Below are positions 1-64,000 of a DNA stretch of 64,000 nt, in pieces. The notes beneath the pieces were generated by a model that was given only the letters and a program-made list of their open reading frames with translations, did no database searches and was not told where the DNA came from. The stretch's first letter is position 1. Each line of letters opens with the position of its first letter. Source of the DNA: Terriglobia bacterium (GTDB taxonomy: Bacteria; Acidobacteriota; Terriglobia; Terriglobales; Acidobacteriaceae); contig JAIQEU010000013.1 in the NCBI GenBank assembly GCA_020073665.1, positions 124,001-188,000 of the forward strand, in the 5' to 3' direction. Position numbers and translations under genes: made by a program.

Positions 1-193
1 CGCCACCACCGCCGCGCAGGTCGCTGCCATACAGCGCTCTCAGCAGCTCTACCAGAACCCCTTCGTCAACATGGCCTACACCTTCATGGAGCCCCTGCCC
101 GTCGGCCTTATCATTACTCTCATCTCCGCTGCCATCCTCCGCCGCAAAGCCCCTGTCGAACCCACCGCCGCTCCCGCAGTCATGACCACATAA
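1..193 (+). CDS. C-terminal end of a DUF4199-like membrane protein (partial)
   Basis: The reading frame is already open at base 2 and stops with TAA at 191-193, leaving about 63 residues. The tail contains a hydrophobic segment ending in ISAAILRRK, preceded by FMEPLPVG, and then an Ala/Pro-rich end. A short soluble stretch, a last transmembrane helix and a basic cytoplasmic end resemble DUF4199 proteins, which are small integral membrane proteins of unknown function common in Acidobacteriota and Bacteroidota. The family assignment is by recognition of this tail only, since the N-terminus lies outside the window. It is convergent with the gene remnant that follows. Confidence 0.6.
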   Translation, partial: ATTAAQVAAIQRSQQLYQNPFVNMAYTFMEPLPVGLIITLISAAILRRKAPVEPTAAPAVMTT

Positions 194-194
194 A

Positions 195-827
195 TCAATA
201 CTTCCCGTGCTCCGGAGCCTGCGGCTTCCACTGCCGCCCCAGCTCCGCCGTGTCCTTCACGTCGGCTGCCGCAGGGTTTTCGGCCTTCTTCACCTCCACC
301 CCAAACACATAGCTCGCACCGAACAGATTGCTCGTAAAGAACACCATCGTCTTGTCCGGAGAGAACCGCACATTCGGCTCCTCACGATAATCGTGGTGAC
401 TCATGTTCAAGTGACTGGGGTGGCAAGTCAGGTATCGATTGGCCGGCGGCGAAGTCTGCTCAACTGGCGGATTTTCACAGCGACTGACGTTCGTGGTCCT
501 GACAGTCCCAGTAGTACCCACATACCCAAGGGGCCCCCTCCCGAGTTCATCCGTGACAGCTTCGTACGCTTCATGTTTCGAGTTTGCGGCCAATCCCGTT
601 GCACCGTGTGAGTCAATACCAACGTAGTCGAAGGACACATAGAACCGACGCCCTGTCTTCAAAGCCTCATCCGCACAGGCGATTGCTCGGTCGGCGTTCT
701 CGCGGTGACGTACATGACCGCAATCAAGACTGAACCAGCCAACGAGAGCTGTGCTCAAACCTCGGCAGGTGCAAAAAGAAAAGTGCGGAGTCCATCCACT
801 CCGCACCTGGTTTATCGGCTTGTGCAC
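195..827 (-). pseudogene. Chimeric ORF: small hypothetical protein joined to a beta-propeller (oligogalacturonate lyase-like) C-terminus
   Basis: This 210-codon frame begins with GTG and has no good ribosome-binding site. Its last 60 or so residues (HHDYREEPN, then RFSPD, then FFTSNLFG and YVFGVEV) look like the final blade of an oligogalacturonate lyase/TolB-type beta-propeller, which should be several hundred residues long. The preceding 140 residues look like a different small protein (RFYVSFDYVGIDSHG, ending near YLTC). The junction is near base 415. I read this as two gene remnants brought together by a deletion, with the frame remaining open by chance. It could instead be a real short fusion protein. 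Function is unlikely to be that of either parent. Confidence 0.5.
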
Positions 828-837
828 TAAGGCGCAA

Positions 838-2085
838 CTACGCTGCTTTTGCTACTTTGCGCAGTGATCGGAAGCCCAAGCGAACCTCTTCTGAAAGGAG
901 TTGCGGTTGTTCCCACGCAGCAAAGTGTCCACCTTTGTCGAGCTTGTTGTAATGGATGAGTTTGGGATACGCCCGCTCTGCCCAGCTCCGCGGGGCTAAA
1001 TAGAGTTCGTCAGGGAAGACGCTCACGGCAACCGGGATGGAGACGCCTTTGGCATTGAAAAAGCCGAGTTTGCCCCAATTCTCCCAATAGAGACGGGCGC
1101 CAGAAAGCGCCGTGTTCGTCAACCAGGTGATCGTGATGTTGTCGAGGATGTCGTCGCGCGTGAGGCCTTCGGATGCTCCCTCAAAGACGCGTGAGATCAG
1201 CTCGTAGCTGCGCGCGTCGTGATCCAGGAAATAAGCCGCCAAGCCGACGGGTGAGTCCGCGATTCCATATAACGTCTGCGGTCGCAGCCCCATCTGGTAC
1301 CCGTAGGCGATTCCCTTTTGATATACGAACTGCAAACGCTCGTAAGCGACCTTCTCATCGGCTGAGAGACCCGATGGCGCCGGCGCCCCGGAAAGAGCCG
1401 CCTGGTCAATGTCGACTGGAAAGATGCCCGGCATGTTGGTGTGAATGCCGAGCAACTCCGGCGCGGCGTGCACGCCCATCACATCGGTGACAATCGCGCC
1501 CCAATCGCCGCCTTGCGCCACAAATTGCGTGTATCCGAGGCGCTTCATCAGCACCACCCAGGCGCGCGCGATGTGGTCGGGATCCCAGCCAGTGGTGGCC
1601 GGCTTGCCCGAAAATCCGTAGCCCGGCATTGACGGAATCACCAGATGGAACGCATCGGATGCGCTGCCGCCATGCGCCGTGGGATTGGTCAGCGGATCGA
1701 TGATCTTCATCTGTTCGATGATCGAGCCGGGCCATCCGTGGGTGACGATGAGCGGCAACGCGTTCTCATGTTTCGAACGAACGTGGATGAAATGAATGTC
1801 CAGCCCATCGATCTCGGTGATGAACTGCGGTAGGGCATTGAGTCGTGCCTCCACCTTGCGCCAGTCGTATTCCGTCCCCCAATAGCGCGCGAGCGCCTGA
1901 ATCGTCGCGAGCTGCACGCCCTGCGTGGCATCCGTGACCGTTTCCCTTTCAGGCCACTTTGTTGCGTTGATGCGCCTGCGCAACTCGGTTAGCTCCGCCT
2001 CCGGGAAGCTCATATGAAACGGACGAATTGCATTCTTATCAGATGCCTGCTTGCTGCCCCGTTCTGTAGCACTGGTTTGGGTCAT
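838..2085 (-). CDS. Epoxide hydrolase, alpha/beta-hydrolase fold with EHN domain
   Basis: This 415-residue protein has the N-terminal epoxide hydrolase domain (about 20-130) followed by an alpha/beta-hydrolase core. Visible motifs are the oxyanion-hole HGWPG at 116-120, the nucleophile elbow GGDWGA with Asp194, and the C-terminal GGHFAAWEQP with the catalytic His near 387. In this family Asp forms an ester with the epoxide and water then releases the diol. Length fits the EphA/juvenile-hormone-epoxide-hydrolase-like bacterial group. The start is secure: AGGAGG lies 5 bases before the ATG. There is no signal peptide, so it is cytoplasmic. It stands alone, so the physiological substrate (xenobiotic or lipid epoxide) cannot be told. 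Confidence 0.88.
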   Translation of the reverse strand: MTQTSATERGSKQASDKNAIRPFHMSFPEAELTELRRRINATKWPERETVTDATQGVQLATIQALARYWGTEYDWRKVEARLNALPQFITEIDGLDIHFIHVRSKHENALPLIVTHGWPGSIIEQMKIIDPLTNPTAHGGSASDAFHLVIPSMPGYGFSGKPATTGWDPDHIARAWVVLMKRLGYTQFVAQGGDWGAIVTDVMGVHAAPELLGIHTNMPGIFPVDIDQAALSGAPAPSGLSADEKVAYERLQFVYQKGIAYGYQMGLRPQTLYGIADSPVGLAAYFLDHDARSYELISRVFEGASEGLTRDDILDNITITWLTNTALSGARLYWENWGKLGFFNAKGVSIPVAVSVFPDELYLAPRSWAERAYPKLIHYNKLDKGGHFAAWEQPQLLSEEVRLGFRSLRKVAKAA

Positions 2086-2618
2086 GGTGTCCTCCTTTTC
2101 GGGTAGTTTTGGATTTTTGTGCCCTATGCTCTACAAACATGCGCGATTGTCCGTTGATCGCGACGCGATTCTTTACCGACTGGATTCGTTCGGCCCAGGC
2201 TCGAATAGCCGTAAGAAAGAAATTACTTCAGACGAGGTGACGGTTGGAAACTGCTCCTTGCAGAGCAAGCGGCCAAATTGTGCCCTCGTAGCCTGTATGA
2301 GTCAAGAAGAAATCCGGGAGAACCGAGGTGGGTTCTCAACTGTTCTAATCAGCCGATTACACTCATTGACCCGGTCCCAGTCGCGTCCCGGCCCCCGACT
2401 CGCTCCCCCCACCCCCACCTTGATCGCTCACTCGCACGGACGCTGGCGCTCCGCTCAGCACCGCCCAAGTGGGTCAACCAGTTAGCGCGCGCGGACCGGC
2501 CCTGGGTCAGGGGTGTAGCAGCTTTCCCGTTCGAAACGCTATCCCCGGCAAACGGACTTCCGTACCGAGCAAAGAACGAAAGGAGCCACGCAGCTGGAGG
2601 GTTCGGGTGGGTTCACTC

Positions 2619-2638
2619 GGTACTGGGTACTCGGTACT
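2619..2638. repeat. Period-7 tandem repeat, GGTACT family
   Basis: GGTACT occurs at 2619-2624, 2626-2631 and 2633-2638, always followed by one variable base, giving three units with an exact 7-base period. It lies about 280 bases before dnaA. It belongs to the set of period-7 tracts described in the findings. Confidence 0.8.
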
Positions 2639-2734
2639 ACTTGCACTATTCGCGCGGCAGTTACAACTTCACTACTTGACAGATTTTTTGATTGGGTTTC
2701 TGAATAGCAGTGGGCAGAAAAAAGTGCGCGGAAG

Positions 2735-2767
2735 TTTTCCACACGACGAAAAATTTTGTGCTACTAT
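2735..2767 (+). promoter_or_regulatory. Probable dnaA promoter with overlapping DnaA box
   Basis: TTTTCCACA at 2735-2743 differs by one base from the DnaA box TTATCCACA. It covers the place where a -35 would sit for the extended -10 element TG-C-TACTAT at 2759-2767. Binding of DnaA there would be expected to block or modulate its own transcription, as known for dnaA in several bacteria. The expected start of transcription is near 2774, giving a leader of about 145 bases. The sites are seen; the regulation is inferred. Confidence 0.5.
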
Positions 2768-2918
2768 GCCGCTCTGTTCAAGCTCACTGAAATTTTCTCG
2801 ACACCAGCGTAACCGCCCCGCAGGATAGAGGCTGCTCTGCTGGAAACGAAGGCTTTCTACAACCATTGTTGGATGCTCGGGCGCTGACCAGCCACGGCAG
2901 CCCTACGAAAAATATCTT

Positions 2919-4295
<1,377 letters not shown>

Positions 4296-4599
4296 TCGCG
4301 CTGGTTGCGCAGATTTCCACTCATCCGCAGGGTCTTCCTTGACGATCCCTGTGGAGCGGATGTGCAAGCTGTGCAAGGTACGGATGGAATCCCGAAAAGG
4401 GGTCCAGGGATACTGTGCCGACCGCCAAATGCCGGCCTGGTTATTTACACGAGTGGAGGGCCGGAAGGTGATGGCAGCAGGGGATTTGGAGGGGATTTCC
4501 ACTTTTCCCTACCACCTACTGTTACTGCTGGTTTTATAGGTTTTTATTTTGATATAAGGGAGTATTAGAAGTAGCGCCGGGCGACGGGGGATTTCGGTT
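4296..4599. other. Candidate replication origin (oriC) between dnaA and dnaN
   Basis: These 304 bases hold several degenerate DnaA-box-like 9-mers: ATTTCCACT at 4313-4321 and again at 4495-4503, TGTGGAGCG at 4350-4358, TGTGCAAGC at 4361-4369, TGTGCAAGG at 4370-4378, and TTATTTACA at 4441-4449. They are followed by a clearly AT-rich stretch at about 4515-4570, which could serve as the unwinding element. The dnaA-dnaN gap is the commonest place for a bacterial origin. Each box differs from the consensus at two or more positions, so this is an inference. A 66-codon frame at 4339-4539 inside it is not convincing. Confidence 0.45.
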
Positions 4600-5757
4600 A
4601 TGCCGGTAGAAGCGATAGCGTCTGCGACGGGAACCACCACGATGGAGATCACGGTCAGCAAAGCCGAACTCTTACGAGAACTCACCGCGACCCAGGGAGT
4701 GGTCGAGCGCAAGACCACCATCCCGATCCTGTCGAACTATCTTTTTGAAGCGGGCGGCGACAAACTCTCACTCACCGCGACTGATCTGGACCTGAGCCTG
4801 CGCACCTCGTGCAACGCCAAGGTGAAAAAAGAAGGCGCATGCACCATTCCCGCCCGCAAGTTGCATGACTACGTAAAGCTGCTGCCGGACGCGGACATCA
4901 CCATCAAGTTGCTGGAGAATCACTGGGTCAGCATCCGCTGCGGACGGTCGAACACCAAGATGGTCGGCATGGCGCGGTCGAATTTCCCCAGCCTGCCGGC
5001 GTTTCCGACCGCGGGCGTGGTGAAGATTCCCGGGCAAGTACTGCGCTCCATGATCGCCAAGACCGGATTTGCCATCGCCAGCGAAGAGTCGCGCTACACC
5101 CTGAACGGCGGGCTCATGGTGCTGAAACCGGAATCCATCACCATGGTGGCCACGGATGGCCACCGTTTGTCGCACGTGGAGCGGCCCGGCGAAAAGTTCG
5201 AAGGCGTCTCCGGCGAGATGAAGACACTCATCCCCAAGAAGTGCATGGACGAGCTGAAATCGCTGCTCGACTCGACCGACGCTGAGGTAATTGAGTTCGC
5301 GAAAGATGAGTCCACACTGTTCTTCCGCATCGGGCAGCGGCTGCTGACCTCGCGACAACTGACTGGCCAGTTCCCCAACTTCGAAGCCGTGCTGCCCAAG
5401 GACAACAACAAGAGCATCACCCTGCACGGAGACGAATTGAGCCAGGCCATCTCCCGCGTGGCCCAGTTCGCCGATGAGCGCTCGCGCGCCGTCCGGCTGA
5501 AGCTGGAAAAGGGCGAGTTGAAGCTTTCGGCATCGTCCACCGAGACCGGCGAGTCGGAAGACTCGCTGGAAATCGACTACAACGGCGACGCCCTGACCAT
5601 CGGCTTTAACGCCCAGTACATTCTGGACTTCCTGAAGGCCGTGGGCGCGGGCGATGTGAAGTTGGAACTGAAGGACGCGCAGTCCGCCGGGCAACTGCGT
5701 CCCGCCGAGGGCGAGGACTATAAGTACCGCTACATCGTGATGCCGATGCGGATCTGA
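4600..5757 (+). CDS. dnaN: DNA polymerase III sliding clamp (beta subunit)
   Basis: The protein forms the ring-shaped dimer that tethers DNA polymerase III to DNA. The sequence covers the three similar clamp domains and ends with the typical YRYIVMPMRI. Recognisable parts are the start MEITVSKAELLRELT, VERKTTIPILSNY, and DGHRLSHVE in the second domain. Two starts are possible: ATG at 4600, which has GGGGGA 8 bases before it and gives 385 residues, and ATG at 4642, which matches where most family members begin and gives 371 residues. recF does not follow; the next gene is mscL, so the dnaA-dnaN-recF-gyrB order is broken here. Confidence 0.97.
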   Translation: MPVEAIASATGTTTMEITVSKAELLRELTATQGVVERKTTIPILSNYLFEAGGDKLSLTATDLDLSLRTSCNAKVKKEGACTIPARKLHDYVKLLPDADITIKLLENHWVSIRCGRSNTKMVGMARSNFPSLPAFPTAGVVKIPGQVLRSMIAKTGFAIASEESRYTLNGGLMVLKPESITMVATDGHRLSHVERPGEKFEGVSGEMKTLIPKKCMDELKSLLDSTDAEVIEFAKDESTLFFRIGQRLLTSRQLTGQFPNFEAVLPKDNNKSITLHGDELSQAISRVAQFADERSRAVRLKLEKGELKLSASSTETGESEDSLEIDYNGDALTIGFNAQYILDFLKAVGAGDVKLELKDAQSAGQLRPAEGEDYKYRYIVMPMRI

Positions 5758-5884
5758 CAGTCGGCTAGGATCGCCAGTCGTAGCTTCCCTTCCATGAAAT
5801 GGGCATGAAGTGTGTCCAATGTCCTTGACCTTCCCCCTATCCTCGCCGTAAAGTGGCCGCGATTCTCCCCCAGGAGGGACAACT

Positions 5885-6301
5885 ATGCTTAGCGGATTCA
5901 AACAGTTCATTCTTCGCGGCAACGTTGTGGATATGGCGGTAGGCGTGGTGATAGGCGCCGCGTTCGCAGGCGTGGTGGGTGCTTTCACCAAGGACCTGTT
6001 GACTCCGTTCATTGCGGCGCTGGTGGGCAAGCCCGACTTTTCCGCGATCAGCTTTATCATCAACGGCACGCCCTTTCCCGTCGGCGACTTCATCAATGCC
6101 CTGGTTTCGTTCCTGCTGGTGGCGGCGGCGGTGTACTTCTTCGTGGTGACGCCGATTAACGCCCTGATCTCGCGGATGCGCAAGGCGCCGGCACCGGCCG
6201 ATCCCACGACCAAGAAGTGCCCGGAATGCAAGATGGAAATCCCCATCGACGCGCGGCGTTGTGCGCATTGCACCTCGCAGGTCACCGCCCAGGCGGCCTG
6301 A
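5885..6301 (+). CDS. mscL: Large-conductance mechanosensitive channel MscL with C-terminal zinc ribbon
   Basis: MscL is a homopentameric inner-membrane channel that opens under membrane tension during osmotic downshock. The first 100 residues are typical: the amphipathic start FKQFILRGNVVDMAVGVVIG, TM1 (about 16-45), a periplasmic loop, and TM2 (about 68-95). Instead of only the usual helical bundle, the C-terminus carries four cysteines (Cys112, Cys115, Cys126, Cys129) spaced as a zinc ribbon. This extension occurs in some bacterial MscL proteins, but its role is unknown. CAGGAGGG lies a few bases before the ATG, so the start is secure. It is probably a single-gene unit. Confidence 0.95.
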   Translation: MLSGFKQFILRGNVVDMAVGVVIGAAFAGVVGAFTKDLLTPFIAALVGKPDFSAISFIINGTPFPVGDFINALVSFLLVAAAVYFFVVTPINALISRMRKAPAPADPTTKKCPECKMEIPIDARRCAHCTSQVTAQAA

Positions 6302-6364
6302 TACGATCTGGAACGGGGCTTCTCAAGCGAGCAGCCCCGCTTCTGCTTGCGATACCATGACCAG

Positions 6365-7012
6365 ATGAAGGTCCGTTTCCGCCAGGGTTTCTTTTTGTTC
6401 TGGGCTGTACTGGTGTTGCTCCAGTGCGCCCACGCTCAGGGCGCATCCAAGCCAGTGCCCAAGCCGTCCGCGAAAACCAGCGCCAAGTCCCATACGCCGG
6501 CCGCGCCCGATGCCGGCTCGATTGCGGGAGGGGTTTACCACAATTCCTTCTTCGGTTTCAGCTACGCCATTCCCTATGGCTGGGTGGATCGCACCCAGGA
6601 GATGCAGGAAGGCAGCGAGTCCGGCAAGTCGATGGCACTGCTTTCGCTGTTCGAACGGCCTCCCGAGGCGACCGAGGGAAACGTGAATCCCGCAGTGGTC
6701 ATCGCCGCGGAGAGCGTTGATTCCTACCCGGGACTGACTAGCGCGGTGCAGTATTTTGGCCCGCTCACCGAAGTGACTCTCGAAGGTGGATTTGAAGTGG
6801 CCAGCGGTCCCGACGACTTTACGGTGGGCTCAAAACAGTTGCAGCGGGGCGACTATACCAAGAAAGTCGGTACGCAGACCATGTACCAGGCTTCGCTCGT
6901 GACTCTGGCCAAGGGATATGTCGTGTCGTTCACCTTCATCGGGGCGACTAAAGATGAAGTGGATCGGCTGATCGAGAATCTGAGTTTTGGGGCGAAGAAG
7001 TCGGCGAAGTAG
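6365..7012 (+). CDS. Secreted protein of unknown function
   Basis: A 215-residue protein begins MKVRFRQGF, followed by a hydrophobic core and a signal-peptidase site near AHAQG, so it should be exported. A Pro/Lys/Ser-rich linker (about 25-50) precedes a compact domain starting GGVYHNSFFGFSYAIPYGWV, which resembles the fold seen in many small lipid- or cell-wall-associated periplasmic proteins, but I cannot name a family with confidence. A TTG start at 6347 would add six residues. There is no clear Shine-Dalgarno sequence. The gene ends 3 bases from the convergent gene at 7016. Confidence 0.75.
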   Translation: MKVRFRQGFFLFWAVLVLLQCAHAQGASKPVPKPSAKTSAKSHTPAAPDAGSIAGGVYHNSFFGFSYAIPYGWVDRTQEMQEGSESGKSMALLSLFERPPEATEGNVNPAVVIAAESVDSYPGLTSAVQYFGPLTEVTLEGGFEVASGPDDFTVGSKQLQRGDYTKKVGTQTMYQASLVTLAKGYVVSFTFIGATKDEVDRLIENLSFGAKKSAK

Positions 7013-7015
7013 TCG

Positions 7016-7453
7016 CTACTCGAGCGGCTCGGGATGCAGCGCGATGCCCTTTTCTCCGGCGGCCTTTTTCTCCGCATACTTCTTGATCCAGGCTTCCCAG
7101 CTCTTGCCGGCGGCGGTGTCGCGGCCGGTAAAGGCCAGGGCGGCGATATCGGAGTAGGCAATCGAAAGCTTGTCGCTGGAGTTCTTGGGGTAGATGCGGG
7201 CAAAGGAATCGGCCAGGGTGGCGCCGCTCCGGCGGTCGAAGAGGTATCCCTCGATCCGAGTCCCGTTCCGGCGGGTCAGGGTGACGTCGCCGCGATAGTC
7301 GAAGGCTTTTTCCAGGGCCTGGCGGATTTCTTCTTCGCTAGCCAGAGTGGGAATCCATCCCTCGAGTTGCTCCCGCTCGCGGCCCGGGGCGTGTTCGAGG
7401 GCGTCGGGATTCACGGCTGCGTGATCGATGTGGCCGGCGGCTTTACCCGTCAT
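7016..7453 (-). CDS. Small hypothetical protein coupled to hpnH
   Basis: This 145-residue protein has no signal peptide or membrane segment. A central part, [20 protein letters not shown], followed by [20 protein letters not shown], looks like a small beta-rich domain. Its ATG overlaps the hpnH stop by four bases (ATGA at 7450-7453), so the two are probably translationally coupled and functionally linked, perhaps in hopanoid side-chain formation. I do not recognise the family. The overlap is seen; the shared role is inferred. Confidence 0.75.
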
Positions 7454-8577
7454 GCGCGGGTTTCCTGCAGCGGCTGGCTCGACTCTTCCGCTCCGGCGAT
7501 CTGCACCAGTGGCTGGCCAATGGCCTGCGGCTCGTCCAGCAACTTGAGCGCGCCCGGGTCGGCGTAGCGGGAGGAGAGCGTCGCCTTCACCGTCGCCAGA
7601 AATCCGCCGATCGAGCTGAAGGTGTCATTCACAGCGGAGGCTTCATACCCGCTGTGCACCATGCAGTTGGCGCACTTGGGGTTCCCCGACTCAGTCCCGT
7701 AGTTGCTCCACTCGGTTTCCGCCAGCAACTCGGCAAATGTGTCGGCGTAGCCGTCCTGCAGCAGGTAGCAAGGTTTTTGCCAGCCGAAAATGTTGTAGGT
7801 GGGCATGCCCCAGGGCGTGCAGGGATAGTGCCGCTTGCCCATCAGGAATTCCAGGAACAGCGGAGAGAGATTAAAACGCCACTCCGGGTTGCGGTTGGAG
7901 AGGATGGCGCGAAACAGCCGCCGGGTGCGGGCGCGTCCCAGAAAGTGCTGCTGGTCGGGCGCTTTGTCGTAGGAGTAGCCGGGGGAAAGCATCATGCCCT
8001 CGACCCCAAGGGCCATCATCTCGTCGAAGAAGGCGCGGACGCTCTTGGGATCGGCGCCGTCAAACAGAGTTGTGTTGGTGGTCACACGGAAGCCTCGCTT
8101 CAGGGCCTCGCGGACCGCTTCGACGGCGATGTCGTATCCGCCCTCGCGGCAGACTGCCAGATCGTGGTGCTCTTCTTGACCATCCAGGTGCACGCTGAAC
8201 GTCAGATATTTTGTCGGCTTGAACAGGCCGATCTTTTCCTTCAGCAGCAGGGCATTGGTGCACAGGTAGATATATTTCTTGCGGGCGACCAAGCCGTCGA
8301 CGATCTTGTCGATCTCGGGATGCATGAGCGGCTCGCCGCCGGGAATGGAAACGATGGGCGCGCCGCACTCGTCTACTGCCTTGAAGCATTCTTCGGGAGT
8401 GAGCTGGCGCTTCAGGATGTGGGCGGGGTATTGGATCTTACCGCAGCCGGCGCAGGCCAGGTTGCAGCGGAACAGGGGCTCGAGCATCAGCACCAGCGGG
8501 TACTGCTTGCGCCGGGCGAGCTTCTGGCTGAGCACATACGAAGCCACCGTCCACATTTGTGAAACTGGAACACTCAT
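7450..8577 (-). CDS. hpnH: Adenosyl-hopene transferase HpnH (radical SAM)
   Basis: HpnH uses S-adenosylmethionine to add a 5'-deoxyadenosyl radical to hopene, the first step in making C35 extended hopanoids. The 375-residue protein has the radical-SAM cluster motif C-x3-C-x2-C at Cys38, Cys42 and Cys45 (CNLACAGC), the [10 protein letters not shown] motif, and a C-terminal Cys-rich stretch (CYLLQDGY, then [12 protein letters not shown]) typical of HpnH. Length and sequence agree with the family throughout. No squalene-hopene cyclase or other hpn gene is in the window, so this step is separated from the rest of the pathway. It is co-transcribed with the small gene downstream. Confidence 0.93.
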
Positions 8578-8744
8578 GTCTGGATTTTCCCCACCGCTAT
8601 GCTACCAGCCCCAGCCCTGATTTAGGAGGCGCCATGTACCGGATATGAAAACTGCTCATTTTTCAGCCATCCGGAGGGGTAAAAAGCATTGTAAAACAGG
8701 GCGGTTACCGCTCCGGTTCGGGGCTCGAAAAAAGGGTCTCCATG

Positions 8745-8753
8745 TGATACAAT
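8745..8753 (+). promoter_or_regulatory. Extended -10 promoter element of gyrB
   Basis: TG-A-TACAAT matches the extended -10 consensus TGnTATAAT with one mismatch. There is no good -35 element 16-18 bases upstream. The leader to the gyrB ATG would be about 110 bases. Confidence 0.5.
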
Positions 8754-8871
8754 TCAACATAAGTTGCGATGCGTTAAGTGTTAATAATTTCAGTAGTTTG
8801 ACGCCGCTTGAGGGCGTCGGAAAAGTACCGCCGAACCGGTTTCAAAAGCCGGCATTTTCCCACGGAGTTGA

Positions 8872-11493
<2,622 letters not shown>

Positions 11494-11521
11494 CTTCGAT
11501 TCGGTGGGGATTAGAAAACAC

Positions 11522-11548
11522 AAGGCGGCTTTCGGGCCGCCTTTCTTT
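11522..11548 (+). terminator. Rho-independent terminator after gyrB
   Basis: AAGGCGGC (11522-11529) pairs perfectly with GCCGCCTT (11536-11543) around a 6-base loop and is followed by the T-rich TCTTTAT. It lies 28 bases after the gyrB stop. Confidence 0.88.
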
Positions 11549-11575
11549 ATGCATGGACGGTAGGAATCGGAATTC

Positions 11576-12430
11576 ATGAAGCGAATCGTCTGCGCCACCT
11601 GCGAGTCACTGCCGAATCTCACCGACGACGACCAGGCAGTGATCCGTCCGCTTGCCGACCGGAGAATCCAAGCAAGTGTTGGCGTGTGGAGCGACGCAAC
11701 GTTTCCCTGGCTGTCAGCGGACGCGGTGCTCATTCGCTCGTGTTGGGACTATCACCGCAGGACGCGCGAGTTTCTGGATTGGGTCGTATCCCTGGAGAAC
11801 GCAGGGGTGCGCCTATGGAATGCCCCCGATGCGATTCGCTGGAACACCGACAAGACATACTTGCGTGATCTGGAACGCAAAGGCGTCCCCGTGATCCCGA
11901 CTCTCTGGCCAGAGACGAGCGTGCGGTTGCGCGACAAGTTGCATGAACTGGGATGGCAGAAAGCCGTAGTCAAACCGCGCATCTCGGCCAGTGCGTACCT
12001 TACGCGTGTCACCTCGACAGAAGACGCCAACGAAGCGCAACCCCTGTTCGAGGATCTGCTGCGCGGGCCCGGCGTCATGGTCCAGCAGTTCATCGACCGC
12101 GTGCTTACCCAGGGCGAGTGGTCGCTGATGTTTTTTGCCGGAGCGTACAGTCACGCCGTCATCAAGACCCCCAAAGCCGGAGACTTCCGAGTGCAGCACG
12201 ATCATGGAGGCGGTGAGCGTAACGCCGAGCCCCCGGCTTACGTGATTGAAGCCGCCGCACGCGCCGTGCGGGCGGTTGAGAGCGCCCCACTCTACGCCCG
12301 GGTGGACGGCGTGGAGAGCGACGGCCAGCTCCTGCTGATGGAGTTGGAGTTGATTGAACCGGCGCTCTTTCTTCGCTCCTCTCCACACGCAGCCGAGAGA
12401 TTCGCGGAGAGTATTGCCGCATTGCTGTGA
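11576..12430 (+). CDS. ATP-grasp family enzyme (RimK/DcsG-like)
   Basis: The 284-residue protein has the layout of a soluble ATP-grasp ligase of the glutathione-synthetase/RimK type. Visible signs are an N-terminal pre-ATP domain, ATP-binding lysine context KAVVKPRISAS, a hinge VMVQQFIDRV, a phosphate-contact GEWSLMFF, and a C-terminal metal-binding stretch ARVDGV followed by LLLMELELIEP. The LMELELIEP ending resembles DcsG (cycloserine ligase) and related stand-alone proteins of unknown substrate. Such enzymes activate a carboxylate as an acyl phosphate and join it to an amine. Neighbours do not reveal the substrate. The family is fairly certain; the reaction is unknown. Confidence 0.82.
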   Translation: MKRIVCATCESLPNLTDDDQAVIRPLADRRIQASVGVWSDATFPWLSADAVLIRSCWDYHRRTREFLDWVVSLENAGVRLWNAPDAIRWNTDKTYLRDLERKGVPVIPTLWPETSVRLRDKLHELGWQKAVVKPRISASAYLTRVTSTEDANEAQPLFEDLLRGPGVMVQQFIDRVLTQGEWSLMFFAGAYSHAVIKTPKAGDFRVQHDHGGGERNAEPPAYVIEAAARAVRAVESAPLYARVDGVESDGQLLLMELELIEPALFLRSSPHAAERFAESIAALL

Positions 12431-12499
12431 TCGAGCATGGACTTTTTTTCGCTTGCAAGTTCTTGAATCGTTCCCGTTCTCCTGACAAGGAGAACACCC

Positions 12500-13468
12500 A
12501 TGGCTACGTTGGTGGAGTCCCCAAGGTATACAAGCAAACTCTGGGTTTTTCCCGTTGCCGGCTTTGCCGCCCTGATGCTAATTGCGCTCAGTGTTCCGAA
12601 CCTAATGCGAACTCGTGTATCGTCGAGCGCAGCCGCCCAGTACGCCACCCGGAAACAGGCGCTCGAGAACGTTACCTCCCAGGCAAAGTCGCAGGCAACG
12701 GCGGCATACTTCGGTGGCGCGGAAACAACCACCGGCAATTTGCCTGCCGATCGCAAAATTGTCCGTACCAGTTCGCTGGAAATGACCGTTACAAACCCAG
12801 TCGAAGCGGCAGAGAAGATTCGGGCATTTGCCGAGAAATTGGGTGGCTACGTGGAGAGCGCACAACTGAGCAGCCAGATAGCGCCCAACGCAACGATCAC
12901 GATCCGGGTGCCGGCAACCCGGTTGGGAGACGCAAGAGCCGAACTGCAGAGACTGGCAGTAAAGATCGACAGCGAGAAGACCGACGCGCAAGATGTCACC
13001 AAGCAATACGTTGACATGGAAGCCACCCTGCGCAACCTGCGCGCCCAGGAAGCGCAGTACCTGCAGATCATGAAGAGCGCCACCAAGGTTCAGGACATGC
13101 TGGATGTAAGCGAGCATCTCAGCCAGGTCCGTGGCCAGATCGAGCAGCAGCAGGCCGAATTTGGGGCACTGTCAAAGCAAGTAGAGACGGTGGCCATCAC
13201 GATCTCGCTACGAGCACAAGCCACTGCCGATTTACTCGGATTCGACTGGCGCCCGATCTACCAGTTGAAGCTTGCCACGCACGACGCGCTCGACGGATTG
13301 GCAGACTATGCCAGCACCATGACGGCGGCGATTCTGTATCTCCCTGTAATCCTTTTGTGGATCGCAACTGCCCTTCTGGGCGGCGTGGCCGGTTGGCGTG
13401 CGGTGCGCTGGGTTGCGCGAGTCTTCTTTGCGTGGCCGAGCACGCCAGCTGCGGTGCAATCCAACTAG
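12500..13468 (+). CDS. DUF4349 family membrane protein
   Basis: This 322-residue protein has a transmembrane helix at about 15-36, a large extracytoplasmic part, and a second transmembrane helix near 270-300, followed by a short basic tail. The soluble part begins with an R/K-x-x-SLEMTV strand and PVEAAEKIRAFAEKLGGYVE, continues with TITIRVPATRL, and then has a long coiled coil (about 165-225) rich in Glu and Gln. This arrangement is that of DUF4349, a family of envelope proteins without a known function. AAGGAG lies 8 bases before the ATG. It may form a unit with the downstream DUF4139 gene, but a hairpin separates them. Confidence 0.85.
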   Translation: MATLVESPRYTSKLWVFPVAGFAALMLIALSVPNLMRTRVSSSAAAQYATRKQALENVTSQAKSQATAAYFGGAETTTGNLPADRKIVRTSSLEMTVTNPVEAAEKIRAFAEKLGGYVESAQLSSQIAPNATITIRVPATRLGDARAELQRLAVKIDSEKTDAQDVTKQYVDMEATLRNLRAQEAQYLQIMKSATKVQDMLDVSEHLSQVRGQIEQQQAEFGALSKQVETVAITISLRAQATADLLGFDWRPIYQLKLATHDALDGLADYASTMTAAILYLPVILLWIATALLGGVAGWRAVRWVARVFFAWPSTPAAVQSN

Positions 13469-13489
13469 ACGGACACCTCCTGGCTCCCG

Positions 13490-13513
13490 GAGAGACGCAG
13501 CACTGCGTCTCTC
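13490..13513. terminator. Strong hairpin between the DUF4349 and DUF4139 genes
   Basis: GAGAGACGCAG (13490-13500) and CTGCGTCTCTC (13503-13513) form an 11-base perfect inverted repeat with only two bases between the arms. No clear T-run follows, so it may be an mRNA-stabilising or attenuating hairpin rather than a classical terminator. Confidence 0.5.
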
Positions 13514-13655
13514 TCAGTTACTTCTGGTTACCTCCGTGTCATCCGCGCCCTCTATGGTTGAATGCCCTTCTGCAAGTTCCCTTCACCCGCGCGTTCTCCC
13601 AATAGGACAGGGAACTCCTCCTCCTTCCCGTCCACACGAACAAGGGGAAAACGCG

Positions 13656-15152
13656 ATGCGAAAACTGCTGCTGACGCTGTTGGTGATGTGTTCGTTAGGG
13701 TGGGGGCAGGAGAAGGCCGCCGACGACAATGCGCCCGCGCTCACCATCTATAACCAGAATTTCTTTGTAGCGCGGGAACGCCTGCCCATGGAGTTGAAAC
13801 CGGGAGTCAATCATGTGGACTTCGCGGGCGTGGCCGCACATCTGGAGCCGGATTCGGTCATCCTGCGCGATCCCTCGGGACGGGCGCTGCAGGTGCTGGA
13901 ACAGAATTACCGCAATGATCCTATCTCGCAGGAACTGCTGCTCTCGTTCTACGAGGGCAAGACGATTGATTTCCTGGTGCAGCGCGGCGATAAACAAGAG
14001 ACCGTAAAAGGCAGGATCGTCCGCAGCGGGTATATTCCCAGCTCGACCTACGCGAACGGCTATCCGCAGCCGGGCTATGGCCAGCCCATCATTGAAGTCG
14101 ACGGGGTGTTGCGCTTTGGATTGCCCGGCCAGCCGCTGTTTCCGTCGCTGGCGGGCGATTCAATTCTAAAGCCAACCTTGAGCTGGTTGCTCGCGACCAA
14201 TGATCCCGGCAAGTTCGACGCGGAGATTTCCTACATAAGCGGCGGCATGAACTGGCAGGCGGATTACAACCTGGTGGTGACCGACAAGTCGAACAGCAAA
14301 ACCGATGTGCTCGACCTGGTCGGCTGGGTGACCATGCGCAACCAGAGTGGCAAGACTTTCGAGAATGCGCGCATCAAGCTGCTGGCCGGGGACGTCAACA
14401 AGATCCAGGAAGGCGACTTCGTCAACCGTGTGTACGCGGCGAAAGCCGCCGCGATAAGTGCGGATGAAGCCATGGCGCCGGTGGTTCGCGAGAAGTCGTT
14501 CGACGAATTCCACCTCTACACCTTGGAGCGTCCGACCACGCTGCACGACCAGGAGACCAAGCAGGTAGAGTTTGTGCGCGCCACCGGCATCCACGCGTTG
14601 CGGTTGTACGTCTACGACGGTGCCAAGGTGGGGCAGTACGGATACTACAGCCAGGAGCAGATTCGTCAGGACCAGAACTACGGCACGTTGTCGAATCCCA
14701 AGGTCTGGGTGATGGAAGAGTTCAAGAATGCGGAGGTCAATCACCTGGGTATTCCGCTGCCCAAGGGCAAGCTGCGTTTCTACCGCCGCGATACCGACGG
14801 GCACCTGGAGTTCACTGGCGAAAACGTGATTGATCACACGCCCAAGGACGAAACCATCCGGGTGTACACCGGCAACTCGTTTGACATCACCGGGGAACGC
14901 AAGCGCACCAACTTCCACGTGGACTCAAGAAATAACTGGATGGAAGAGTCGTTCGAGATCCGGGTGCGGAACCACAAGAAGGAGGCGGTGAACGTGCGCG
15001 TGGTTGAGCATATGTATCGCTGCGTCAATTGGAAACTCATCGAGCAGTCGAGCGACTCGCACAAGATGGATGCGCAGACGGCGGAGTTTCCGGTGAGTAT
15101 TGCGCCCGATGGCGAAGCCGTGGTGACTTATACGGTTCACTACTCGTGGTAG
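13656..15152 (+). CDS. DUF4139 domain secreted protein
   Basis: The 498-residue protein starts MRKLLLTLLVMCSLGWGQ, a clear signal peptide. The mature part has an N-terminal beta domain (LTIYNQNFFVARERLPMEL), then the DUF4139 core (ISYISGGMNWQADYNL, VGWVTMRNQSGKTFENARIKLLAGD), and ends with a beta-rich stretch including EESFEIRVRNHKKEAV and VTYTVHYSW. DUF4139 proteins are exported beta-proteins of unknown role. The frame stays open upstream to 13398, but the ATG at 13656 with AAGGGG 9 bases before it and a signal peptide is the sensible start. Cell envelope location is inferred. Confidence 0.87.
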   Translation: MRKLLLTLLVMCSLGWGQEKAADDNAPALTIYNQNFFVARERLPMELKPGVNHVDFAGVAAHLEPDSVILRDPSGRALQVLEQNYRNDPISQELLLSFYEGKTIDFLVQRGDKQETVKGRIVRSGYIPSSTYANGYPQPGYGQPIIEVDGVLRFGLPGQPLFPSLAGDSILKPTLSWLLATNDPGKFDAEISYISGGMNWQADYNLVVTDKSNSKTDVLDLVGWVTMRNQSGKTFENARIKLLAGDVNKIQEGDFVNRVYAAKAAAISADEAMAPVVREKSFDEFHLYTLERPTTLHDQETKQVEFVRATGIHALRLYVYDGAKVGQYGYYSQEQIRQDQNYGTLSNPKVWVMEEFKNAEVNHLGIPLPKGKLRFYRRDTDGHLEFTGENVIDHTPKDETIRVYTGNSFDITGERKRTNFHVDSRNNWMEESFEIRVRNHKKEAVNVRVVEHMYRCVNWKLIEQSSDSHKMDAQTAEFPVSIAPDGEAVVTYTVHYSW

Positions 15153-15194
15153 GAAAATGAAAACCGCGGGGGACGCTGGGGACGCAGCGGAACC

Positions 15195-16187
15195 TCAACC
15201 TTTGTACTTCACTTCTGGATACAGGCGGTCGAATGTGATCCAGAGAACGGCCATCACCACGAACAGGAGCACGCTGCCCTCGGGGCCGACGTCTCCGCCG
15301 GTCAGCCAGGTGGGGCCATGGAACGACGAATGCAGCAGGTGGCCCGGTGAGACCATGCCGCTATCGGGTACTGAATAGAGGTAAGTTTCGCCCCAATCCC
15401 AGGCGGCGTGGAACCCGAGGGCGAACCACAGGTCACCGGTGCGACGCAGGGTAAGACAGAAGAAGAATCCGATTGCGCCCGCGGCCACCACTCCGATCCA
15501 GGCTTCGCCATTGTTCTGGAGATGAATGGCGCCAAAAGCAATTGACAGCACGACAGCCGATGGCCAGAATCCAATCCCCTGAGTCAGGGTGAAAAGAGTG
15601 TAGCCGCGAAAGAGGAATTCTTCCGACAGCGCAACCAGCATGAAGAATGCTCCCCAGAAAACAGCGAACTTTACTATGCGCTGGCCCTGCAGAACCGGGT
15701 ATCCGAAGTCGAAGGCATGCGCGAAGTAGAGGATCAGCAACAGCAAGGTGATGCCGCCCAGGCCCCATAGCGTGCCGATCCAGAAATTTCTGCCCAGCAA
15801 GCCGTGCCGCGGCAGCCCGTAGGCGCCAAACCGGCAGCGCTCGATGCGCGCCATGGCGACTGCGGGCAGCATGACGGCCAGTACGAAAACCGCCTTGTCC
15901 ACAAACATTTCCCGCAGGGATCCAATTCCGTGAAGCTGGTTGGCCAGGCCTCCGAGTATCGAGAACGTCGCGAAGCCGATGCACAAGTAGAGCAGGAATC
16001 GCCACCCGACGCGCAGACCACCGGGGCCGACGAAAACCGTATACATGTGGTCGGCGAAGCTGGGCGGAGGATATGCTTCAACCGGGCTGGCAGGCGGCGG
16101 CCGCAAGGGCTCCGAGTCCTGGTCCGGCGGTGGCGGACTCTCTAGGCTGTCGTCCATGGAGTAATTTCCAGAACCGTCCCCGGACAT
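15195..16187 (-). CDS. CPBP family intramembrane glutamic endopeptidase
   Basis: The 330-residue protein has a Pro-rich cytoplasmic N-terminus (about 1-45) and then eight or so hydrophobic segments. The CPBP/Abi (CAAX protease-like) signatures are present: EEFLFRG, whose double Glu is catalytic; FGAIHLQN with a conserved His; and HAAWDWGE. Such proteases cut substrates within the membrane; natural substrates of bacterial members are mostly unknown. Two starts are possible, ATG at 16187 and ATG at 16157; the latter has GGAA at a better distance. It is divergent from the next gene. Confidence 0.88.
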   Translation of the reverse strand: MSGDGSGNYSMDDSLESPPPPDQDSEPLRPPPASPVEAYPPPSFADHMYTVFVGPGGLRVGWRFLLYLCIGFATFSILGGLANQLHGIGSLREMFVDKAVFVLAVMLPAVAMARIERCRFGAYGLPRHGLLGRNFWIGTLWGLGGITLLLLILYFAHAFDFGYPVLQGQRIVKFAVFWGAFFMLVALSEEFLFRGYTLFTLTQGIGFWPSAVVLSIAFGAIHLQNNGEAWIGVVAAGAIGFFFCLTLRRTGDLWFALGFHAAWDWGETYLYSVPDSGMVSPGHLLHSSFHGPTWLTGGDVGPEGSVLLFVVMAVLWITFDRLYPEVKYKG

Positions 16188-16210
16188 GGTAAAACACTCG
16201 CCTTCCCTTC

Positions 16211-17443
16211 ATGGGCCGATTTTTCACTCCCGAACGCTTTGGCCGGCCGCAGTTCATCGGCGGAATGTTGCTGCTGTGCTTCCTCGCGCAGTGTGCCTGG
16301 CTTGTGGGGAGAGGGCTGCAGCGGTCGCAGGACGCCCCCGGCGAGATGTTTCAGGTCCAGGCCGGCGTTCGACAGTGGACTGGCGGCCCGGTCGCGGGAA
16401 TGCCTTCGAACGCAGCGGAGCAAGTTCCCGTCCCTCCCGAGCTGGAGAGCAACGGCGGCTATGATCCGCATCATTCTCCCCTTTGGTACCTGATTCCTGC
16501 AGCCCCGCTGGCGCTTTGGCCGAAACTCACCCACGTAGACTCCATGGGGATCGCCTACTGGGGATGGCTGGTGCGAGCGCCGTACCTTGTTTTCGGCGGG
16601 CTGCTGGGGGCGTCGCTGTGGTACGTGGCGCGGCGGCTTTACGGCGATGTCGGCGGGTACATCGCGCTGGTGCTCTACTGTTTTTCTCCCGCCATGATAC
16701 GGAGCAGTTCTCTGTGGGCGGCACAGCCGGAAATGGGGGCAGCCTGGGGAGCATTTGGCGCCATCTTTACCGCGATGGCAGTGGCCCATACGCTCTACGC
16801 GCCGCGTGAGGTGGTGCTGTGGAACTGGCGCCGCACCTTGCTGCTGGCGCTCTCGCTGGCGCTGGCCGTGGGCTGCCAGTTTTCGCTGATTATCGTGGTC
16901 CCACTGGCGCTAGCTTTCATGCTCTACCTCGCGCCTACACGGCGGGGCGCCGCGGCAGGGATCTGGGCGACCTCGTGCGTGCTGGGAGCCCTCCTCTTGT
17001 ATGGATCTTATTTCTTTCATCCGCGCGCGTTGTGGGAAGGGCTTCGTCACGCGACATTCCTGGGGATTACGTGGCAAGCCTTTGGCATGATGGGGGCGTA
17101 CCGGCAGCTGCTGGCGCAAGTCACGCAGGGCAGTCCGGCGCTAACGCTGGCTCTTCCGGTTTCGTTGCTCACGTACTCTGTGTGGCCGCGCACCCGGTAT
17201 TTCGGCAACACCGCACCGCTTCTGGTGGCTGGGTTGTTTCTGGTATTGGGCATCGGGACGCCACATTATCCCGGTCTGGGATTTCAACTCATAGCCATGC
17301 CGTTTCTGTTCGTCTTTGTGGCGGGCATCATCGCTGACCTGCTGGAAACCCGCTATCGCAACCTGGTGCTGGCATCGGTTGCGGGATTGCTCGCAGCCTA
17401 TGTCATCTGGAACGTGATCGAGCTGGCCAGACTGGCGGCTTGA
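16211..17443 (+). CDS. Polytopic membrane protein, GT-C glycosyltransferase-like
   Basis: This 410-residue protein has about nine or ten hydrophobic helices. The long first extracytoplasmic loop contains GGYDPHHSPLWYLIPAA, an arrangement (acidic and aromatic residues after TM1, then HHSPLWY) that recalls ArnT/PMT-type GT-C enzymes, which transfer sugars from polyprenyl carriers. I see no definite DD or DE catalytic pair, so the link is only structural. The gene begins 23 bases from the divergent CPBP protease start. Confidence 0.7.
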   Translation: MGRFFTPERFGRPQFIGGMLLLCFLAQCAWLVGRGLQRSQDAPGEMFQVQAGVRQWTGGPVAGMPSNAAEQVPVPPELESNGGYDPHHSPLWYLIPAAPLALWPKLTHVDSMGIAYWGWLVRAPYLVFGGLLGASLWYVARRLYGDVGGYIALVLYCFSPAMIRSSSLWAAQPEMGAAWGAFGAIFTAMAVAHTLYAPREVVLWNWRRTLLLALSLALAVGCQFSLIIVVPLALAFMLYLAPTRRGAAAGIWATSCVLGALLLYGSYFFHPRALWEGLRHATFLGITWQAFGMMGAYRQLLAQVTQGSPALTLALPVSLLTYSVWPRTRYFGNTAPLLVAGLFLVLGIGTPHYPGLGFQLIAMPFLFVFVAGIIADLLETRYRNLVLASVAGLLAAYVIWNVIELARLAA

Positions 17444-17636
17444 ACCCGTTTCAGGGCGGGAAATCCGGGAGCACTCGCAGTTTCAGGCACTTACGCCCTG
17501 TCTGGCTGCTCTAGCCGCCCGGCTCGATCGGAATCTCTAACATTTCACGCAACTTTAGCTCCTCCGATCAGTTCTAACCGTGTAGGGAACCAAGAGAGGG
17601 CGCGCCATGCAGACGGGACTGGGGTATGATCAGGGT

Positions 17637-18335
17637 ATGCGAAGGCTGATTGCGGCCACGGTAGCGGCTTTTGCGTTGGCGCTAGCGCCGGCGGTCATGG
17701 CACAAATCAACGGCGTGCCGGCGTCGGTCACCTCGATCGGGTTTGGTGGACACTTCAATTCGCCCGGAGTGCCGGCCAGCGTCACTTCGATTGGTCCGCT
17801 CGGCTTGACCCCGAACCACGTATTTTTCACGCAGCCGTGCTGCATGCAGCCCAGCTTCCCCATCGTCCACAACCACACGGTATTTCCGCATCGGCACCAC
17901 GATTTCTTTCCGCTGGCGGTCTATCCCTATGGCGTTCCGTATCCGGTGGCGGTGCCGGTAGAAGTCGAACCTGAAGAGGAATACAGCGGCGGGCCGACGG
18001 TTTTCGACCGGCGCGGCTCCGGAAGATATGCGAGTGACCGCTATGAAGACCGCGAGGTGAGAGAGGGGCATGATGCCGCGGAAACGCCTTCTGAGCCGGT
18101 GGCCCATGCCGAGCCAGCCCCGGTCGCAGACCAGCCCAAGACCTTGCTGATTTTCAAGGATGGTCACCACCTGGAGGTGGACAATTACGCCATCATTGGC
18201 GAGACTCTCTTCGACCTCTCGGAAGGACATCGCCGCAAAGTTCCGCTGGCGGACTTGAATCTCGCCGAAACCGCGAAGCAGAACGACGATCGTGGCGTGG
18301 ACTTTGTGCTTCCACCGGGCTCCAGACAGAACTGA
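17637..18335 (+). CDS. Secreted protein with GVPASVTS repeats
   Basis: A 232-residue protein starts MRRLIAATVAAFALALAPA, a signal peptide with cleavage near VMAQ. The mature N-terminus contains two copies of GVPASVTSIG, separated by a short Gly/His/Asn-rich stretch; such repeats are familiar from secreted proteins of Acidobacteriota. A His/Pro-rich segment (HNHTVFPHRHHDFFP), an acidic linker, and a C-terminal domain beginning LLIFKDGHHLEVDNYAI follow; the last part resembles small domains found in other Acidobacteriota envelope proteins. The histidines could bind metal. An ATG ten codons upstream (17607) is also possible. The function is unknown. Confidence 0.8.
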   Translation: MRRLIAATVAAFALALAPAVMAQINGVPASVTSIGFGGHFNSPGVPASVTSIGPLGLTPNHVFFTQPCCMQPSFPIVHNHTVFPHRHHDFFPLAVYPYGVPYPVAVPVEVEPEEEYSGGPTVFDRRGSGRYASDRYEDREVREGHDAAETPSEPVAHAEPAPVADQPKTLLIFKDGHHLEVDNYAIIGETLFDLSEGHRRKVPLADLNLAETAKQNDDRGVDFVLPPGSRQN

Positions 18336-18440
18336 TTCATTTGCCTGCAGTTTGCGCTCGGGGCGCCTGGTGCTGTAACTCCGCAATCCATTCGTGGTCC
18401 CAAATCATCCAATAAACAGCGTGAAAGGTACCTTCTTTAG

Positions 18441-19709
18441 GTGAGAGTTCAACCGGTGTTTCGTTTCCTGATCTTCTTTGCTTTCCTGGCTCTGATCGTT
18501 CTGATTCAACGTTTCTGGTTGGTGAACGCGTGGCGTTGGACACAAGCCGCCATGCCGACCGGTGTGCGATATGCGCTGCAAGGTCTGTGGATCGCAGCCG
18601 TGATCGTTCTGCTGGCTTCTTTTCTGGAGCCGTTTGTTGGGCGCCTGCTGCCGCGGGGTTCGGTGGGCAGCTGGATCGTGGGCGGGTCGCGAGTGTGGCT
18701 GCTGGCTTCGTTTTTTGCCTTCTTTGCCTTCCAGTCGGTTGAGATCGTGGGATGGATTTCGCGGGTCGCAGGCCAGGCATTCTCTCCCCGCGCAGCCTTC
18801 GATCCCTCACGCCGCGACCTGTTTCGCTATGCCGCCTACATGGCCGGAAGTGTGCCCTTCCTGGCGGCTACGTATGGTTTTGCGACGGGACGGTTGAACT
18901 ACGTAGTGGAGAAGGTGGATGTCCCCATTGCGAACCTGCCCAAGGCTCTGGATGGTTTGCGCATCGCTCAGCTGAGCGATCTGCATATCGGCGAGTTCAT
19001 GCCGCGTGAAGAGATTCGCCGGGCGGTGGAAATGGCGAATGCGCTGAAGCCCGACCTTGCTGTCGTAACTGGGGATTTCATCAGCGGCCAGCACGATCCG
19101 CTGGAAGACTGCATCGCGGAGCTGAGCCAGCTGCGCGCACCCCTGGGGACGTGGGGATGCAATGGCAATCACGAGATTTATGCCGGCGCCGAAAACGCCG
19201 CCGCGCAACTGTTTGACCGTCACGGGATGAAGCTGCTGCGCCAGGAAAATACCCAACTGGAACGGCATGGCGAAAAGCTCAACTTGATCGGCGTGGATTA
19301 CCAGCGCGACAGCATGACTCCCGGGCCGCACGGCGCCATGCTGCAGGGAGTCGAACTCCTGGTTAGCCGTGACATGCCCAACATCCTGCTCTCGCACAAC
19401 CCGAATTCCTTCCGCCGCGCCGCCCAGATGGGCATCGAGCTGAGCCTTGCCGGGCATACCCACGGCGGGCAAGTCAAAGTTGAGATCGTCGATCACTCCA
19501 TCAGCCCGGCGCGGCTCATCACGGACTTTGTCGCCGGACTGTTTCACCTCCCTCTGGGGAACGGAGAGGCGCCACCGGTGGCCGGAGCGAATGGGCATTC
19601 TGGCAAGAGCGCTTACCTCTACGTCAATCGCGGACTGGGCACGTTCGGGTTCCCGGTGCGGTTGGGTGTGCCTCCGGAGATCACCTTGCTGACCCTGCGT
19701 TCGGCATAA
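18441..19709 (+). CDS. Membrane-anchored metallophosphoesterase (YkuE-like)
   Basis: The protein begins with four hydrophobic segments (about 1-130) followed by a calcineurin-like phosphoesterase domain. All metal-binding motifs are visible: SDLHIGEF (D-x-H), VVTGDFIS (GD), GNHEIYAG (GNHE), LSHNP, and AGHTHGGQ (GHxH). This domain type includes YkuE and UDP-diacylglucosamine hydrolase-like enzymes; the exact substrate here is not clear. Start codons GTG at 18441 and GTG at 18456 are both possible; TTAGGTGAG serves either, giving 422 or 417 residues. It precedes gyrA but has its own terminator-less gap of 217 bases. Confidence 0.88.
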   Translation: MRVQPVFRFLIFFAFLALIVLIQRFWLVNAWRWTQAAMPTGVRYALQGLWIAAVIVLLASFLEPFVGRLLPRGSVGSWIVGGSRVWLLASFFAFFAFQSVEIVGWISRVAGQAFSPRAAFDPSRRDLFRYAAYMAGSVPFLAATYGFATGRLNYVVEKVDVPIANLPKALDGLRIAQLSDLHIGEFMPREEIRRAVEMANALKPDLAVVTGDFISGQHDPLEDCIAELSQLRAPLGTWGCNGNHEIYAGAENAAAQLFDRHGMKLLRQENTQLERHGEKLNLIGVDYQRDSMTPGPHGAMLQGVELLVSRDMPNILLSHNPNSFRRAAQMGIELSLAGHTHGGQVKVEIVDHSISPARLITDFVAGLFHLPLGNGEAPPVAGANGHSGKSAYLYVNRGLGTFGFPVRLGVPPEITLLTLRSA

Positions 19710-19770
19710 AACGGTTTGGTTTCGCGCCCGTAATCAGCCATGTTCCGGCCTCGCGTCCCCGCCCTCCGCA

Positions 19771-19779
19771 TGGTATAAT
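19771..19779 (+). promoter_or_regulatory. Extended -10 promoter element of gyrA
   Basis: TG-G-TATAAT is a perfect extended -10 sequence. No -35 element is seen at the expected distance. Transcription would start near 19786, giving a leader of about 140 bases that ends in the period-7 repeat. Confidence 0.65.
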
Positions 19780-19890
19780 TCAGGCTACCTCCGAGGTACA
19801 TAAGATGCTTTAAATACAATAATTTAGGGCAGTTAGGTGGGCGGAGAAATATCCCGCTACGGTGTGGCCGGCGAGGACGCGGGCGCACTG

Positions 19891-19925
19891 GGCTAAGAGC
19901 TAGAAGCTAGGAGCTAAAAGCTTTT
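19891..19925 (+). repeat. Period-7 tandem repeat, AGCTAGA family, in the gyrA ribosome-binding region
   Basis: Five units of seven bases run right up to the gyrA start: GGCTAAG, AGCTAGA, AGCTAGG, AGCTAAA, AGCTTTT, followed by one base and then ATG. The only Shine-Dalgarno-like sequence for gyrA, TAGGAG at 19908-19913, lies within the repeat. Confidence 0.88.
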
Positions 19926-19926
19926 T

Positions 19927-22572
19927 ATGGCTGATGACGAGACTCCCCAACTTCCACTGACTCCGCCTCCGGGTGACGGCGGCAGTCCCGGCGCGCTGAA
20001 CATTCAACCGGTCAATATCGAAGAGGAGATGCGGCGTTCGTATCTCGACTATTCGATGTCGGTGATCATCGGGCGCGCGCTGCCCGATGTGCGCGACGGT
20101 CTGAAGCCGGTACATCGCCGCATTCTGTACACCATGCAGCAGATGGGCCTGGGCTACAACCGGTCAACGCGCAAGTGCGCCAGAATCGTCGGCGAAGTCA
20201 TGGGCAAGTACCATCCGCACGGCAACCTGGCGGTCTACGACGCCCTGGTGCGACTGGCGCAACCTTTCGCCATGCGCTACCCGCTGGTGGATGGACAAGG
20301 CAACTTCGGTTCTGTCGACGGAGACCCGCCGGCCGCCGACCGGTACACGGAAGCACGCCTCACCCGCGTGGCCTCTGCGTTACTCGAAGACCTGGACAAG
20401 GACACCGTCGACTTCCGTCCCAACTACGACGGCAACGAAGTCGAGCCCGACGTTCTGCCCACGCGCATCCCGAATTTGCTGGTGAATGGCTCGGACGGAA
20501 TCGCGGTCGGCATGGCAACGAAAATTCCGCCGCACAATCTCACGGAAATTGTGGATGCGGCGATCACGCTGGTGAATAATCCCGCGACCCAGTTGCCCGA
20601 AATTCTGAAAATCGTAAAAGGCCCGGACTTCCCCACCTACGGCATCATCCACGGCAAGGCAGGGATTCTCGAGGCGTATAGAACCGGCCGCGGCCGCTTC
20701 ATGATGCGCGCCAAAGCGGGCATCGAAACCTTCAACAAAGACCGCCAGGCAATCGTCGTCACCGAAATTCCCTACCAGGTGAACAAGGCGCGGCTGATCG
20801 AGCGAATTGCTCAGCTGGTGAACGACAAAGTGGTGGACGACATCTCCGACATTCGCGACGAGAGCGATCGCGACGGCATGCGCATCGTGATTGAACTCAA
20901 GCGCGGCGCCGAGCCCCAGATTGTGCTCAACCAGCTGTTCAAGCACACCTCCATGCAGGAAGGTTTCAGCATGATCTTCCTGGCGGTGGTGAACGGGCAG
21001 CCCAAGGAAATGGGCCTGATCCAGGCCATCCAGCACTTCATCGATCACCGCGTGGACGTGGTCCGCCGCCGCACCGACTACCTGCTGCGCAAGGCGAGGG
21101 AGCGCGAGCACATTCTGGAAGGTTACCGGCTGGCGCTGGACCATCTGGACAATGTGATCGCCATCATCCGCGGCAGCGCCAACCGCGCCGACGCGCGCGA
21201 CAACCTGGTGGACTACTTTGCCGGCAAGAAGATTGACATCAACACCACCGGCCGCGCACCCAAGCTCGATCCCGAGAAGCCGTTCAGCGCCATCCAGGCG
21301 GACGCCATCCTCGAGCTGCAACTGCACCGCCTGACCAAACTCTCGATTGATGAAATCACCAAAGAGCTGAATCTCACCCGCGAGAATATTGCCGAATTCG
21401 AGTCCATTCTGGCGTCGGAGAAAAAGCTGCGGGGCGTGATCATCAAAGAGCTGGAAGAAGTGAAGAAAGTGTTTGGCGACGAGCGCCGCACTGTCATTGA
21501 AGACGAAGCCGCGGAGATCATGCTGGAAGACCTGATCGCCGACGAGCAAGTGGCGGTCACGGTGAGCCATGGCGGTTATTTCAAACGCACCGCCATTTCC
21601 ACCTACCGCAACCAGCGGCGGGGCGGCACCGGGCGTATGGGCATGAAGACGCGCGACGAGGACTTCGTCGAGCACCTGTTCATTGCCTCCACCCACGCCT
21701 ACATTCTCATCTTCACCAACACCGGGCGAGTGTATTGGCTGAAGGTTTACGAGATCCCTGACGTCGGCGCTGCCGGCAAGGGCAAACACGTGGGCAACCT
21801 GGTGGCGCTGCAACCTGGTGAAACCGTGCGCACCATGCTCGCGGTGCGTGACCTCGAGGAAGAAAACCGCTACATCTTCTTCGCCACTCGCAATGGCACC
21901 GTCAAGAAGTCCGAGGTGAAAGACTTCCAGCACGTCATGTCGCGCGGCATCATCGCCATCAACATCGAAAAGGGCGATGAACTGGTGGCGGCTTCGCTGA
22001 CCGACGGCAACCAGATTATCTTCCTGGCTTCGCATGACGGCCAGGCGATCCGCTTCGACGAAAACGACGTTCGCTCCATGGGACGCAACGCCACCGGGGT
22101 GCGCGGCATGAACCTGCACGAGAAAGACTACATCGTGGGGATGGCCACCACGTTGAAGCCGGAGGCCAAGACAGAGGCAGTCAAAACGGTGGACGCGCCC
22201 GCCGAAGTCGCGGACCTGGTTCCAGAGAAGGGCTCGCTTATTCTCTCGGTCACCGAGAACGGATACGGCAAGCGCACTCCGGCGGACGAGTACCGCCTGA
22301 CCAACCGCGGCGGCAAGGGCGTAATCAACGTCAAAACTACGGAGCGCAACGGCAAAGTGGTGGGCATCTCGCAGGTGACGGAGAAGTCCGAAGTGATGCT
22401 GATCAGCCAGTACGGCAAGATCATCCGCATGGATTCGAAAACCATTCGCGAATCCGGCCGCGCCGCGCAGGGCGTCCGTTTGCTGAACTGCGAGGCCGGC
22501 GACCGGGTGGCGGCAGCGGTGGTGATTCCGCCGGACGAGGAACCGAACGGCGGGGGCACGCTGATTCAGTAG
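19927..22572 (+). CDS. gyrA: DNA gyrase subunit A
   Basis: GyrA cuts and rejoins the gate DNA segment and wraps DNA to drive negative supercoiling. The 881-residue protein has the winged-helix domain with catalytic Tyr140 ([10 protein letters not shown]), tower and coiled-coil domains, and the six-bladed C-terminal beta-pinwheel. The GyrA-box is QRRGGTG (consensus QRRGGKG), which supports gyrase rather than topoisomerase IV. In the quinolone pocket the sequence is [10 protein letters not shown]: Asn100 and Leu101 replace E. coli Asp82 and Ser83, while Asp105 (E. coli Asp87) is kept. An N-terminal Pro/Gly-rich extension of about 25 residues precedes the usual start. No other parC/parE genes occur in the window. 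Confidence 0.98.
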
Positions 22573-22776
22573 GCGACCCTGTGGCGCGGGCATTCTTGCG
22601 GCGAGAGATTCGTCCCGTTTCCCCCTCGTCTCAAGAACAATTCGCCCCACCTTCAAGTTATTGAAACTAAGTGTGTTACATCGGAGCTGACGATCGAAAT
22701 TGGCACGCTTCCCTAAGTGCCTGTTCTCCAGTGATCTTTCGGATACAACTCTCGGTCCGTTAGCGTCGGCAGGTGT

Positions 22777-22799
22777 GGCACACTTTCTCCCAGTGTGCC
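22777..22799 (+). other. Inverted repeat in the leader of the metallopeptidase gene
   Basis: GGCACACT (22777-22784) and AGTGTGCC (22792-22799) are perfectly complementary around a 7-base loop. There is no T-run, so it is more likely an operator or a leader hairpin than a terminator. It lies 36 bases before the preferred start of the next gene. Confidence 0.5.
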
Positions 22800-22835
22800 C
22801 GATTCAGCTTGGCGTCTGCTAGTCTCTCGAAGAAC

Positions 22836-23846
22836 GTGAACAACAACGGAAAAGTTCGGCCAGATTTTCAGGAGCTCCTCAGCAAGCCCATTCGCGAGTT
22901 GGGGCTGACGCTGGAGGGATCCCCGGTCGATCGCTTCGTGCAGCAGTTGTACCGCGAGCTTGACCGCAAGAAGCTGAAGAAGTTCCGGCCGAATTTCTAT
23001 CTCACTGACGAATGGGGCTGCCCGTCGGGGGAGCCGGTGATTGGGATTCCGTTTTATCTCGCCCGCCCCGACCTGGCGCTGCTGGAAAAAGAGATGAACG
23101 ATCTCGAGACCACGCGCGAGATCATGATGTACATCCGGCACGAAGCTGGCCACGCGTTCAACTACGCCTACAAGCTGCACCGCACGCCAGAGTGGAAACA
23201 GTTGTTTGGGCCGTTTCGCCGTCCCTATCGCGATAATTACCGGCCGGTGCCATTCTCGCGAAATTTTGTTCGCCATCTGGCCGGGTGGTACGCGCAGAAG
23301 CATCCCGACGAAGATTTTGCCGAAACTTTTGCGGTGTGGCTCACCCCGCGTTCGGCGTGGCGCAAGCGTTACCGCGGCTGGGGCGCAATGGCGAAGCTGC
23401 GCTACATGGACCGCATTGCGCTCGAGCTGGGCCACACCGACCCCGTTCGCCGGCGCGGCCGCACCGACATTACCGTCGATGAAATGGAATCCACCGTAGG
23501 CGAGTTCTATCGGCAGTCAGTAGCAGAAGCGATTCCGATTGCCGATTTGGCGCTGGACACCGACCTGGTAGACATTTTCAATGTTTCCAAGAGGCGCAAA
23601 GGCGCCACGCCGGCCGGCGACTTCCTGTACGCGCACCGCAAGGCCGTGGTCGATAAGATTGCGTACTGGTCCGGCGTTCAGCGTCCGCTGATTAAGCAAC
23701 TGGTTGAGGCCATCGGGAAGAGAATCGGAGAACTCGGACTGGTCGCCGATCGCAGCCGGGAATCGGAGCACCTGGCGGAAATCACCGTGTACGCTACCAC
23801 CCTGGCCATGAACTATATGACCCGGGGAAAATTTATTCAGCCATGA
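22836..23846 (+). CDS. Putative zinc metallopeptidase (Peptidase_Mx-like)
   Basis: The 336-residue protein carries HEAGH (His102, Glu103, His106), a zinc-protease motif, and a second conserved block HPDEDFAETFAVWL (Glu163) whose acidic residue could be the third zinc ligand. The spacing and the stretch between them (FGPFRRPYRDNY, then FVRHLAGWYAQ) recall the putative zinc-binding peptidase family Peptidase_Mx. No signal peptide is seen, so it should be cytoplasmic. I chose GTG at 22836; GTG at 22773 is in frame but would include a hairpin. It is followed after 94 bases by an ATP-grasp ligase on the same strand, which suggests a joint role in making or trimming a peptide-like product. Confidence 0.75.
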   Translation: MNNNGKVRPDFQELLSKPIRELGLTLEGSPVDRFVQQLYRELDRKKLKKFRPNFYLTDEWGCPSGEPVIGIPFYLARPDLALLEKEMNDLETTREIMMYIRHEAGHAFNYAYKLHRTPEWKQLFGPFRRPYRDNYRPVPFSRNFVRHLAGWYAQKHPDEDFAETFAVWLTPRSAWRKRYRGWGAMAKLRYMDRIALELGHTDPVRRRGRTDITVDEMESTVGEFYRQSVAEAIPIADLALDTDLVDIFNVSKRRKGATPAGDFLYAHRKAVVDKIAYWSGVQRPLIKQLVEAIGKRIGELGLVADRSRESEHLAEITVYATTLAMNYMTRGKFIQP

Positions 23847-23850
23847 GGAA

Positions 23851-23914
23851 CAGTCGTCCGTCATCCGTCGTCAGTCGTCCGCAAAGGCCGACGCCTCGCT
23901 TCGCTCGGAATCAC
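23851..23914. repeat. Period-7 tandem repeat, CAGTCGT family, followed by a TTCGCTCGG word
   Basis: Four units of seven bases start 4 bases after the metallopeptidase stop: CAGTCGT, CCGTCAT, CCGTCGT, CAGTCGT (23851-23878). After a short gap comes CTCGCTTCGCTCGGAATCAC at 23895-23914. The core TTCGCTCGG recurs at 29101-29120 next to another period-7 tract. Confidence 0.85.
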
Positions 23915-23940
23915 CGTGGGCGGGCAATTGGGAGGCCGCA

Positions 23941-25020
23941 ATGATCGGAGCAAAACTTAAGATTGCCGTGCTGTACGACGTCTGGGAAGAGGAAGATACC
24001 CCTCCCGAGCCGGTGGAGGAGAAAGCTGCGGCCAAGAAGTCGCGGAAGCCGGCGCGCCGGGAAAAGGAAGATCGCGAAGAAATTTTTGAGGCGCTGGAAA
24101 AGCTGGGCCACCAGCCGTTCTACCAGGTATTGGACGGCCGTCCGCAATCGCTCGCTGCCCTGGCCAAGTGCGGCGCCGACCTGGTGTTTAACCTGACCGA
24201 GTCGTTCAGCGGCGACGATACCATGGACATGAACATCGCCGCCTACCTGGACCTGGTTGATATGCGCTTTACAGGCGGCGGACCGCACGCATTTTTTCTG
24301 TCGCAAGACAAAGCCACTGCCAAGAAAATGTTTGCCTTCCACGGCATTCGAACTCCGTATTTCGCGACTTCGTACCGCGGCCGCATCGAGCACGCGCACG
24401 ACATAGCCTTCCCGCTAATCGTGAAGCCGCTGGCGGAAGATGGTTCCATCGGAATCGAAGCCAATGCCGTGGTGAACAGCGTTAAAGAACTGATGGAGCG
24501 GGTGGAGAGCATTGAAGACAACTTCGATTCTCCGGCGCTGATCGAGGAATACATTGAAGGCCGCGAAATCTACGCCGCCATTCTGGGCAGCTACGAGCAT
24601 GCCCACGCGCTGCCGCTGGTGGAGCTCGATTTTTCCCGCTTGCCGAAAGGCACCCCGAGAATTGCCAGCTGGGAAGTGAAGTTCGACAAGAGCACCGAGG
24701 CCCACCGCCTGACCAAGTCCGCGGTGGCGAAAGATCTGGACGAAGATACCACCCACCTGCTTTCGGAGACCGCGCTGGCGGCCTACCGCGCGCTCAAGCT
24801 GCGCGATTACGGCCGCATTGACATGCGTCTAACGGAGAAAGGCGAGGTGTACGTGATCGAAGCCAACCCCAACCCCTGGCTGGCCAGCAAGCACGAATTT
24901 GCCATGGCCGCGAGGGCATCCGGCCGGACCTATACCCAGTTGATCGGTGAAATCGTCGACCTGGCGATGGCGCGGTACATGAATCGCGATCGCGCGAAAC
25001 CCAACTTCCAGAAGGCCTGA
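23941..25020 (+). CDS. ATP-grasp ligase, D-Ala-D-Ala ligase-like
   Basis: The 359-residue protein matches the D-alanine-D-alanine ligase fold: an N-terminal domain (KIAVLYDVWEEED), then LVFNLTESFSGDD, SQDKATAKKMFAFHGI, the ATP-binding PLIVKPLAEDGSIGIE, ALIEEYIEGREIYAAI, and the metal-binding IDMRLTEKGEVYVIEANPNPWLA. An unusual basic insert (about 22-42, Lys/Arg/Ala-rich) sits early in the chain. D-Ala-D-Ala ligases proper lie in murein gene clusters; this one is paired with a metallopeptidase instead, so another amino-acid or peptide substrate is likely. ATG at 23941 follows GGGAGG. The family is clear; the substrate is not. Confidence 0.85.
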   Translation: MIGAKLKIAVLYDVWEEEDTPPEPVEEKAAAKKSRKPARREKEDREEIFEALEKLGHQPFYQVLDGRPQSLAALAKCGADLVFNLTESFSGDDTMDMNIAAYLDLVDMRFTGGGPHAFFLSQDKATAKKMFAFHGIRTPYFATSYRGRIEHAHDIAFPLIVKPLAEDGSIGIEANAVVNSVKELMERVESIEDNFDSPALIEEYIEGREIYAAILGSYEHAHALPLVELDFSRLPKGTPRIASWEVKFDKSTEAHRLTKSAVAKDLDEDTTHLLSETALAAYRALKLRDYGRIDMRLTEKGEVYVIEANPNPWLASKHEFAMAARASGRTYTQLIGEIVDLAMARYMNRDRAKPNFQKA

Positions 25021-25029
25021 TTGCGACCG

Positions 25030-26187
25030 CTATCGGTCGATCCCCGGGTCCCCGGGCATGGGATGAGATGCCTCGTCCGCGTGCGGCACCAGTTGCTGGT
25101 AGACGTAGGCGGGGACGTCGGTGTTCCAGTAGCCTGCGGTCTTGGCATAGCCCACGATTCCGAGGAACAAGGCAGCGATTCCCGCAGCCATGGCCCAGGC
25201 GGAGATTCGCCCCCGGTTTGGTACCTTGACGACCTGCGGCAACGACATCTGCAAAGCGCCTTGGGCTGGGCATACGGCTACGCACTCCAGGCATCCAGTA
25301 CACTCGGCCGACTTGATGGTTACCAGCCGGTCCACGGGCAGCGCCGAGGGACACGCTTTGGCGCACTTCGCGCAATCGATGCAGGCAGCAGCATCCCGGC
25401 GAATGCGCGTCGGGCTGAACAGCGACGTCAGGCCGAGCAGCGCGCCGTAAGGGCAGAGATAGCGGCACCAGAAGTTCTGCACCAGCACCGAAGCCAGCGC
25501 CAGAACGCCGATCACGAGGATGCCGGTCTGGCCGATGAAGCGGAAAAAGTTGAGCATCTTCACGTCGGCGATTACTCCATACGGGCTGCGCATGAAGCCT
25601 TCGATCGCATCCGCCGACATGCTCGAGACTGCCCACACGAAGAAGCCGAGCAACAGGTACTTCAGCCCGCGCAGCGGGATATCCAACCAGCGCGGCAGCT
25701 GAAAATTGCGCCGGAAGAGCTTGCGTCCGGCCCGACCCATGTATTCCGACACGGTGCCGACCGGGCACAGCCAGCTGCAGAATGATTTACGGAACAGAAA
25801 CGATATCGCGAGGAAAGTAATCAGCAGGAACATCGCGGCTGGATGCAGGCTGGGGACGTGTCCAGTCAGCAACCAGTACTTGAAGTTCATCATGCCCGCG
25901 ATGGGCAAGTAACCTTCCACCCCCGGGGGGCGCGTGGACGCGGGCGCCTGGCCGCCAGTCTCGAAATGACGGACCCAGAGATAGAACGTCCGCCCCAAGT
26001 AAAGGTTCCACAGCAGGAACCCGAATTGGAAACCGCGGCGCAGCGCCTGCGAGTAGTCGCGATCGGTGCGGCGAACCAGTTTCTTCTTCGGCTTGCCTGG
26101 CATTGGGGTTGGAGCCGCCGGGCGCAGAGTTGGCGGAAGCAGCGGGGGTAGTTCGGGGATGAAATCGGTATGAAGTTGAGTCGCCAT
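25030..26187 (-). CDS. NapH/NosR-type membrane polyferredoxin
   Basis: The 385-residue protein has about five membrane helices and two CP motifs typical of NapH, NosR and CcoG proteins: CSWLCPVG and CRYLCPYG. A cytoplasmic ferredoxin part has two [4Fe-4S] sites (CIDCAKCAKACPSALP and CTGCLECVAVCPAQGA). A last membrane helix follows. Such proteins carry electrons between quinol or soluble donors and a periplasmic enzyme, but no partner oxidoreductase is in the window. The Pro-rich N-terminus starts at ATG 26187; an upstream extension of the frame to 26436 is not coding. A CRP/FNR-like palindrome lies 48 bases upstream, which would fit control by oxygen or energy status. Confidence 0.88.
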   Translation of the reverse strand: MATQLHTDFIPELPPLLPPTLRPAAPTPMPGKPKKKLVRRTDRDYSQALRRGFQFGFLLWNLYLGRTFYLWVRHFETGGQAPASTRPPGVEGYLPIAGMMNFKYWLLTGHVPSLHPAAMFLLITFLAISFLFRKSFCSWLCPVGTVSEYMGRAGRKLFRRNFQLPRWLDIPLRGLKYLLLGFFVWAVSSMSADAIEGFMRSPYGVIADVKMLNFFRFIGQTGILVIGVLALASVLVQNFWCRYLCPYGALLGLTSLFSPTRIRRDAAACIDCAKCAKACPSALPVDRLVTIKSAECTGCLECVAVCPAQGALQMSLPQVVKVPNRGRISAWAMAAGIAALFLGIVGYAKTAGYWNTDVPAYVYQQLVPHADEASHPMPGDPGIDR

Positions 26188-26234
26188 GATGCTTTCCTGC
26201 AAACCAAAGCGTAAAGCACCGATCACAGCCAGGC

Positions 26235-26250
26235 TGTGACTTAGGTCACG
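26235..26250. promoter_or_regulatory. CRP/FNR-family-like palindrome between divergent genes
   Basis: TGTGA-N6-TCAC(G) matches the CRP consensus TGTGA-N6-TCACA except at the last base; the inner part, GTGACTTAGGTCAC (26236-26249), is built on perfect GTGAC/GTCAC arms. It lies 48 bases before the polyferredoxin start and about 110 before the cyclase start. The binding protein is unknown. Confidence 0.55.
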
Positions 26251-26361
26251 GCGGGAAAGCCGTAAGGCTGTCCCGGTAAGTGGCTGCCCGTTCAAGGGTT
26301 GTGGCGCAGCTGCGGAAAAGAAAGGTGCATCGGCGGGGAGGATTTTTGGTCTAATTCCAAC

Positions 26362-27018
26362 ATGATCCTCGATCTCAGCCACCGCCTGGAACCGGGCATG
26401 CCGTCGTATCCGGGACTGCCTGTGCCCAAGTTCCACACTTTCCTATCGCATGGCGATGCCGCCAGGCACGCACACTACGCGCCGGGAACCAGTTTTCAGA
26501 TTGCGTCCTTCGAGCTTGGCGGCAACACTGCCACCTATGTGGATGCGCCCTTCCATCGCTATCCTGATGGAGCTGACCTCGCCGATGTTCCCCTGGAGCG
26601 GCTGGCCGACCTGCCTGGTTTGCTGATTCCAGCACCCGAAGATGGCGCCATCGAAGCCAGAGTGTTCTCCGGATTTGCGGTCCGAGGAAAGGCGGTGCTG
26701 GTGCACACCACCTGGGCCCGGCATTGGGGCTCGGATGGCTATTTCCGCTCCGGCCCGTTTCTGACGGCGGCAGCCTGCGAGCACCTGGTCCATTTGGGGG
26801 CGGAGCTAGTGGGGATTGACTGCGCCAACATCGACAATATGCAGGACCTGGCACGCCCGGCTCATACCATCCTGCTGGCTGCGGGCATTCCGGTGGTGGA
26901 ACACCTGCGCGGGCTGGAGCAGTTAAGCGGACGCGATTTCCGCTTCTTCGCGGTGCCACCGGCCATTCGCGGCGGGACATCGTTTCCGGTGCGCGCGCTG
27001 GCGGTTTGTCAGGAATGA
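26362..27018 (+). CDS. Cyclase family protein (kynurenine formamidase-like)
   Basis: The 218-residue protein begins ILDLSHRLEPGMPSYPG, the typical start of the cyclase family (PF04199), and has the metal-site elements THVDAPFH-like YVDAPFHRYPDGAD and the later VGIDCANIDN. This family includes kynurenine formamidase and arylformamidases, which are manganese- or zinc-dependent amidohydrolases. No tryptophan degradation genes are nearby, so the substrate is unknown. The frame is open further upstream, but ATG at 26362 is where the family begins. It is divergent from the polyferredoxin gene and 46 bases before the transporter remnant. Confidence 0.85.
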   Translation: MILDLSHRLEPGMPSYPGLPVPKFHTFLSHGDAARHAHYAPGTSFQIASFELGGNTATYVDAPFHRYPDGADLADVPLERLADLPGLLIPAPEDGAIEARVFSGFAVRGKAVLVHTTWARHWGSDGYFRSGPFLTAAACEHLVHLGAELVGIDCANIDNMQDLARPAHTILLAAGIPVVEHLRGLEQLSGRDFRFFAVPPAIRGGTSFPVRALAVCQE

Positions 27019-27064
27019 ACAAGGCAACAGCCGCAAGCCGCTTTCCTGTGATACATCTTTATCC

Positions 27065-27792
27065 TTGGGCTTCGAACACGCAATCTTCCTCTTCATTGCC
27101 GGAGTTTTGGGCGGCGCGCTGAATGCAGTGGCGGGCGGCGGCAGCTTCATTGCCTTCCCGGCGCTGCTGTTCACGGGCGTGCCTGCGATTCCCGCCAATG
27201 CCACCAACACCGTGGCGCTGTGGACCGGGGTAACGGCCAGCGGTGGCGCGTTCCGCGACCGGCTCGACGTGCCGCGGCGGGTGATGGTGCCACTGCTGGT
27301 GGCCAGTTTTATCGGCGGGCTGGCGGGGGCATTCCTGCTGCTGAAGACTCCCGCCCACACCTTCATGAAAGTTCTGCCCTGGCTGATGCTGGGAGCGACC
27401 CTGCTGTTCATCTTCGGCAAACGGCTGGCGGGGAACCGCTCGTCGAGCGTGGCCCACGATGCCAGCACGGCGGCGATCACGGGAGCTACCCTGTTCGAAC
27501 TGCTGGTCGCGCGAACCTGGCCATGCTGGCGGCGGTCGGCATGACCGATATCCACGCCATGAACGCGCTGAAGAGTGTCCTGGGGATGACGATCAACGGC
27601 ATCGCCGTACTGGTGTTCATCGTCAAAGGCGCGGTGTACTGGCCGCAGGCGGTGGTCATGATCGCGGGCGCCGTGGTAGGCGGATATTTTGGCGCGCACT
27701 ATTCATTGAAGCTGCCGCAGGCCTGGGTGCGCTGGTTCGTCATCCTCACCGGAGCGGGCATGTCGCTGTACTTCTTCGTCAGGGCGTACTAG
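27065..27792 (+). pseudogene. TauE/SafE (TSUP) family transporter, frameshifted
   Basis: The first part (TTG at 27065, frame 2) encodes the N-terminal half of a TSUP permease: GVLGGALNAVAGGGSFIAFPALL, NTVALWTG, and further helices up to GATLFELLVA near 27510. The second half is in another frame (frame 1) to the stop at 27792: NLAMLAAVGMTDIHAMNALKS, then helices ending SLYFFVRAY. Around 27505-27525 the frame changes and the expected Gly-rich YGGYFGxG-like segment is missing, so there appears to be a deletion of about 30 bases that is not a multiple of three. TSUP proteins export sulfite, sulfonates or similar anions. As read, only a truncated 159-residue protein is made; an assembly error is the alternative. 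Confidence 0.82.
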
Positions 27793-27803
27793 GACAAAGA
27801 CGT

Positions 27804-27887
27804 CACGGATCTCTACGGATTTTCACGGATAAAACGCAATCAATAATTGTTGACTGTTTTGTCCGTGACAATCCTTGCAATCCGTGG
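27804..27887. repeat. Period-10 CACGGAT repeats forming a large inverted repeat / bidirectional terminator
   Basis: CGGAT recurs every ten bases at 27806, 27816 and 27826. The arm TCACGGATAAAAC (27823-27835) pairs at 12 of 13 positions with GTTTTGTCCGTGA (27856-27868) around a 20-base AT-rich loop, and the outer parts (27804-27822 and 27869-27887) also match imperfectly. It lies between two convergent genes, where a bidirectional terminator would be expected. Confidence 0.65.
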
Positions 27888-27896
27888 CCGATTTGT

Positions 27897-28370
27897 CTAA
27901 TGGATCGGCTCCGAGACGTGCTCGTGTACGATCAACCACTTGCCGTCTTGCTTGCCCCAGATGACGGTCCAGCGGAAGGTGGAGAGGTCGCGTTTGCCCG
28001 AGGTCTCGGTCATGTCGGACTTTACGGTTGCCGTTCCCCACACGTATTCCCCGGCGGGATGGATTTGAGCGTCATCGTTGACCGTGCAGGTTGCAGCTTT
28101 GACGTCGGCCAGCACGTTGCGGACGCCGTGGTCGTATTCCTCCCAGTTGTTGTACTTCAGCGGAGCAATGTCGAAGAAAGTGTGTTCACCCTTCGCGTAG
28201 AACTTCGCGGTATTGTCTGGGTTGAGTGTGGACCAGCCGTCCCAGATCTTCTGCATCAGGGCTTTATCGGGCATGGGGCCGCTGGCCATCTTCGCGGATT
28301 TTTTCTGGGCAGAGGCCGTGAGGCTAATTGCGAGAATACAAGTCAATATGGTCGAAAGACGCTTCGGCAT
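27897..28370 (-). CDS. Secreted SnoaL/DUF4440-like protein
   Basis: The 157-residue protein starts MPKRLSTILTCILAISLTASA, a signal peptide. The mature domain (DGWSTLNPDNTAKFYAKGEHTFFDIAPL...) and its end (FRWTVIWGKQDGKWLIVHEHVSEPI) follow the NTF2-like SnoaL/DUF4440 pattern: a helix pair, then a curved sheet ending in W..V.EH.S. Such domains bind small hydrophobic ligands or act as isomerases or hydrolases; the role of the exported ones is unknown. AGGAGG lies 7 bases before the ATG at 28370, making the start secure even though the frame is open to 28592. Confidence 0.87.
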   Translation of the reverse strand: MPKRLSTILTCILAISLTASAQKKSAKMASGPMPDKALMQKIWDGWSTLNPDNTAKFYAKGEHTFFDIAPLKYNNWEEYDHGVRNVLADVKAATCTVNDDAQIHPAGEYVWGTATVKSDMTETSGKRDLSTFRWTVIWGKQDGKWLIVHEHVSEPIH

Positions 28371-28432
28371 TAGGTTTCCTCCTGTTTTGGCGAGGCATTG
28401 TCGCATAAGCCCTCTGCGGTGAACAGTCGCGT

Positions 28433-28462
28433 TTGACCGATTTCCACAGCGCACGTTAAAAT
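28433..28462 (+). promoter_or_regulatory. Sigma-70-type promoter of the rplU operon
   Basis: TTGACC (28433-28438) and TAAAAT (28457-28462) are spaced by 18 bases. Each differs from the consensus by one base. The predicted leader before rplU is about 145 bases long. Confidence 0.6.
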
Positions 28463-28613
28463 ACTTGGGTTTGCCTGTACGCGCGGTTCCCCTCTGGAGC
28501 CGTCCGCCATCGTTGCCGAAAGCGCCGAGCGGAAACAGCAAGCACAGAGAAATCAGCAGGTTCCCCGGATCGCCCCTGGGTGCGACGGGCATTGTTTCAA
28601 CGGAGGCATACGT

Positions 28614-29084
28614 ATGTACGCGGTCATCCGCACGGGCGGCAAGCAGTACCGGGTGGCACCCGGCGATGTGATTCGAGTGGAGAGCCAGGCCACCGGTACC
28701 GACGGCAACATCGAGTTCAACGATGTGCTGGCCGTGTCAGGCGAAGCCGGCCAGATCGGCAAGCCGCAATCCGGCGCACGCGTGGTGGGCCAGGTGATGG
28801 AGCAGGGCCGCGCCGACAAGATTCTGGTCTTTCACTTCAAGCGCAAGAAGCAGTACAAGAAGCTGCGCGGGCATCGGCAGGCATTTACCGCGGTACGCAT
28901 CACCGAGGTGGCTTTTGACGGACAGAGTTTCAAGGCACCCGAACTCGCCAAGAAAGAGCCCAAGCCCAAGAAGGTGGCAGCGGCTGCGGAAGCCCATGCC
29001 GAGGTGAAGGCAAAAGGCGCCGCGAAGAAGAAAACCGCCAAGAAAGCGGCGGCCAAGAAGGCTGCGCCGAAAAAGAAGAAGTAG
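28614..29084 (+). CDS. rplU: Large-subunit ribosomal protein bL21 with long basic tail
   Basis: bL21 binds 23S rRNA in the large subunit. Residues 1-100 are typical (MYAVIRTGGKQYRVAPGD, KILVFHFKRKKQYKKLRGHRQ), ending at VRITEV, where most bL21 proteins end. Here about 56 further residues follow, made almost only of Lys, Ala, Pro and Glu (from KKEPKPKK to APKKKK), resembling a histone H1-like tail. The family length is usually about 103. The start is secure, with GGAGG 8 bases before the ATG. rpmA and obg follow on the same strand, the usual operon. Confidence 0.97.
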   Translation: MYAVIRTGGKQYRVAPGDVIRVESQATGTDGNIEFNDVLAVSGEAGQIGKPQSGARVVGQVMEQGRADKILVFHFKRKKQYKKLRGHRQAFTAVRITEVAFDGQSFKAPELAKKEPKPKKVAAAAEAHAEVKAKGAAKKKTAKKAAAKKAAPKKKK

Positions 29085-29100
29085 TAGGCGAGAACATCAG

Positions 29101-29166
29101 GTCTTTCGCTCGGGATGACAATTCTGAGTGGTTGGACTAGAAACTCGAAACCAGAAACTGGAAACT
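29101..29166 (+). repeat. TTCGCTCGG word and period-7 GAAACT repeat before rpmA
   Basis: The word at 29101-29120 contains TTCGCTCGGGATGACA. Four units of seven bases follow at 29139-29166: AGAAACT, CGAAACC, AGAAACT, GGAAACT. The repeat ends 5 bases before the rpmA start codon, so it occupies the ribosome-binding region. Confidence 0.88.
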
Positions 29167-29171
29167 AAGCT

Positions 29172-29435
29172 ATGGCACATAAAAAAGGACAAGGCACTTC
29201 ACGAAACGGGCGCGACTCTAACGCGCAGCGACTGGGCTTTAAGGCTTTTGGCGGACAACTCGTCCCCGGCGGGACGATCATTGTGCGTCAGCGCGGCACC
29301 AGGGTGAAGCCGGGGCTGAACGTCGGCCGCGGCAAGGACGACACGCTTTTCGCCAAGATCACTGGACGCATCAAGTTCCTGGACCGCGGTCAGATGGGCA
29401 AGTTCGTAATGATCGAGCCGGTAGAGGCGAAGTAA
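29172..29435 (+). CDS. rpmA: Large-subunit ribosomal protein bL27
   Basis: bL27 lies near the peptidyl transferase centre, its N-terminus reaching toward the tRNA ends. The 87-residue sequence begins [22 protein letters not shown], the near-invariant start of the family, without the cleavable N-terminal extension of Firmicutes. [26 protein letters not shown] and a short C-terminal end complete it. A normal Shine-Dalgarno sequence is missing; the bases before the ATG are a period-7 GAAACT repeat. It is the middle gene of rplU-rpmA-obg and is followed by a hairpin that may limit transcription into obg. Confidence 0.98.
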
Positions 29436-29452
29436 GCGTCCCTAAGATTAAC

Positions 29453-29500
29453 GCCGCGGAGCATCCGCGGCTTCGGGCCTCGGCTTCGGCCGGGGCTTTT
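29453..29500 (+). terminator. Two hairpins and T-run between rpmA and obg
   Basis: GCCGCGG (29453-29459) pairs with CCGCGGC (29465-29471). A second stem, GCCTCGGC (29477-29484) with GCCGGGGC (29489-29496), closes a TTCG loop and is followed by TTTT. The second has the form of a rho-independent terminator or attenuator, which would reduce obg expression relative to the ribosomal protein genes. Confidence 0.65.
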
Positions 29501-29543
29501 GTGTTCGCGGCGGGTGTTCCCAACGACCCGCCGCCAGCCACTG

Positions 29544-30635
29544 ATGTTTATTGATGAGGCCACAATCCGGGTGAAGGCAGGCGACGGCGGCAATGGCTGC
29601 TTGGCATTCCGGCGGGAGAAGTTCGTCCCGCGCGGCGGCCCTTCGGGCGGCGACGGCGGCAAGGGCGGCGACGTCGTAATGGAGTCCAGCGAGCGCCACA
29701 ATACCCTGGTGCATTTCCGCTTCAATCCTGAATACAAGGCGCAGCGCGGACGCCACGGCGAAGGCTCGAATCGGACAGGCCGCGAAGGCGAAGATGTGTT
29801 GCTGAAAGTACCGGTGGGTACGATCGTCTACGACGCCGACACGGGAGAGAAGATCTATGACTTTTCGCGCCCGGACGAACGCGTCGTGATTGCTCGCGGC
29901 GGCCGTGGCGGGCGTGGAAACGCGCGCTTCGCTACCTCAACCCATCAAGCCCCGCGCGAGCACGAAGAAGGCAGGCCGGGCGAGGAGCGCAGCTTTCGCC
30001 TGGAGTTGAAGCTGCTCGCCGACGTCGGCCTGGTGGGATACCCGAACGTGGGCAAGTCCACGCTGATTTCCCGCATCTCGGCGGCGCGGCCGAAGATTGC
30101 TGATTATCCATTCACTACTCTGCAACCGAACCTCGGCGTGGTGATGGTCGGCGGCCCCTCGGAAGAGCGGAGCTTTGTGGTGGCCGACATTCCCGGACTG
30201 ATCGAGGGCGCACATCAGGGCGCGGGCCTGGGAACGCAATTCCTGCGGCACATTGAGCGCACCCGGCTGCTGGTTCATCTAGTGGATGTGTCGGACGCCA
30301 GCGGGCGTCCGGATCCTGCGAAGGACATAGCCGTAATCGCGGGAGAACTGGAGAGCTTCGGCGCCGGCCTGGAAAAGAAACCGGTGATCATGGTGGCGTC
30401 GAAGATCGATGTCGCCAACAAAGACAAGCTGGCGAAGCTGAAACGCTATTGCAAGAAGCAAGGCCTGGAGTTGTTTCCCATTTCCGCGGTTACCGGAAAA
30501 GGGATTGAGGAATTGAAATGGGCTATGGCCGTGAAGGTAGACGAGATTAGGGCCAGTCTTCAGTCGTCGGTCGTCAGTCGTCAGGAAGAAACAGCCCCCG
30601 TCGAAAACGCCGACTTGCCGGGCCGGCCGCACTAA
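29544..30635 (+). CDS. obg: GTPase Obg/CgtA
   Basis: Obg is an essential GTPase that binds the 50S subunit and links ribosome assembly to growth. The 363-residue protein has the Gly-rich Obg fold ([19 protein letters not shown], about 1-158) and the G domain with G1 GYPNVGKST, switch [12 protein letters not shown]3 [12 protein letters not shown], and G4 as SKID. The C-terminal OCT domain is missing; instead there is a short tail. Near its 3' end the DNA contains a period-7 CAGTCGT tract coding for [12 protein letters not shown] at 29544 fits the family start, but the Shine-Dalgarno sequence is weak. Confidence 0.96.
30554..30581. repeat. Period-7 CAGTCGT repeat inside the 3' end of obg
   Basis: CAGTCTT, CAGTCGT, CGGTCGT, CAGTCGT follow one another at 30554-30581, then CAGGAAG. 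Because seven is not a multiple of three, a change by one unit would shift the obg reading frame. The same word family occurs at 23851-23878. Confidence 0.85.
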
Positions 30636-30659
30636 CCCTCCCGCATCATTCCACCCCAA

Positions 30660-31118
30660 TTACTTTCCTGCCAACTCCCGCTTCACCGTCTCGCTGACCA
30701 GTTTGCCGTCCACCCGCATGCTGGCGGCGGCAAAGCGGGCCATGGCGTTCTTCATGACCATGCCCATGTCTTTCATGGTGGGCGAGCCCATCTCGGCGAT
30801 CACCGCTTTCACGCCGGCGACCACCTCTTCTTCGCTCGCACTCTTGGGCATGTAGGATTCAATCAGCTTGATTTCGGCGGCTTCCTTGTCGGCCATTTCC
30901 TGGCGTCCACCCTTGGTGAACTGCTCCACCGAATCCTTGCGCTGCTTGATCAGGGTGCTCAGTACCTGCAGCGCCTCTTTATCGTCGAGTGGCGCCATCT
31001 TCTCGATTTCGCGGTTCTTGAGCGCGGTCTTGACCATCCGCAGGCAGGAGAGACGCTGCTCCTCGCGTGCCTTCATGGCGGCAGTAATGTCCAACTGAAT
31101 TTTCTCGATCAGACTCAT
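30660..31118 (-). CDS. GatB/YqeY domain protein
   Basis: The 152-residue protein matches the YqeY family: MSLIEKIQLDITAAMKAREEQRLSCLRMVKTALKNREIE, then DKEALQVLSTLIKQRKDSVEQF, and an all-helical C-terminus like the tail domain of GatB (KNAMARFAAASMRVDGKLVSETVKREL). In GatB this domain contacts tRNA; stand-alone YqeY proteins have no settled role, though a tRNA link is suspected. The TATAAT element ends 9 bases before the start codon, so the mRNA may have nearly no leader. The upstream open frame to 31430 is not coding. Confidence 0.92.
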   Translation of the reverse strand: MSLIEKIQLDITAAMKAREEQRLSCLRMVKTALKNREIEKMAPLDDKEALQVLSTLIKQRKDSVEQFTKGGRQEMADKEAAEIKLIESYMPKSASEEEVVAGVKAVIAEMGSPTMKDMGMVMKNAMARFAAASMRVDGKLVSETVKRELAGK

Positions 31119-31127
31119 AGTGTGAAC

Positions 31128-31133
31128 ATTATA
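31128..31133 (-). promoter_or_regulatory. -10 element close to the YqeY-family start codon
   Basis: TATAAT on the minus strand lies 9 bases before the ATG at 31118. Transcription would begin about three bases before the start codon, and no Shine-Dalgarno sequence is present, so a leaderless mRNA is plausible. A -35 is not obvious. Confidence 0.4.
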
Positions 31134-31340
31134 GTGGCGCGGCAGCAGGGCTGGCGTCCCTCTGGCCGGCTTCGGTTCCCAAACCTTAATTTGGGCCGCC
31201 AAGATGGTGATGGAAATGCTCGTTTCCAACTTGGGAAAAGGCGCCCTGTCGGAATTGACGTGCGCATTGACCTGGAGCCTTGGAACCGCCGTTTTCAAGT
31301 AAACTGTTAAGTCAACCCTCAAACAAGGACTAATCGGAAA

Positions 31341-32534
31341 ATGTTGCGCAAGAACCGTCTGTTCACTCCCGGCCCCACGCCCATCCTTCCCGCGGCGCAG
31401 ACCGCCATGGCTTCGTTCTCCCTGCATCACCGCACAGCCGACTTCCGCGCCCTGTTTTCGCGGGTGTTGGCGGACATGAAAGAGTTCATCGGGACCCGCA
31501 ACGACGTGCTGGTGCTGGCGTCCTCGGGCACCGGGGTGATGGAAGGCTCGGTCTCAAACCTGACCTCTCCGGGCGACAAGGTGCTGGTGCTTACCGCCGG
31601 CAAGTTCGGCGAGCGCTGGTGCGACCTGGCCAAGGCCTTCGGTTGCGCGGTGGAAGTGCTCAGCGCGCCTTACGGAGAGACGTTTTCGCTGGAAGATGTC
31701 CGGCAGAAACTCACTCCCGAGATTCGTGCCGTCTACCTGCAGGCCACCGAGAGTTCCACCGGGGCGCGCCACGACGTGAAGGGACTCGCTCGCTTGGTAC
31801 GCGCGCAGGGGGACAACACCCTGCTGGTCGTGGATGCGATCACCGGCCTGGGTACGACGCACTTCGACGTTGACGGCTGGGGGATTGACGTCATCATCGG
31901 GGGCTCGCAGAAGGCGCTCATGATTCCGCCCGGCCTCGCATATTGCGCGGTGAGCGAGCGTGCCTGGGCGCGCATGGAGACGGCCAAGTCCCCGCGCTAC
32001 TACTTCGATTTTCGCAAGGAACGGAAGGCGGCGGCCAAGGGCGAATCGGCTTTCACGCCGGCGACGTCGCTGTTTGCGGCGCTGGGCGCAGCTCTGGACT
32101 TCGTCCGGCAGATGGGGAATGGGGATCTGGTCGCGGGTCGCGAGGCGCTTATCAACAACGCCGAGCTGGCCGCAGAAATGACCCGCGCTGGCGCGGCCGC
32201 GCTGGGACTGAAACTGTTTTCGCCGGCTTGTCCGGCGGCCGCTCTCACGGCAATCCACGCTCCGGCGGGCATCGACTCCGGCGCCATCGTCAAGGAATTT
32301 CGCGAAACCTTCGCCGCCGTGGTCGCCAATGGCCAGGGAGAGATGAAAGGCAAGCTTTTCCGGATCGCGCACTTAGGATTTTACGACTACCTCGACACCA
32401 TCGGGATTCTGGCCGCGCTCGAACTGGTGCTGGCGACGGTCACGGGCAAGCCAGTGGAGTATGGCGCAGCTGTGCGGGCAGCCCAGGAAGTCTATGCCAG
32501 AACCGCGGCGGCGCACGTAATGGGTGCGCGGTAG
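31341..32534 (+). CDS. Class V aminotransferase (alanine/serine-glyoxylate aminotransferase family)
   Basis: A PLP-dependent aminotransferase of 397 residues. Family marks are FTPGPTPILPAA at the N-terminus, VLASSGTGVMEGSVSNL, VDAITGLGTTHFDVDGWGID, and the PLP lysine in GGSQKALMIPPG. The family transfers amino groups between serine or alanine and glyoxylate or pyruvate, but some members act as phosphoserine aminotransferase. Because serA follows directly (70 bases later, same strand) and no serC is seen, I infer a role in serine synthesis, making phosphoserine from 3-phosphohydroxypyruvate. Without that context, serine-glyoxylate aminotransferase would be the default name. Confidence 0.88.
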   Translation: MLRKNRLFTPGPTPILPAAQTAMASFSLHHRTADFRALFSRVLADMKEFIGTRNDVLVLASSGTGVMEGSVSNLTSPGDKVLVLTAGKFGERWCDLAKAFGCAVEVLSAPYGETFSLEDVRQKLTPEIRAVYLQATESSTGARHDVKGLARLVRAQGDNTLLVVDAITGLGTTHFDVDGWGIDVIIGGSQKALMIPPGLAYCAVSERAWARMETAKSPRYYFDFRKERKAAAKGESAFTPATSLFAALGAALDFVRQMGNGDLVAGREALINNAELAAEMTRAGAAALGLKLFSPACPAAALTAIHAPAGIDSGAIVKEFRETFAAVVANGQGEMKGKLFRIAHLGFYDYLDTIGILAALELVLATVTGKPVEYGAAVRAAQEVYARTAAAHVMGAR

Positions 32535-32604
32535 CCAGTTTTCCAGACACAAATTCACCAACCAACAGGCCGAACCAAGGGTACCGAAAAGGACTAAACC
32601 ACCA

Positions 32605-34206
32605 ATGAAGGTTGTAGTTGCCGAAAAGATTTCCTCATCCGCTGTGGACCTGCTGCGCGAGCCGCGCTGGACCGTGGTCACGCCTGACCAACTCGACGGC
32701 AAGCTCGCTGCTCAACTGGAGATGGCGGACGCATTGATCGTACGCTCCGCCCTGCAGGTGAATGCAGAGCTGCTGGCGAAGGCGCGCAAGCTGCGCGTGA
32801 TCGGCCGCGCCGGAGTTGGTGTCGACAACATCGACTTGGACGCCGCTACCCGCAAGGGAATCGCCGTGATGAACACTCCGGGGGCGAACGCCGTGGCCGT
32901 GGCCGAACATGCGCTGGCCATGATGCTGGCGATGGCGCGTCACCTGTGCCGGGCCAACGAGCTCATGCACGCCGGCAAGTGGGAAAAAAAATCCCTGCAG
33001 GGCACTGAACTGCGCGGCAAGACTTTGGGCGTGGTTGGGCTGGGGCGCATCGGTATGGAGGTGGCCCGCCGTGCCCGCGCCTTCGGCATGGAAATCATCG
33101 CTCATGATCCCTTCGTCTCCACCGTGGTGGCCAAAGAGCAGGGCATCCGCATGGCCAAGCTGGAAGAGGTCTACGCGGTTGCGGATTACCTGACCCTGCA
33201 CGTCGGCCTGACGCCCCAAACCACCGGTATGATCAACGCCGATTCCATCAAAAAGATGAAACGCGGGGTTCGGCTGGTCAACTGCGCTCGCGGCGAACTG
33301 GTGGATGAAGCCGCCCTGGCGCATGCCTTGAAACAAGGGCACGTCAGTGCGGCTGCCCTCGACGTGTTTACCGAAGAGCCGCTGAAGAACTCTCCGCTGG
33401 CGGCCATGGAGAACGTGATCCTCACGCCCCACATTGGCGGCTCCACCCACGAAGCCCAGGAAGCCGTGGGCTACCAGATCGCGCTCCAAGTGAAGGAATA
33501 CCTGAAGCATGGCGTCATTCAGAACGCCGTCAACGTGCCCTCGGTGTCGCACGATGAATATATCGAGCTGCAGCCCTACATCGTGCTCGCCGAGCGGTTA
33601 GGATCGTTCCTGGCACAGTCGAGCGAAGGCCATCTGGAAGAAATTTCGCTGCGCTACAGCGGACACATCGCGGAATGGAAGACCGAGTTGATCCGCAATG
33701 CCGCCATCATGGGCGTGCTGAACGTGGCGCTGGAAGAGAAGGCCAACCTGGTGAATGCGGCGGCGATTGCGGCGGCACGCGGGTTGCAGGTGCATGAAGC
33801 CCGCAAGCCCAAGAGCTCCAGTGGAGGCGCCGGCAGCGTGCTTTCCGTCTTGCTGAAGACCGAGGGTGAGGAGCACCTGGTCAAAGGCGCGGTGCTGCAC
33901 CGGAATGCGCCCCGCCTGCTGCACATCGACGGCATTGATGTGGAAGCGCCGCTGGAGCGCAATTTGATCTACCTGCGCAACCGCGACGTTCCCGGCGTCA
34001 TTGGCAAAGTCGGTACTATTTTGGGCAAGCACCGCATCAACATCGCCGATTTCTCCCTCGGCCGCCGCGTGGGCAACGGCAAGCCCGGCGAGCCTGGGGA
34101 AGCGATCGCCGTGGTCCACGTAGACGTGCGCGTCCCAGACCCGGTGCTGGCGGAACTGAAAAAGGTGGCGGCGGTGCAGCAGGCCAAAGCCATTCGGTTG
34201 TTGTAA
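32605..34206 (+). CDS. serA: D-3-phosphoglycerate dehydrogenase
   Basis: SerA oxidises 3-phosphoglycerate with NAD+ to 3-phosphohydroxypyruvate, the first step of serine synthesis. The 533-residue protein is the long form: substrate- and NAD-binding domains with GKTLGVVGLGRIGMEVA, catalytic Arg in NCARGELVDEAAL, and HIGGSTHEAQEAV with the catalytic His; then the allosteric substrate-binding (ASB) domain; then a C-terminal ACT domain (RDVPGVIGKVGTILGKHRINIADF). The ACT domain normally binds serine and gives feedback inhibition. ATG at 32605 follows AAGGAC. It probably forms an operon with the upstream aminotransferase. Confidence 0.96.
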   Translation: MKVVVAEKISSSAVDLLREPRWTVVTPDQLDGKLAAQLEMADALIVRSALQVNAELLAKARKLRVIGRAGVGVDNIDLDAATRKGIAVMNTPGANAVAVAEHALAMMLAMARHLCRANELMHAGKWEKKSLQGTELRGKTLGVVGLGRIGMEVARRARAFGMEIIAHDPFVSTVVAKEQGIRMAKLEEVYAVADYLTLHVGLTPQTTGMINADSIKKMKRGVRLVNCARGELVDEAALAHALKQGHVSAAALDVFTEEPLKNSPLAAMENVILTPHIGGSTHEAQEAVGYQIALQVKEYLKHGVIQNAVNVPSVSHDEYIELQPYIVLAERLGSFLAQSSEGHLEEISLRYSGHIAEWKTELIRNAAIMGVLNVALEEKANLVNAAAIAAARGLQVHEARKPKSSSGGAGSVLSVLLKTEGEEHLVKGAVLHRNAPRLLHIDGIDVEAPLERNLIYLRNRDVPGVIGKVGTILGKHRINIADFSLGRRVGNGKPGEPGEAIAVVHVDVRVPDPVLAELKKVAAVQQAKAIRLL

Positions 34207-34295
34207 ACGGGTTGGGTCACGCGCAACCAATGTGCCGCTGTGGGGTTCTAACTGGATTTGTGCGTATCGTGGGAATACTTATGCGAGGATGCCTG

Positions 34296-34907
34296 ATGCT
34301 CAAGACAGTGATTGCCGTAGTGGCGGTGTGTTTGCTGGCTTCCGCCGGACTGGCCCAGGACTATCGCTTCGACGCCGGTGGGGGCGCGACCTACCTGTTC
34401 CCCAAAGAAGTGACGGGGAACAATCGCACCCTGAGTCCGACGCAACAGATCGGCTACATGGCGTCTATCCGCATGAGGTTTTCAGAGCGGCACGCCATAG
34501 AGTTGGATTGGGGCCACACCCAGAACCATCAGCAATATCTCTCGGCAGGCTTTAACTATCGTATCCAGTCCACGGTCAACGATATTACCGGCGCGTACGT
34601 GTTCAGTCTTCCCCTGAAATTCCATAAAGCCGAACCCTTCGTGCTGGTCGGGGGTGGCATAGTCTCGTTCAATCCCGACTCCGTAACCATTGATTCAAAT
34701 CCAGCCTTCATCGGAGAGCTCCGGCAGACCCGCGCTGCATTTGTGTACGGAGCCGGCTTCGACTATCCGGTGTACCGGCGTCTCGCTGTGCGCGCGCAAT
34801 ACCGTGGGCTGCTGTACCGAGCACCTGACTTCGGCGTCTCGACCCTGTTCACCGGCGCCAACGGACACACGGCCGAGCCTTCGGTAGGGGTGGTCTTCAG
34901 GTTCTGA
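34296..34907 (+). CDS. Outer-membrane beta-barrel protein
   Basis: The 203-residue protein begins MLKTVIAVVAVCLLASAGLAQ, a signal peptide. The mature part alternates polar and hydrophobic residues as in an eight-stranded barrel (RFDAGGGATYLFP, HAIELDWGHTQNH, PFVLVGGGIVSF, LAVRAQYRGLLYRAP) and ends in GVVFRF with a C-terminal Phe, the signal recognised by the BAM machinery. CGAGG lies 8 bases before ATG 34296, so this start is preferred over ATG at 34281 or the open frame to 34212. It resembles the OmpA/OmpW-like small barrel group; the function is unknown. Confidence 0.85.
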   Translation: MLKTVIAVVAVCLLASAGLAQDYRFDAGGGATYLFPKEVTGNNRTLSPTQQIGYMASIRMRFSERHAIELDWGHTQNHQQYLSAGFNYRIQSTVNDITGAYVFSLPLKFHKAEPFVLVGGGIVSFNPDSVTIDSNPAFIGELRQTRAAFVYGAGFDYPVYRRLAVRAQYRGLLYRAPDFGVSTLFTGANGHTAEPSVGVVFRF

Positions 34908-34936
34908 TCTGTACCACAGCAACCACTCCCCCGCCG

Positions 34937-36049
34937 CTACGGTTTAGCCGTGAAGAAGGCCTGGTTGAGCTTTTCGAGGTGCCCTTTGGAGAGAGCGCCA
35001 GAAGCGATGTTGCGTTTCAGGAATACCGAGAACGGTTCTTTCTTTTCCAGAAAACCCTGCTGCTTCATCAGGCGGTACAACGCGACCGCCAGCACGTGGA
35101 TGCCTCCGTCCTGCTCGCGCCAATAAGCGACGGGATCGCCGCCCATTCCGAAGCGTTCTGCGATGATCTGCTCGAGCGCCTGCACTGAGTCTTCTTCTTC
35201 CAAACCTTCCAGGGAGTTATAGCCGAAGGAACGATCGTGGTGCTCAACTTTGTCCATGAGATACGCATCGCTGCGCAACGACTCCAGCCCGGCCTTGAGC
35301 TCGGGATCGTGGGCCAGATCGTAGGGCGGATGCATCATCTCGTGAATCGCGTTGCGCAGCACGATGCGAAACGGATACGAGTAGTGGGTGAGGAAGCGCA
35401 TGCCTGTAATCTTGATGCCGTGTGGCTGGGAGTAATAGAGAAGAAAGACCGTGATTTTGTTGGTCGGACGTGGTGTGCCAAGCACGGCCTCAACGGCGGG
35501 CACTACGTTGTAACGCGCCAAGTCCCTGGCAATGGCATCGTGCGCCTGATCGATGTGCGGCTTGGCCTGGGCCTTCCAGTCTTCTTCGAAATGAATGCGT
35601 TTCAGGGCGCGGAAGGCGGCTTCCAGATCCGGACGGCTTTGCTCATAAAGCTTCCAATCATCGTCATTGTAGTAAGGCGTAGCCCGCAGGTTCTGCCGCA
35701 TGGTGCTGCTGTCTTGGACAATGCGAATCAAGTCGTCAAGCGATTCCGGATTGGCTGCAGAAAAATAGAGTGCCATCGACGCGGAGACGATGCCGCCATT
35801 CTCGTCCTTGATGCGGCGCTTGAGATTGGAAAAAGCAGCACGTTCCTCAGGCTTCAGTTGAGGCGAAAGACGCTCGTAGTCGGTCTTGTAATAGTCGAGA
35901 TAATAGGGATCGCCGCTCAGCACGTTCAAGGCGCAGATCGCGTCGAGGGCCAGCGAAGGGCGCACATCCCAGTCGGTGGTGGCGTGAGTTTGTGCATGAG
36001 CCACAACGGGGAGGAAGCAGACGAGCAGAAGTAGGCGGGGGATCCTCAT
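34937..36049 (-). CDS. Secreted protein with HExxH motif, putative metallopeptidase
   Basis: The 370-residue protein has a signal peptide (MRIPRLLLLVCFLPVVAHAQ). It contains NAIHEMMHPPYD with HEMMH at 236-240, and further downstream an acidic stretch (EEEDSVQALEQIIAERFG) whose Glu could be the third zinc ligand, as in gluzincins. The remainder is mostly helical. I do not recognise a named peptidase family, so zinc binding and protease action are inferred from the motif alone. It lies alone between convergent and co-directional genes, with no inhibitor or partner visible. Confidence 0.78.
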   Translation of the reverse strand: MRIPRLLLLVCFLPVVAHAQTHATTDWDVRPSLALDAICALNVLSGDPYYLDYYKTDYERLSPQLKPEERAAFSNLKRRIKDENGGIVSASMALYFSAANPESLDDLIRIVQDSSTMRQNLRATPYYNDDDWKLYEQSRPDLEAAFRALKRIHFEEDWKAQAKPHIDQAHDAIARDLARYNVVPAVEAVLGTPRPTNKITVFLLYYSQPHGIKITGMRFLTHYSYPFRIVLRNAIHEMMHPPYDLAHDPELKAGLESLRSDAYLMDKVEHHDRSFGYNSLEGLEEEDSVQALEQIIAERFGMGGDPVAYWREQDGGIHVLAVALYRLMKQQGFLEKKEPFSVFLKRNIASGALSKGHLEKLNQAFFTAKP

Positions 36050-36197
36050 TCTGTATAGACGGGGAAGGTGTCCCAGGGTTAACCAGTGAAAAGCGGATTG
36101 CTACCGTGTACGCAGGCGTGCAAAGGAGCGCTCGCACAGGTACTCACACGCGCCGCTCACCGGCCGGCTCGACTTCGGTTGTCCTTTGTCAGGGTAC

Positions 36198-37316
36198 TTA
36201 CGGGTTAAGCGCTTCCTTGCGCAGCTTGCGGCTTTCCGCCAGCAGCGCCATGGAGTGCATCAGGTTCTGCAGGGTCACGATGCCGACCAGGCGCTCTTCT
36301 TCGACCACGGGAATGATGCTGAGGTTACGCGCGGTCAGCTTGCGGAAGGCCGAGGCCAGCGATTCTTTTTTCTGGGCGATCTCGAAAACCCGGTTCATCA
36401 CCGCCTGCACGTAGCCGTTGCCTTCCACGCGCAGCGCTTCCAGAATCTTCTGTTTTGATATCACCCCGACCATGTCGCTGCCGCGGATCACGGGAAAATC
36501 ATCCTGCAGCGAGTGGACTGCTTTCTCCAGCGCGTCTTCCAGGGTGTCGGCCGGAGACAGCGTAGCGAAGTCGGTGAGCATGACATCTTCCAGGCGAACC
36601 GTCTCCAGCACCGACTGGAACACCACCGAGCGCTCTTCCAGCTGCGCGGCCATGAACAGGAAGACGCCGATCATGGTGAACCAGACATTCCAGACAAAGC
36701 CCGCCAGCATGAATACCATGGCGAATACCTGGCCGATGGACACCGCACGGCGCGTGGCCGTAACCGAGTCCAGGCGCCGGCTGATCAGGGCGCGCAATAC
36801 CCGGCCGCCATCCAGGGGATAAGCCGGCAGCAGGTTGAAGGCCGCGAGCAAGAGATTGGCCCACACCAGGCTGCGCGGCAGGTTGCTGGAAATCACGTAA
36901 GGCTTTTGCAACAAATGAGCCTCGGGTAGGGCGCCGAACACAATGATCCCGGCAACGAACGCGATCAGCAGGTTGACCAAAGGTCCGGCCAGTGCGATGC
37001 GGATGTCGCGCTTCCAGGCCTGCGGAGATTGGGCAGGCTGCCGGGTTTCATCCAGCAGCGTGACCCCACCGATGGGCAAAAGGATAATGGCTTTCGCCGG
37101 AATGCCAGCGCGCCGGCTGACCAGGGCGTGTCCCAGTTCATGGAGCACGACCGAACCGAAGACAATCGCCACCAGGATCAGGCCGCGACCGGCATTGGGT
37201 GGGGTTTGGGAAGCCGATTCGGTGAACCACACGAACAACAACAGAAACAGGAACGTCAGGTGGATGCGGAGTTCGACTCCGAAAATCCGCCCCACGGGAA
37301 TGGACCAGCTTCTCAT
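36198..37316 (-). CDS. Site-2 protease family (M50) membrane protease with tandem CBS domains
   Basis: The 372-residue protein has HELGH at 59-63 in the second membrane helix and PLDGGRVLRAL with Asp169, the zinc ligands and catalytic residue of M50/S2P proteases. Six hydrophobic segments cover residues 10-230. Two CBS domains follow (about 240-360: LEDVMLTDFATLSPADTL and FRKLTARNLSIIPVVEEERLVGIVTLQNL). This matches the subclass represented by archaeal S2P with CBS domains, where adenine nucleotides are thought to control activity. The substrate is unknown; family members usually cut membrane-bound anti-sigma factors or similar. Confidence 0.93.
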   Translation of the reverse strand: MRSWSIPVGRIFGVELRIHLTFLFLLLFVWFTESASQTPPNAGRGLILVAIVFGSVVLHELGHALVSRRAGIPAKAIILLPIGGVTLLDETRQPAQSPQAWKRDIRIALAGPLVNLLIAFVAGIIVFGALPEAHLLQKPYVISSNLPRSLVWANLLLAAFNLLPAYPLDGGRVLRALISRRLDSVTATRRAVSIGQVFAMVFMLAGFVWNVWFTMIGVFLFMAAQLEERSVVFQSVLETVRLEDVMLTDFATLSPADTLEDALEKAVHSLQDDFPVIRGSDMVGVISKQKILEALRVEGNGYVQAVMNRVFEIAQKKESLASAFRKLTARNLSIIPVVEEERLVGIVTLQNLMHSMALLAESRKLRKEALNP

Positions 37317-37431
37317 CTAGCGCCTGCACCTTCCGAAGCCATTCTATATAGTTAGACGCTTGGGTGGGGCGGCGCGATGCGATTTCCCCAAAACGAAAGT
37401 GCTAGGGCCAAACCTCCACTTTGACGCAGAC

Positions 37432-38001
37432 ATGAGAGTGATCGCAGGCAAGTATCGCAGCCGTCCCTTGCGCTCGTTGCGCGGCATGGACCTCCGCCCC
37501 ACCGCAGACCGGCTGCGCGAGACTCTGTTCGACGTGCTGACAGCGGGAAACCCGTCCGCGCTCGAGGGCACGGTGTGGCTCGACCTCTACGCGGGAACGG
37601 GCGCCGTGGGCATCGAAGCCATCAGCCGCGGAGCCGCCCTGGTGTACTTCGTGGATTCATCGACAAAGGCGGCAGGGCTGGTGCGGCAAAATCTGCAATC
37701 CCTCGGCATCGATACCGGCTTCCAGATTCTGAAGCAGGAGTCAGGTCGCGCGCTGCGCAGCCTGGGCGCGGCCGGAGTGGTTGCGGATTTCGTCTTCCTC
37801 GACCCACCGTACCGCCTGGAAAAAGAATACTTACTGACCTTGGGAGCCCTGCCTGATTCAGGCCTGATGAAAGCTGAGACCATCGTCATCGCCGAGCATC
37901 AAAAGAGAACCGATCCGGGAGACAAGTTCCTGTCCCTGCGTCGTTACCGCAAACTGGAGCAGGGCGACGCGGCACTCAGTTTCTACCGAAAGGACCCATG
38001 A
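37432..38001 (+). CDS. rsmD: 16S rRNA (guanine(966)-N2)-methyltransferase RsmD
   Basis: RsmD methylates G966 of 16S rRNA in the assembled small subunit. The 189-residue protein begins MRVIAGKYRSRPL and has DGRLRPTxDRVRE-like LRPTADRLRETLFDVL, the SAM-binding DLYAGTGAVGIEAISRGA, and the catalytic FLDPPYRLEKEY with the NPPY-type motif as DPPY. Length and motifs are normal. The frame is open upstream to 37360, but the ATG at 37432 is the usual start. The stop overlaps the start of the next gene by 4 bases (ATGA), so the pair is translationally coupled. Confidence 0.95.
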   Translation: MRVIAGKYRSRPLRSLRGMDLRPTADRLRETLFDVLTAGNPSALEGTVWLDLYAGTGAVGIEAISRGAALVYFVDSSTKAAGLVRQNLQSLGIDTGFQILKQESGRALRSLGAAGVVADFVFLDPPYRLEKEYLLTLGALPDSGLMKAETIVIAEHQKRTDPGDKFLSLRRYRKLEQGDAALSFYRKDP

Positions 38002-38903
38002 CGACGGATTTCCGCTCCTATCACGCCGGAGAACTGGCGGTGCAAGCTCGTGCCGGCGTAGGAGGAAATGGTCTCGCTGCCGGAGACATGTATCGTCCGG
38101 CCATGCCGCTGGGCGTGCAGCACTTCCTTTCGGCCCAGCAGTTGGCGGTGCTTTCCACCCAGGATGCGGACGGCCGTGTGTGGGCCTCGATGCGCTCCGG
38201 ACCGCCTGGCTTTTTGCGCGCGCTTGACCCGGTCACGGTCGAGATCGGCGGCTACAGTCATCCTGAGGATCCGTTAATGGAAAACCTGGCGCAGCCGGCT
38301 CTAGCCGGTATGCTCGTCATTCAACTGGCGGCTCGTCAGCGGATCCGGTTGAACGGCACGGCTCGTGCTCGGCCCGGCGGCAAGATTGTCCTCACCACCC
38401 AGCAGGTGTACGGCAACTGCCCGCAATACATCCAGGCCCGGGCGGTAATCGGAGACCGCGCCGCAACCGCCGCTTCGGCACAAGTAGGCTCGCGGCTGGA
38501 TGCCCGGTGGCGCCGCTGGGTGGAGGAGGCGGACACGCTGTTCATCGCCACCTCTCACCCGGAAGCCGGCGCGGACGCCTCCCATCGTGGCGGGAACCCG
38601 GGATTTGTCAGAGTGGAGGATGAAAGCCGTCTGCTGTTTCCCGACTACTCCGGCAATAGGATGTTCAACTCGCTGGGCAACCTGGCCGCGAATCCTCGGG
38701 CAGGACTGCTGCTCCCTGATTTTCAGTCGGGAGCCGCGCTGCAGCTGTCGGGCAGGGCACAGATTCTGTGGGATGATCCGCGGATGGCTCAGTTCGCCGG
38801 CGCACAACGTCTGCTCGCCTTCGATGTTGAGCGGGTGATTGAGTTGCCGCAGGCGACCCGGCTGCGCTTTGATTTTCAGAGTTACTCCCCGAATCTTCCG
38901 TGA
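37998..38903 (+). CDS. Pyridoxamine 5'-phosphate oxidase-like FMN-binding protein
   Basis: The 301-residue protein carries a split-barrel flavin domain twice, in the manner of PNPOx-like proteins: QQLAVLSTQDADGRVWASMRSGPPG, then a second block TLFIATSHPEAGADASHRGGNPGFVRV with LFPDYSGNRMFNSLGNLAANPRAGLLLPDF. The spacing of RxFNSLGN and the Pro-Asp residues is typical of two-domain members found in many soil bacteria. Flavin- or F420-dependent reduction is likely, but the substrate is unknown. It is coupled to rsmD by a 4-base overlap, probably a matter of operon economy. Confidence 0.82.
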   Translation: MTTDFRSYHAGELAVQARAGVGGNGLAAGDMYRPAMPLGVQHFLSAQQLAVLSTQDADGRVWASMRSGPPGFLRALDPVTVEIGGYSHPEDPLMENLAQPALAGMLVIQLAARQRIRLNGTARARPGGKIVLTTQQVYGNCPQYIQARAVIGDRAATAASAQVGSRLDARWRRWVEEADTLFIATSHPEAGADASHRGGNPGFVRVEDESRLLFPDYSGNRMFNSLGNLAANPRAGLLLPDFQSGAALQLSGRAQILWDDPRMAQFAGAQRLLAFDVERVIELPQATRLRFDFQSYSPNLP

Positions 38904-38909
38904 GGGGAG

Positions 38910-39461
38910 CTACATCAAGAATTCATGGGTGCGCCGCATGATCGGGTGCTGCATTTCCTGCAGCTCGTTTTTCACCTGGTTGAGCCCGAAGACGCATTGT
39001 TCGAAGTGCTCCGAGAGACTGGCGAACAGAGGCGCCACCTTGGTGTATTCGAAGTGTTCGAACTTGGAGACGATGTAGTAGCTTTCCTTCCCGGCTTTGA
39101 TCCAATCCACAAAACTTTCCAGGCGATTGCGGCGCAGGCGGAAGTGGTTGATGCTTTCGGGAAACATCCCGGTGAAAAACAGGGTGTAGTCGCCGATGTG
39201 TTTGCGCACCTGGCGTTCGCGATCGAAGGAGGGCGCGGGACCATAAACCGGATTCGATTCCACCAGCATTTCGCCCACATCGGTGAGCGGGCTTCCGGCC
39301 CCGTTGCGAATCTTGAACAGCTGCTCGGCATCGCAGAACTCTCCCAGCAAGTGCGACACGTAGTTCACAATCTGGGGATCGCGCAGGCCAATCTCTTCGG
39401 CATAGTGGCGGCCGACCAGGTCTACGAAAAGCTGCTGCAGCGGATGCGACTCCGGAATCAT
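38910..39461 (-). CDS. Conserved hypothetical protein
   Basis: The 183-residue protein is soluble, mostly helical and rich in aromatic and acidic residues (HPLQQLFVDLVGRHYAEEIG, VNYVSHLLGEFCDAEQLFKIRN, IGDYTLFFTGMFPESIN). It has no signal peptide or membrane helix and no catalytic motif that I recognise. GAGGG lies 9 bases before ATG 39461, and codon use looks like that of neighbours, so it is a real gene. It is convergent with the oxidase-like gene (6 bases between stops). Confidence 0.82.
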   Translation of the reverse strand: MIPESHPLQQLFVDLVGRHYAEEIGLRDPQIVNYVSHLLGEFCDAEQLFKIRNGAGSPLTDVGEMLVESNPVYGPAPSFDRERQVRKHIGDYTLFFTGMFPESINHFRLRRNRLESFVDWIKAGKESYYIVSKFEHFEYTKVAPLFASLSEHFEQCVFGLNQVKNELQEMQHPIMRRTHEFLM

Positions 39462-39706
39462 GATTGGGGCCCTCCCAGAAAACCTGCACCTTCCAGGTTT
39501 TTCATCGGTATTGAGCTGACTTCTTATCGCAGCCGGGTAACAAACGCAAGTGACTTTTGTAAGTCCGGCTATGGTCTTTCTACTCTGTTAGACGGCGACC
39601 GCTGCCGCGGGGTTTTACTTCGCGCAGATTGGCAGCAGGGGCGGGCGAGTGCTAATCGTGGTGCAGGTTTGCCAGTACAATAACCACCTTCGGGAGACTC
39701 AAGAGA

Positions 39707-40105
39707 ATGAAGCGAAAAAATATTTCCGGCAATTCACCGTGGGAGCCCATTGTGGGATACTCGCGCGCCGTGCAGATGGGCGCCTACATCCACGTGGCGG
39801 GAACCACCGCCACCGGTGCCGACGGCAAGATAGTGGGCGTGGGCGATGCCTACGCGCAGGCGGTACAGGCGCTGAAGAACATCGAGGCCGCCCTGCGTCA
39901 GGCCGACGCCAGCATGAAAGACGTCGTCCGCACCCGCATGTTCGTAACCAACATCGCGGACTGGGAGAAAGTCGGCAAGGCGCACGGTGAGTTTTTCCGT
40001 GAGGTTCGGCCAGCCGCCACCATGGTGGGAATCACCGCCCTGGTCGCGCCGGAAATGCTGGTGGAGATCGAGGTGGACGCGATGATCTCCGCGCCACAGG
40101 AGTAG
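39707..40105 (+). CDS. RidA/YjgF/YER057c family protein
   Basis: RidA proteins hydrolyse reactive enamine/imine intermediates released by PLP enzymes. The 132-residue protein has the trimeric RidA fold marks: [56 protein letters not shown] with the conserved Arg, and [22 protein letters not shown] with the end Glu. The pattern IEVDA with RTRMFVTNI suggests the broader YjgF group rather than canonical RidA. GGGAG lies 12 bases before the ATG. Two amidohydrolase-type genes follow, and all could share a role in the breakdown of nitrogen compounds. Confidence 0.92.
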
Positions 40106-40133
40106 AATTTCCCGGTTCGAGAAAGGGACGCGC

Positions 40134-41456
40134 ATGACCAGGTTCAAGTGGTTGCCGATTTTGTGTGTGGCCGTGGCGGGGATGCTGGTGGCGCAGGAGC
40201 CAGAGAATGCACCCGTGCTGCACTCATTTGCCGTGATCCGCGCGGGAGTGCTGATCGATGGCAAGACGGGCGCCCCGCGCCGCGACCAGGTGATCTTCAT
40301 CCGCGGCAATCGCATCGATAGCGTTGCCGATGCCGCGAACGCCAAGATTCCCGCCGGCGCCACCGTCATTGACCTTTCTCGTGCCACCGTATTGCCCGGT
40401 CTGATCGACTCCCATACTCACATTTTCTTGCAGGGCGAGGATCCCAGCGAAGGCGGGTACGATGCCAACATCCTGAAATATCCGCTGGCCCTGCGCGCGG
40501 CCCGGGCCACGGTTTCGGCGCGGCGCGCACTGGAGCAGGGGTTTACCACCCTGCGTGATCTGGAGACTGAAGGCGCGGGCTATGGCGACGTTGGCATCAA
40601 GGAAGCGATTGAAGGCGGCTACATTCCCGGGCCGCGGTTGTTCGTCGTCACCCGCGCCATTTCGACCACCGGCGGCTACCCGCTCGAGGGCTACGCTCCA
40701 GAGCTGGAAATGCCGAAGGGAGTGCAGATCATCGATGGGCCGGTCGCAGCCCGGAAGGCTGCGCGGGAACAGCTGGACCACGGGGCCGACTGGATCAAGG
40801 TCTACATGACCCATCGCTCATGGGTAGGTAAGAACGGAGAACTGGCGTCGCAACCCACGCTTACGCTTGAGGAATTGAAGGCGATCGTGGATGAAACCCA
40901 CGGCTGGGGGAAAAAAGTCGCCTGCCACGCTTATAGCGGCGCCGGACTGCAACGCGCTCTCGACGGCGGTTGCGACTCGATTGAACACGGGCTGCAAATT
41001 ACCGACGCGCAGATCGCGCAAATGGTGAAACAGGGCACCTGGTACTGTCCGACGATTAGCGTTTATTACACCGATTGGGCGGCGGCCGACACGCCGGCGG
41101 GACAGCGCGACCGGCTGCGTGCCTCCGCCCACGAGGACTCGTTTCGCAAGGCGCTGAAAGCCGGGGTCAAGATCGTATTTGGCACCGACATGGGCGGGAT
41201 TCCGTGGACCGAACCCATCGCCCAGGAATTCCCTCGCATGGTGGACCTGGGCATGTCACCCGCGGACGCCATCGTGAGCGCAACCTCGCGCGCGGCCGAG
41301 ATGCTGGATATGACTGGCCAAATCGGCGTGATCGCACCCGGCGCGTTCGCCGACATCATCGCCGTACCCGGCGATCCCCTGAAGGACATCAAGCAACTGG
41401 GGAATGTGCGGTTCGTGATGAAAGACGGCAAGGTGTTCCGCAACGAGGCCCAGTAG
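40134..41456 (+). CDS. Exported metal-dependent amidohydrolase (first copy)
   Basis: The 440-residue protein has a signal peptide (MTRFKWLPILCVAVAGMLVAQ) and an amidohydrolase fold: VIDLSRATVLPGLIDSHTHIF (HxH), a lysine in ADWIKVYM, HAYSGAGLQRALDGGCDSIEHG, and the late aspartate in GTDMGGIPW. This subgroup (PF01979, imidazolonepropionase-like) acts on dipeptides such as Xaa-Arg or Xaa-Pro, or on cyclic amides. Export suggests use of external peptides. A second member of the same subgroup lies at 42610-43923. Confidence 0.9.
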   Translation: MTRFKWLPILCVAVAGMLVAQEPENAPVLHSFAVIRAGVLIDGKTGAPRRDQVIFIRGNRIDSVADAANAKIPAGATVIDLSRATVLPGLIDSHTHIFLQGEDPSEGGYDANILKYPLALRAARATVSARRALEQGFTTLRDLETEGAGYGDVGIKEAIEGGYIPGPRLFVVTRAISTTGGYPLEGYAPELEMPKGVQIIDGPVAARKAAREQLDHGADWIKVYMTHRSWVGKNGELASQPTLTLEELKAIVDETHGWGKKVACHAYSGAGLQRALDGGCDSIEHGLQITDAQIAQMVKQGTWYCPTISVYYTDWAAADTPAGQRDRLRASAHEDSFRKALKAGVKIVFGTDMGGIPWTEPIAQEFPRMVDLGMSPADAIVSATSRAAEMLDMTGQIGVIAPGAFADIIAVPGDPLKDIKQLGNVRFVMKDGKVFRNEAQ

Positions 41457-41482
41457 TAGACACAGGCCTGTGATCTTGGCCC

Positions 41483-41510
41483 TTGACACCTGCGCAACGG
41501 GGGTCATAAT
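41483..41510 (+). promoter_or_regulatory. Strong sigma-70-type promoter for the CBS protein gene
   Basis: TTGACA (41483-41488) and CATAAT (41505-41510) are spaced by 16 bases. The -35 is perfect and the -10 differs by one base. The start of transcription would be near 41517, about 70 bases before the gene. Confidence 0.68.
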
Positions 41511-41589
41511 GCCCATCTCTACAAACGATGCCGGGACCGGAAGCGGGCCTGGCGGATTCTCCCGCTTGGGACGCGCGAGGGAGGTAGCC

Positions 41590-42027
41590 ATGAGTGTTCT
41601 GGAACTGTGCGATGCGGAAGCCGCTGCGGTCTCGGTCGAAGCCAGCGTGGCGGATGCCATCCGCCTGATGCTGGAGCGGCACGTCGGCGCGGTCGGAGTA
41701 GTCGACAGCGAGGGGCGAGTGGCCGGAATCTTCACCGAACGCGATGTGCTCCGCAAGCTGGCGCTGAGTGGACGCAGCCCCGAAGCGACGCCCGTGCGTG
41801 ACCTGATGACTACGCCGGTGGAAATGGCGACCCTGGCGACCGGGCCCGGGGAAGCGTTGGCCATCATGGTCGAGCGCCACTTCCGCCATCTTCCGGTGAT
41901 CGACAACGACAGCAAGCTTCTGGGAATTCTTTCCATCCGCAACCTGCTGCAGTGGCGCGTGGATGACTTGACCCAGGAACTGGATTCGCTGGAGCAGTAC
42001 GTGGCCAATGATGGGCCCGGCGGATAG
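41590..42027 (+). CDS. Tandem CBS domain protein
   Basis: The 145-residue protein consists almost wholly of two CBS motifs: SVADAIRLMLERHVGAVGVVDSEGRVAGIFTERDVL, then GEALAIMVERHFRHLPVIDNDSKLLGILSIRNLL. CBS pairs bind AMP, ATP or S-adenosyl ligands and regulate other proteins; stand-alone ones often act as sensors. AGGGAGG lies 5 bases before ATG 41590, so the frame upstream to 41470 can be ignored; it contains the promoter. It lies between an amidohydrolase and a DoxX gene. Confidence 0.92.
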   Translation: MSVLELCDAEAAAVSVEASVADAIRLMLERHVGAVGVVDSEGRVAGIFTERDVLRKLALSGRSPEATPVRDLMTTPVEMATLATGPGEALAIMVERHFRHLPVIDNDSKLLGILSIRNLLQWRVDDLTQELDSLEQYVANDGPGG

Positions 42028-42028
42028 T

Positions 42029-42049
42029 TAGTAACGACTACCTGGTACC
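42029..42049. repeat. Weak period-7 tract (TAGTACC-like) before doxX-like gene
   Basis: TAGTAAC, GACTACC, TGGTACC is a degenerate three-unit tract. On the opposite strand it resembles the GGTACTx units at 2619-2638. The match is poor enough to be chance if seen in isolation. Confidence 0.35.
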
Positions 42050-42080
42050 GAGCGAGAACGACAAGACAAAAGCGATACGG

Positions 42081-42557
42081 ATGCCGACGCCCTCCTCTGC
42101 CCTCCCCAAAACCATCGCCGTGGTTCGCATGGCCACGGCGGTGTTCTTCCTTTTTTTCGGGGAGTACAAAGTGGCCGGCCCGGACTTTGCCCACGGTGGA
42201 TTTCAGCAGTATCTTCAGGGCTACATCCAGGAAAGCGCGGTCGGTTTTTTCAAGCTTTTCCTTTCCGGAGTGGTCTTCCCGCACGCGGTGTTCTTCGGAT
42301 ATGTCGTCGGAGTGGTCGAACTGGCGATTGGCACTTCCCTGCTGCTCGGACTCTGGGTACGGCCCGCGTCCGTGCTGGGTGCGGTGTACATGATCTGCCT
42401 CACGCTAGCCACCTGGTGGGACCCTGGGCACGGCGTGCCAATGTGGCATTATTTTGGTTCAGAATTGAATCACCTGCCATTGTTGTTACTATTTGTCATC
42501 TTTTTCGCGGCTGATGCCGGGCAAGTGTGGGGGCTCGACCAGAAACATCCCCGGTGA
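42081..42557 (+). CDS. DoxX family membrane protein
   Basis: The 158-residue protein has four hydrophobic helices and the family features [23 protein letters not shown] near the N-terminus and [31 protein letters not shown] in the middle. DoxX-like proteins are found in bacterial membranes with roles suggested in redox or oxidative-stress complexes; the original DoxX is part of a thiosulfate:quinone oxidoreductase, which this short protein is not shown to be. It sits between a CBS protein and an exported amidohydrolase. Confidence 0.85.
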
Positions 42558-42609
42558 ATTCTCGATCCACACGGATCGCAGTCGGATTTTCAAATTCCAA
42601 GGAGCATCA

Positions 42610-43923
42610 ATGACCAGAGCGAAGAAATATGTTGTCGCGCGAATCCTGGCCGGGTTGCTGGTGGGCTGCATCGCCCACGCCCAGGCCAACCCCGTCCCAT
42701 CACCCAAGCACGTCGTGGTGCTGGCCGGACGAGTGCTGGATGTTAGAAGCGGCAAGCTTCTCACCGATCAAGCCATTGTCATCGAGGGCGACAAGATTGT
42801 GAGTGTTGGTCCTGCATCCGGCGCACCCGTTGCCGGCGCGACTGTGGTGAACCTGCCGAACGCCACCTTGCTGCCCGGGCTAATCGATGCGCACACCCAC
42901 CTGACCTTTAATACCCAGGACGTTGGCTATCAAAGCCTGGCAATTTCGGTTCCCCGGGCCGCCCTGAGCGGGGCTCACAACGCGCGCATCACTCTGGAGG
43001 CCGGCTTCACCACCGTACGCAACGTTGGCGCTCTGGGCTACAGCGATGTGGCTCTGCGCGACGCCATCAATGCCGGCGATGTGCCCGGCCCCCGCATGCT
43101 GGTGAGCGGTCCGGCACTCGGCATTACCGGCGGTCACTGCGACAACAACCTGCTGCCCTTCGATTATCACGCCAGCGCTGAAGGCGTCGCCGATGGAGTG
43201 GAGGCGGTGCAGCACAAAGTGCGCGAAGTCATCAAATACGGGGCTGACCTGATCAAGATTTGCGCCACCGGCGGCGTGATGTCCAAGGGCGACGATCCCA
43301 ACGCCTCGCAGTTCACGCTCGAAGAGATGAAGACCATCGTGGCCGAGGCGCATCGGTTGGGACGAAAGGTCGCCGCTCACGCCCATGGCGCCGAAGGCGT
43401 CCGCTGGGCTTCCGAGGCTGGTGTCGATTCGGTCGAGCACGGCCACCTCATGAACGACGCCTCCATCGCCACGCTCAAAAAGAATGGGACTTATCTTGTG
43501 CCCACCCTTTACCTGATGGACTGGCACCGCGAGAATGCGGCCAAGAACAATCTCCCCGATTACATTCGAAAAAAAATGGAGATGGTCATGGCCCAGGGGC
43601 AAGACAGCGCCAGGAAGGCTTTTCAGGCAGGTGTGAAGATCGGCTTCGGCACCGATGCGGCGGTCTATCCTCACGGCTTGAATGCCCATGAGTTCGCGGT
43701 CTACGTGCGCCTGGGCATGACACCGCTGCAGGCCATTCAAACCGCCACCATCAACGATGCCGATTTGCTGGGCTGGTCCGACAAGGTAGGAACCATCGAG
43801 CCCGGCAAGTGGGCAGACCTGATCGCGGTAGATGGCGATCCGCTGCAGGACATCACCACCCTGCAGCGCGTGAAGTTCGTGATGAAGGGCGGGGACGTGG
43901 TCAAGAACGACTACGGGAAGTGA
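42610..43923 (+). CDS. Exported metal-dependent amidohydrolase (second copy)
   Basis: The 437-residue protein starts [25 protein letters not shown], a signal peptide, and has the amidohydrolase residues: [11 protein letters not shown] (HxH), [11 protein letters not shown] (carbamylated Lys), [22 protein letters not shown], and [11 protein letters not shown] (Asp). Organisation and length parallel the gene at 40134, so the two are paralogues of the imidazolonepropionase-like group, which includes Xaa-Pro and cyclic dipeptide hydrolases. AAGGAG lies 6 bases before ATG 42610. A terminator follows the stop. Confidence 0.9.
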
Positions 43924-43953
43924 GTCGACGCCGGCGTCGCGACCGAAAATAAT

Positions 43954-43982
43954 AAAGGGCCGGCTCGGGCGCCGGCCCTTTT
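43954..43982. terminator. Bidirectional terminator between amidohydrolase and HU genes
   Basis: AAAGGGCCGGC (43954-43964) and GCCGGCCCTTT (43971-43981) form an 11-base perfect stem with a 6-base loop. It has A-rich sequence on one side and T on the other, so it can act in both directions. A 14-base palindrome, CGACGCCGGCGTCG, lies just before it at 43926-43939. Confidence 0.9.
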
Positions 43983-44001
43983 ACGGCTGCGGAAACGGAA
44001 A

Positions 44002-44292
44002 CTACTTCTTGGGCGCGATTGCGTCCTTGGCGGCTTTCGCCACGCGGAACTTCACGACCGTCTTGGCCTTGATCTGGATGGGTTCGCCGGTTTGCGGGTT
44101 GCGTCCCATGCGGGCCTTGCGATGCGCTTTTACCAGGCGGCCCAGCCCGGGGACGATGAATACGCCGTTCTTCTTGGTCTCTTTGATAGCCGTGTCGGTC
44201 AAGTGCTCGAGAAAGGTTGCTACCGTCTTGTTGTTGGTCTCAAGTTTCTCGGCCAGATGACGGACGAGTTGGGTCTTGGTCATACCTGCCAT
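44002..44292 (-). CDS. HU family DNA-binding protein
   Basis: HU proteins bend and compact DNA without strong sequence preference. The 96-residue protein has the HU fold: helices MTKTQLVRHLAEKLETNNKTVATFLEHLTDTAIKETK, the beta-arms with GLGRLVKAHRKARMGRNPQTGEPIQIKAKTVVKF, where the arm signature RxGRNPxTG is intact, and a basic Lys-rich end. AGGAGG lies 6 bases before ATG 44292. Only this copy is in the window. A -10-like TATAAG is found about 50 bases upstream, near 44339-44344. Confidence 0.93.
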   Translation of the reverse strand: MAGMTKTQLVRHLAEKLETNNKTVATFLEHLTDTAIKETKKNGVFIVPGLGRLVKAHRKARMGRNPQTGEPIQIKAKTVVKFRVAKAAKDAIAPKK

Positions 44293-44501
44293 GAATCCTC
44301 CTCTGGTGCAGCTCTGATTTTCCTGCGATAGCCGCTATCTTATACCTTGCTCCTGTGGAAAAGAAGCGTTTCAGCCGCATTTTATGCGGTTTTTTTGTGG
44401 GGGGAACCCGGAAAAGCCACAAGAATCCGGCTTCCTACGCGGCTGAGTTCCAAATCGGCCCGGCTGGCAAGGGGCTGCGATGCCAGGGGGAGACCAACCT
44501 C

Positions 44502-45155
44502 TTGAGTTGTGCGATTTGCGAAAAGCGGAAGGAAAAGCGCTTCTGCCCGGCGGTGCACGGCCGCATCTGCCCACAATGCTGCGGCGAACAGCGCGAGGTG
44601 ACACTCGATTGTCCCAGCGATTGCACCTACCTGCAACAGGCGCGAGCGCATGAAAAGCCGCGCCCCGTGCAGGAATTGGACCAATCGGCATTGTTTCCGC
44701 AGGTGGAGATTGGGGAGCAGTTTCTCTACCAGCACGAGCATCTCGTGATGGGCATCAGTTACGCCCTGGCCCGAAGCCTGCGTGCCGACCGTGGATTGAA
44801 CGACACCGACATCATCGCTGTGCTCACGTCCATGGCGAAGAGCTACGACACCCTGGTGAACTCCGGACTGTACTACGAAACCCCCGTAACCAACGCCGCC
44901 CGGCAGGCGGCGGTGGCGGAGGTCCTGCAGATGTTGAAAGAGTACCGCGAAGTGGAGCAGAAGAATCTTGGGTACGCCCGCCTGCGCGACTCGGAGGTGC
45001 TGCAGGCCTTGGTCTTCCTGCTGCGCACCGCGCATGGCCGCACTTCTGGCCGGCCCAAGGCCCGGGCCTTCGTGGATTTTCTGCTGGCGCAGTTTCCCGA
45101 GAAGCAGTCAGCCGTCGCCGCAGAGGCCTCCGGCAGCCGGATCATCGCGCCTTAG
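44502..45155 (+). CDS. Cys-rich (zinc-binding) hypothetical protein
   Basis: From TTG 44502 the 217-residue protein has eight cysteines within the first 41 residues (C3, C6, C15, C23, C26, C27, C37, C41) in the pattern CAICEKRKEKRFC, ICPQCCG, DCPSDC, which should form two zinc sites. The rest is helical, without a membrane segment. This arrangement is familiar from hypothetical proteins of Acidobacteriota, but no function is known. GTG at 44355 is in frame and would add 49 residues; I prefer 44502 because GGGGGAG lies 9 bases before it. Confidence 0.75.
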   Translation: MSCAICEKRKEKRFCPAVHGRICPQCCGEQREVTLDCPSDCTYLQQARAHEKPRPVQELDQSALFPQVEIGEQFLYQHEHLVMGISYALARSLRADRGLNDTDIIAVLTSMAKSYDTLVNSGLYYETPVTNAARQAAVAEVLQMLKEYREVEQKNLGYARLRDSEVLQALVFLLRTAHGRTSGRPKARAFVDFLLAQFPEKQSAVAAEASGSRIIAP

Positions 45156-45183
45156 ACGTGCGCGTCAGACCACGATTCTTCCT

Positions 45184-45225
45184 GAGGTCCGAAATCTGAA
45201 GTCCAAGGTGTCCGACGTCTGGAGT
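45184..45225 (+). repeat. Period-7 repeat, GAAGTCC family, before folK
   Basis: Units GAGGTCC, GAAATCT, GAAGTCC, AAGGTGT, CCGACGT and CTGGAGT follow at a 7-base step from 45184 to 45225, close to the folK TTG at 45232. The GGAG used as Shine-Dalgarno sequence (45221-45224) is in the last unit. The later units are more degenerate than the first three. Confidence 0.72.
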
Positions 45226-45231
45226 GAGGGT

Positions 45232-45723
45232 TTGCACAAACTGGCTTATCTTTCGCTGGGTTCGAACCTCGGAGACCGCGCCGCTAACCTGAACGCCGCG
45301 TTATCGCGGCTCCAGGCGTTGGGCAAGATCGTCGCGGTGTCGTCTTTTTACGAGACCGAACCGGTAGAATTGACCGCCCAGCCCTGGTTTTTGAACTGCG
45401 CGGTCGCGCTCGACACCGAAAAAATGCCCCGTCAGCTGCTGGCGGGAGTTCTGGACGTGGAGCAACAGATGGGCCGCCGCCGGGTACAGAAGAAGGGCCC
45501 GCGCACCATTGACATCGACATTCTCTTGTTTGGTAGTTCAGTAGTGGAGATGAAAGGGTTGACCATCCCCCATCCGTCCATGCACCAGCGCCGATTTGTG
45601 CTGGAGCCTCTGGCGGAAATCGCTGCTGACGTGCGCCATCCCGTGCTCAAGCGGACCATCCGTGAGTTGCGGGATGCCTTACCCACAGGCCAACAAGCGG
45701 TGCGCAAAACCGGAAAAAGCTAG
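45232..45723 (+). CDS. folK: 2-amino-4-hydroxy-6-hydroxymethyldihydropteridine pyrophosphokinase
   Basis: FolK transfers pyrophosphate from ATP to the pterin in folate synthesis. The 163-residue protein has AYLSLGSNLGDRAANLNAAL, SSFYETEPVELTAQPWFLNCAV, VEQQMGRRRVQKKGPRTIDIDILLF with the metal-binding DIDIL, and IPHPSMHQRRFVLEPLAEI, all HPPK signatures. TTG at 45232 is the best start; the in-frame extension to 44968 runs through the previous gene and is not coding. No folP or folB is adjacent. The start region lies within a period-7 repeat. Confidence 0.95.
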   Translation: MHKLAYLSLGSNLGDRAANLNAALSRLQALGKIVAVSSFYETEPVELTAQPWFLNCAVALDTEKMPRQLLAGVLDVEQQMGRRRVQKKGPRTIDIDILLFGSSVVEMKGLTIPHPSMHQRRFVLEPLAEIAADVRHPVLKRTIRELRDALPTGQQAVRKTGKS

Positions 45724-45724
45724 C

Positions 45725-45754
45725 CACAGATTGGCGCGGATTTACACTGAGCAG
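45725..45754. repeat. Period-10 repeat CACAGATTGG/CGCGGATTTA/CACTGAGCAG
   Basis: Three ten-base units begin two bases after the folK stop. They resemble the period-10 CACGGAT repeat at 27804-27830, with core CAC/CGC followed by (A/G)GAT. Confidence 0.6.
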
Positions 45755-45863
45755 AGAATTGTCTAAAGGAATTTATCCCTGCCAGGCCGCGAAGATACGT
45801 GGCCGCGTATCGTGCCCAGCCTATTACTTCAGTCACTTTATCGCTGCGGACAGCGGGGCTACG

Positions 45864-46571
45864 ATGCAAGCTACCATGGTGCTGGAATCGCTCCTGCTGA
45901 GCCGCGACCCGCAAGTCATTCGGGTGCTGCGGCCCACCCTAGAAAAGCTTTCGATTGACGTGGAAGTGTGCCGGGGCGCCCGTTCCGGGAACGAAATCCT
46001 CTCTTCCGAAAAATTCGATGCCGTGATTGTCGACTGTGATGACTTGCACGGCGGCCTGGACGTGCTCCGCGGCCTGCGCAAGGGTACCAGCAACAGGAAC
46101 TCTGTGGCCTTCGCCATCCTCAACGGCGCTACCACCACCAGCCAGGCATTCGACTTGGGCGCCAACTTCGTGCTGCAGAAGCCCATCTCACCGCTCAACG
46201 CGACCCGCTGTTTTGGCGCCGCGCTGGGATTCATGGAGCGGGAGCGGCGGCGCTACTTCCGGCACCCGGTGGAGATTCCGGTCACCATCGTGTTCAGTCA
46301 GGGACAAGAGCTCAAGGGGACAACCAGCAACATCAGCGAGGGTGGCATGGCGGTGCGTTTTCGCGGCAAGCTCGCCAAGGGTGGGATTTCGAAGGTCAGC
46401 TTCACCCTGCCGGGAACCAGCACGCCGATGGAGCCGAAGGCAGAACTCGCGTGGGCGGACGGAGCCGGGCGCGCTGGCCTGCGCTTTCTCGAACTTCCCA
46501 AAGGCTCGCGCGAGCTGTTTGAGGCCTGGCTTGCGGAACAGGCGCGCAACCTGCCCAATCCCGCTCGCTGA
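45864..46571 (+). CDS. Receiver-PilZ protein (c-di-GMP binding)
   Basis: The 235-residue protein has an N-terminal response-regulator-like receiver domain (about 1-120) with an acidic VIVDCDDLHGG and the conserved Lys in VLQKPIS. A PilZ domain follows (about 120-230) with the c-di-GMP motifs RRYFR (RxxxR) and NISEGG (N/DxSxxG). The receiver lacks a neighbouring histidine kinase. PilZ domains bind c-di-GMP and change motility or exopolysaccharide production. ATG at 45864 or 45876 may be the start. With the GGDEF proteins at 49781 and 56457 it forms a local group of c-di-GMP genes. Confidence 0.9.
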   Translation: MQATMVLESLLLSRDPQVIRVLRPTLEKLSIDVEVCRGARSGNEILSSEKFDAVIVDCDDLHGGLDVLRGLRKGTSNRNSVAFAILNGATTTSQAFDLGANFVLQKPISPLNATRCFGAALGFMERERRRYFRHPVEIPVTIVFSQGQELKGTTSNISEGGMAVRFRGKLAKGGISKVSFTLPGTSTPMEPKAELAWADGAGRAGLRFLELPKGSRELFEAWLAEQARNLPNPAR

Positions 46572-46669
46572 ACTGGGCGCCGCTCGCCGCCCGGTATCCA
46601 GCTTAAGACTTGCGGCCGCGGCAAGCAGCCCGCACCCTACTACAAAATCCAATTTCAGGTGCTGTCCTC

Positions 46670-46900
46670 ATGCTTTCCATTTATGCGCGCATCGATCGCG
46701 CCCAGAGGCTGGTTCGAATGCTGGAGGAAGATGCCCCGTTGCTGGCAATTCGGGTAGCTCCGCTGGCTCCCGAGCATCAGTCCTCGGCCAAGCAGTACGC
46801 CGCCCAGCTGGCCGAGCATGCCCGCGCCGAGCTGACCAGGTTGCTCGAGGAAGAATCGCGGCGGGATCTCGGCGAGTTTGGCCCCGAGGCTGCAGACTAG
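46670..46900 (+). CDS. Small acidic helical protein, possible gene
   Basis: A 76-residue frame starts MLSIYARIDRAQRLVRMLEEDAP and is mostly helical and charged (AAQLAEHARAELTRLLEEESRRDLGEF). Codon usage is ordinary for the strand. There is no clear Shine-Dalgarno sequence (GGTGCTGTCCTC before ATG). It lies between the PilZ gene and the convergent lpxC. It may be a real small protein; no family is recognised. Confidence 0.45.
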   Translation: MLSIYARIDRAQRLVRMLEEDAPLLAIRVAPLAPEHQSSAKQYAAQLAEHARAELTRLLEEESRRDLGEFGPEAAD

Positions 46901-46949
46901 CCCTCCGCCAATTTCTTGTGTCGGAAGACGGACGGTCCGGCCGTGTGGA

Positions 46950-47855
46950 TTAAAGCGTCTGGGGCGCGCCGGAGTGGACCGCTTGGAATGTGGGATGAGG
47001 CTGGTCCTCCACCGTAGTCTCCTCCCATAACGAATGGTCGCGCAGGATGCGGGAAACCAGGGCGGTGTGCATGGCATGTCCAGCCCGGTCGGCGACCACC
47101 GTTCCCAGAATGCGTTTTCCCAGCAGCGCCAGGTCGCCAATCAGGTCCAGCACCTTGTGCCGCACGAACTCATCGGGGAAGCGCAGCGGCCCGTTTTCGA
47201 TGCTGTCGCTGGAAAGCACTATGCAGTTTTCGCGCGAAGCGCCGCGAATCAATCCCATCTGCCGCAGCTTGCCTTCGTCCTGCCGGGAACCGAAGGTGCG
47301 CGCCGGGGCGATGTCGCGCAGGTAGTTTCCATCGGAAAGTTCCACCGAGAATGTCTCCCGGCCAATCAGGGGATGAGGAAAGTTGATGGCGTAGGACACC
47401 GAGTAGCCGTCGGAAGGATGCACCGCGATGGACTTGTCGCCTTCACGCAATTCCAGTCCGCGGCAGATGCGAAGATAAGTCCGGGCCCGCCGCTGCTTGC
47501 GGGCGCCCGCTTTGCGAATCAGTTCCACGAACGGTCGCGCGCTGCCGTCGAGAATGGGCAACTCCAGGTTGTCCAGCTCGACCATCGCGTTGTCAATATC
47601 GGCTCCGATGAAAGCGGAAAGCAGGTGCTCGGTCGTCGAGATCAGCACGCCTTTTTTCATCAGGCTGGTGGCATAGCTGACCCGGGCCACGTTGCGGCTC
47701 ACGGCTTCCACCTCGAATCCATCGAGGTCAGTGCGGCGGAACACGATGCCGGTGCCAGCCGCTGCCGGCAGAATGCGCAACTTCACCGGCGCCCCGCTAT
47801 GCAGGCCCACTCCGCTGCATTCCACGGGAGTGCGGATTGTCTGTTCCTGTTTCAA
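46950..47855 (-). CDS. lpxC: UDP-3-O-acyl-N-acetylglucosamine deacetylase LpxC
   Basis: LpxC is the zinc enzyme that removes the N-acetyl group in the committed step of lipid A synthesis. The 301-residue protein begins QEQTIRTPVECSGVGLHSG and has the zinc ligands in STTEHLLSAF (His77) and RHKVLDLIGDLALLG (His and Asp), plus the catalytic-region GHAMHTAL. IENGPLRFPDEFVRHK is also typical. Its presence shows that the organism makes lipopolysaccharide or at least lipid A, supporting a diderm host. It stands alone, away from the lpxD-fabZ-lpxA group. Confidence 0.96.
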   Translation of the reverse strand: MKQEQTIRTPVECSGVGLHSGAPVKLRILPAAAGTGIVFRRTDLDGFEVEAVSRNVARVSYATSLMKKGVLISTTEHLLSAFIGADIDNAMVELDNLELPILDGSARPFVELIRKAGARKQRRARTYLRICRGLELREGDKSIAVHPSDGYSVSYAINFPHPLIGRETFSVELSDGNYLRDIAPARTFGSRQDEGKLRQMGLIRGASRENCIVLSSDSIENGPLRFPDEFVRHKVLDLIGDLALLGKRILGTVVADRAGHAMHTALVSRILRDHSLWEETTVEDQPHPTFQAVHSGAPQTL

Positions 47856-48090
47856 AAGTCTTTGGAAGCTCTTCTAAGCTAGGAGACTACAGGCATGTCC
47901 GGGATTCCGTCTGTGGCAAATTAGCCACACTACGTGGTCGAAGGGTAACGGTACCGCGAGAGGGACATTCCATAACAGTATTATTTTACAATGACATACA
48001 CCATTAGCCGGTGAGTGATGACTCGAAGGTATTACATCTCTAGTTAATGGGCGAGATCGCGGCTGGTTGGAAAAATGGCGATAACCGGGC

Positions 48091-48885
48091 TCAGTGCCTG
48101 GCTGGGTTCTTGTCGGGCAGCGAGGCTTCGAACAGGGAAGGACTGACTCCCCGGTTGTAACTGACCGCGGTCAAAAAACGTTGGTTCGACATCTCTCCGT
48201 TATAGAAACGGGTGACGCTGAACGGAGTCATGACGCCTTGCACAGGCCGGTAATTGTCATAGACCTCGTCCTCCACATTGCGTTGCTTATCGGTGGGGTC
48301 GCGCCAAGTAAAAGTTTTCTTTACCGGCAGGTGGGTGCTGCCGTCGATAAATAAGGTCACGCCTTCATTGCGCTTATTCATCAGTGTGACCTGCTCAACG
48401 GATTTTTGCTCGGCCACAGTCGGACCTTCATAGAAGAGGGCGATGCCGGGTTCACTCAACCATCCGCGAATTACATAGTCGAGGGCGTACCGCCGCCGCC
48501 GCAGGTAGTCTCCCAGTTCTTTCGGATCCTGTGCGTGAGTCCCCTTGAAGGTGATTTCGTAGCTCTTGTCACCGTTGAAGATTTCGATGACGTCCCGCTT
48601 CTTGGTCAACTCGTAACGATCTTTGTCCGGATACTGGTAGAACTGCCAGAACAGCGTTCCCACGCTATTGGGCTGTCCCAGATGAAAGCTGTAGGTGCGG
48701 CCTTCACGGCTGATGTCCTGGATGCCGAGATACGCTGGCCCACCGAGTGCCTGCACCATCTGGTCAAGCAGGGTTTTGGCCTTGCGAGCGTTTTCTTGGT
48801 CCACCGGGATGGACTGGGGCGAAGGCGCCACACCCTGGCCGTAGGCGGCCGCGAGAAGCAGAACGATTGTCAGCCAGGACTTCAT
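48091..48885 (-). CDS. Secreted outer-membrane lipoprotein-sorting-like protein
   Basis: The 264-residue protein begins MKSWLTIVLLLAAAYGQ, a signal peptide without a lipobox Cys. The pattern ARKAKTLLDQMVQALGG, then GRTYSFHLGQ, WQFYQYPDKDRYELTKK, and VTLFIDGSTHLPVKKTF with DNYRPVQGVMTPFSVTRFYNGE fits the LolA/LppX-like fold, a half-barrel that carries lipids or lipoproteins. These proteins are abundant in Acidobacteriota. No LolB or LolCDE lies nearby, so a lipid carrier function is only inferred from the fold. Confidence 0.8.
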   Translation of the reverse strand: MKSWLTIVLLLAAAYGQGVAPSPQSIPVDQENARKAKTLLDQMVQALGGPAYLGIQDISREGRTYSFHLGQPNSVGTLFWQFYQYPDKDRYELTKKRDVIEIFNGDKSYEITFKGTHAQDPKELGDYLRRRRYALDYVIRGWLSEPGIALFYEGPTVAEQKSVEQVTLMNKRNEGVTLFIDGSTHLPVKKTFTWRDPTDKQRNVEDEVYDNYRPVQGVMTPFSVTRFYNGEMSNQRFLTAVSYNRGVSPSLFEASLPDKNPARH

Positions 48886-48948
48886 GTTTCCCGTAGTTAG
48901 ACGCGCACAGGCCCATTGTAGCTGCCTGCCAGAGAATTGGCCTGCTTC

Positions 48949-49719
48949 TCAACCCGCCAGCACTGCGCCGCCATTCACGTTGAAAACCTCTCCGGTAATG
49001 AAGCCGGCATGTTCGGTACACAGAAACAGGATGGGAGCGGCGATCTCCTCAGGCTTTCCCACGCGGCCCATGGGAATGGTGGAGAAGATAGCGTCGCGGG
49101 TTTTGGGATCGTTCAGGGCGGGAGCGGACATATCGGTATCCACCCAGCCCGGGGCCACGCAGTTCACATAAATCCCTTGCGGGGCCAGTTCGGTGGAAAG
49201 CCCCTTGACCATGCTGATCAGCGCACCCTTGGTGGCGGCATAGTCGCAATGGAAGGCTTCCCCCCGTTGGCCGGAGGTAGAACTGACCAGCACGATGTGA
49301 CCGGGCTGCGCCTGCTTCTTCATCTGCGCCACGGTGTGCTTGATCAGGCCGAAGACGCTGTCCAGGTTCACGGAGAGGGTATTGCGCCACTGCGCGTCGG
49401 ACATCTGGTCGATGGGCGCATCCTCGGGAGGCCACACGCCATGGTTGGCGACCAGCAAATCGAGGCGTCCGAAGCGCTTCACCGCTACCGCAACCAGTTC
49501 CCGCGCGGTCGCGGTGCTGGAGAGATCACAGGCCACAGCCAGGCAATTCTCCGGACCGAGTTCCTGTACCAGGTGCTCCGCGAGCCTGCCGGCTCTCTGA
49601 TAGTTGAAAACGACCTTGGCGCCTGCCGCCACAAACATGCGCACCGTGGCGGCGCCAATACCGCGCGACCCGCCGGTGATCAGGGCGACCTTGCCGGAAA
49701 GAGAAAGAGGAATGGGCAT
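48949..49719 (-). CDS. Short-chain dehydrogenase/reductase (FabG-like)
   Basis: The 256-residue protein has the NAD(P)-binding GGSRGIGAA, the NAG-like NHG in VANHGVW, the catalytic SSTSGQRGEAFHCDYAATKGA (Ser, Tyr, Lys in Y-x3-K), and the usual C-terminus ITGEVFNVNGGAVLAG. It resembles FabG (3-oxoacyl-ACP reductase) and other SDRs; without neighbours from fatty acid synthesis the substrate is open. ATG at 49719 is preferred; the frame extends to 49749 through the repeat. Its ribosome-binding region is the period-7 GAAACTG tract. Confidence 0.93.
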   Translation of the reverse strand: MPIPLSLSGKVALITGGSRGIGAATVRMFVAAGAKVVFNYQRAGRLAEHLVQELGPENCLAVACDLSSTATARELVAVAVKRFGRLDLLVANHGVWPPEDAPIDQMSDAQWRNTLSVNLDSVFGLIKHTVAQMKKQAQPGHIVLVSSTSGQRGEAFHCDYAATKGALISMVKGLSTELAPQGIYVNCVAPGWVDTDMSAPALNDPKTRDAIFSTIPMGRVGKPEEIAAPILFLCTEHAGFITGEVFNVNGGAVLAG

Positions 49720-49726
49720 GGAAGGA

Positions 49727-49754
49727 TAGTTTCCAGTTTCCGGTTTCAAGATTC
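49727..49754 (-). repeat. Period-7 repeat, GAAACTG family, before the SDR gene
   Basis: Read on the minus strand the units are GAATCTT, GAAACCG, GAAACTG, GAAACTA, followed 7 bases later by the ATG at 49719. It is the same word family and position as the tract before rpmA (29139-29166). Confidence 0.85.
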
Positions 49755-49780
49755 AAGTGGGTGGATCAGCGAGGGTTAAT

Positions 49781-52700
49781 TTACTGCAGGCTTGTGGGCG
49801 CTTTCTCCGACTTCAACTCGCGCAACAAAATTCGCACCAGCATACCGTCATACCGGATGCCGCTCAGCTTTTGCAGCTCCGCGAGCGCCTGTTCGTTGGT
49901 CTTGCCGGGGGCGAACGAACGATCGGTGGTCATGTTGACGTAGGCATCGGTAATGGCCAGGATGCGCGCCCACAGCGGGATGTTCTCGCCGCGCAACCCG
50001 CCTGGATAGCCCGAGCCATCCACCGCTTCGTGATGATGCTCCACCGCTCGCTGCAGCATTTCGCCGCCGGGGATGGTGGCCAGGATTTCGGCGCCCACCC
50101 GGGGATGCATCTTCACCAGGTAGTATTCCTCGTCGGTCAGCGGGCCGGGCTTGTTCACGATGCGTTCCGGAACGAAGATCTTGCCCACATCGTGTACCCG
50201 GGCGGCGTAGGCCAGCTCCGCCACTTCTTCCGGGGGCAAGCCGAGCGCGCGCGCGATCAGCTCGCTATAACGCGCCACCATGTCGCCGTGGCCGGAGCCG
50301 TTGAGTTCCCGAAATTCCGCCGCCCGGGTCAAGGCTTCGATCGATTCCCGCAGCACATGGGCATTGCAGTCTTCTTCGCCGCCGCACAGCTTTTTCAGGG
50401 TGGTGATGAGTTCTTCCAGGTGCTCGGGACCGGTATGTTCGCGCTGCATGAAGCCATCGATGTAGCCCGAGATCTGCTGCCGTTGCGCTGCGGCAATTTC
50501 GCCTTCGTTGAACTCTTCGGCGGTCGAGACCCGATCGCCGCCGGCGTGCTTGGAGACGTACATGCCCGCATCGGCAACGCGGATCAGGTCCTCGACAGAA
50601 AAACCATGCACGGGGAAGCTGGCGACCCCGAAACTACCGGTGATGCCGTGCTCGCTGATCATGGGATCGGTGGAAATCCACACCCGCAAGCGTTCGGCCA
50701 GGACTTGGGCCTGCTCCACTCCGGTTTCCGGCATCAGGATGACGAACTCGTCGCCGCCGTACCGGGCCACCACGTTGGACTGGCGGCATTTCTGTTCCAG
50801 CAGGCGGCCGATCCGAGCCAGCACCAGGTCGCCTTCCAGGTGTCCGAAGTTGTCGTTCACCTCCTTGAATTTGTCCAGGTCCATCAACACCACCGAGAAC
50901 GGCCGTCCCGAACGTGACGCGCGCCGCCACTCGGAGGTCAGGGACTCCCAGAAGAAGCGCCGTGTCTTGATGCCGGTGAGACCGTCGGTAATGGATTGCT
51001 GCTGCAGTTTCTGAAACACGAAGGCGTTGTGCAGCGCGGTCGCCAGCAAGTCGCCCAGGGTTTTCATGATGAGCACATCCTGGGGCGCGAAGGCGTCTTC
51101 GCGCTGGCTTTCCACGTTCAGCACGCCCAGCAGAGTCTCACCATAGGTGATCGGGATGCACAGCACCGCACGCGACTGCGGCAGCACCCCTTGCAGTTGT
51201 CCGTCGCCGGAGGTTTGCACCAGAGCGGTTTCGCCGGTGCGCGCCACCCGGCCCAGAATCCCCTGCCCGAGCGGAATACGCTTCCCCAGAGCTTGTGCGG
51301 TGGTCCCGGCCTCGGCTTTGATCTCGATATCTTTGCTGACATAGTCGAGAATCCCGATGCCGATGTGATCGAAACGGAAGTTTTTCTGGATCTCGGCCAC
51401 GATGTCGGCCAGCATCTGTTCCGCATCCTCGCTGGAGATGGCGGTCCGGGAGATATTGTTGAGGAAGGCGAGCTGGCGGGAGCGGCGCTGCTCCTCGGCG
51501 AACAGGCGCGCGTTCTCCACCGCCACCGAGACCTGGCCGGCGGCGGTCTGCATCATTTCGACGTCGCGTTCCTCGAACACGTACTCGCGCTCAATGCTCA
51601 TGGCCGCCATCACCCCGGCGGGCTTGCCGCCCAGCAGGATGGGCGCGGCGCAGAAACACTTGGCCGGGCGCCCGGGCACGAAATTCACCCCAAGCCGTTC
51701 GCGAGCCTTCTCCAGTTCCGACCGGATCAGCAGCGGCTGGCCGGTGCGGATGATATATTCCGTCAGCCCATTGGCCAGGTTGCGCGAGCGCTTCGGCATG
51801 ACCTGGCCCTCTGACACCTCTAACTCGAAACGAATCCGGTCGCCTTCCTGGAAGGCGATGTAGAAGTTGCCGGTGTCGAAAATCTGTCCCAGTTCCTTCT
51901 GGATGGCGCGTAAGACTTCGTCCTGGTCGAGACGGGAACTGATCGCCTGTCCGATCTGGGTAAGCAGTTCAAATTCTTTGGTGCGCCGCTGGGCATCGTG
52001 CATGACCACGTAGTTTTCCAGCGTCAGCCCGATCTGTAAGGCCAGTCCGATCAGCAGGCGCAAGTTCGACGATCCGAACATGCGGCGTTCGGCGTGTGGA
52101 AACACGATGACGCCGAAGTTATGCTCGCGGGTCTGCAGGCTGACGGCGGTGAGGTTGCGGATATTCTCTTCGCCCAGTACCTGGCAGAACTGATCGAAGC
52201 CTCCGCCGGGAAACGCCGGCAGCGGCTCGGGCATGTCGGGCACGTTGCGGAAGGTGACGAATCCTCCGCGGCGGTAGGCCAGTTCACAGACATATTCCCC
52301 GGCGCCGCTGATCTCCAGTTTTTTCACGAACTCGGCAGAGAAACCGCGCTGCACCGAAGGCAGCACCGCGCGCCAGCGTTCCGAAATGCAGATCACGGCC
52401 CGGCCCGTGGGCAGCGGCGCCACCAGGCGGTCGAGAATGCTCTGCATGGTGGGAACCAGGTCTTCGGCCGCCAGCAGGCGCATCGGATCCACGCCCAGAG
52501 TGGAGAACGCCAGCGCGTTTTCCTGCACCGCGTTGCGTTCGTTCTCAAACAGCACCATCACCATGGCAATGCCCAGCAGCATTTGCGGGATGGGCCCGAG
52601 CAGGTGACCGGCGCTGCCGAACATCTCCAGAAACGGATTGCGGAACTGCCCCAACGCCATCAGCACGGCCCACAGCGCCAGCGACATGGCGAGCAGGCTG

Positions 52701-53176
52701 AAGGCCAGCGAGTTCTTGCGATGGGCGTAGCGGTAGAAGTAAAGCGAGCAGTACAGCAGCACCGCCGCCAGCCCCACCTCCAGCGGGTAGTGCCGGGTGG
52801 CCGACGCTTCGGCCTGAAACACGCCGCCAACCATGCGTTCACGCAGGTTCCAGAAGGCCAGAGCGATCCCCGCTACACCCAGTCCGTAGTCATACCAGTG
52901 TGGCCGGAACCTTTCCCGCATCACCCGGGTCGAAACAAAAATGCAGAAAGCCATCATCATCAGCAGCAGAGAAGCCAGGAAGCCAATGATGGCGGAAGGT
53001 CCGCGGAACGAGTTCCAGCCGTCGAGCAGGTAGTGCAGGGTGTAGGCGGCCCAACCCATCTGCCAGGCGCGAAAATAGGCTTGCCGGCTCTGCTCGTAGA
53101 GATAGGTGAAAACGAAGAACAGCAGCAGGGCGACCACGCCCGGCACGATCACCATGCTGATGGCGACGCTGTTCAT
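49781..53176 (-). CDS. Membrane GAF-GAF-GGDEF-HD-GYP c-di-GMP enzyme
   Basis: This 1131-residue protein starts with about seven hydrophobic helices (1-220), followed by GAF-type sensor domains (about 230-390, 400-560 and 570-730; the first is the least certain), a GGDEF domain with intact GGDEF (807-811), and an HD-GYP domain with HD at 995-996 and GYP at 1056-1058. GGDEF makes c-di-GMP from two GTP; HD-GYP hydrolyses it. The inhibitory-site motif is RQSN (798-801) instead of RxxD, so feedback by product may be lost. Both activities in one chain suggest a switch controlled by the GAF or membrane part. No regulator lies adjacent. Confidence 0.92.
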   Translation of the reverse strand: MNSVAISMVIVPGVVALLLFFVFTYLYEQSRQAYFRAWQMGWAAYTLHYLLDGWNSFRGPSAIIGFLASLLLMMMAFCIFVSTRVMRERFRPHWYDYGLGVAGIALAFWNLRERMVGGVFQAEASATRHYPLEVGLAAVLLYCSLYFYRYAHRKNSLAFSLLAMSLALWAVLMALGQFRNPFLEMFGSAGHLLGPIPQMLLGIAMVMVLFENERNAVQENALAFSTLGVDPMRLLAAEDLVPTMQSILDRLVAPLPTGRAVICISERWRAVLPSVQRGFSAEFVKKLEISGAGEYVCELAYRRGGFVTFRNVPDMPEPLPAFPGGGFDQFCQVLGEENIRNLTAVSLQTREHNFGVIVFPHAERRMFGSSNLRLLIGLALQIGLTLENYVVMHDAQRRTKEFELLTQIGQAISSRLDQDEVLRAIQKELGQIFDTGNFYIAFQEGDRIRFELEVSEGQVMPKRSRNLANGLTEYIIRTGQPLLIRSELEKARERLGVNFVPGRPAKCFCAAPILLGGKPAGVMAAMSIEREYVFEERDVEMMQTAAGQVSVAVENARLFAEEQRRSRQLAFLNNISRTAISSEDAEQMLADIVAEIQKNFRFDHIGIGILDYVSKDIEIKAEAGTTAQALGKRIPLGQGILGRVARTGETALVQTSGDGQLQGVLPQSRAVLCIPITYGETLLGVLNVESQREDAFAPQDVLIMKTLGDLLATALHNAFVFQKLQQQSITDGLTGIKTRRFFWESLTSEWRRASRSGRPFSVVLMDLDKFKEVNDNFGHLEGDLVLARIGRLLEQKCRQSNVVARYGGDEFVILMPETGVEQAQVLAERLRVWISTDPMISEHGITGSFGVASFPVHGFSVEDLIRVADAGMYVSKHAGGDRVSTAEEFNEGEIAAAQRQQISGYIDGFMQREHTGPEHLEELITTLKKLCGGEEDCNAHVLRESIEALTRAAEFRELNGSGHGDMVARYSELIARALGLPPEEVAELAYAARVHDVGKIFVPERIVNKPGPLTDEEYYLVKMHPRVGAEILATIPGGEMLQRAVEHHHEAVDGSGYPGGLRGENIPLWARILAITDAYVNMTTDRSFAPGKTNEQALAELQKLSGIRYDGMLVRILLRELKSEKAPTSLQ

Positions 53177-53397
53177 AACCGCTGCAAACAGCTCTCCCTG
53201 CCCCCAAGCAACTCAAGGGATGTTGCTCAATGTTTTCATACCCCACCGGGCAAAACAATAGGCTTGGAAGGCACCAAAGTTCGGAGTATCAAGGGCGGTT
53301 TTCGAACGGTTTGGCAATCACTTGCATCCGGGTCCGTTCCGCCGCTGCTTGACGCTGCTTTTCTCCCACCCGTAACATCGAAAACAGTTACTTACCT

Positions 53398-54891
53398 ATG
53401 GATATTTCCAGCGGGTTCACCGATACGTCATCTCCCACCAGCCGGCCGCGCGTCCGTTTTGCGCCCTCTCCCACCGGCTTTCTGCACGTGGGCAGCGCCC
53501 GTACCTTCATCTTCAACTGGCTTTACGCCCGCAGCCACGGCGGGACGATGATCCTGCGCCTCGACGACACCGACGTGGAACGCAACACGGAGGCGTCGGT
53601 CAGTTCCATCTTCGACGGGCTCAAATGGCTGGGGCTGGGCTGGGACGAAGAGTACAAACAGTCCGAGCGCCTGGCCTTGCATCGCCAGACGGCCGAGAGG
53701 ATTTTCCAGAGGGGACTCGCCTATCGCGATTTCACGCCCGCGCACACTGGAGACAGCGAGAAATCGGGCGCCCAAGGGACGTGGCTGTTTAATCCCGGGA
53801 TGCGCGAGCTTTCGCCTGCTGAGAGCGACCGCCGTGCCGCTGCCGGAGAGCCGTTTGCGCTGCGTTTCCGCGTGCCCCGCGACGGGCTGCAAGTGCGATT
53901 CGTCGACGCGGTTTACGGCGAACAGGCAAAGCTCGCAGCCGATATCGAAGACTTCGCGCTGCTGCGCAGCGACGGCATGCCTACGTACCACCTGGCCTCG
54001 TGCGCCGATGACGCCGATCTGGGCATCAGCCACATCATCCGCGGCCAGGACCACCTGACCAACACCTTCAAGCATGTTCTGATCTTCGAGGCTGCGGGCG
54101 CCAAGCCGCCGCAGTTCGCGCATCTCCCCCTGCTGGTGGCGCCCGACGGGACCAAGCTTTCCAAGCGCCGTCACGGACCGGTGGTGAGCGTGACCACGTA
54201 TCGCGATGCCGGCTTCCTGCCCGAGGCGTTCATCAATTTTCTGTGCCTGCTGGGCTGGTCGCCCAAGAACGACCGCGAGCAGATGAGTCTGCAGGAGCTG
54301 ACAGCCGCGTTTTCGCTCGAAGGCATCAATCGCGCGAACGCCGTGGTCAACTTCAAAGAACCCGCCACCACTCCAGAGGGAACGTTCGATCCCAAGGCAG
54401 TGTGGCTCAACGCGGAACACATCCGCGCATTGACAGTAGAAGACCTAAGCGCGCGCCTGCTGCCGGTCGTGTGTGCCGCTGGTTTCAATGTCGAACCCGC
54501 CAGGATGCTACGGGTCACGCCGCTGATTCGCGAGCGCATCAAGCTGCTGCGAGACGCAGTGACTGCGGCCGACTTCTTCTTTGTGGACCAGCTGCCGCCG
54601 TACGACAGCGCCGAACTCATCCCGCAGAAGGGAGACGCGGCTATGGCGCTGAAAGTCCTGCAGCGCGCTCGCGAAGTGCTAGCTGGAGTTGAATTCAAGC
54701 ACGATCCCCTGGACGGCTCGCTGCGCGCTGCGGCTCAAGAATTGGCAATCAAGCCCGGACAAATGTTCCAGCCCATCCGCGTGGCGGTGTGCGGCCGCAA
54801 GAACGCGCCGCCGTTGTTTGAGACCCTGGAAGTTCTGGGCCGGGAGACCACACTGGCAAGGATCGAGGACGCGATTAGGAAGCTGCAATAG
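53398..54891 (+). CDS. gltX: Glutamyl-tRNA synthetase
   Basis: GltX charges tRNA-Glu with glutamate. The 497-residue class I synthetase has the HIGH-equivalent in [13 protein letters not shown], and [10 protein letters not shown] as the KMSKS loop, plus [11 protein letters not shown] and the anticodon-binding helical domain at the C-terminus. Length and motifs are normal for a bacterial enzyme. No Shine-Dalgarno sequence is clear before ATG 53398, and an unrelated short N-terminal extension of about 15 residues precedes the usual start. Since glnS also occurs (59168), glutamine charging needs no GatCAB detour. Confidence 0.96.
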
Positions 54892-54953
54892 CGAAAGTAA
54901 CGCCGCCACAAGATGCCGGCGCTACTGTCTTGGCCTATGCAAACCTCTGCATC

Positions 54954-54982
54954 TTGACTTGCAATCCCCCGAAACCTAATAT
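54954..54982 (+). promoter_or_regulatory. Sigma-70-type promoter for the Asp-box protein gene
   Basis: TTGACT (54954-54959) and TAATAT (54977-54982) have a spacing of exactly 17 bases. Transcription would start near 54989, about 35 bases before ATG 55024, which has AAGGAG at a good distance. Confidence 0.62.
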
Positions 54983-55023
54983 CGCGGCCGGTGGTGATGG
55001 CCTTCTCGCCCAAGGAGTTCCTG

Positions 55024-56430
55024 ATGCGCTGGTTCGTTGTTTCGCTGTCATTCTTCCTTATCGTTTTCGTCGTGTTAAGTGGTACCACGAACCAGGCATC
55101 GGCTGCCGTAGTTCCTAAGAACGTCAACATCAGCAAACGCCGTGGGGACGAGGCTGAGACCTCCGTCGCTGTCAGCCATACCAACCCGCTGCAGCTGACC
55201 GCGGTGTCGAACCTCAATTCTGGCGCGGGTTTGTTTCACGGTTGGAGCACCGATGGTGGGCGTACCTGGAAGAAAAACGTCATCGCCGACGGCGACAATT
55301 TGGGATTTGCCTGCTGCGACGCGCAGCTGGCCGCCGACGATTTCGGCAACATTTTCCTGACCTATCTCTCCTCGAACATTCTGGTGGAGATGGCCGTTTC
55401 TACCGACGGCGGCGCCACGTTTCAGCCGCTGCCCTTCCTGGCGTCACAGCCTCTGGGTGTGCTGACGTCGCCATGGAGAAGCCTGGCCGTGCCGGGGAAA
55501 GCCGTGGGCGGCGACCAGCCTTCCATCGCGGCGGGCGCTGGCGAAGTGTGGGTATCGTGGACGGGGTCCGGCGGCAAGATCCAGGCGACGGGCGCTCCGG
55601 TCACTGGGCTGGGGCAGGTCGGGGCTTTCATTCCCGCGCAGACCATTCCGGGAGCCAGCAGCAGCGGAGATTACGGCGATACGGCGATTGGGCCTAATGG
55701 ACAAGTGTTTGTGGTTTATCAAAACCCAACCGGTGGTCAAGGTCCCGCCAACATCTATGGTGCGCTTGATCCCGACGGCCTCGGGCCGAAGGGCTTTGGC
55801 GCGGCGCAGTTGCTGCAGACCACCAACGTCGGCGGCTTCGACTACATCCCGGCGCAGTCTGGACGCTCGGTGGACGCCGAGGCTGGACTCGCCTGGGATC
55901 GCACTGGAGGCGCCCACAACGGCCGCCTCTATTTCATCTATGTCTCGGAGCAACCGCAGGAAAGTAACGACATGGATATCCAGATGCGCTACTCCGACGA
56001 CAACGGTGTCACCTTCAGCCCGTCGGTCAGGGTGAACGACGACACCACCACCAGCAGCCAGTTCAATCCCAAGGTTTCGCTCGATCCCACCACCGGCCTG
56101 GTGGCGGTCGGCTGGTATGACTGTCGCAACGATAAGGGAGACCACGGATTCGGAGACACCAACGGCATTCCGAACGACGATGTGATGATCTACGCTACCT
56201 TCACTCGGGATGGCGGCAACACCTTTGCCCCCAACCGCCTGCTTTCCGCTGGCGCCTCGAATGCGGCCGATGCCGGCAGCTTGGTGGATTACGGCGACTA
56301 CAGTGGGTTCAATTTTTACGGAGGCAAGATGTACTTCGTAGCCGCCGACAATTCCAACTCTACCGGCAACAATCCAGATGGAACCCTGAGCACGTTCGAC
56401 CTCTACGTGGCTCCGGTCAGTGCGCACTGA
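55024..56430 (+). CDS. Exported Asp-box (BNR/sialidase-fold) repeat protein
   Basis: The 468-residue protein begins with a signal peptide (MRWFVVSLSFFLIVFVVLSG). Four Asp-box motifs (S-x-D-x-G-x-T-W/F) are visible: WSTDGGRTWK, VSTDGGATFQ, YSDDNGVTFS and FTRDGGNTFA. These mark a six-bladed beta-propeller of the sialidase type. The catalytic Arg triad of sialidase is not obvious, so it may be a binding or unrelated glycoside-acting protein. ATG at 55024 has AAGGAG 7 bases before it; an upstream ATG at 54991 is less likely. Confidence 0.85.
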   Translation: MRWFVVSLSFFLIVFVVLSGTTNQASAAVVPKNVNISKRRGDEAETSVAVSHTNPLQLTAVSNLNSGAGLFHGWSTDGGRTWKKNVIADGDNLGFACCDAQLAADDFGNIFLTYLSSNILVEMAVSTDGGATFQPLPFLASQPLGVLTSPWRSLAVPGKAVGGDQPSIAAGAGEVWVSWTGSGGKIQATGAPVTGLGQVGAFIPAQTIPGASSSGDYGDTAIGPNGQVFVVYQNPTGGQGPANIYGALDPDGLGPKGFGAAQLLQTTNVGGFDYIPAQSGRSVDAEAGLAWDRTGGAHNGRLYFIYVSEQPQESNDMDIQMRYSDDNGVTFSPSVRVNDDTTTSSQFNPKVSLDPTTGLVAVGWYDCRNDKGDHGFGDTNGIPNDDVMIYATFTRDGGNTFAPNRLLSAGASNAADAGSLVDYGDYSGFNFYGGKMYFVAADNSNSTGNNPDGTLSTFDLYVAPVSAH

Positions 56431-56456
56431 GGGTTCGGGGAGGAATCCGGAACTGC

Positions 56457-57461
56457 TTACTTCCAGAAGGCGAGTTGGTCCCAGCAGCGATCGCCCGCCT
56501 GGTCAATATATTTCCACCAGGGCGTGAGGCAGAGCTCCACCGTACACAGGGTTCCTCCTGGGACATCCTGGGAGGTGGCGATGAGTACGTGCCGCCGGTA
56601 CTGGATGGTGCCGCCGGGGTAGAGGCTCTCCAGCGGGTGCGGATCACGTTGCCGGATCGCGCGAGCTCCGGATGGAAGCACGATCTTGCAGGTGACAGTT
56701 GATTGCAGGATCAGGCCGCGGGTTTGACGCTGGCTCTCAAGCGATTGCAGCAAAGCTTCGGACGGCGCATCCGCGGTGGGCTGACAATTACCCGGCAGGG
56801 GCGGAGGCAGTTCGCTGGTATCGAGAATGTCCCCCAAGCGAAAAGGCGCGCACGCCCAGGCGGGAGCGAAGATAAACAGGGCCAAAATCCCGGCCACCAG
56901 CAGGCCGGCAATCACCAGAGGAATGTTGATCCGAGGCCAATTCCTGACTCTGGTCTTCGGGGAGCTGACGCTGCCCACCGACTCCACTCGGTTCCCGCCA
57001 TTGACCTGGGCCCGGTAGAGCACCTGATCGAGCGACCGCAACACATCCTCTTCATCCTGCCCAGGAGAGAGGTCGGCCGCCGTTGCCAGGGCAACACTAA
57101 TCGTGACGGGAGTGCGCGTACCCGAAACTTCGATGGGCGATTGCGCGATGCCTGCTCTTAACTTTTCCGCGAGGGGAAGAATGCTGGCCGGCTTGCAACC
57201 AGGAGCAACCACGAGCAACTGCTCCGTGCTGTAGCGTCCGACGTGATCGTAAGGGCGCAGCAACGCGCTCAACCGCTTTGCCACCTCCCCTAATACCAAC
57301 TCGCCCTGGGCTTGCCCGTGCTCGCTAAGGATCGTGCGCGACTGGTCGATGCCTGCCAACATCACACCCAAGGGGCTGCCCTCGCGGGCGCTTCTCAACA
57401 GCTCACGACTAAGCAACTCTAAGATGGAGTCTCGGTTCCAGATGGCTGCTGGCCGGTTCAT
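56457..57461 (-). CDS. Degenerate GGDEF protein with C-terminal extracytoplasmic domain
   Basis: The 334-residue protein has an N-terminal GGDEF-like domain (about 1-160) whose signature is changed to STEQL (78-82), so cyclase activity should be lost. The inhibitory site is intact: RPYD at 69-72 (RxxD). Such proteins often serve as c-di-GMP receptors. A membrane helix (about 180-200) and a Cys-containing extracytoplasmic domain follow (ACAPFRLGD, TVTCKIVLPSGARAIRQ, GTLCTVELCLTPWWKY). ATG at 57461 is preferred to GTG at 57476. It may pass c-di-GMP information across the membrane. Confidence 0.82.
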   Translation of the reverse strand: MNRPAAIWNRDSILELLSRELLRSAREGSPLGVMLAGIDQSRTILSEHGQAQGELVLGEVAKRLSALLRPYDHVGRYSTEQLLVVAPGCKPASILPLAEKLRAGIAQSPIEVSGTRTPVTISVALATAADLSPGQDEEDVLRSLDQVLYRAQVNGGNRVESVGSVSSPKTRVRNWPRINIPLVIAGLLVAGILALFIFAPAWACAPFRLGDILDTSELPPPLPGNCQPTADAPSEALLQSLESQRQTRGLILQSTVTCKIVLPSGARAIRQRDPHPLESLYPGGTIQYRRHVLIATSQDVPGGTLCTVELCLTPWWKYIDQAGDRCWDQLAFWK

Positions 57462-57621
57462 ACGTCGCCTGTGCACATCCTATATACCCGAGCCCCCCAT
57501 CGCCCTGAAAGCCCCAAAGTGAATTCTCCTGCAAGCCTCTGAGCTGAGTTTCGGTAGGGTACACCGTGGGCGCACTTGATGATCAACCAGCGGCCGTAGT
57601 GATGGAGGGAGGGCGACGCGC

Positions 57622-59061
57622 TTACTGCGAAGCTTTCAACTGGGAGGCTTTCTTCATGGCCTCCTCAGCGGACGGCTGCTTTCCCTGAGCCCGGTAGGCG
57701 TCGGCCAGCGAGATTTCTATGTCGTAGCTGTCGCCGCTGCTTTCCTGTTCCTTCAGGTAGGATGCGATCGCGGCGTCGTACATCTTCATCTTCGCCTGGC
57801 AGACACCGGTGCGGTAGTACACGCCCTGCATCTGTGGATCCAGCCTGGCGGCAGTTTCGTATTCCCTGACTGCCTCGGGGCAGTTTTCCTGGGAGGCGGC
57901 GACCTCGGCAAGCCCGAAGTGTGCATCGGCATCGTTGGAGTTAAGCGAGAGTATCTCCGCAAAAGCATCTCGTGCCTGGGCCGATTGATGGCTTTCCAGG
58001 TACACAAATCCCAGTTCGTAGTAGGCGTCCTGGGCACTCGGATCCAGCTCGATCACCCGCTTGAGCTCGACCTCTGCCTTGGCGAACTGCTTGCTGAGGG
58101 AATAAGCGTGCCCGAGCTCGAAATGGGCAAACACATCGTCGGGACGCATCCGGATGGCAATCTGGAGTTCGGCGATGGCTTGATCGTTTTGGTTTTGCCG
58201 GAGAAACATGGCTCCCCGCTGGACATGGATCACCGGGCTGCGGGAATGCCGCAGCCAAGCCGTTCCCCCAAAAACCACCACCAGCACAGCCAGGACGACG
58301 GCGCCTCGGCGAACCAGATTGCCGCCATCGGGAGCCAGGCGCGCGATCAGAGCGCCGCAGATCAGTCCGGTAACCAACCCCCCAAGATGAGCGTAGTTGT
58401 CGGTGACGCCGGACATGGCTCCGAAGATCAGGTTGTACCCGACAAACATAACCACGCTGCGCAGCGTGCCTGTCACCACAGTGCGGGGAAGAGAGAATTC
58501 GCCCAGGTAAAACGACGCGATCAGCGCACCGGCCAGCCCGAAGATCGCTCCCGAAGCCCCCGCACTGACGCCGTTGGGATGCATGGTCACGCTGGCCAGG
58601 CTGCCCCCGACGCCAGAAATCAGGTACACGGCAGCGAACGTCCAGTGACCGTAAAGAGACTCACAGAGCGCGCCCAGGTCCCATAGGCACCACATGTTGA
58701 AAGCGATGTGAATGATGCCTATATGGAGGAAGGTGCAGGTCAACAGTCGCCACCATTCGCCCCCGGCGGTAAGCGGTCCCCAGTTGGCGCCCCAATCCAC
58801 CAGTTGCTGGGAAGTGGGTTCGGTGATCGAGACCCCCGCCAGCGCCATGCCCAAGAAGACGGCCACGTTGATACCGAAGAACGCCTGGGTCACCATCCGC
58901 GTGCTGGCGCTGCGCCGGACCCAGGGCGGTGCCATGAGGGGTTGATGGGCGTCCTCGGATTCATCGCCACGCTGGGCGGCCTGGTGGCGAACACACCACT
59001 GGCACAGCTTCCCGAACGAGAGCGGGGGAAGCTTACGGCCACATTGAACGCAATTTGCCAT
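57622..59061 (-). CDS. Rhomboid intramembrane serine protease with zinc ribbon and TPR domain
   Basis: The 479-residue protein combines an N-terminal zinc ribbon (Cys4, Cys7, Cys20, Cys23), six membrane helices with the rhomboid site GASGAIFG (Ser170) and NYAHLGG (His225), and a C-terminal tetratricopeptide part (about 280-479: HFELGHAYSLSKQFAKAEVELKRVIELDPSAQDAYYELG and two or three more). Rhomboids cut membrane segments of substrates; the TPRs probably bind partners. Motif WRLLTCTFLHIGIIHIAFNM is typical. Substrate is unknown. Confidence 0.93.
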   Translation of the reverse strand: MANCVQCGRKLPPLSFGKLCQWCVRHQAAQRGDESEDAHQPLMAPPWVRRSASTRMVTQAFFGINVAVFLGMALAGVSITEPTSQQLVDWGANWGPLTAGGEWWRLLTCTFLHIGIIHIAFNMWCLWDLGALCESLYGHWTFAAVYLISGVGGSLASVTMHPNGVSAGASGAIFGLAGALIASFYLGEFSLPRTVVTGTLRSVVMFVGYNLIFGAMSGVTDNYAHLGGLVTGLICGALIARLAPDGGNLVRRGAVVLAVLVVVFGGTAWLRHSRSPVIHVQRGAMFLRQNQNDQAIAELQIAIRMRPDDVFAHFELGHAYSLSKQFAKAEVELKRVIELDPSAQDAYYELGFVYLESHQSAQARDAFAEILSLNSNDADAHFGLAEVAASQENCPEAVREYETAARLDPQMQGVYYRTGVCQAKMKMYDAAIASYLKEQESSGDSYDIEISLADAYRAQGKQPSAEEAMKKASQLKASQ

Positions 59062-59167
59062 CGGGATACGTGAGAGATCGACTGCAACTAATAATAGATG
59101 GTAATCACCGCTTAGGCGCGTGTCGGGACGGCATATTCCGGCAGTTGGTTATAAAATAACGTGGCAC

Positions 59168-60898
59168 ATGAATCCTGCGAACCCACCAGCCGAGGCCGCC
59201 GTGAATGCATCCGCCGAACCTCGTCCGTCCAATTTCATACGCGACATCATCCTCGATGACCTGAAGACCAACAAATATGCTGGTCGGGTGCAGACGCGTT
59301 TCCCTCCCGAGCCCAACGGCTACCTGCACATCGGGCACGCCAAGGCCATCTGTCTCGACTTCGGATTGGCCGACGAGTTTGGCGGCAAGACCAACCTGCG
59401 TTTCGATGACACCAATCCCTCCAAGGAAGAAACCGAGTACGTCGACTCCATCATGGAGGATGTAAAGTGGCTCGGCTTTCACTGGGATGGCCTGTTCTAC
59501 GCCTCCGATTATTTCGACCAGCTGCACGAGTGGGCGGTGCAGCTCATCAAGGCCGGCAAGGCGTATGTGGACGACCTTTCCGCCGACGAGATTCGAAAAT
59601 ATCGCGGCACCCTGACCGAGCCCGGTAAGAACAGTCCGTATCGCGATCGCCCGGTGGACGAAAACCTGGACCTGTTCGCGCGCATGAAGGCCGGAGAATT
59701 CCCCGATGGCTCGCGGGTCCTGCGCGCCAAGATTGACATGGCCTCGCCCAACCTGAATATGCGCGACCCGGTGATGTACCGCATCCTGCATGCTTCGCAT
59801 CACCGCACCGGCGACAAGTGGTGCATCTACCCGATGTACGACTACGCCCACGGCCAGTCCGATTCACTCGAGAAAATCACGCACTCCATGTGTACGCTCG
59901 AGTTCGAAGATCACCGGCCGCTGTACAGCTGGTTCATCCAGCAGTTGGGAATTTTCCCGTCGCAGCAAATCGAGTTTGACCGCCTCAACCTGACCTACAC
60001 GCTGCTGAGCAAACGCAAGCTGCTGCAGTTGGTGCAGAACAAGCAGGTCAGCGGGTGGGACGATCCCCGCATGCCCACGATTTGCGGTATCCGGCGGCGC
60101 GGGTACACGCCGGAAGCTATCCGCAATTTCTGCGGGGCGATCGGGGTCTCGAAAACCAACGGCTCGATCGAGCTGGCCATGCTCGAACACTTCGTCCGCG
60201 AAGACCTGAACAGACACGCCCTGCGGGTGATGGCCGTGCTCCGGCCGCTGAAGGTAGTTATCGACAACTACCCCGAAAACCAGGTTGAAGAGATGGACGC
60301 GGTCAACAATCCCGAGGAGCCGGCCGCGGGTTCGCGCAAAGTGCCGTTCTCCCGCGTGCTGTACATCGAGCAGGACGATTTCCGCGAAGAGCCGCCCCCG
60401 AAATACTTCCGCCTCTCTCCGGGACGCGAAGTGCGGCTGCGCTACGCCTACTTCATCACCTGTACCAGCGTGGTGAAGAACGAGAAGGGTGAAGTGGTCG
60501 AGGTGCACTGCACCTACGATCCCGCAACCCGCGGTGGAAACACGCCTCCCGACGGGCGCAAAGTGAAGTCCACCATCCATTGGGTTTCAGCCGCGCACGC
60601 CATCGATGTCGAGGTGCGGCTCTACGACAACCTTTTCACTAAAGAAGACCCGGGCCAGACGGAAGAAGGAAAAGACTTCACCTCAAACCTGAACCCGAAC
60701 TCGCTCGAGGTGGTGAGTCACGCCAAGCTCGAGCCATCGCTCGCCGCCGCGCCAGCCGGCAGCCGCTACCAGTTTGAGCGCCTGGGATATTTCTGCGTCG
60801 ATCCGGGCTCAGCGCCAGGAAAGCCGGTGTTCAACCGCACGGTCGCGCTCAAGGACGCCTGGGCCAGGGTCGAGAAGAAACAAAGCGGAAAACCCTGA
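59168..60898 (+). CDS. glnS: Glutaminyl-tRNA synthetase
   Basis: GlnS charges tRNA-Gln with glutamine. The 576-residue class I enzyme has [17 protein letters not shown] (HIGH), [10 protein letters not shown] (KMSKS region), [14 protein letters not shown], and the C-terminal two-barrel anticodon domain with [12 protein letters not shown]. It differs from GltX by this domain. Bacterial glnS derives from eukaryotes by old transfer and is limited to some phyla, which is consistent with Acidobacteriota and Proteobacteria. ATG 59168 is preferred; the open frame reaches 59120. A TTATAAAAT stretch lies just upstream. Confidence 0.96.
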
Positions 60899-60933
60899 GT
60901 GCCGGCAGCGCTGACACACGGTGCTCGATCCCC

Positions 60934-61476
60934 CTATCGGCTCTCCGGCGGCACAATTCCATTCATGCGCAGATACTCCACCATCTGCCCGTAGTGATTC
61001 GACGAATGCTCCAGCGCGTCGATCAACAACCAGAGCCGCGTGTAGCCCTTCAATCGAGTCGGCTGGTTCATGGTCTTTTCATCAATCGAGGCTGCGGCGC
61101 GATGCAGGCAAGCGAACGACCCCTCCAGGTATTCCATGATCTGTGCCTTTGTCTGCACGGAATCCGGCGCGGTCTCGTCGTGGGTTCCAGCCGGAGGCTG
61201 TTCATTGAGGATGCCCGCGCCCAGCTGATAATTGGCCGCCGCCAAGTGCTTGACCTGTTCCGCGAACGTCCGCACTCCCTTGAATTCACCACCGGTCGGG
61301 ACGAAAGAATACTTGTTTTCAGGCATAGCATCGGCTGCAGGCACCAACTGCTGCTCGGTCTTGGTGACCCAGACATCGAGCACCTGGGTGAGGTTATGCG
61401 GCCCGGCCTGAGTCAGCGCCGGGCTGCTGCAGGCCAAGAGAAAACAGAGTCCAAAGATCGCGTGGATAGCTCTCAT
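60934..61476 (-). CDS. Secreted DinB-like protein
   Basis: The 180-residue protein starts MRAIHAIFGLCFLLACSSPALTQ, a signal peptide. The mature part is a four-helix bundle of the DinB/YfiT type: LVPAADAMPENKYSFVPTGGEFKGVRTFAEQVKHLAAANYQLG with the conserved His, and LWLLIDALEHSSNHYGQMVEYLRMNGIVPPESR with the HxxxHxG-like metal site. DinB proteins bind metal and often act as thiol-dependent transferases; exported ones have unknown roles. ATG 61476 overlaps the stop of the upstream gene by 4 bases (61473-61476), so the two are coupled. Confidence 0.86.
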   Translation of the reverse strand: MRAIHAIFGLCFLLACSSPALTQAGPHNLTQVLDVWVTKTEQQLVPAADAMPENKYSFVPTGGEFKGVRTFAEQVKHLAAANYQLGAGILNEQPPAGTHDETAPDSVQTKAQIMEYLEGSFACLHRAAASIDEKTMNQPTRLKGYTRLWLLIDALEHSSNHYGQMVEYLRMNGIVPPESR

Positions 61477-61949
61477 TGCTGTTCCCCTGGTTCGACGGGT
61501 GTTTCTCCGGAATTCGGAAACCACTCCGGCCCGAACTCAGCCTGAATGAACTGTTTCACCCCGGTTTCGCCGGTGAGGCGCAGGAACGTCGGACCCTTCT
61601 CGCGGGTGAGTTGCAAACTGATGTCGAAGAACGGGCAACACAACCGTTCCGATCCGGCCCATTCGGCGGCGTCTTGAAAGCTGGCAGGGCCACTGCCCAG
61701 TTCAAATTCAAAACCATCGGGTAATTCCCGGGTGCGGCGGATCGAAGAACGCAGGAGTCGACCCAACTCTATTTTCCGACTTAGTTGATTAGGAGGGATG
61801 GCCGACCGGTCGCAGTAGAAGCGGCTTCCTGATGCCTTGCCACCCGGATTGTCCGGCGACCGGGCGATGACTCCGGTCCTCGGGAGTTGAGAAAACGCGA
61901 ATCCTGCCACCAGCAAAGCGGCGATGGCAATCAGAAAAGAGGTTCTCAT
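61473..61949 (-). CDS. Secreted protein with CCPF motif
   Basis: The 158-residue protein begins MRTSFLIAIAALLVAGFAFS, a signal peptide. The C-terminal half contains AEWAGSERLCCPFFDISLQLTREKGPTFLRLTGETGVKQFIQ, a small domain seen in many cytoplasmic proteins, in which adjacent Cys residues probably bind metal. Export of this domain is unusual. AGGAGAT lies 8 bases before ATG 61949. It is translationally coupled with the DinB-like gene downstream, so the two may share a role. Confidence 0.78.
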   Translation of the reverse strand: MRTSFLIAIAALLVAGFAFSQLPRTGVIARSPDNPGGKASGSRFYCDRSAIPPNQLSRKIELGRLLRSSIRRTRELPDGFEFELGSGPASFQDAAEWAGSERLCCPFFDISLQLTREKGPTFLRLTGETGVKQFIQAEFGPEWFPNSGETPVEPGEQQ

Positions 61950-62112
61950 GGGTTCATCTCCTGGCTGAGGCGGTTGCCTAGCACTCTAGCGACGGTACAA
62001 CTTCAAGTTGGCTTTAAGGCAAGTCCTTCATTTGTAAAATCTCGGAGACAATTCGGATCAGCGCGGTCTTCGTAAGCAGCCAGAATGTCGCAAGGAGTGA
62101 ATCCGGGGCGCC

Positions 62113-62634
62113 CTAATCCGTCAGCCCGCGTGTCCAGTTGGGGGACTTGGCGTTGAGATGCCCGTTCCAATGACTCAGCAGGCGTCCACTGTCCACATCG
62201 TGCAGTTCGTAGTGCGGCGCCATGTCTCCATGCACCGTATTGGTCGAGAAGGCAACTCGCTTGCCGCCATCCAGAAAGTGCCAGTCGGCAATCAACATTC
62301 CATCGCCCAAGTGATGGACGGGCTTGCCCGGCTGATACAGCAAGAGCTGCAAAGAGATGGGGTAGGAAGTACAGCAGTTAGGAAAATCGACTAGCCAGCC
62401 CGCCGTCTTCTTATCTTCAGAAGCTTTCGGCTGGCTGCAGGACACCTGGTCTTTCTCTTTGGGTTGGGCCCGATCGGTTCCGCCGTTCTCCACCACGTGC
62501 ACAATCCCGTGGGAATCGACGTAGACCTTTTCGACCAGCGCTGCTTTCGCTGGGGCGGCCGGTTCCTGGCCAGAAAGCGCCATAGACAGGGCGCATATCA
62601 AAGACAGCGCGGAAATGGAACGCACCCGGACCAT
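62113..62634 (-). CDS. Secreted hypothetical protein in the thiol-redox cluster
   Basis: The 173-residue protein starts MVRVRSISALSLICALSMALSG, a signal peptide. After a short acidic linker comes VEKVYVDSHGIVHVVEN, a strand pair, then a domain with three Cys (SCSQPKA and NCCTSY) and a C-terminal part DMAPHYELHDVDSGRLLSHWNG that looks like a WD-like strand set. I cannot name a family. It follows the DsbD-alpha-like gene by 4 bases, so it is the last gene of that operon and could be a substrate of its thiol redox pathway. Confidence 0.78.
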   Translation of the reverse strand: MVRVRSISALSLICALSMALSGQEPAAPAKAALVEKVYVDSHGIVHVVENGGTDRAQPKEKDQVSCSQPKASEDKKTAGWLVDFPNCCTSYPISLQLLLYQPGKPVHHLGDGMLIADWHFLDGGKRVAFSTNTVHGDMAPHYELHDVDSGRLLSHWNGHLNAKSPNWTRGLTD

Positions 62635-62638
62635 GCCG

Positions 62639-63187
62639 CTACCGGTGGGCGTGCGGGCTCTGCGGAGGATTCTTCTTGGGCGGCGGCGGGGCCTTCACGA
62701 TTTTCACTTCAAACTCCACCGGCAGTTGCTTGGGCGGGTAGCAGGCGGCATTGTCGCAAGCCTGGTATTTCAGCTGTCCCCGGAACATGTACTTGCTCGG
62801 CACCACGTTGTGCAGCGGCCGCACCAGCACGGACAGGGTAAATTCGCCGCTGTAGACGCTGAGCTTCTCGTCGGGCGCAAACGGGAAACTCGCATCCTCA
62901 CCCGGGGGATACGTTATTTTTCCGACAACGATGTCGGTAGGCGCATCCAGTTTCAGCGCGGTCGGAATCAGGTACTCGGCCTTCGGAGTGTTGGAGTTGA
63001 TGTGGAATCCGGAACCGATGCGGAAGTGCAGCTCCACCGTTCCTGGTTTGCCCTGGATGATGGTCGTAAGGGGCGCGGGCGACATGGTCACCGAAGGGAG
63101 TTTGCGCCCTGGCATGTTCTGGGCCACAGCGATCGTTGTCAGGAAGAAGGCTGCGACCAACGCTGAGACAAACGCAGTGCGATTCAT
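62639..63187 (-). CDS. Periplasmic DsbD N-terminal (alpha) domain-like protein
   Basis: The 182-residue protein has a signal peptide (MNRTAFVSALVAAFFLTTIAVAQ). The mature part follows the DsbD alpha-domain: GTVELHFRIGSGFHINSN, YPPGEDASFPFAPDEKLSVYSGEF, and the redox segment LKYQACDNAACYPPKQL with two Cys spaced C-x4-C. E. coli DsbD has C-x5-C. The end is Pro/Lys/His-rich. In DsbD this domain passes electrons from the membrane part to periplasmic thiol proteins. Here it is encoded apart from the membrane part, CcdA, two genes upstream. Confidence 0.86.
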   Translation of the reverse strand: MNRTAFVSALVAAFFLTTIAVAQNMPGRKLPSVTMSPAPLTTIIQGKPGTVELHFRIGSGFHINSNTPKAEYLIPTALKLDAPTDIVVGKITYPPGEDASFPFAPDEKLSVYSGEFTLSVLVRPLHNVVPSKYMFRGQLKYQACDNAACYPPKQLPVEFEVKIVKAPPPPKKNPPQSPHAHR

Positions 63188-63224
63188 GGTGTTCCCTGGC
63201 CGGGCTTCGCCCCGCCAAACCGCC

Positions 63225-63788
63225 TCACTTTTGAGCTTGTACCTGGCTTTCGGCCAGAGCCTTCTTGACATCGTCCTCAATCTCGCCCTTGCCCTTCAAG
63301 CCAAAGACCCGGTCCACAACCTTTCCGTTGCGATCGATGTAAAACGTGGTGGGAAGAAACTGCACCCCGCCGTACGCGTCCACCACCGCTTCTTTACCCA
63401 GCAGGATGGGATAGTTCACGCCCATATTGTGGGCAAACTCGCTGACCCCGTCTTTGCTGTCGCCCTCGTCCGCGGAGATGCCGACGATCTGCAGTCCTTC
63501 GGGTCCGTACTGCTTCTGCAATTCCACAAACCATGGCATCTCGATCTTGCAAGGCTCACACCAGGTCGCCCAGAAATTCAGCAGGACTGCTTTGCCACGA
63601 AAGTCCGAAAGGTGGACGCTCTTGCCGTCGAGGGACTGCAGCGTAAAGTCGGGTGCCGGCTTACCCTTCAGGTCTCCGACTGACGCCGCTGCTTGCCCGT
63701 CCGACTTGCGCGCCATGTGGAACCCGAAAACCAGCATCAGCGAGACCACCATGGCCACGACCATAAGGACAACCGGATCACGTTTCAC
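63225..63788 (-). CDS. TlpA/ResA-like thioredoxin-fold protein
   Basis: The 187-residue protein has an N-terminal membrane anchor (about 8-25), then a thioredoxin domain of the TlpA/ResA/DsbE type: GKPAPDFTLQSLDGKSVHLSDFRGKAVLLNFWATWCEPC, with the redox pair Cys77-Glu-Pro-Cys80, and the cis-Pro region FLPTTFYIDRNGKVVDRV. ResA reduces the haem-binding cysteines of apocytochrome c, receiving electrons from CcdA. The start is GTG at 63788, 9 bases after the ccdA stop, so the genes are cotranscribed. The exact target is inferred from ResA homology. Confidence 0.93.
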   Translation of the reverse strand: MKRDPVVLMVVAMVVSLMLVFGFHMARKSDGQAAASVGDLKGKPAPDFTLQSLDGKSVHLSDFRGKAVLLNFWATWCEPCKIEMPWFVELQKQYGPEGLQIVGISADEGDSKDGVSEFAHNMGVNYPILLGKEAVVDAYGGVQFLPTTFYIDRNGKVVDRVFGLKGKGEIEDDVKKALAESQVQAQK

Positions 63789-63797
63789 AAAAACCTC

Positions 63798-64000
63798 TCA
63801 CAGAGCGAATCGATTCAGAAACGACAAATAGCTTGAGATCAGGGTAAAGCGGCCCAACACCAGAAGAACTCCCAGAGCGATCAGCAAGGCCCCGCTCGCC
63901 ACTTCCAGGGCATGCATGTGAGAGCGGAAGCGGCTATAGAACTTCAGGAAGCGCTCAATGCCGAGCGAAGTCAACAGAAAAGGTACAGCCAGTCCCAGGG
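63798..64000 (-). CDS. ccdA: CcdA/DsbD-beta family membrane protein, C-terminal part
   Basis: The frame runs in from the edge of the window and stops at 63798-63800. The last 66 residues read LGLAVPFLLTSLGIERFL, then FYSRFRSHMHALEVASGALLIALGVLLVLGRFTLISSYLSFLNRFAL. The LGLAVPFLLT signature and two membrane helices match CcdA/DsbD-beta, which carry electrons from cytoplasmic thioredoxin across the membrane. The redox Cys pair lies outside the window. It heads the ccdA-resA-DsbD-alpha operon. Confidence 0.85.
   Translation of the reverse strand, partial: LGLAVPFLLTSLGIERFLKFYSRFRSHMHALEVASGALLIALGVLLVLGRFTLISSYLSFLNRFAL

Follow-up and report, generated by a model that had tools for sequence, protein, structure and literature searches.

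Pairs of a ligase and a protease are a known kind of system, of which RimK/RimB is a described example close to the locus considered here. RimK attaches glutamates to ribosomal protein RpsF; RimB takes them off again and, in addition, stimulates RimK (PMC11957791). The ATP-grasp ligase is encoded beside the cytoplasmic protease. In Pseudomonas aeruginosa, a protease (RloA) and an ATP-grasp protein (RloC) share one operon, and deleting rloB or rloC rescues protease mutants (PMC12239564). RloA is there a secreted aspartic protease, and RloB, which is also encoded, is an inactive membrane transglutaminase. Among the graspetide ATP-grasp enzymes, a strong link to peptidases is described for branches 7 and 8, which come without precursor genes and for which a supply-type model has been proposed (PMC8939145).

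A pair of different make is found in a member of the Terriglobia (Acidobacteriota), within the window, i.e., the whole stretch of 64,000 nucleotides that was analysed. A peptidase gene is followed by a ligase gene in the same direction, and both open reading frames (ORFs) are present. The features of the locus are as follows:

22777 to 22799, + strand: inverted repeat in the leader, with perfect 8-bp arms around a loop of 7 bases, probably outside the system
22836 to 23846, + strand: zinc metallopeptidase of the Peptidase_Mx family (PF15887), 336 aa, GTG start at 22836, stop at 23844 to 23846
23139 to 23153, + strand: HEAGH motif, residues 102 to 106, with H102 and H106 as predicted zinc ligands and E103 as predicted catalytic Glu
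23310 to 23324, + strand: EDFAE, residues 159 to 163, with E159 as predicted third zinc ligand
23847 to 23940, + strand: intergenic gap between peptidase and ligase, 94 bases
23941 to 25020, + strand: ATP-grasp ligase with the fold of D-Ala-D-Ala ligase (Ddl) but not a Ddl, 359 aa, ATG at 23941, stop at 25018 to 25020
23980 to 24072, + strand: basic, low-confidence insert, residues ~14 to 44, replacing the Ddl GGxSxE loop
24187 to 24207, + strand: FNLTESF, residues 83 to 89, with E87 at the position of the H in the Ddl motif HGxxGED
24865 to 24897, + strand: NPNPWL..E loop, residues 309 to 319, replacing the Ddl motif NTxPGxT, with conserved N309 and an acidic residue 319

Compared with RimK/RimB, the ligase here has the Ddl fold, and the protease is a zinc enzyme of the HExxH type, whereas RimB is aspartic (retropepsin-like). 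Neither a RimK family nor an aspartic protease is among the Pfam matches of the pair at E values up to 1. RloA/RloC likewise combines a protease with an ATP-grasp protein but differs in the families involved, in the secretion of RloA and in the presence of RloB. Neither protein of the present pair has a hydrophobic segment of the signal or membrane type (the best 19-residue Kyte-Doolittle means are 1.14 for the peptidase and 0.97 for the ligase), so that a cytoplasmic location is reasonable. The original prediction described a cytoplasmic HEAGH protease with an adjoining, co-directional ligase away from murein genes, and this description is confirmed for both ORFs and for the flanks examined, which contain no murein genes: a gene read from its ORF as gyrase A lies upstream, and a 4Fe-4S membrane protein on the opposite strand and a Cyclase-family gene lie downstream.

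The repeat in the leader had been suggested to regulate the pair. The perfect 8-bp repeat does exist, but a role as a conserved regulator was rejected: of the regions upstream of the pair in the closest named relatives, only three of 25 contain any perfect 7-bp repeat, and at other positions; repeats like that of the leader number 27 in the window, where a first-order model expects 12.5; and the leader folds no better than its shuffles (z 0.11).

The pairing itself is widely conserved. Among 61 near relatives, the ligase adjoins the peptidase (in full or contig-cut form) in 19 of the 19 peptidase-bearing genomes, a count that leaves out G053 with its weak 47-residue match. Adjacency is also seen at 73 of 80 loci from named genomes, 65 of them co-directional, in Acidobacteriota, Rokuibacteriota, Myxococcota, Gemmatimonadota, Omnitrophota, Eisenbacteria and other phyla. 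By phylum, it is found at 62 of 67 peptidase places in Myxococcota (two halves of one broken match being entered once) and at 39 of 58 in Acidobacteriota. Adjacent pairs elsewhere have a median gap of 27–37 bases between the matched parts, and at loci L082, L086 and L112 the start codon overlaps the upstream stop. Peptidase and ligase distances correlate at 0.93 over the 54 loci that passed length and score filters, with none of 2000 permutations as high, although the correlation partly reflects shared descent. The original prediction hinged on the pair being kept in related genomes, and with the pair so widely conserved that challenge is decisively answered; the data support the view that the two enzymes are a conserved functional pair.

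When the neighbours at the 80 named loci were clustered, using ORFs of 80 aa or more, the pair formed clusters present at 79 and 68 loci, and no third gene was found at more than five. The candidates for a third component among the scanned neighbours were rejected as clade-local: CBM_11 next to Omnitrophota pairs, a protein kinase next to some Myxococcaceae pairs, an M28 peptidase, APH and a helicase. No fusion of peptidase and ligase was noticed among the loci inspected, where long open frames near the matches lay in other frames. The presence of the pair is patchy and without mobile context, and plasmid and phage searches gave no match.

The peptidase exceeds the Pfam cut-off for Peptidase_Mx (33.6 bits against 27), a family for which we know of no function; in the literature, the name was found in a single paper, which gives it to another group. 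Its structure model is confident (pLDDT 89.6). In an alignment of 38 rows (the window's own, one from a relative and 36 from the 80 named loci), H102 and H106 are present in all rows and E103 in 37, while E159, D160 and E163 are again invariant and Y152 is found in 37. The zinc-site motif is intact, with the HExxH motif and a downstream acidic residue as predicted zinc ligand; E159 is presumed to play this role through its resemblance to the E-x-F-A-E third-ligand motif of M34-type zincins, together with the fold match given below.

By sequence, phmmer found no homologue of the peptidase in the PDB, and a profile search returned only two unrelated weak rows. Foldseek gave no row under an E value of 0.001; its top row was 4l7a (E 0.16), a Bacteroides caccae protein titled as a putative zinc-binding metallo-peptidase, which is a relative by weak fold likeness only (Z 7.0). 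Residues ~1–201 of the model align with M34-type zincins (PPEP-1/2/3 and the protease domain of lethal factor) at Z 8–10 and 13–18% identity in the top rows; overall, these comparisons give Z 7–10 and cover only part of the model. The peptidase differs from the M34-type zincins in its extra C-terminal helical domain, in the absence of a secretion signal and in having no sequence similarity to them that PDB searches detect.

The ligase exceeds the Pfam cut-off for Dala_Dala_lig_C (PF07478; 98.8 bits against 24), and its model has the ATP-grasp fold of Ddl (Z 33.5 over 290 residues, rmsd 2.2 against 8evz). The ATP/Mg-site residues R292, D294, E307 and N309, which we take to correspond to R255, D257, E270 and N272 of E. 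coli DdlB, are invariant in 34 aligned ligases (that of the window, one relative and 32 of the 73 peptidase-adjacent ligases from named loci). The best NCBIfam Ddl model, however, scores 133.7 bits against a cut-off of 243, and no Ddl/Van cut-off is reached among the matches listed (25 of 52 families matched).

The three substrate motifs of Ddl were compared in 113 ligases, including 60 paired ligases and seven Ddls. Fragments scoring below 100 and rows shorter than 250 or longer than 420 residues were excluded for named loci, and rows below 130 bits for the others. The GG of the GGxSxE loop is missing from all 60 paired ligases and present in six of the seven Ddls, the seventh being a cut sequence with a gap at this position. 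Where Ddls have the H of HGxxGED (six of seven), the paired ligases have E or D (59 of 60), with one gap in each group. NTxPGxT is found in 7/7 Ddls and 0/60 paired ligases; the latter start this loop with NxN(P/A/C) and have an acid at its 11th place, each in 57 of 60. A tree of 88 of the 113 ligases, in which 37 of the 60 paired rows were kept and a short Ddl row and another rich in X were excluded, placed the paired ligases in a clade of their own, separate from Ddl. One unlinked ligase, L166, was placed among the Ddls.

Thus, as read from its sequence, the enzyme is not a D-Ala-D-Ala ligase: it keeps the Ddl fold and ATP residues, which is the part of the earlier assignment to the D-Ala-D-Ala type that stands, but all three substrate signatures are replaced, and there are no grounds for assuming a product of the D-Ala-D-Ala type. 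The extra basic insert that had been noticed is real. It is a variable loop rich in K, R and E (pLDDT ~54–72 in ten-residue blocks) that is common to the acidobacterial ligases, while those of Myxococcota and Omnitrophota lack it.

The reading preferred here is that the pair is a make-and-break module of its own in the cytoplasm: the ligase would form an amide other than D-Ala-D-Ala, and the peptidase would cut the product. We regard the chances of this reading as evenly balanced. With ATP, the ligase would convert a carboxylate into an acyl phosphate and join this activated form to an amine; the resulting amide or peptide bond would be other than that of D-Ala-D-Ala. The zinc peptidase would cut the product of the ligase family, thereby removing it, trimming it or limiting its length, and the amount of product would be set by the balance of the two enzymes. 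This is the chemistry that we infer for them, together with the action of the peptidase on the ligase's product. The acceptor is possibly basic, since the loop that holds the second substrate in Ddl here carries an acidic residue. That one enzyme makes and the other processes or breaks a peptide-like bond, as first proposed, is the most natural reading. The joint occurrence of the two genes across many phyla suggests that such a system exists, unstudied so far and with no relation to the ligase of the cell wall that it resembles.

Ligases of this family are not confined to the pair. A non-Ddl family ligase is present in 52/52 Acidobacteriota genomes with the peptidase, against 25/145 without it. 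This dependency of the peptidase on the ligase family speaks for the make-and-break reading; on the other side, the 25 genomes indicate that the ligases can work without the peptidase. A further argument for the reading is a complementarity: tandem ligases, for which two matches to the family had to lie on the same strand and no more than 400 bases apart, occur in all 17 peptidase genomes that lack a paired-type ligase and in one of the 35 that have one (including G215, whose ligase is of the paired type). This complementarity follows family lines (f36, f16, f50, f35, f49 and f70), so that the number of independent events is smaller than the counts would have it. In Myxococcota it was not seen; many genomes there carry several ligases of the family, whether or not they have the peptidase.

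The tandem cassettes of Acidobacteriota combine two ligases of the same family with genes for a GNAT and a lysine-2,3-aminomutase (KamA), as checked in ten opened loci. They differ from the paired form in their ligase clades, in the extra GNAT and KamA genes and, in the loci opened, in having no linked peptidase. Lysine-2,3-aminomutase and GNAT are the types of enzymes that make solutes of the N-acetyl-beta-lysine type. No paper was found that confirms the lysine-contact residues of the aminomutase. The most relevant survey, that of Iyer et al. (2009), may treat tandem-ligase loci. An unlikely extension is that the peptidase would be a common hydrolase of an unrecognised class of amide-bonded compounds or protein tags from two interchangeable ligase routes, namely the single paired ligase or the KamA-fed (beta-lysine) tandem cassette, with the eraser kept either way and the paired form using a similar basic amine acceptor.

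The peptidase could also feed the ligase rather than undo its product. It would then release a fragment from some protein or peptide of the cell, and modification of this fragment by the ligase would give a peptide natural product. Such a supply role would parallel the peptidase-linked graspetide branches without precursor genes, and it agrees with the solved folds nearest to the peptidase, which belong to endopeptidases. It is nevertheless rather unlikely, as no precursor, exporter or tailoring gene is shared at the 80 named loci (among ORFs of 80 aa or more) and the Ddl fold in known cases takes small substrates. Alternatively, the ligase might make a free dipeptide or N-acyl amine, e.g., a compatible solute or storage compound, that the peptidase recycles. 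The aminomutase and GNAT genes of the sister tandem cassettes and the patchy presence without mobile context fit this turnover, which amounts to a special case of the make-and-break reading without a protein target. We consider it unlikely because the paired form comes without transporter, osmosensor or aminomutase, and the genome that contains the window has no match to PF12544 (LAM_C).

That peptidase and ligase have unrelated substrates, being co-located only through serving one stress response, seems very unlikely. In favour of this, their direct biochemical linkage is a putative one, and in 17 of the 52 Acidobacteriota genomes the peptidase is unlinked from any ligase. All 17, however, retain a family ligase elsewhere in the genome, and no other gene is co-conserved. 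The least probable reading, to which we give hardly any credence, is that the genome has in this enzyme another ligase for D-Ala-D-Ala (or D-Ala-X), with the peptidase as a D,D-peptidase, in wall recycling or antibiotic tolerance. The Ddl fold and Pfam domain would suit it, but a D-Ala-D-Ala product was rejected on the replaced motifs, the NCBIfam cut-offs, the separate clade and the bona fide Ddl encoded elsewhere in the same genome, and the flanks examined hold no murein genes.

Since the ligase matches the Ddl Pfam domain while staying below the cut-offs of the NCBI Ddl models, such genes risk being labelled as cell wall ligases, which would hide a separate enzyme family. The system had been called undescribed, which holds for this gene pair in the searchable literature (no paper was found with both "zinc-binding metallopeptidase" and "D-alanine ligase") but not for ligase–protease pairs as a kind. 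A make-and-break module of this type would be the counterpart of RimK/RimB with a zinc protease, and it could lead to a modification or metabolite that is new, in soil bacteria that do not lend themselves easily to study; having two genes kept across phyla and no third partner, it is small enough for reconstitution in the test tube. A point against the make-and-break reading is that HEAGH is replaced by HGAGH in the peptidase of one relative (L080), which, unless it is a sequencing error, should leave that enzyme without catalytic activity.

The zinc peptidase and the ligase that the original prediction placed side by side on one strand are both present as open reading frames:

22836-23846, + strand: peptidase of 336 residues with an HEAGH motif, scoring above the Pfam cut-off of Peptidase_Mx (PF15887)
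23941-25020, + strand: ligase of 359 residues with a Pfam match to the C-terminal ATP-grasp domain of D-Ala-D-Ala ligase (Ddl)

No export-type hydrophobic segment was found in either protein of the pair. Judging by its closest named relatives, the genome that contains the window belongs to the Acidobacteriota.

Lack of conservation of the pair in related genomes had been named beforehand as what would refute the prediction, but the pair proved to be conserved among near relatives, named genomes, Acidobacteriota and Myxococcota. The peptidase is matched at E ≤ 0.001 in 20 of 61 near relatives, one of these matches (G053) being weak and only 47 residues long; in all 19 others, one of them cut by a contig end, a strong ligase match adjoins it. 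The twentieth ligase among the near relatives (G048) begins at a contig end. In the best 80 of 509 confirmed peptidase loci from named genomes, a family ligase, that is, a non-Ddl ligase of the Ddl ATP-grasp fold, lies beside the peptidase in 73, downstream and co-directional in 65 and on the opposite strand in 8; it is absent from 7, including L084, which ends at a contig edge. No other neighbour cluster recurs in more than 5 of these best 80 of 509 loci, so a third conserved gene was not found there. Of 197 Acidobacteriota genomes drawn evenly, 52 contain the peptidase, at 58 places, with the ligase adjacent at 39, while 66 of 144 Myxococcota genomes contain it at 67 places, with the ligase adjacent at 62, always downstream and co-directional. 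The median gap between the matched parts of adjacent pairs is 37 bases in Acidobacteriota and 27 in Myxococcota. Peptidase and ligase distances correlate at 0.93 over 54 loci, in part through shared descent. Four Omnitrophota loci (L123:5317-5955, L111, L130 and L131) share a similar same-strand open reading frame upstream of the pair; the one that was scanned matches CBM_11.

The predicted ligase structure (pLDDT 91.4) is matched over nearly its full length by Ddl structures (Z 33.5), and the ATP and metal residues of the fold are invariant in an alignment of 34 family ligases. All three segments with which Ddl holds its substrates are different in a motif table that includes 60 paired ligases and 7 Ddl: the GG loop is missing from 60/60, the H of HGxxGED is replaced by E or D in 59 (the other has a gap), and NTxPGxT, kept in 7/7 Ddl, is kept in 0/60, which have an NPNPWL-type sequence instead. 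In 57 of the 60 an acidic residue stands where the second-substrate loop of Ddl ends, which hints at an acceptor with a positive charge, instead of a free carboxylate, at that spot. The extra basic insert noticed originally is indeed there, occupying the site of the GG loop; it is an acidobacterial feature and is modelled with low confidence. The genome's true Ddl lies elsewhere (G000:C6:373976-374785) and is 24% identical to the ligase in the window. A tree of 88 ligases gathers 37 of 37 paired rows into one clade, the paired type (support 100/99). The clade also takes in four unlinked ligases, a ligase separated by 5 kb from its peptidase, and a single row on the opposite strand. Unlinked single ligases from one acidobacterial family, f36 (L155-L160 and L169), form a separate, well-supported clade with an NPNPDLTE-like motif.

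In its first 200 residues, the predicted peptidase structure (pLDDT 89.6) matches M34-type zincins, with Z of about 10 to the protease domain of lethal factor and 8-9 to the best Pro-Pro endopeptidases. This assignment is tentative, because Z of such size can reflect a mere common arrangement. Foldseek gave no match below E 0.001, the top one being 4l7a, titled a putative zinc-binding metallo-peptidase (E 0.16). A helical domain, barely probed by the fold search, makes up the final third of the protein. Among 38 sequences H102, H106 and E159 are invariant, and E103 and Y152 are present in 37, a pattern that fits an active HExxH...E-x-F-A-E enzyme, the E-x-F-A-E part of which is a motif of M34-type zincins. 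One Rokuibacteriota peptidase (L080, 619-1698) has HGAGH for HEAGH: the catalytic Glu may have changed naturally, or the sequence may contain an error.

Convergent peptidase and ligase genes were seen at eight loci (L113, L116, L117, L118, L120, L124, L126 and L173). Leaving aside L117 and L126, their ligases were placed on the tree, and these six group in a second clade marked by NQYDD and NCNPC-like motifs. The arrangement seems to be a separate, independent pairing with this peptidase family. Convergent ligases mostly belong to this second clade, though that of genome G215 scores as paired-type.

In the Acidobacteriota draw the peptidase is always accompanied by a family ligase, adjacent or not. 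At a threshold of 150 bits, all 52 peptidase genomes of the draw have one, compared with 25 of the 145 others (Fisher p 8e-29). Co-directional pairs account for 29 of the 52 and convergent pairs for 6. The remaining 17 have no adjacent ligase; 12 of them have a tandem pair (two family ligases within 400 bases on one strand) and five an unlinked paired-type ligase, placed by the tree in G072 and G085 and by profile scores in G172, G175 and G191, less clearly in G172 (381 vs 345 bits). With G215 counted as paired-type and the 29 co-directional ligases classed by place and score rather than individually on the tree, all 17 peptidase genomes that lack a paired-type ligase have a tandem pair, as against 1 of the 35 that possess a paired-type ligase, namely G083, which has three peptidases. 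Before the corrections for G215 and the unlinked ligases, the comparison stood at 17/23 vs 1/29 (p 7e-8). The pattern runs along families, so that the independent events are fewer than these counts. The complementarity did not carry over to the Myxococcota, many of which have several family ligases, with or without the peptidase.

Ligases of the Ddl ATP-grasp fold activate a carboxylate and then join it to an amine. The ligase of the pair would thus make an amide product, and the peptidase would act on it. Because the peptidase is co-inherited with the ligase family whatever the sub-type, its likeliest substrate is the amide product of that family. We consider such a make-and-break pair, its substrate left unspecified, an even bet. 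The main rival is a supply model of the kind put forward for graspetide branches 7 and 8 (PMC8939145). The make-and-break reading has two known parallels: RimK/RimB, in which the protease removes residues added by the ligase and also stimulates it (PMC11957791), and RloA/RloC, in which deletion of the ATP-grasp gene rescues protease mutants (PMC12239564). An ATP-grasp ligase with a protease is therefore a kind of system already known; this combination of families was not found in the literature searched, a scope outside which the key survey by Iyer et al. (2009) falls.

The tandem ligases of some Acidobacteriota belong to the same family as the paired ligase. All ten tandem loci that were opened (L149, L150, L151, L153, L154, L167, L168, L170, L172 and L174) contain a GNAT gene, and eight a radical SAM gene resembling lysine 2,3-aminomutase; the other two are cut short or lack it within reach. 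The aminomutase matches 2a5h, a solved structure of lysine 2,3-aminomutase (E 6.9e-113), and all eight sequences have D293 and D330 (counted in the 2a5h alignment), presumably the aspartates that hold the lysine side chain. The tandem ligases, GNAT and aminomutase are predicted to form a β-lysine amide pathway in Acidobacteriota. At the threshold applied, the 80 peptidase loci from named genomes (the best of 509 confirmed) showed no aminomutase-like open reading frame, and the window's own genome has no LAM_C match.

The regulatory hairpin proposed for the leader (22777-22799) survives only in part: its 8-bp repeat is present but lacks conservation, and repeats of this kind abound in the window. 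Between the pair genes, 23850-23890 contains short direct repeats with CGTC/GTCAGG-like units. Short direct repeats likewise lie between the two genes after position 2502 of another locus, L003, and the repeat sequence differs among relatives.
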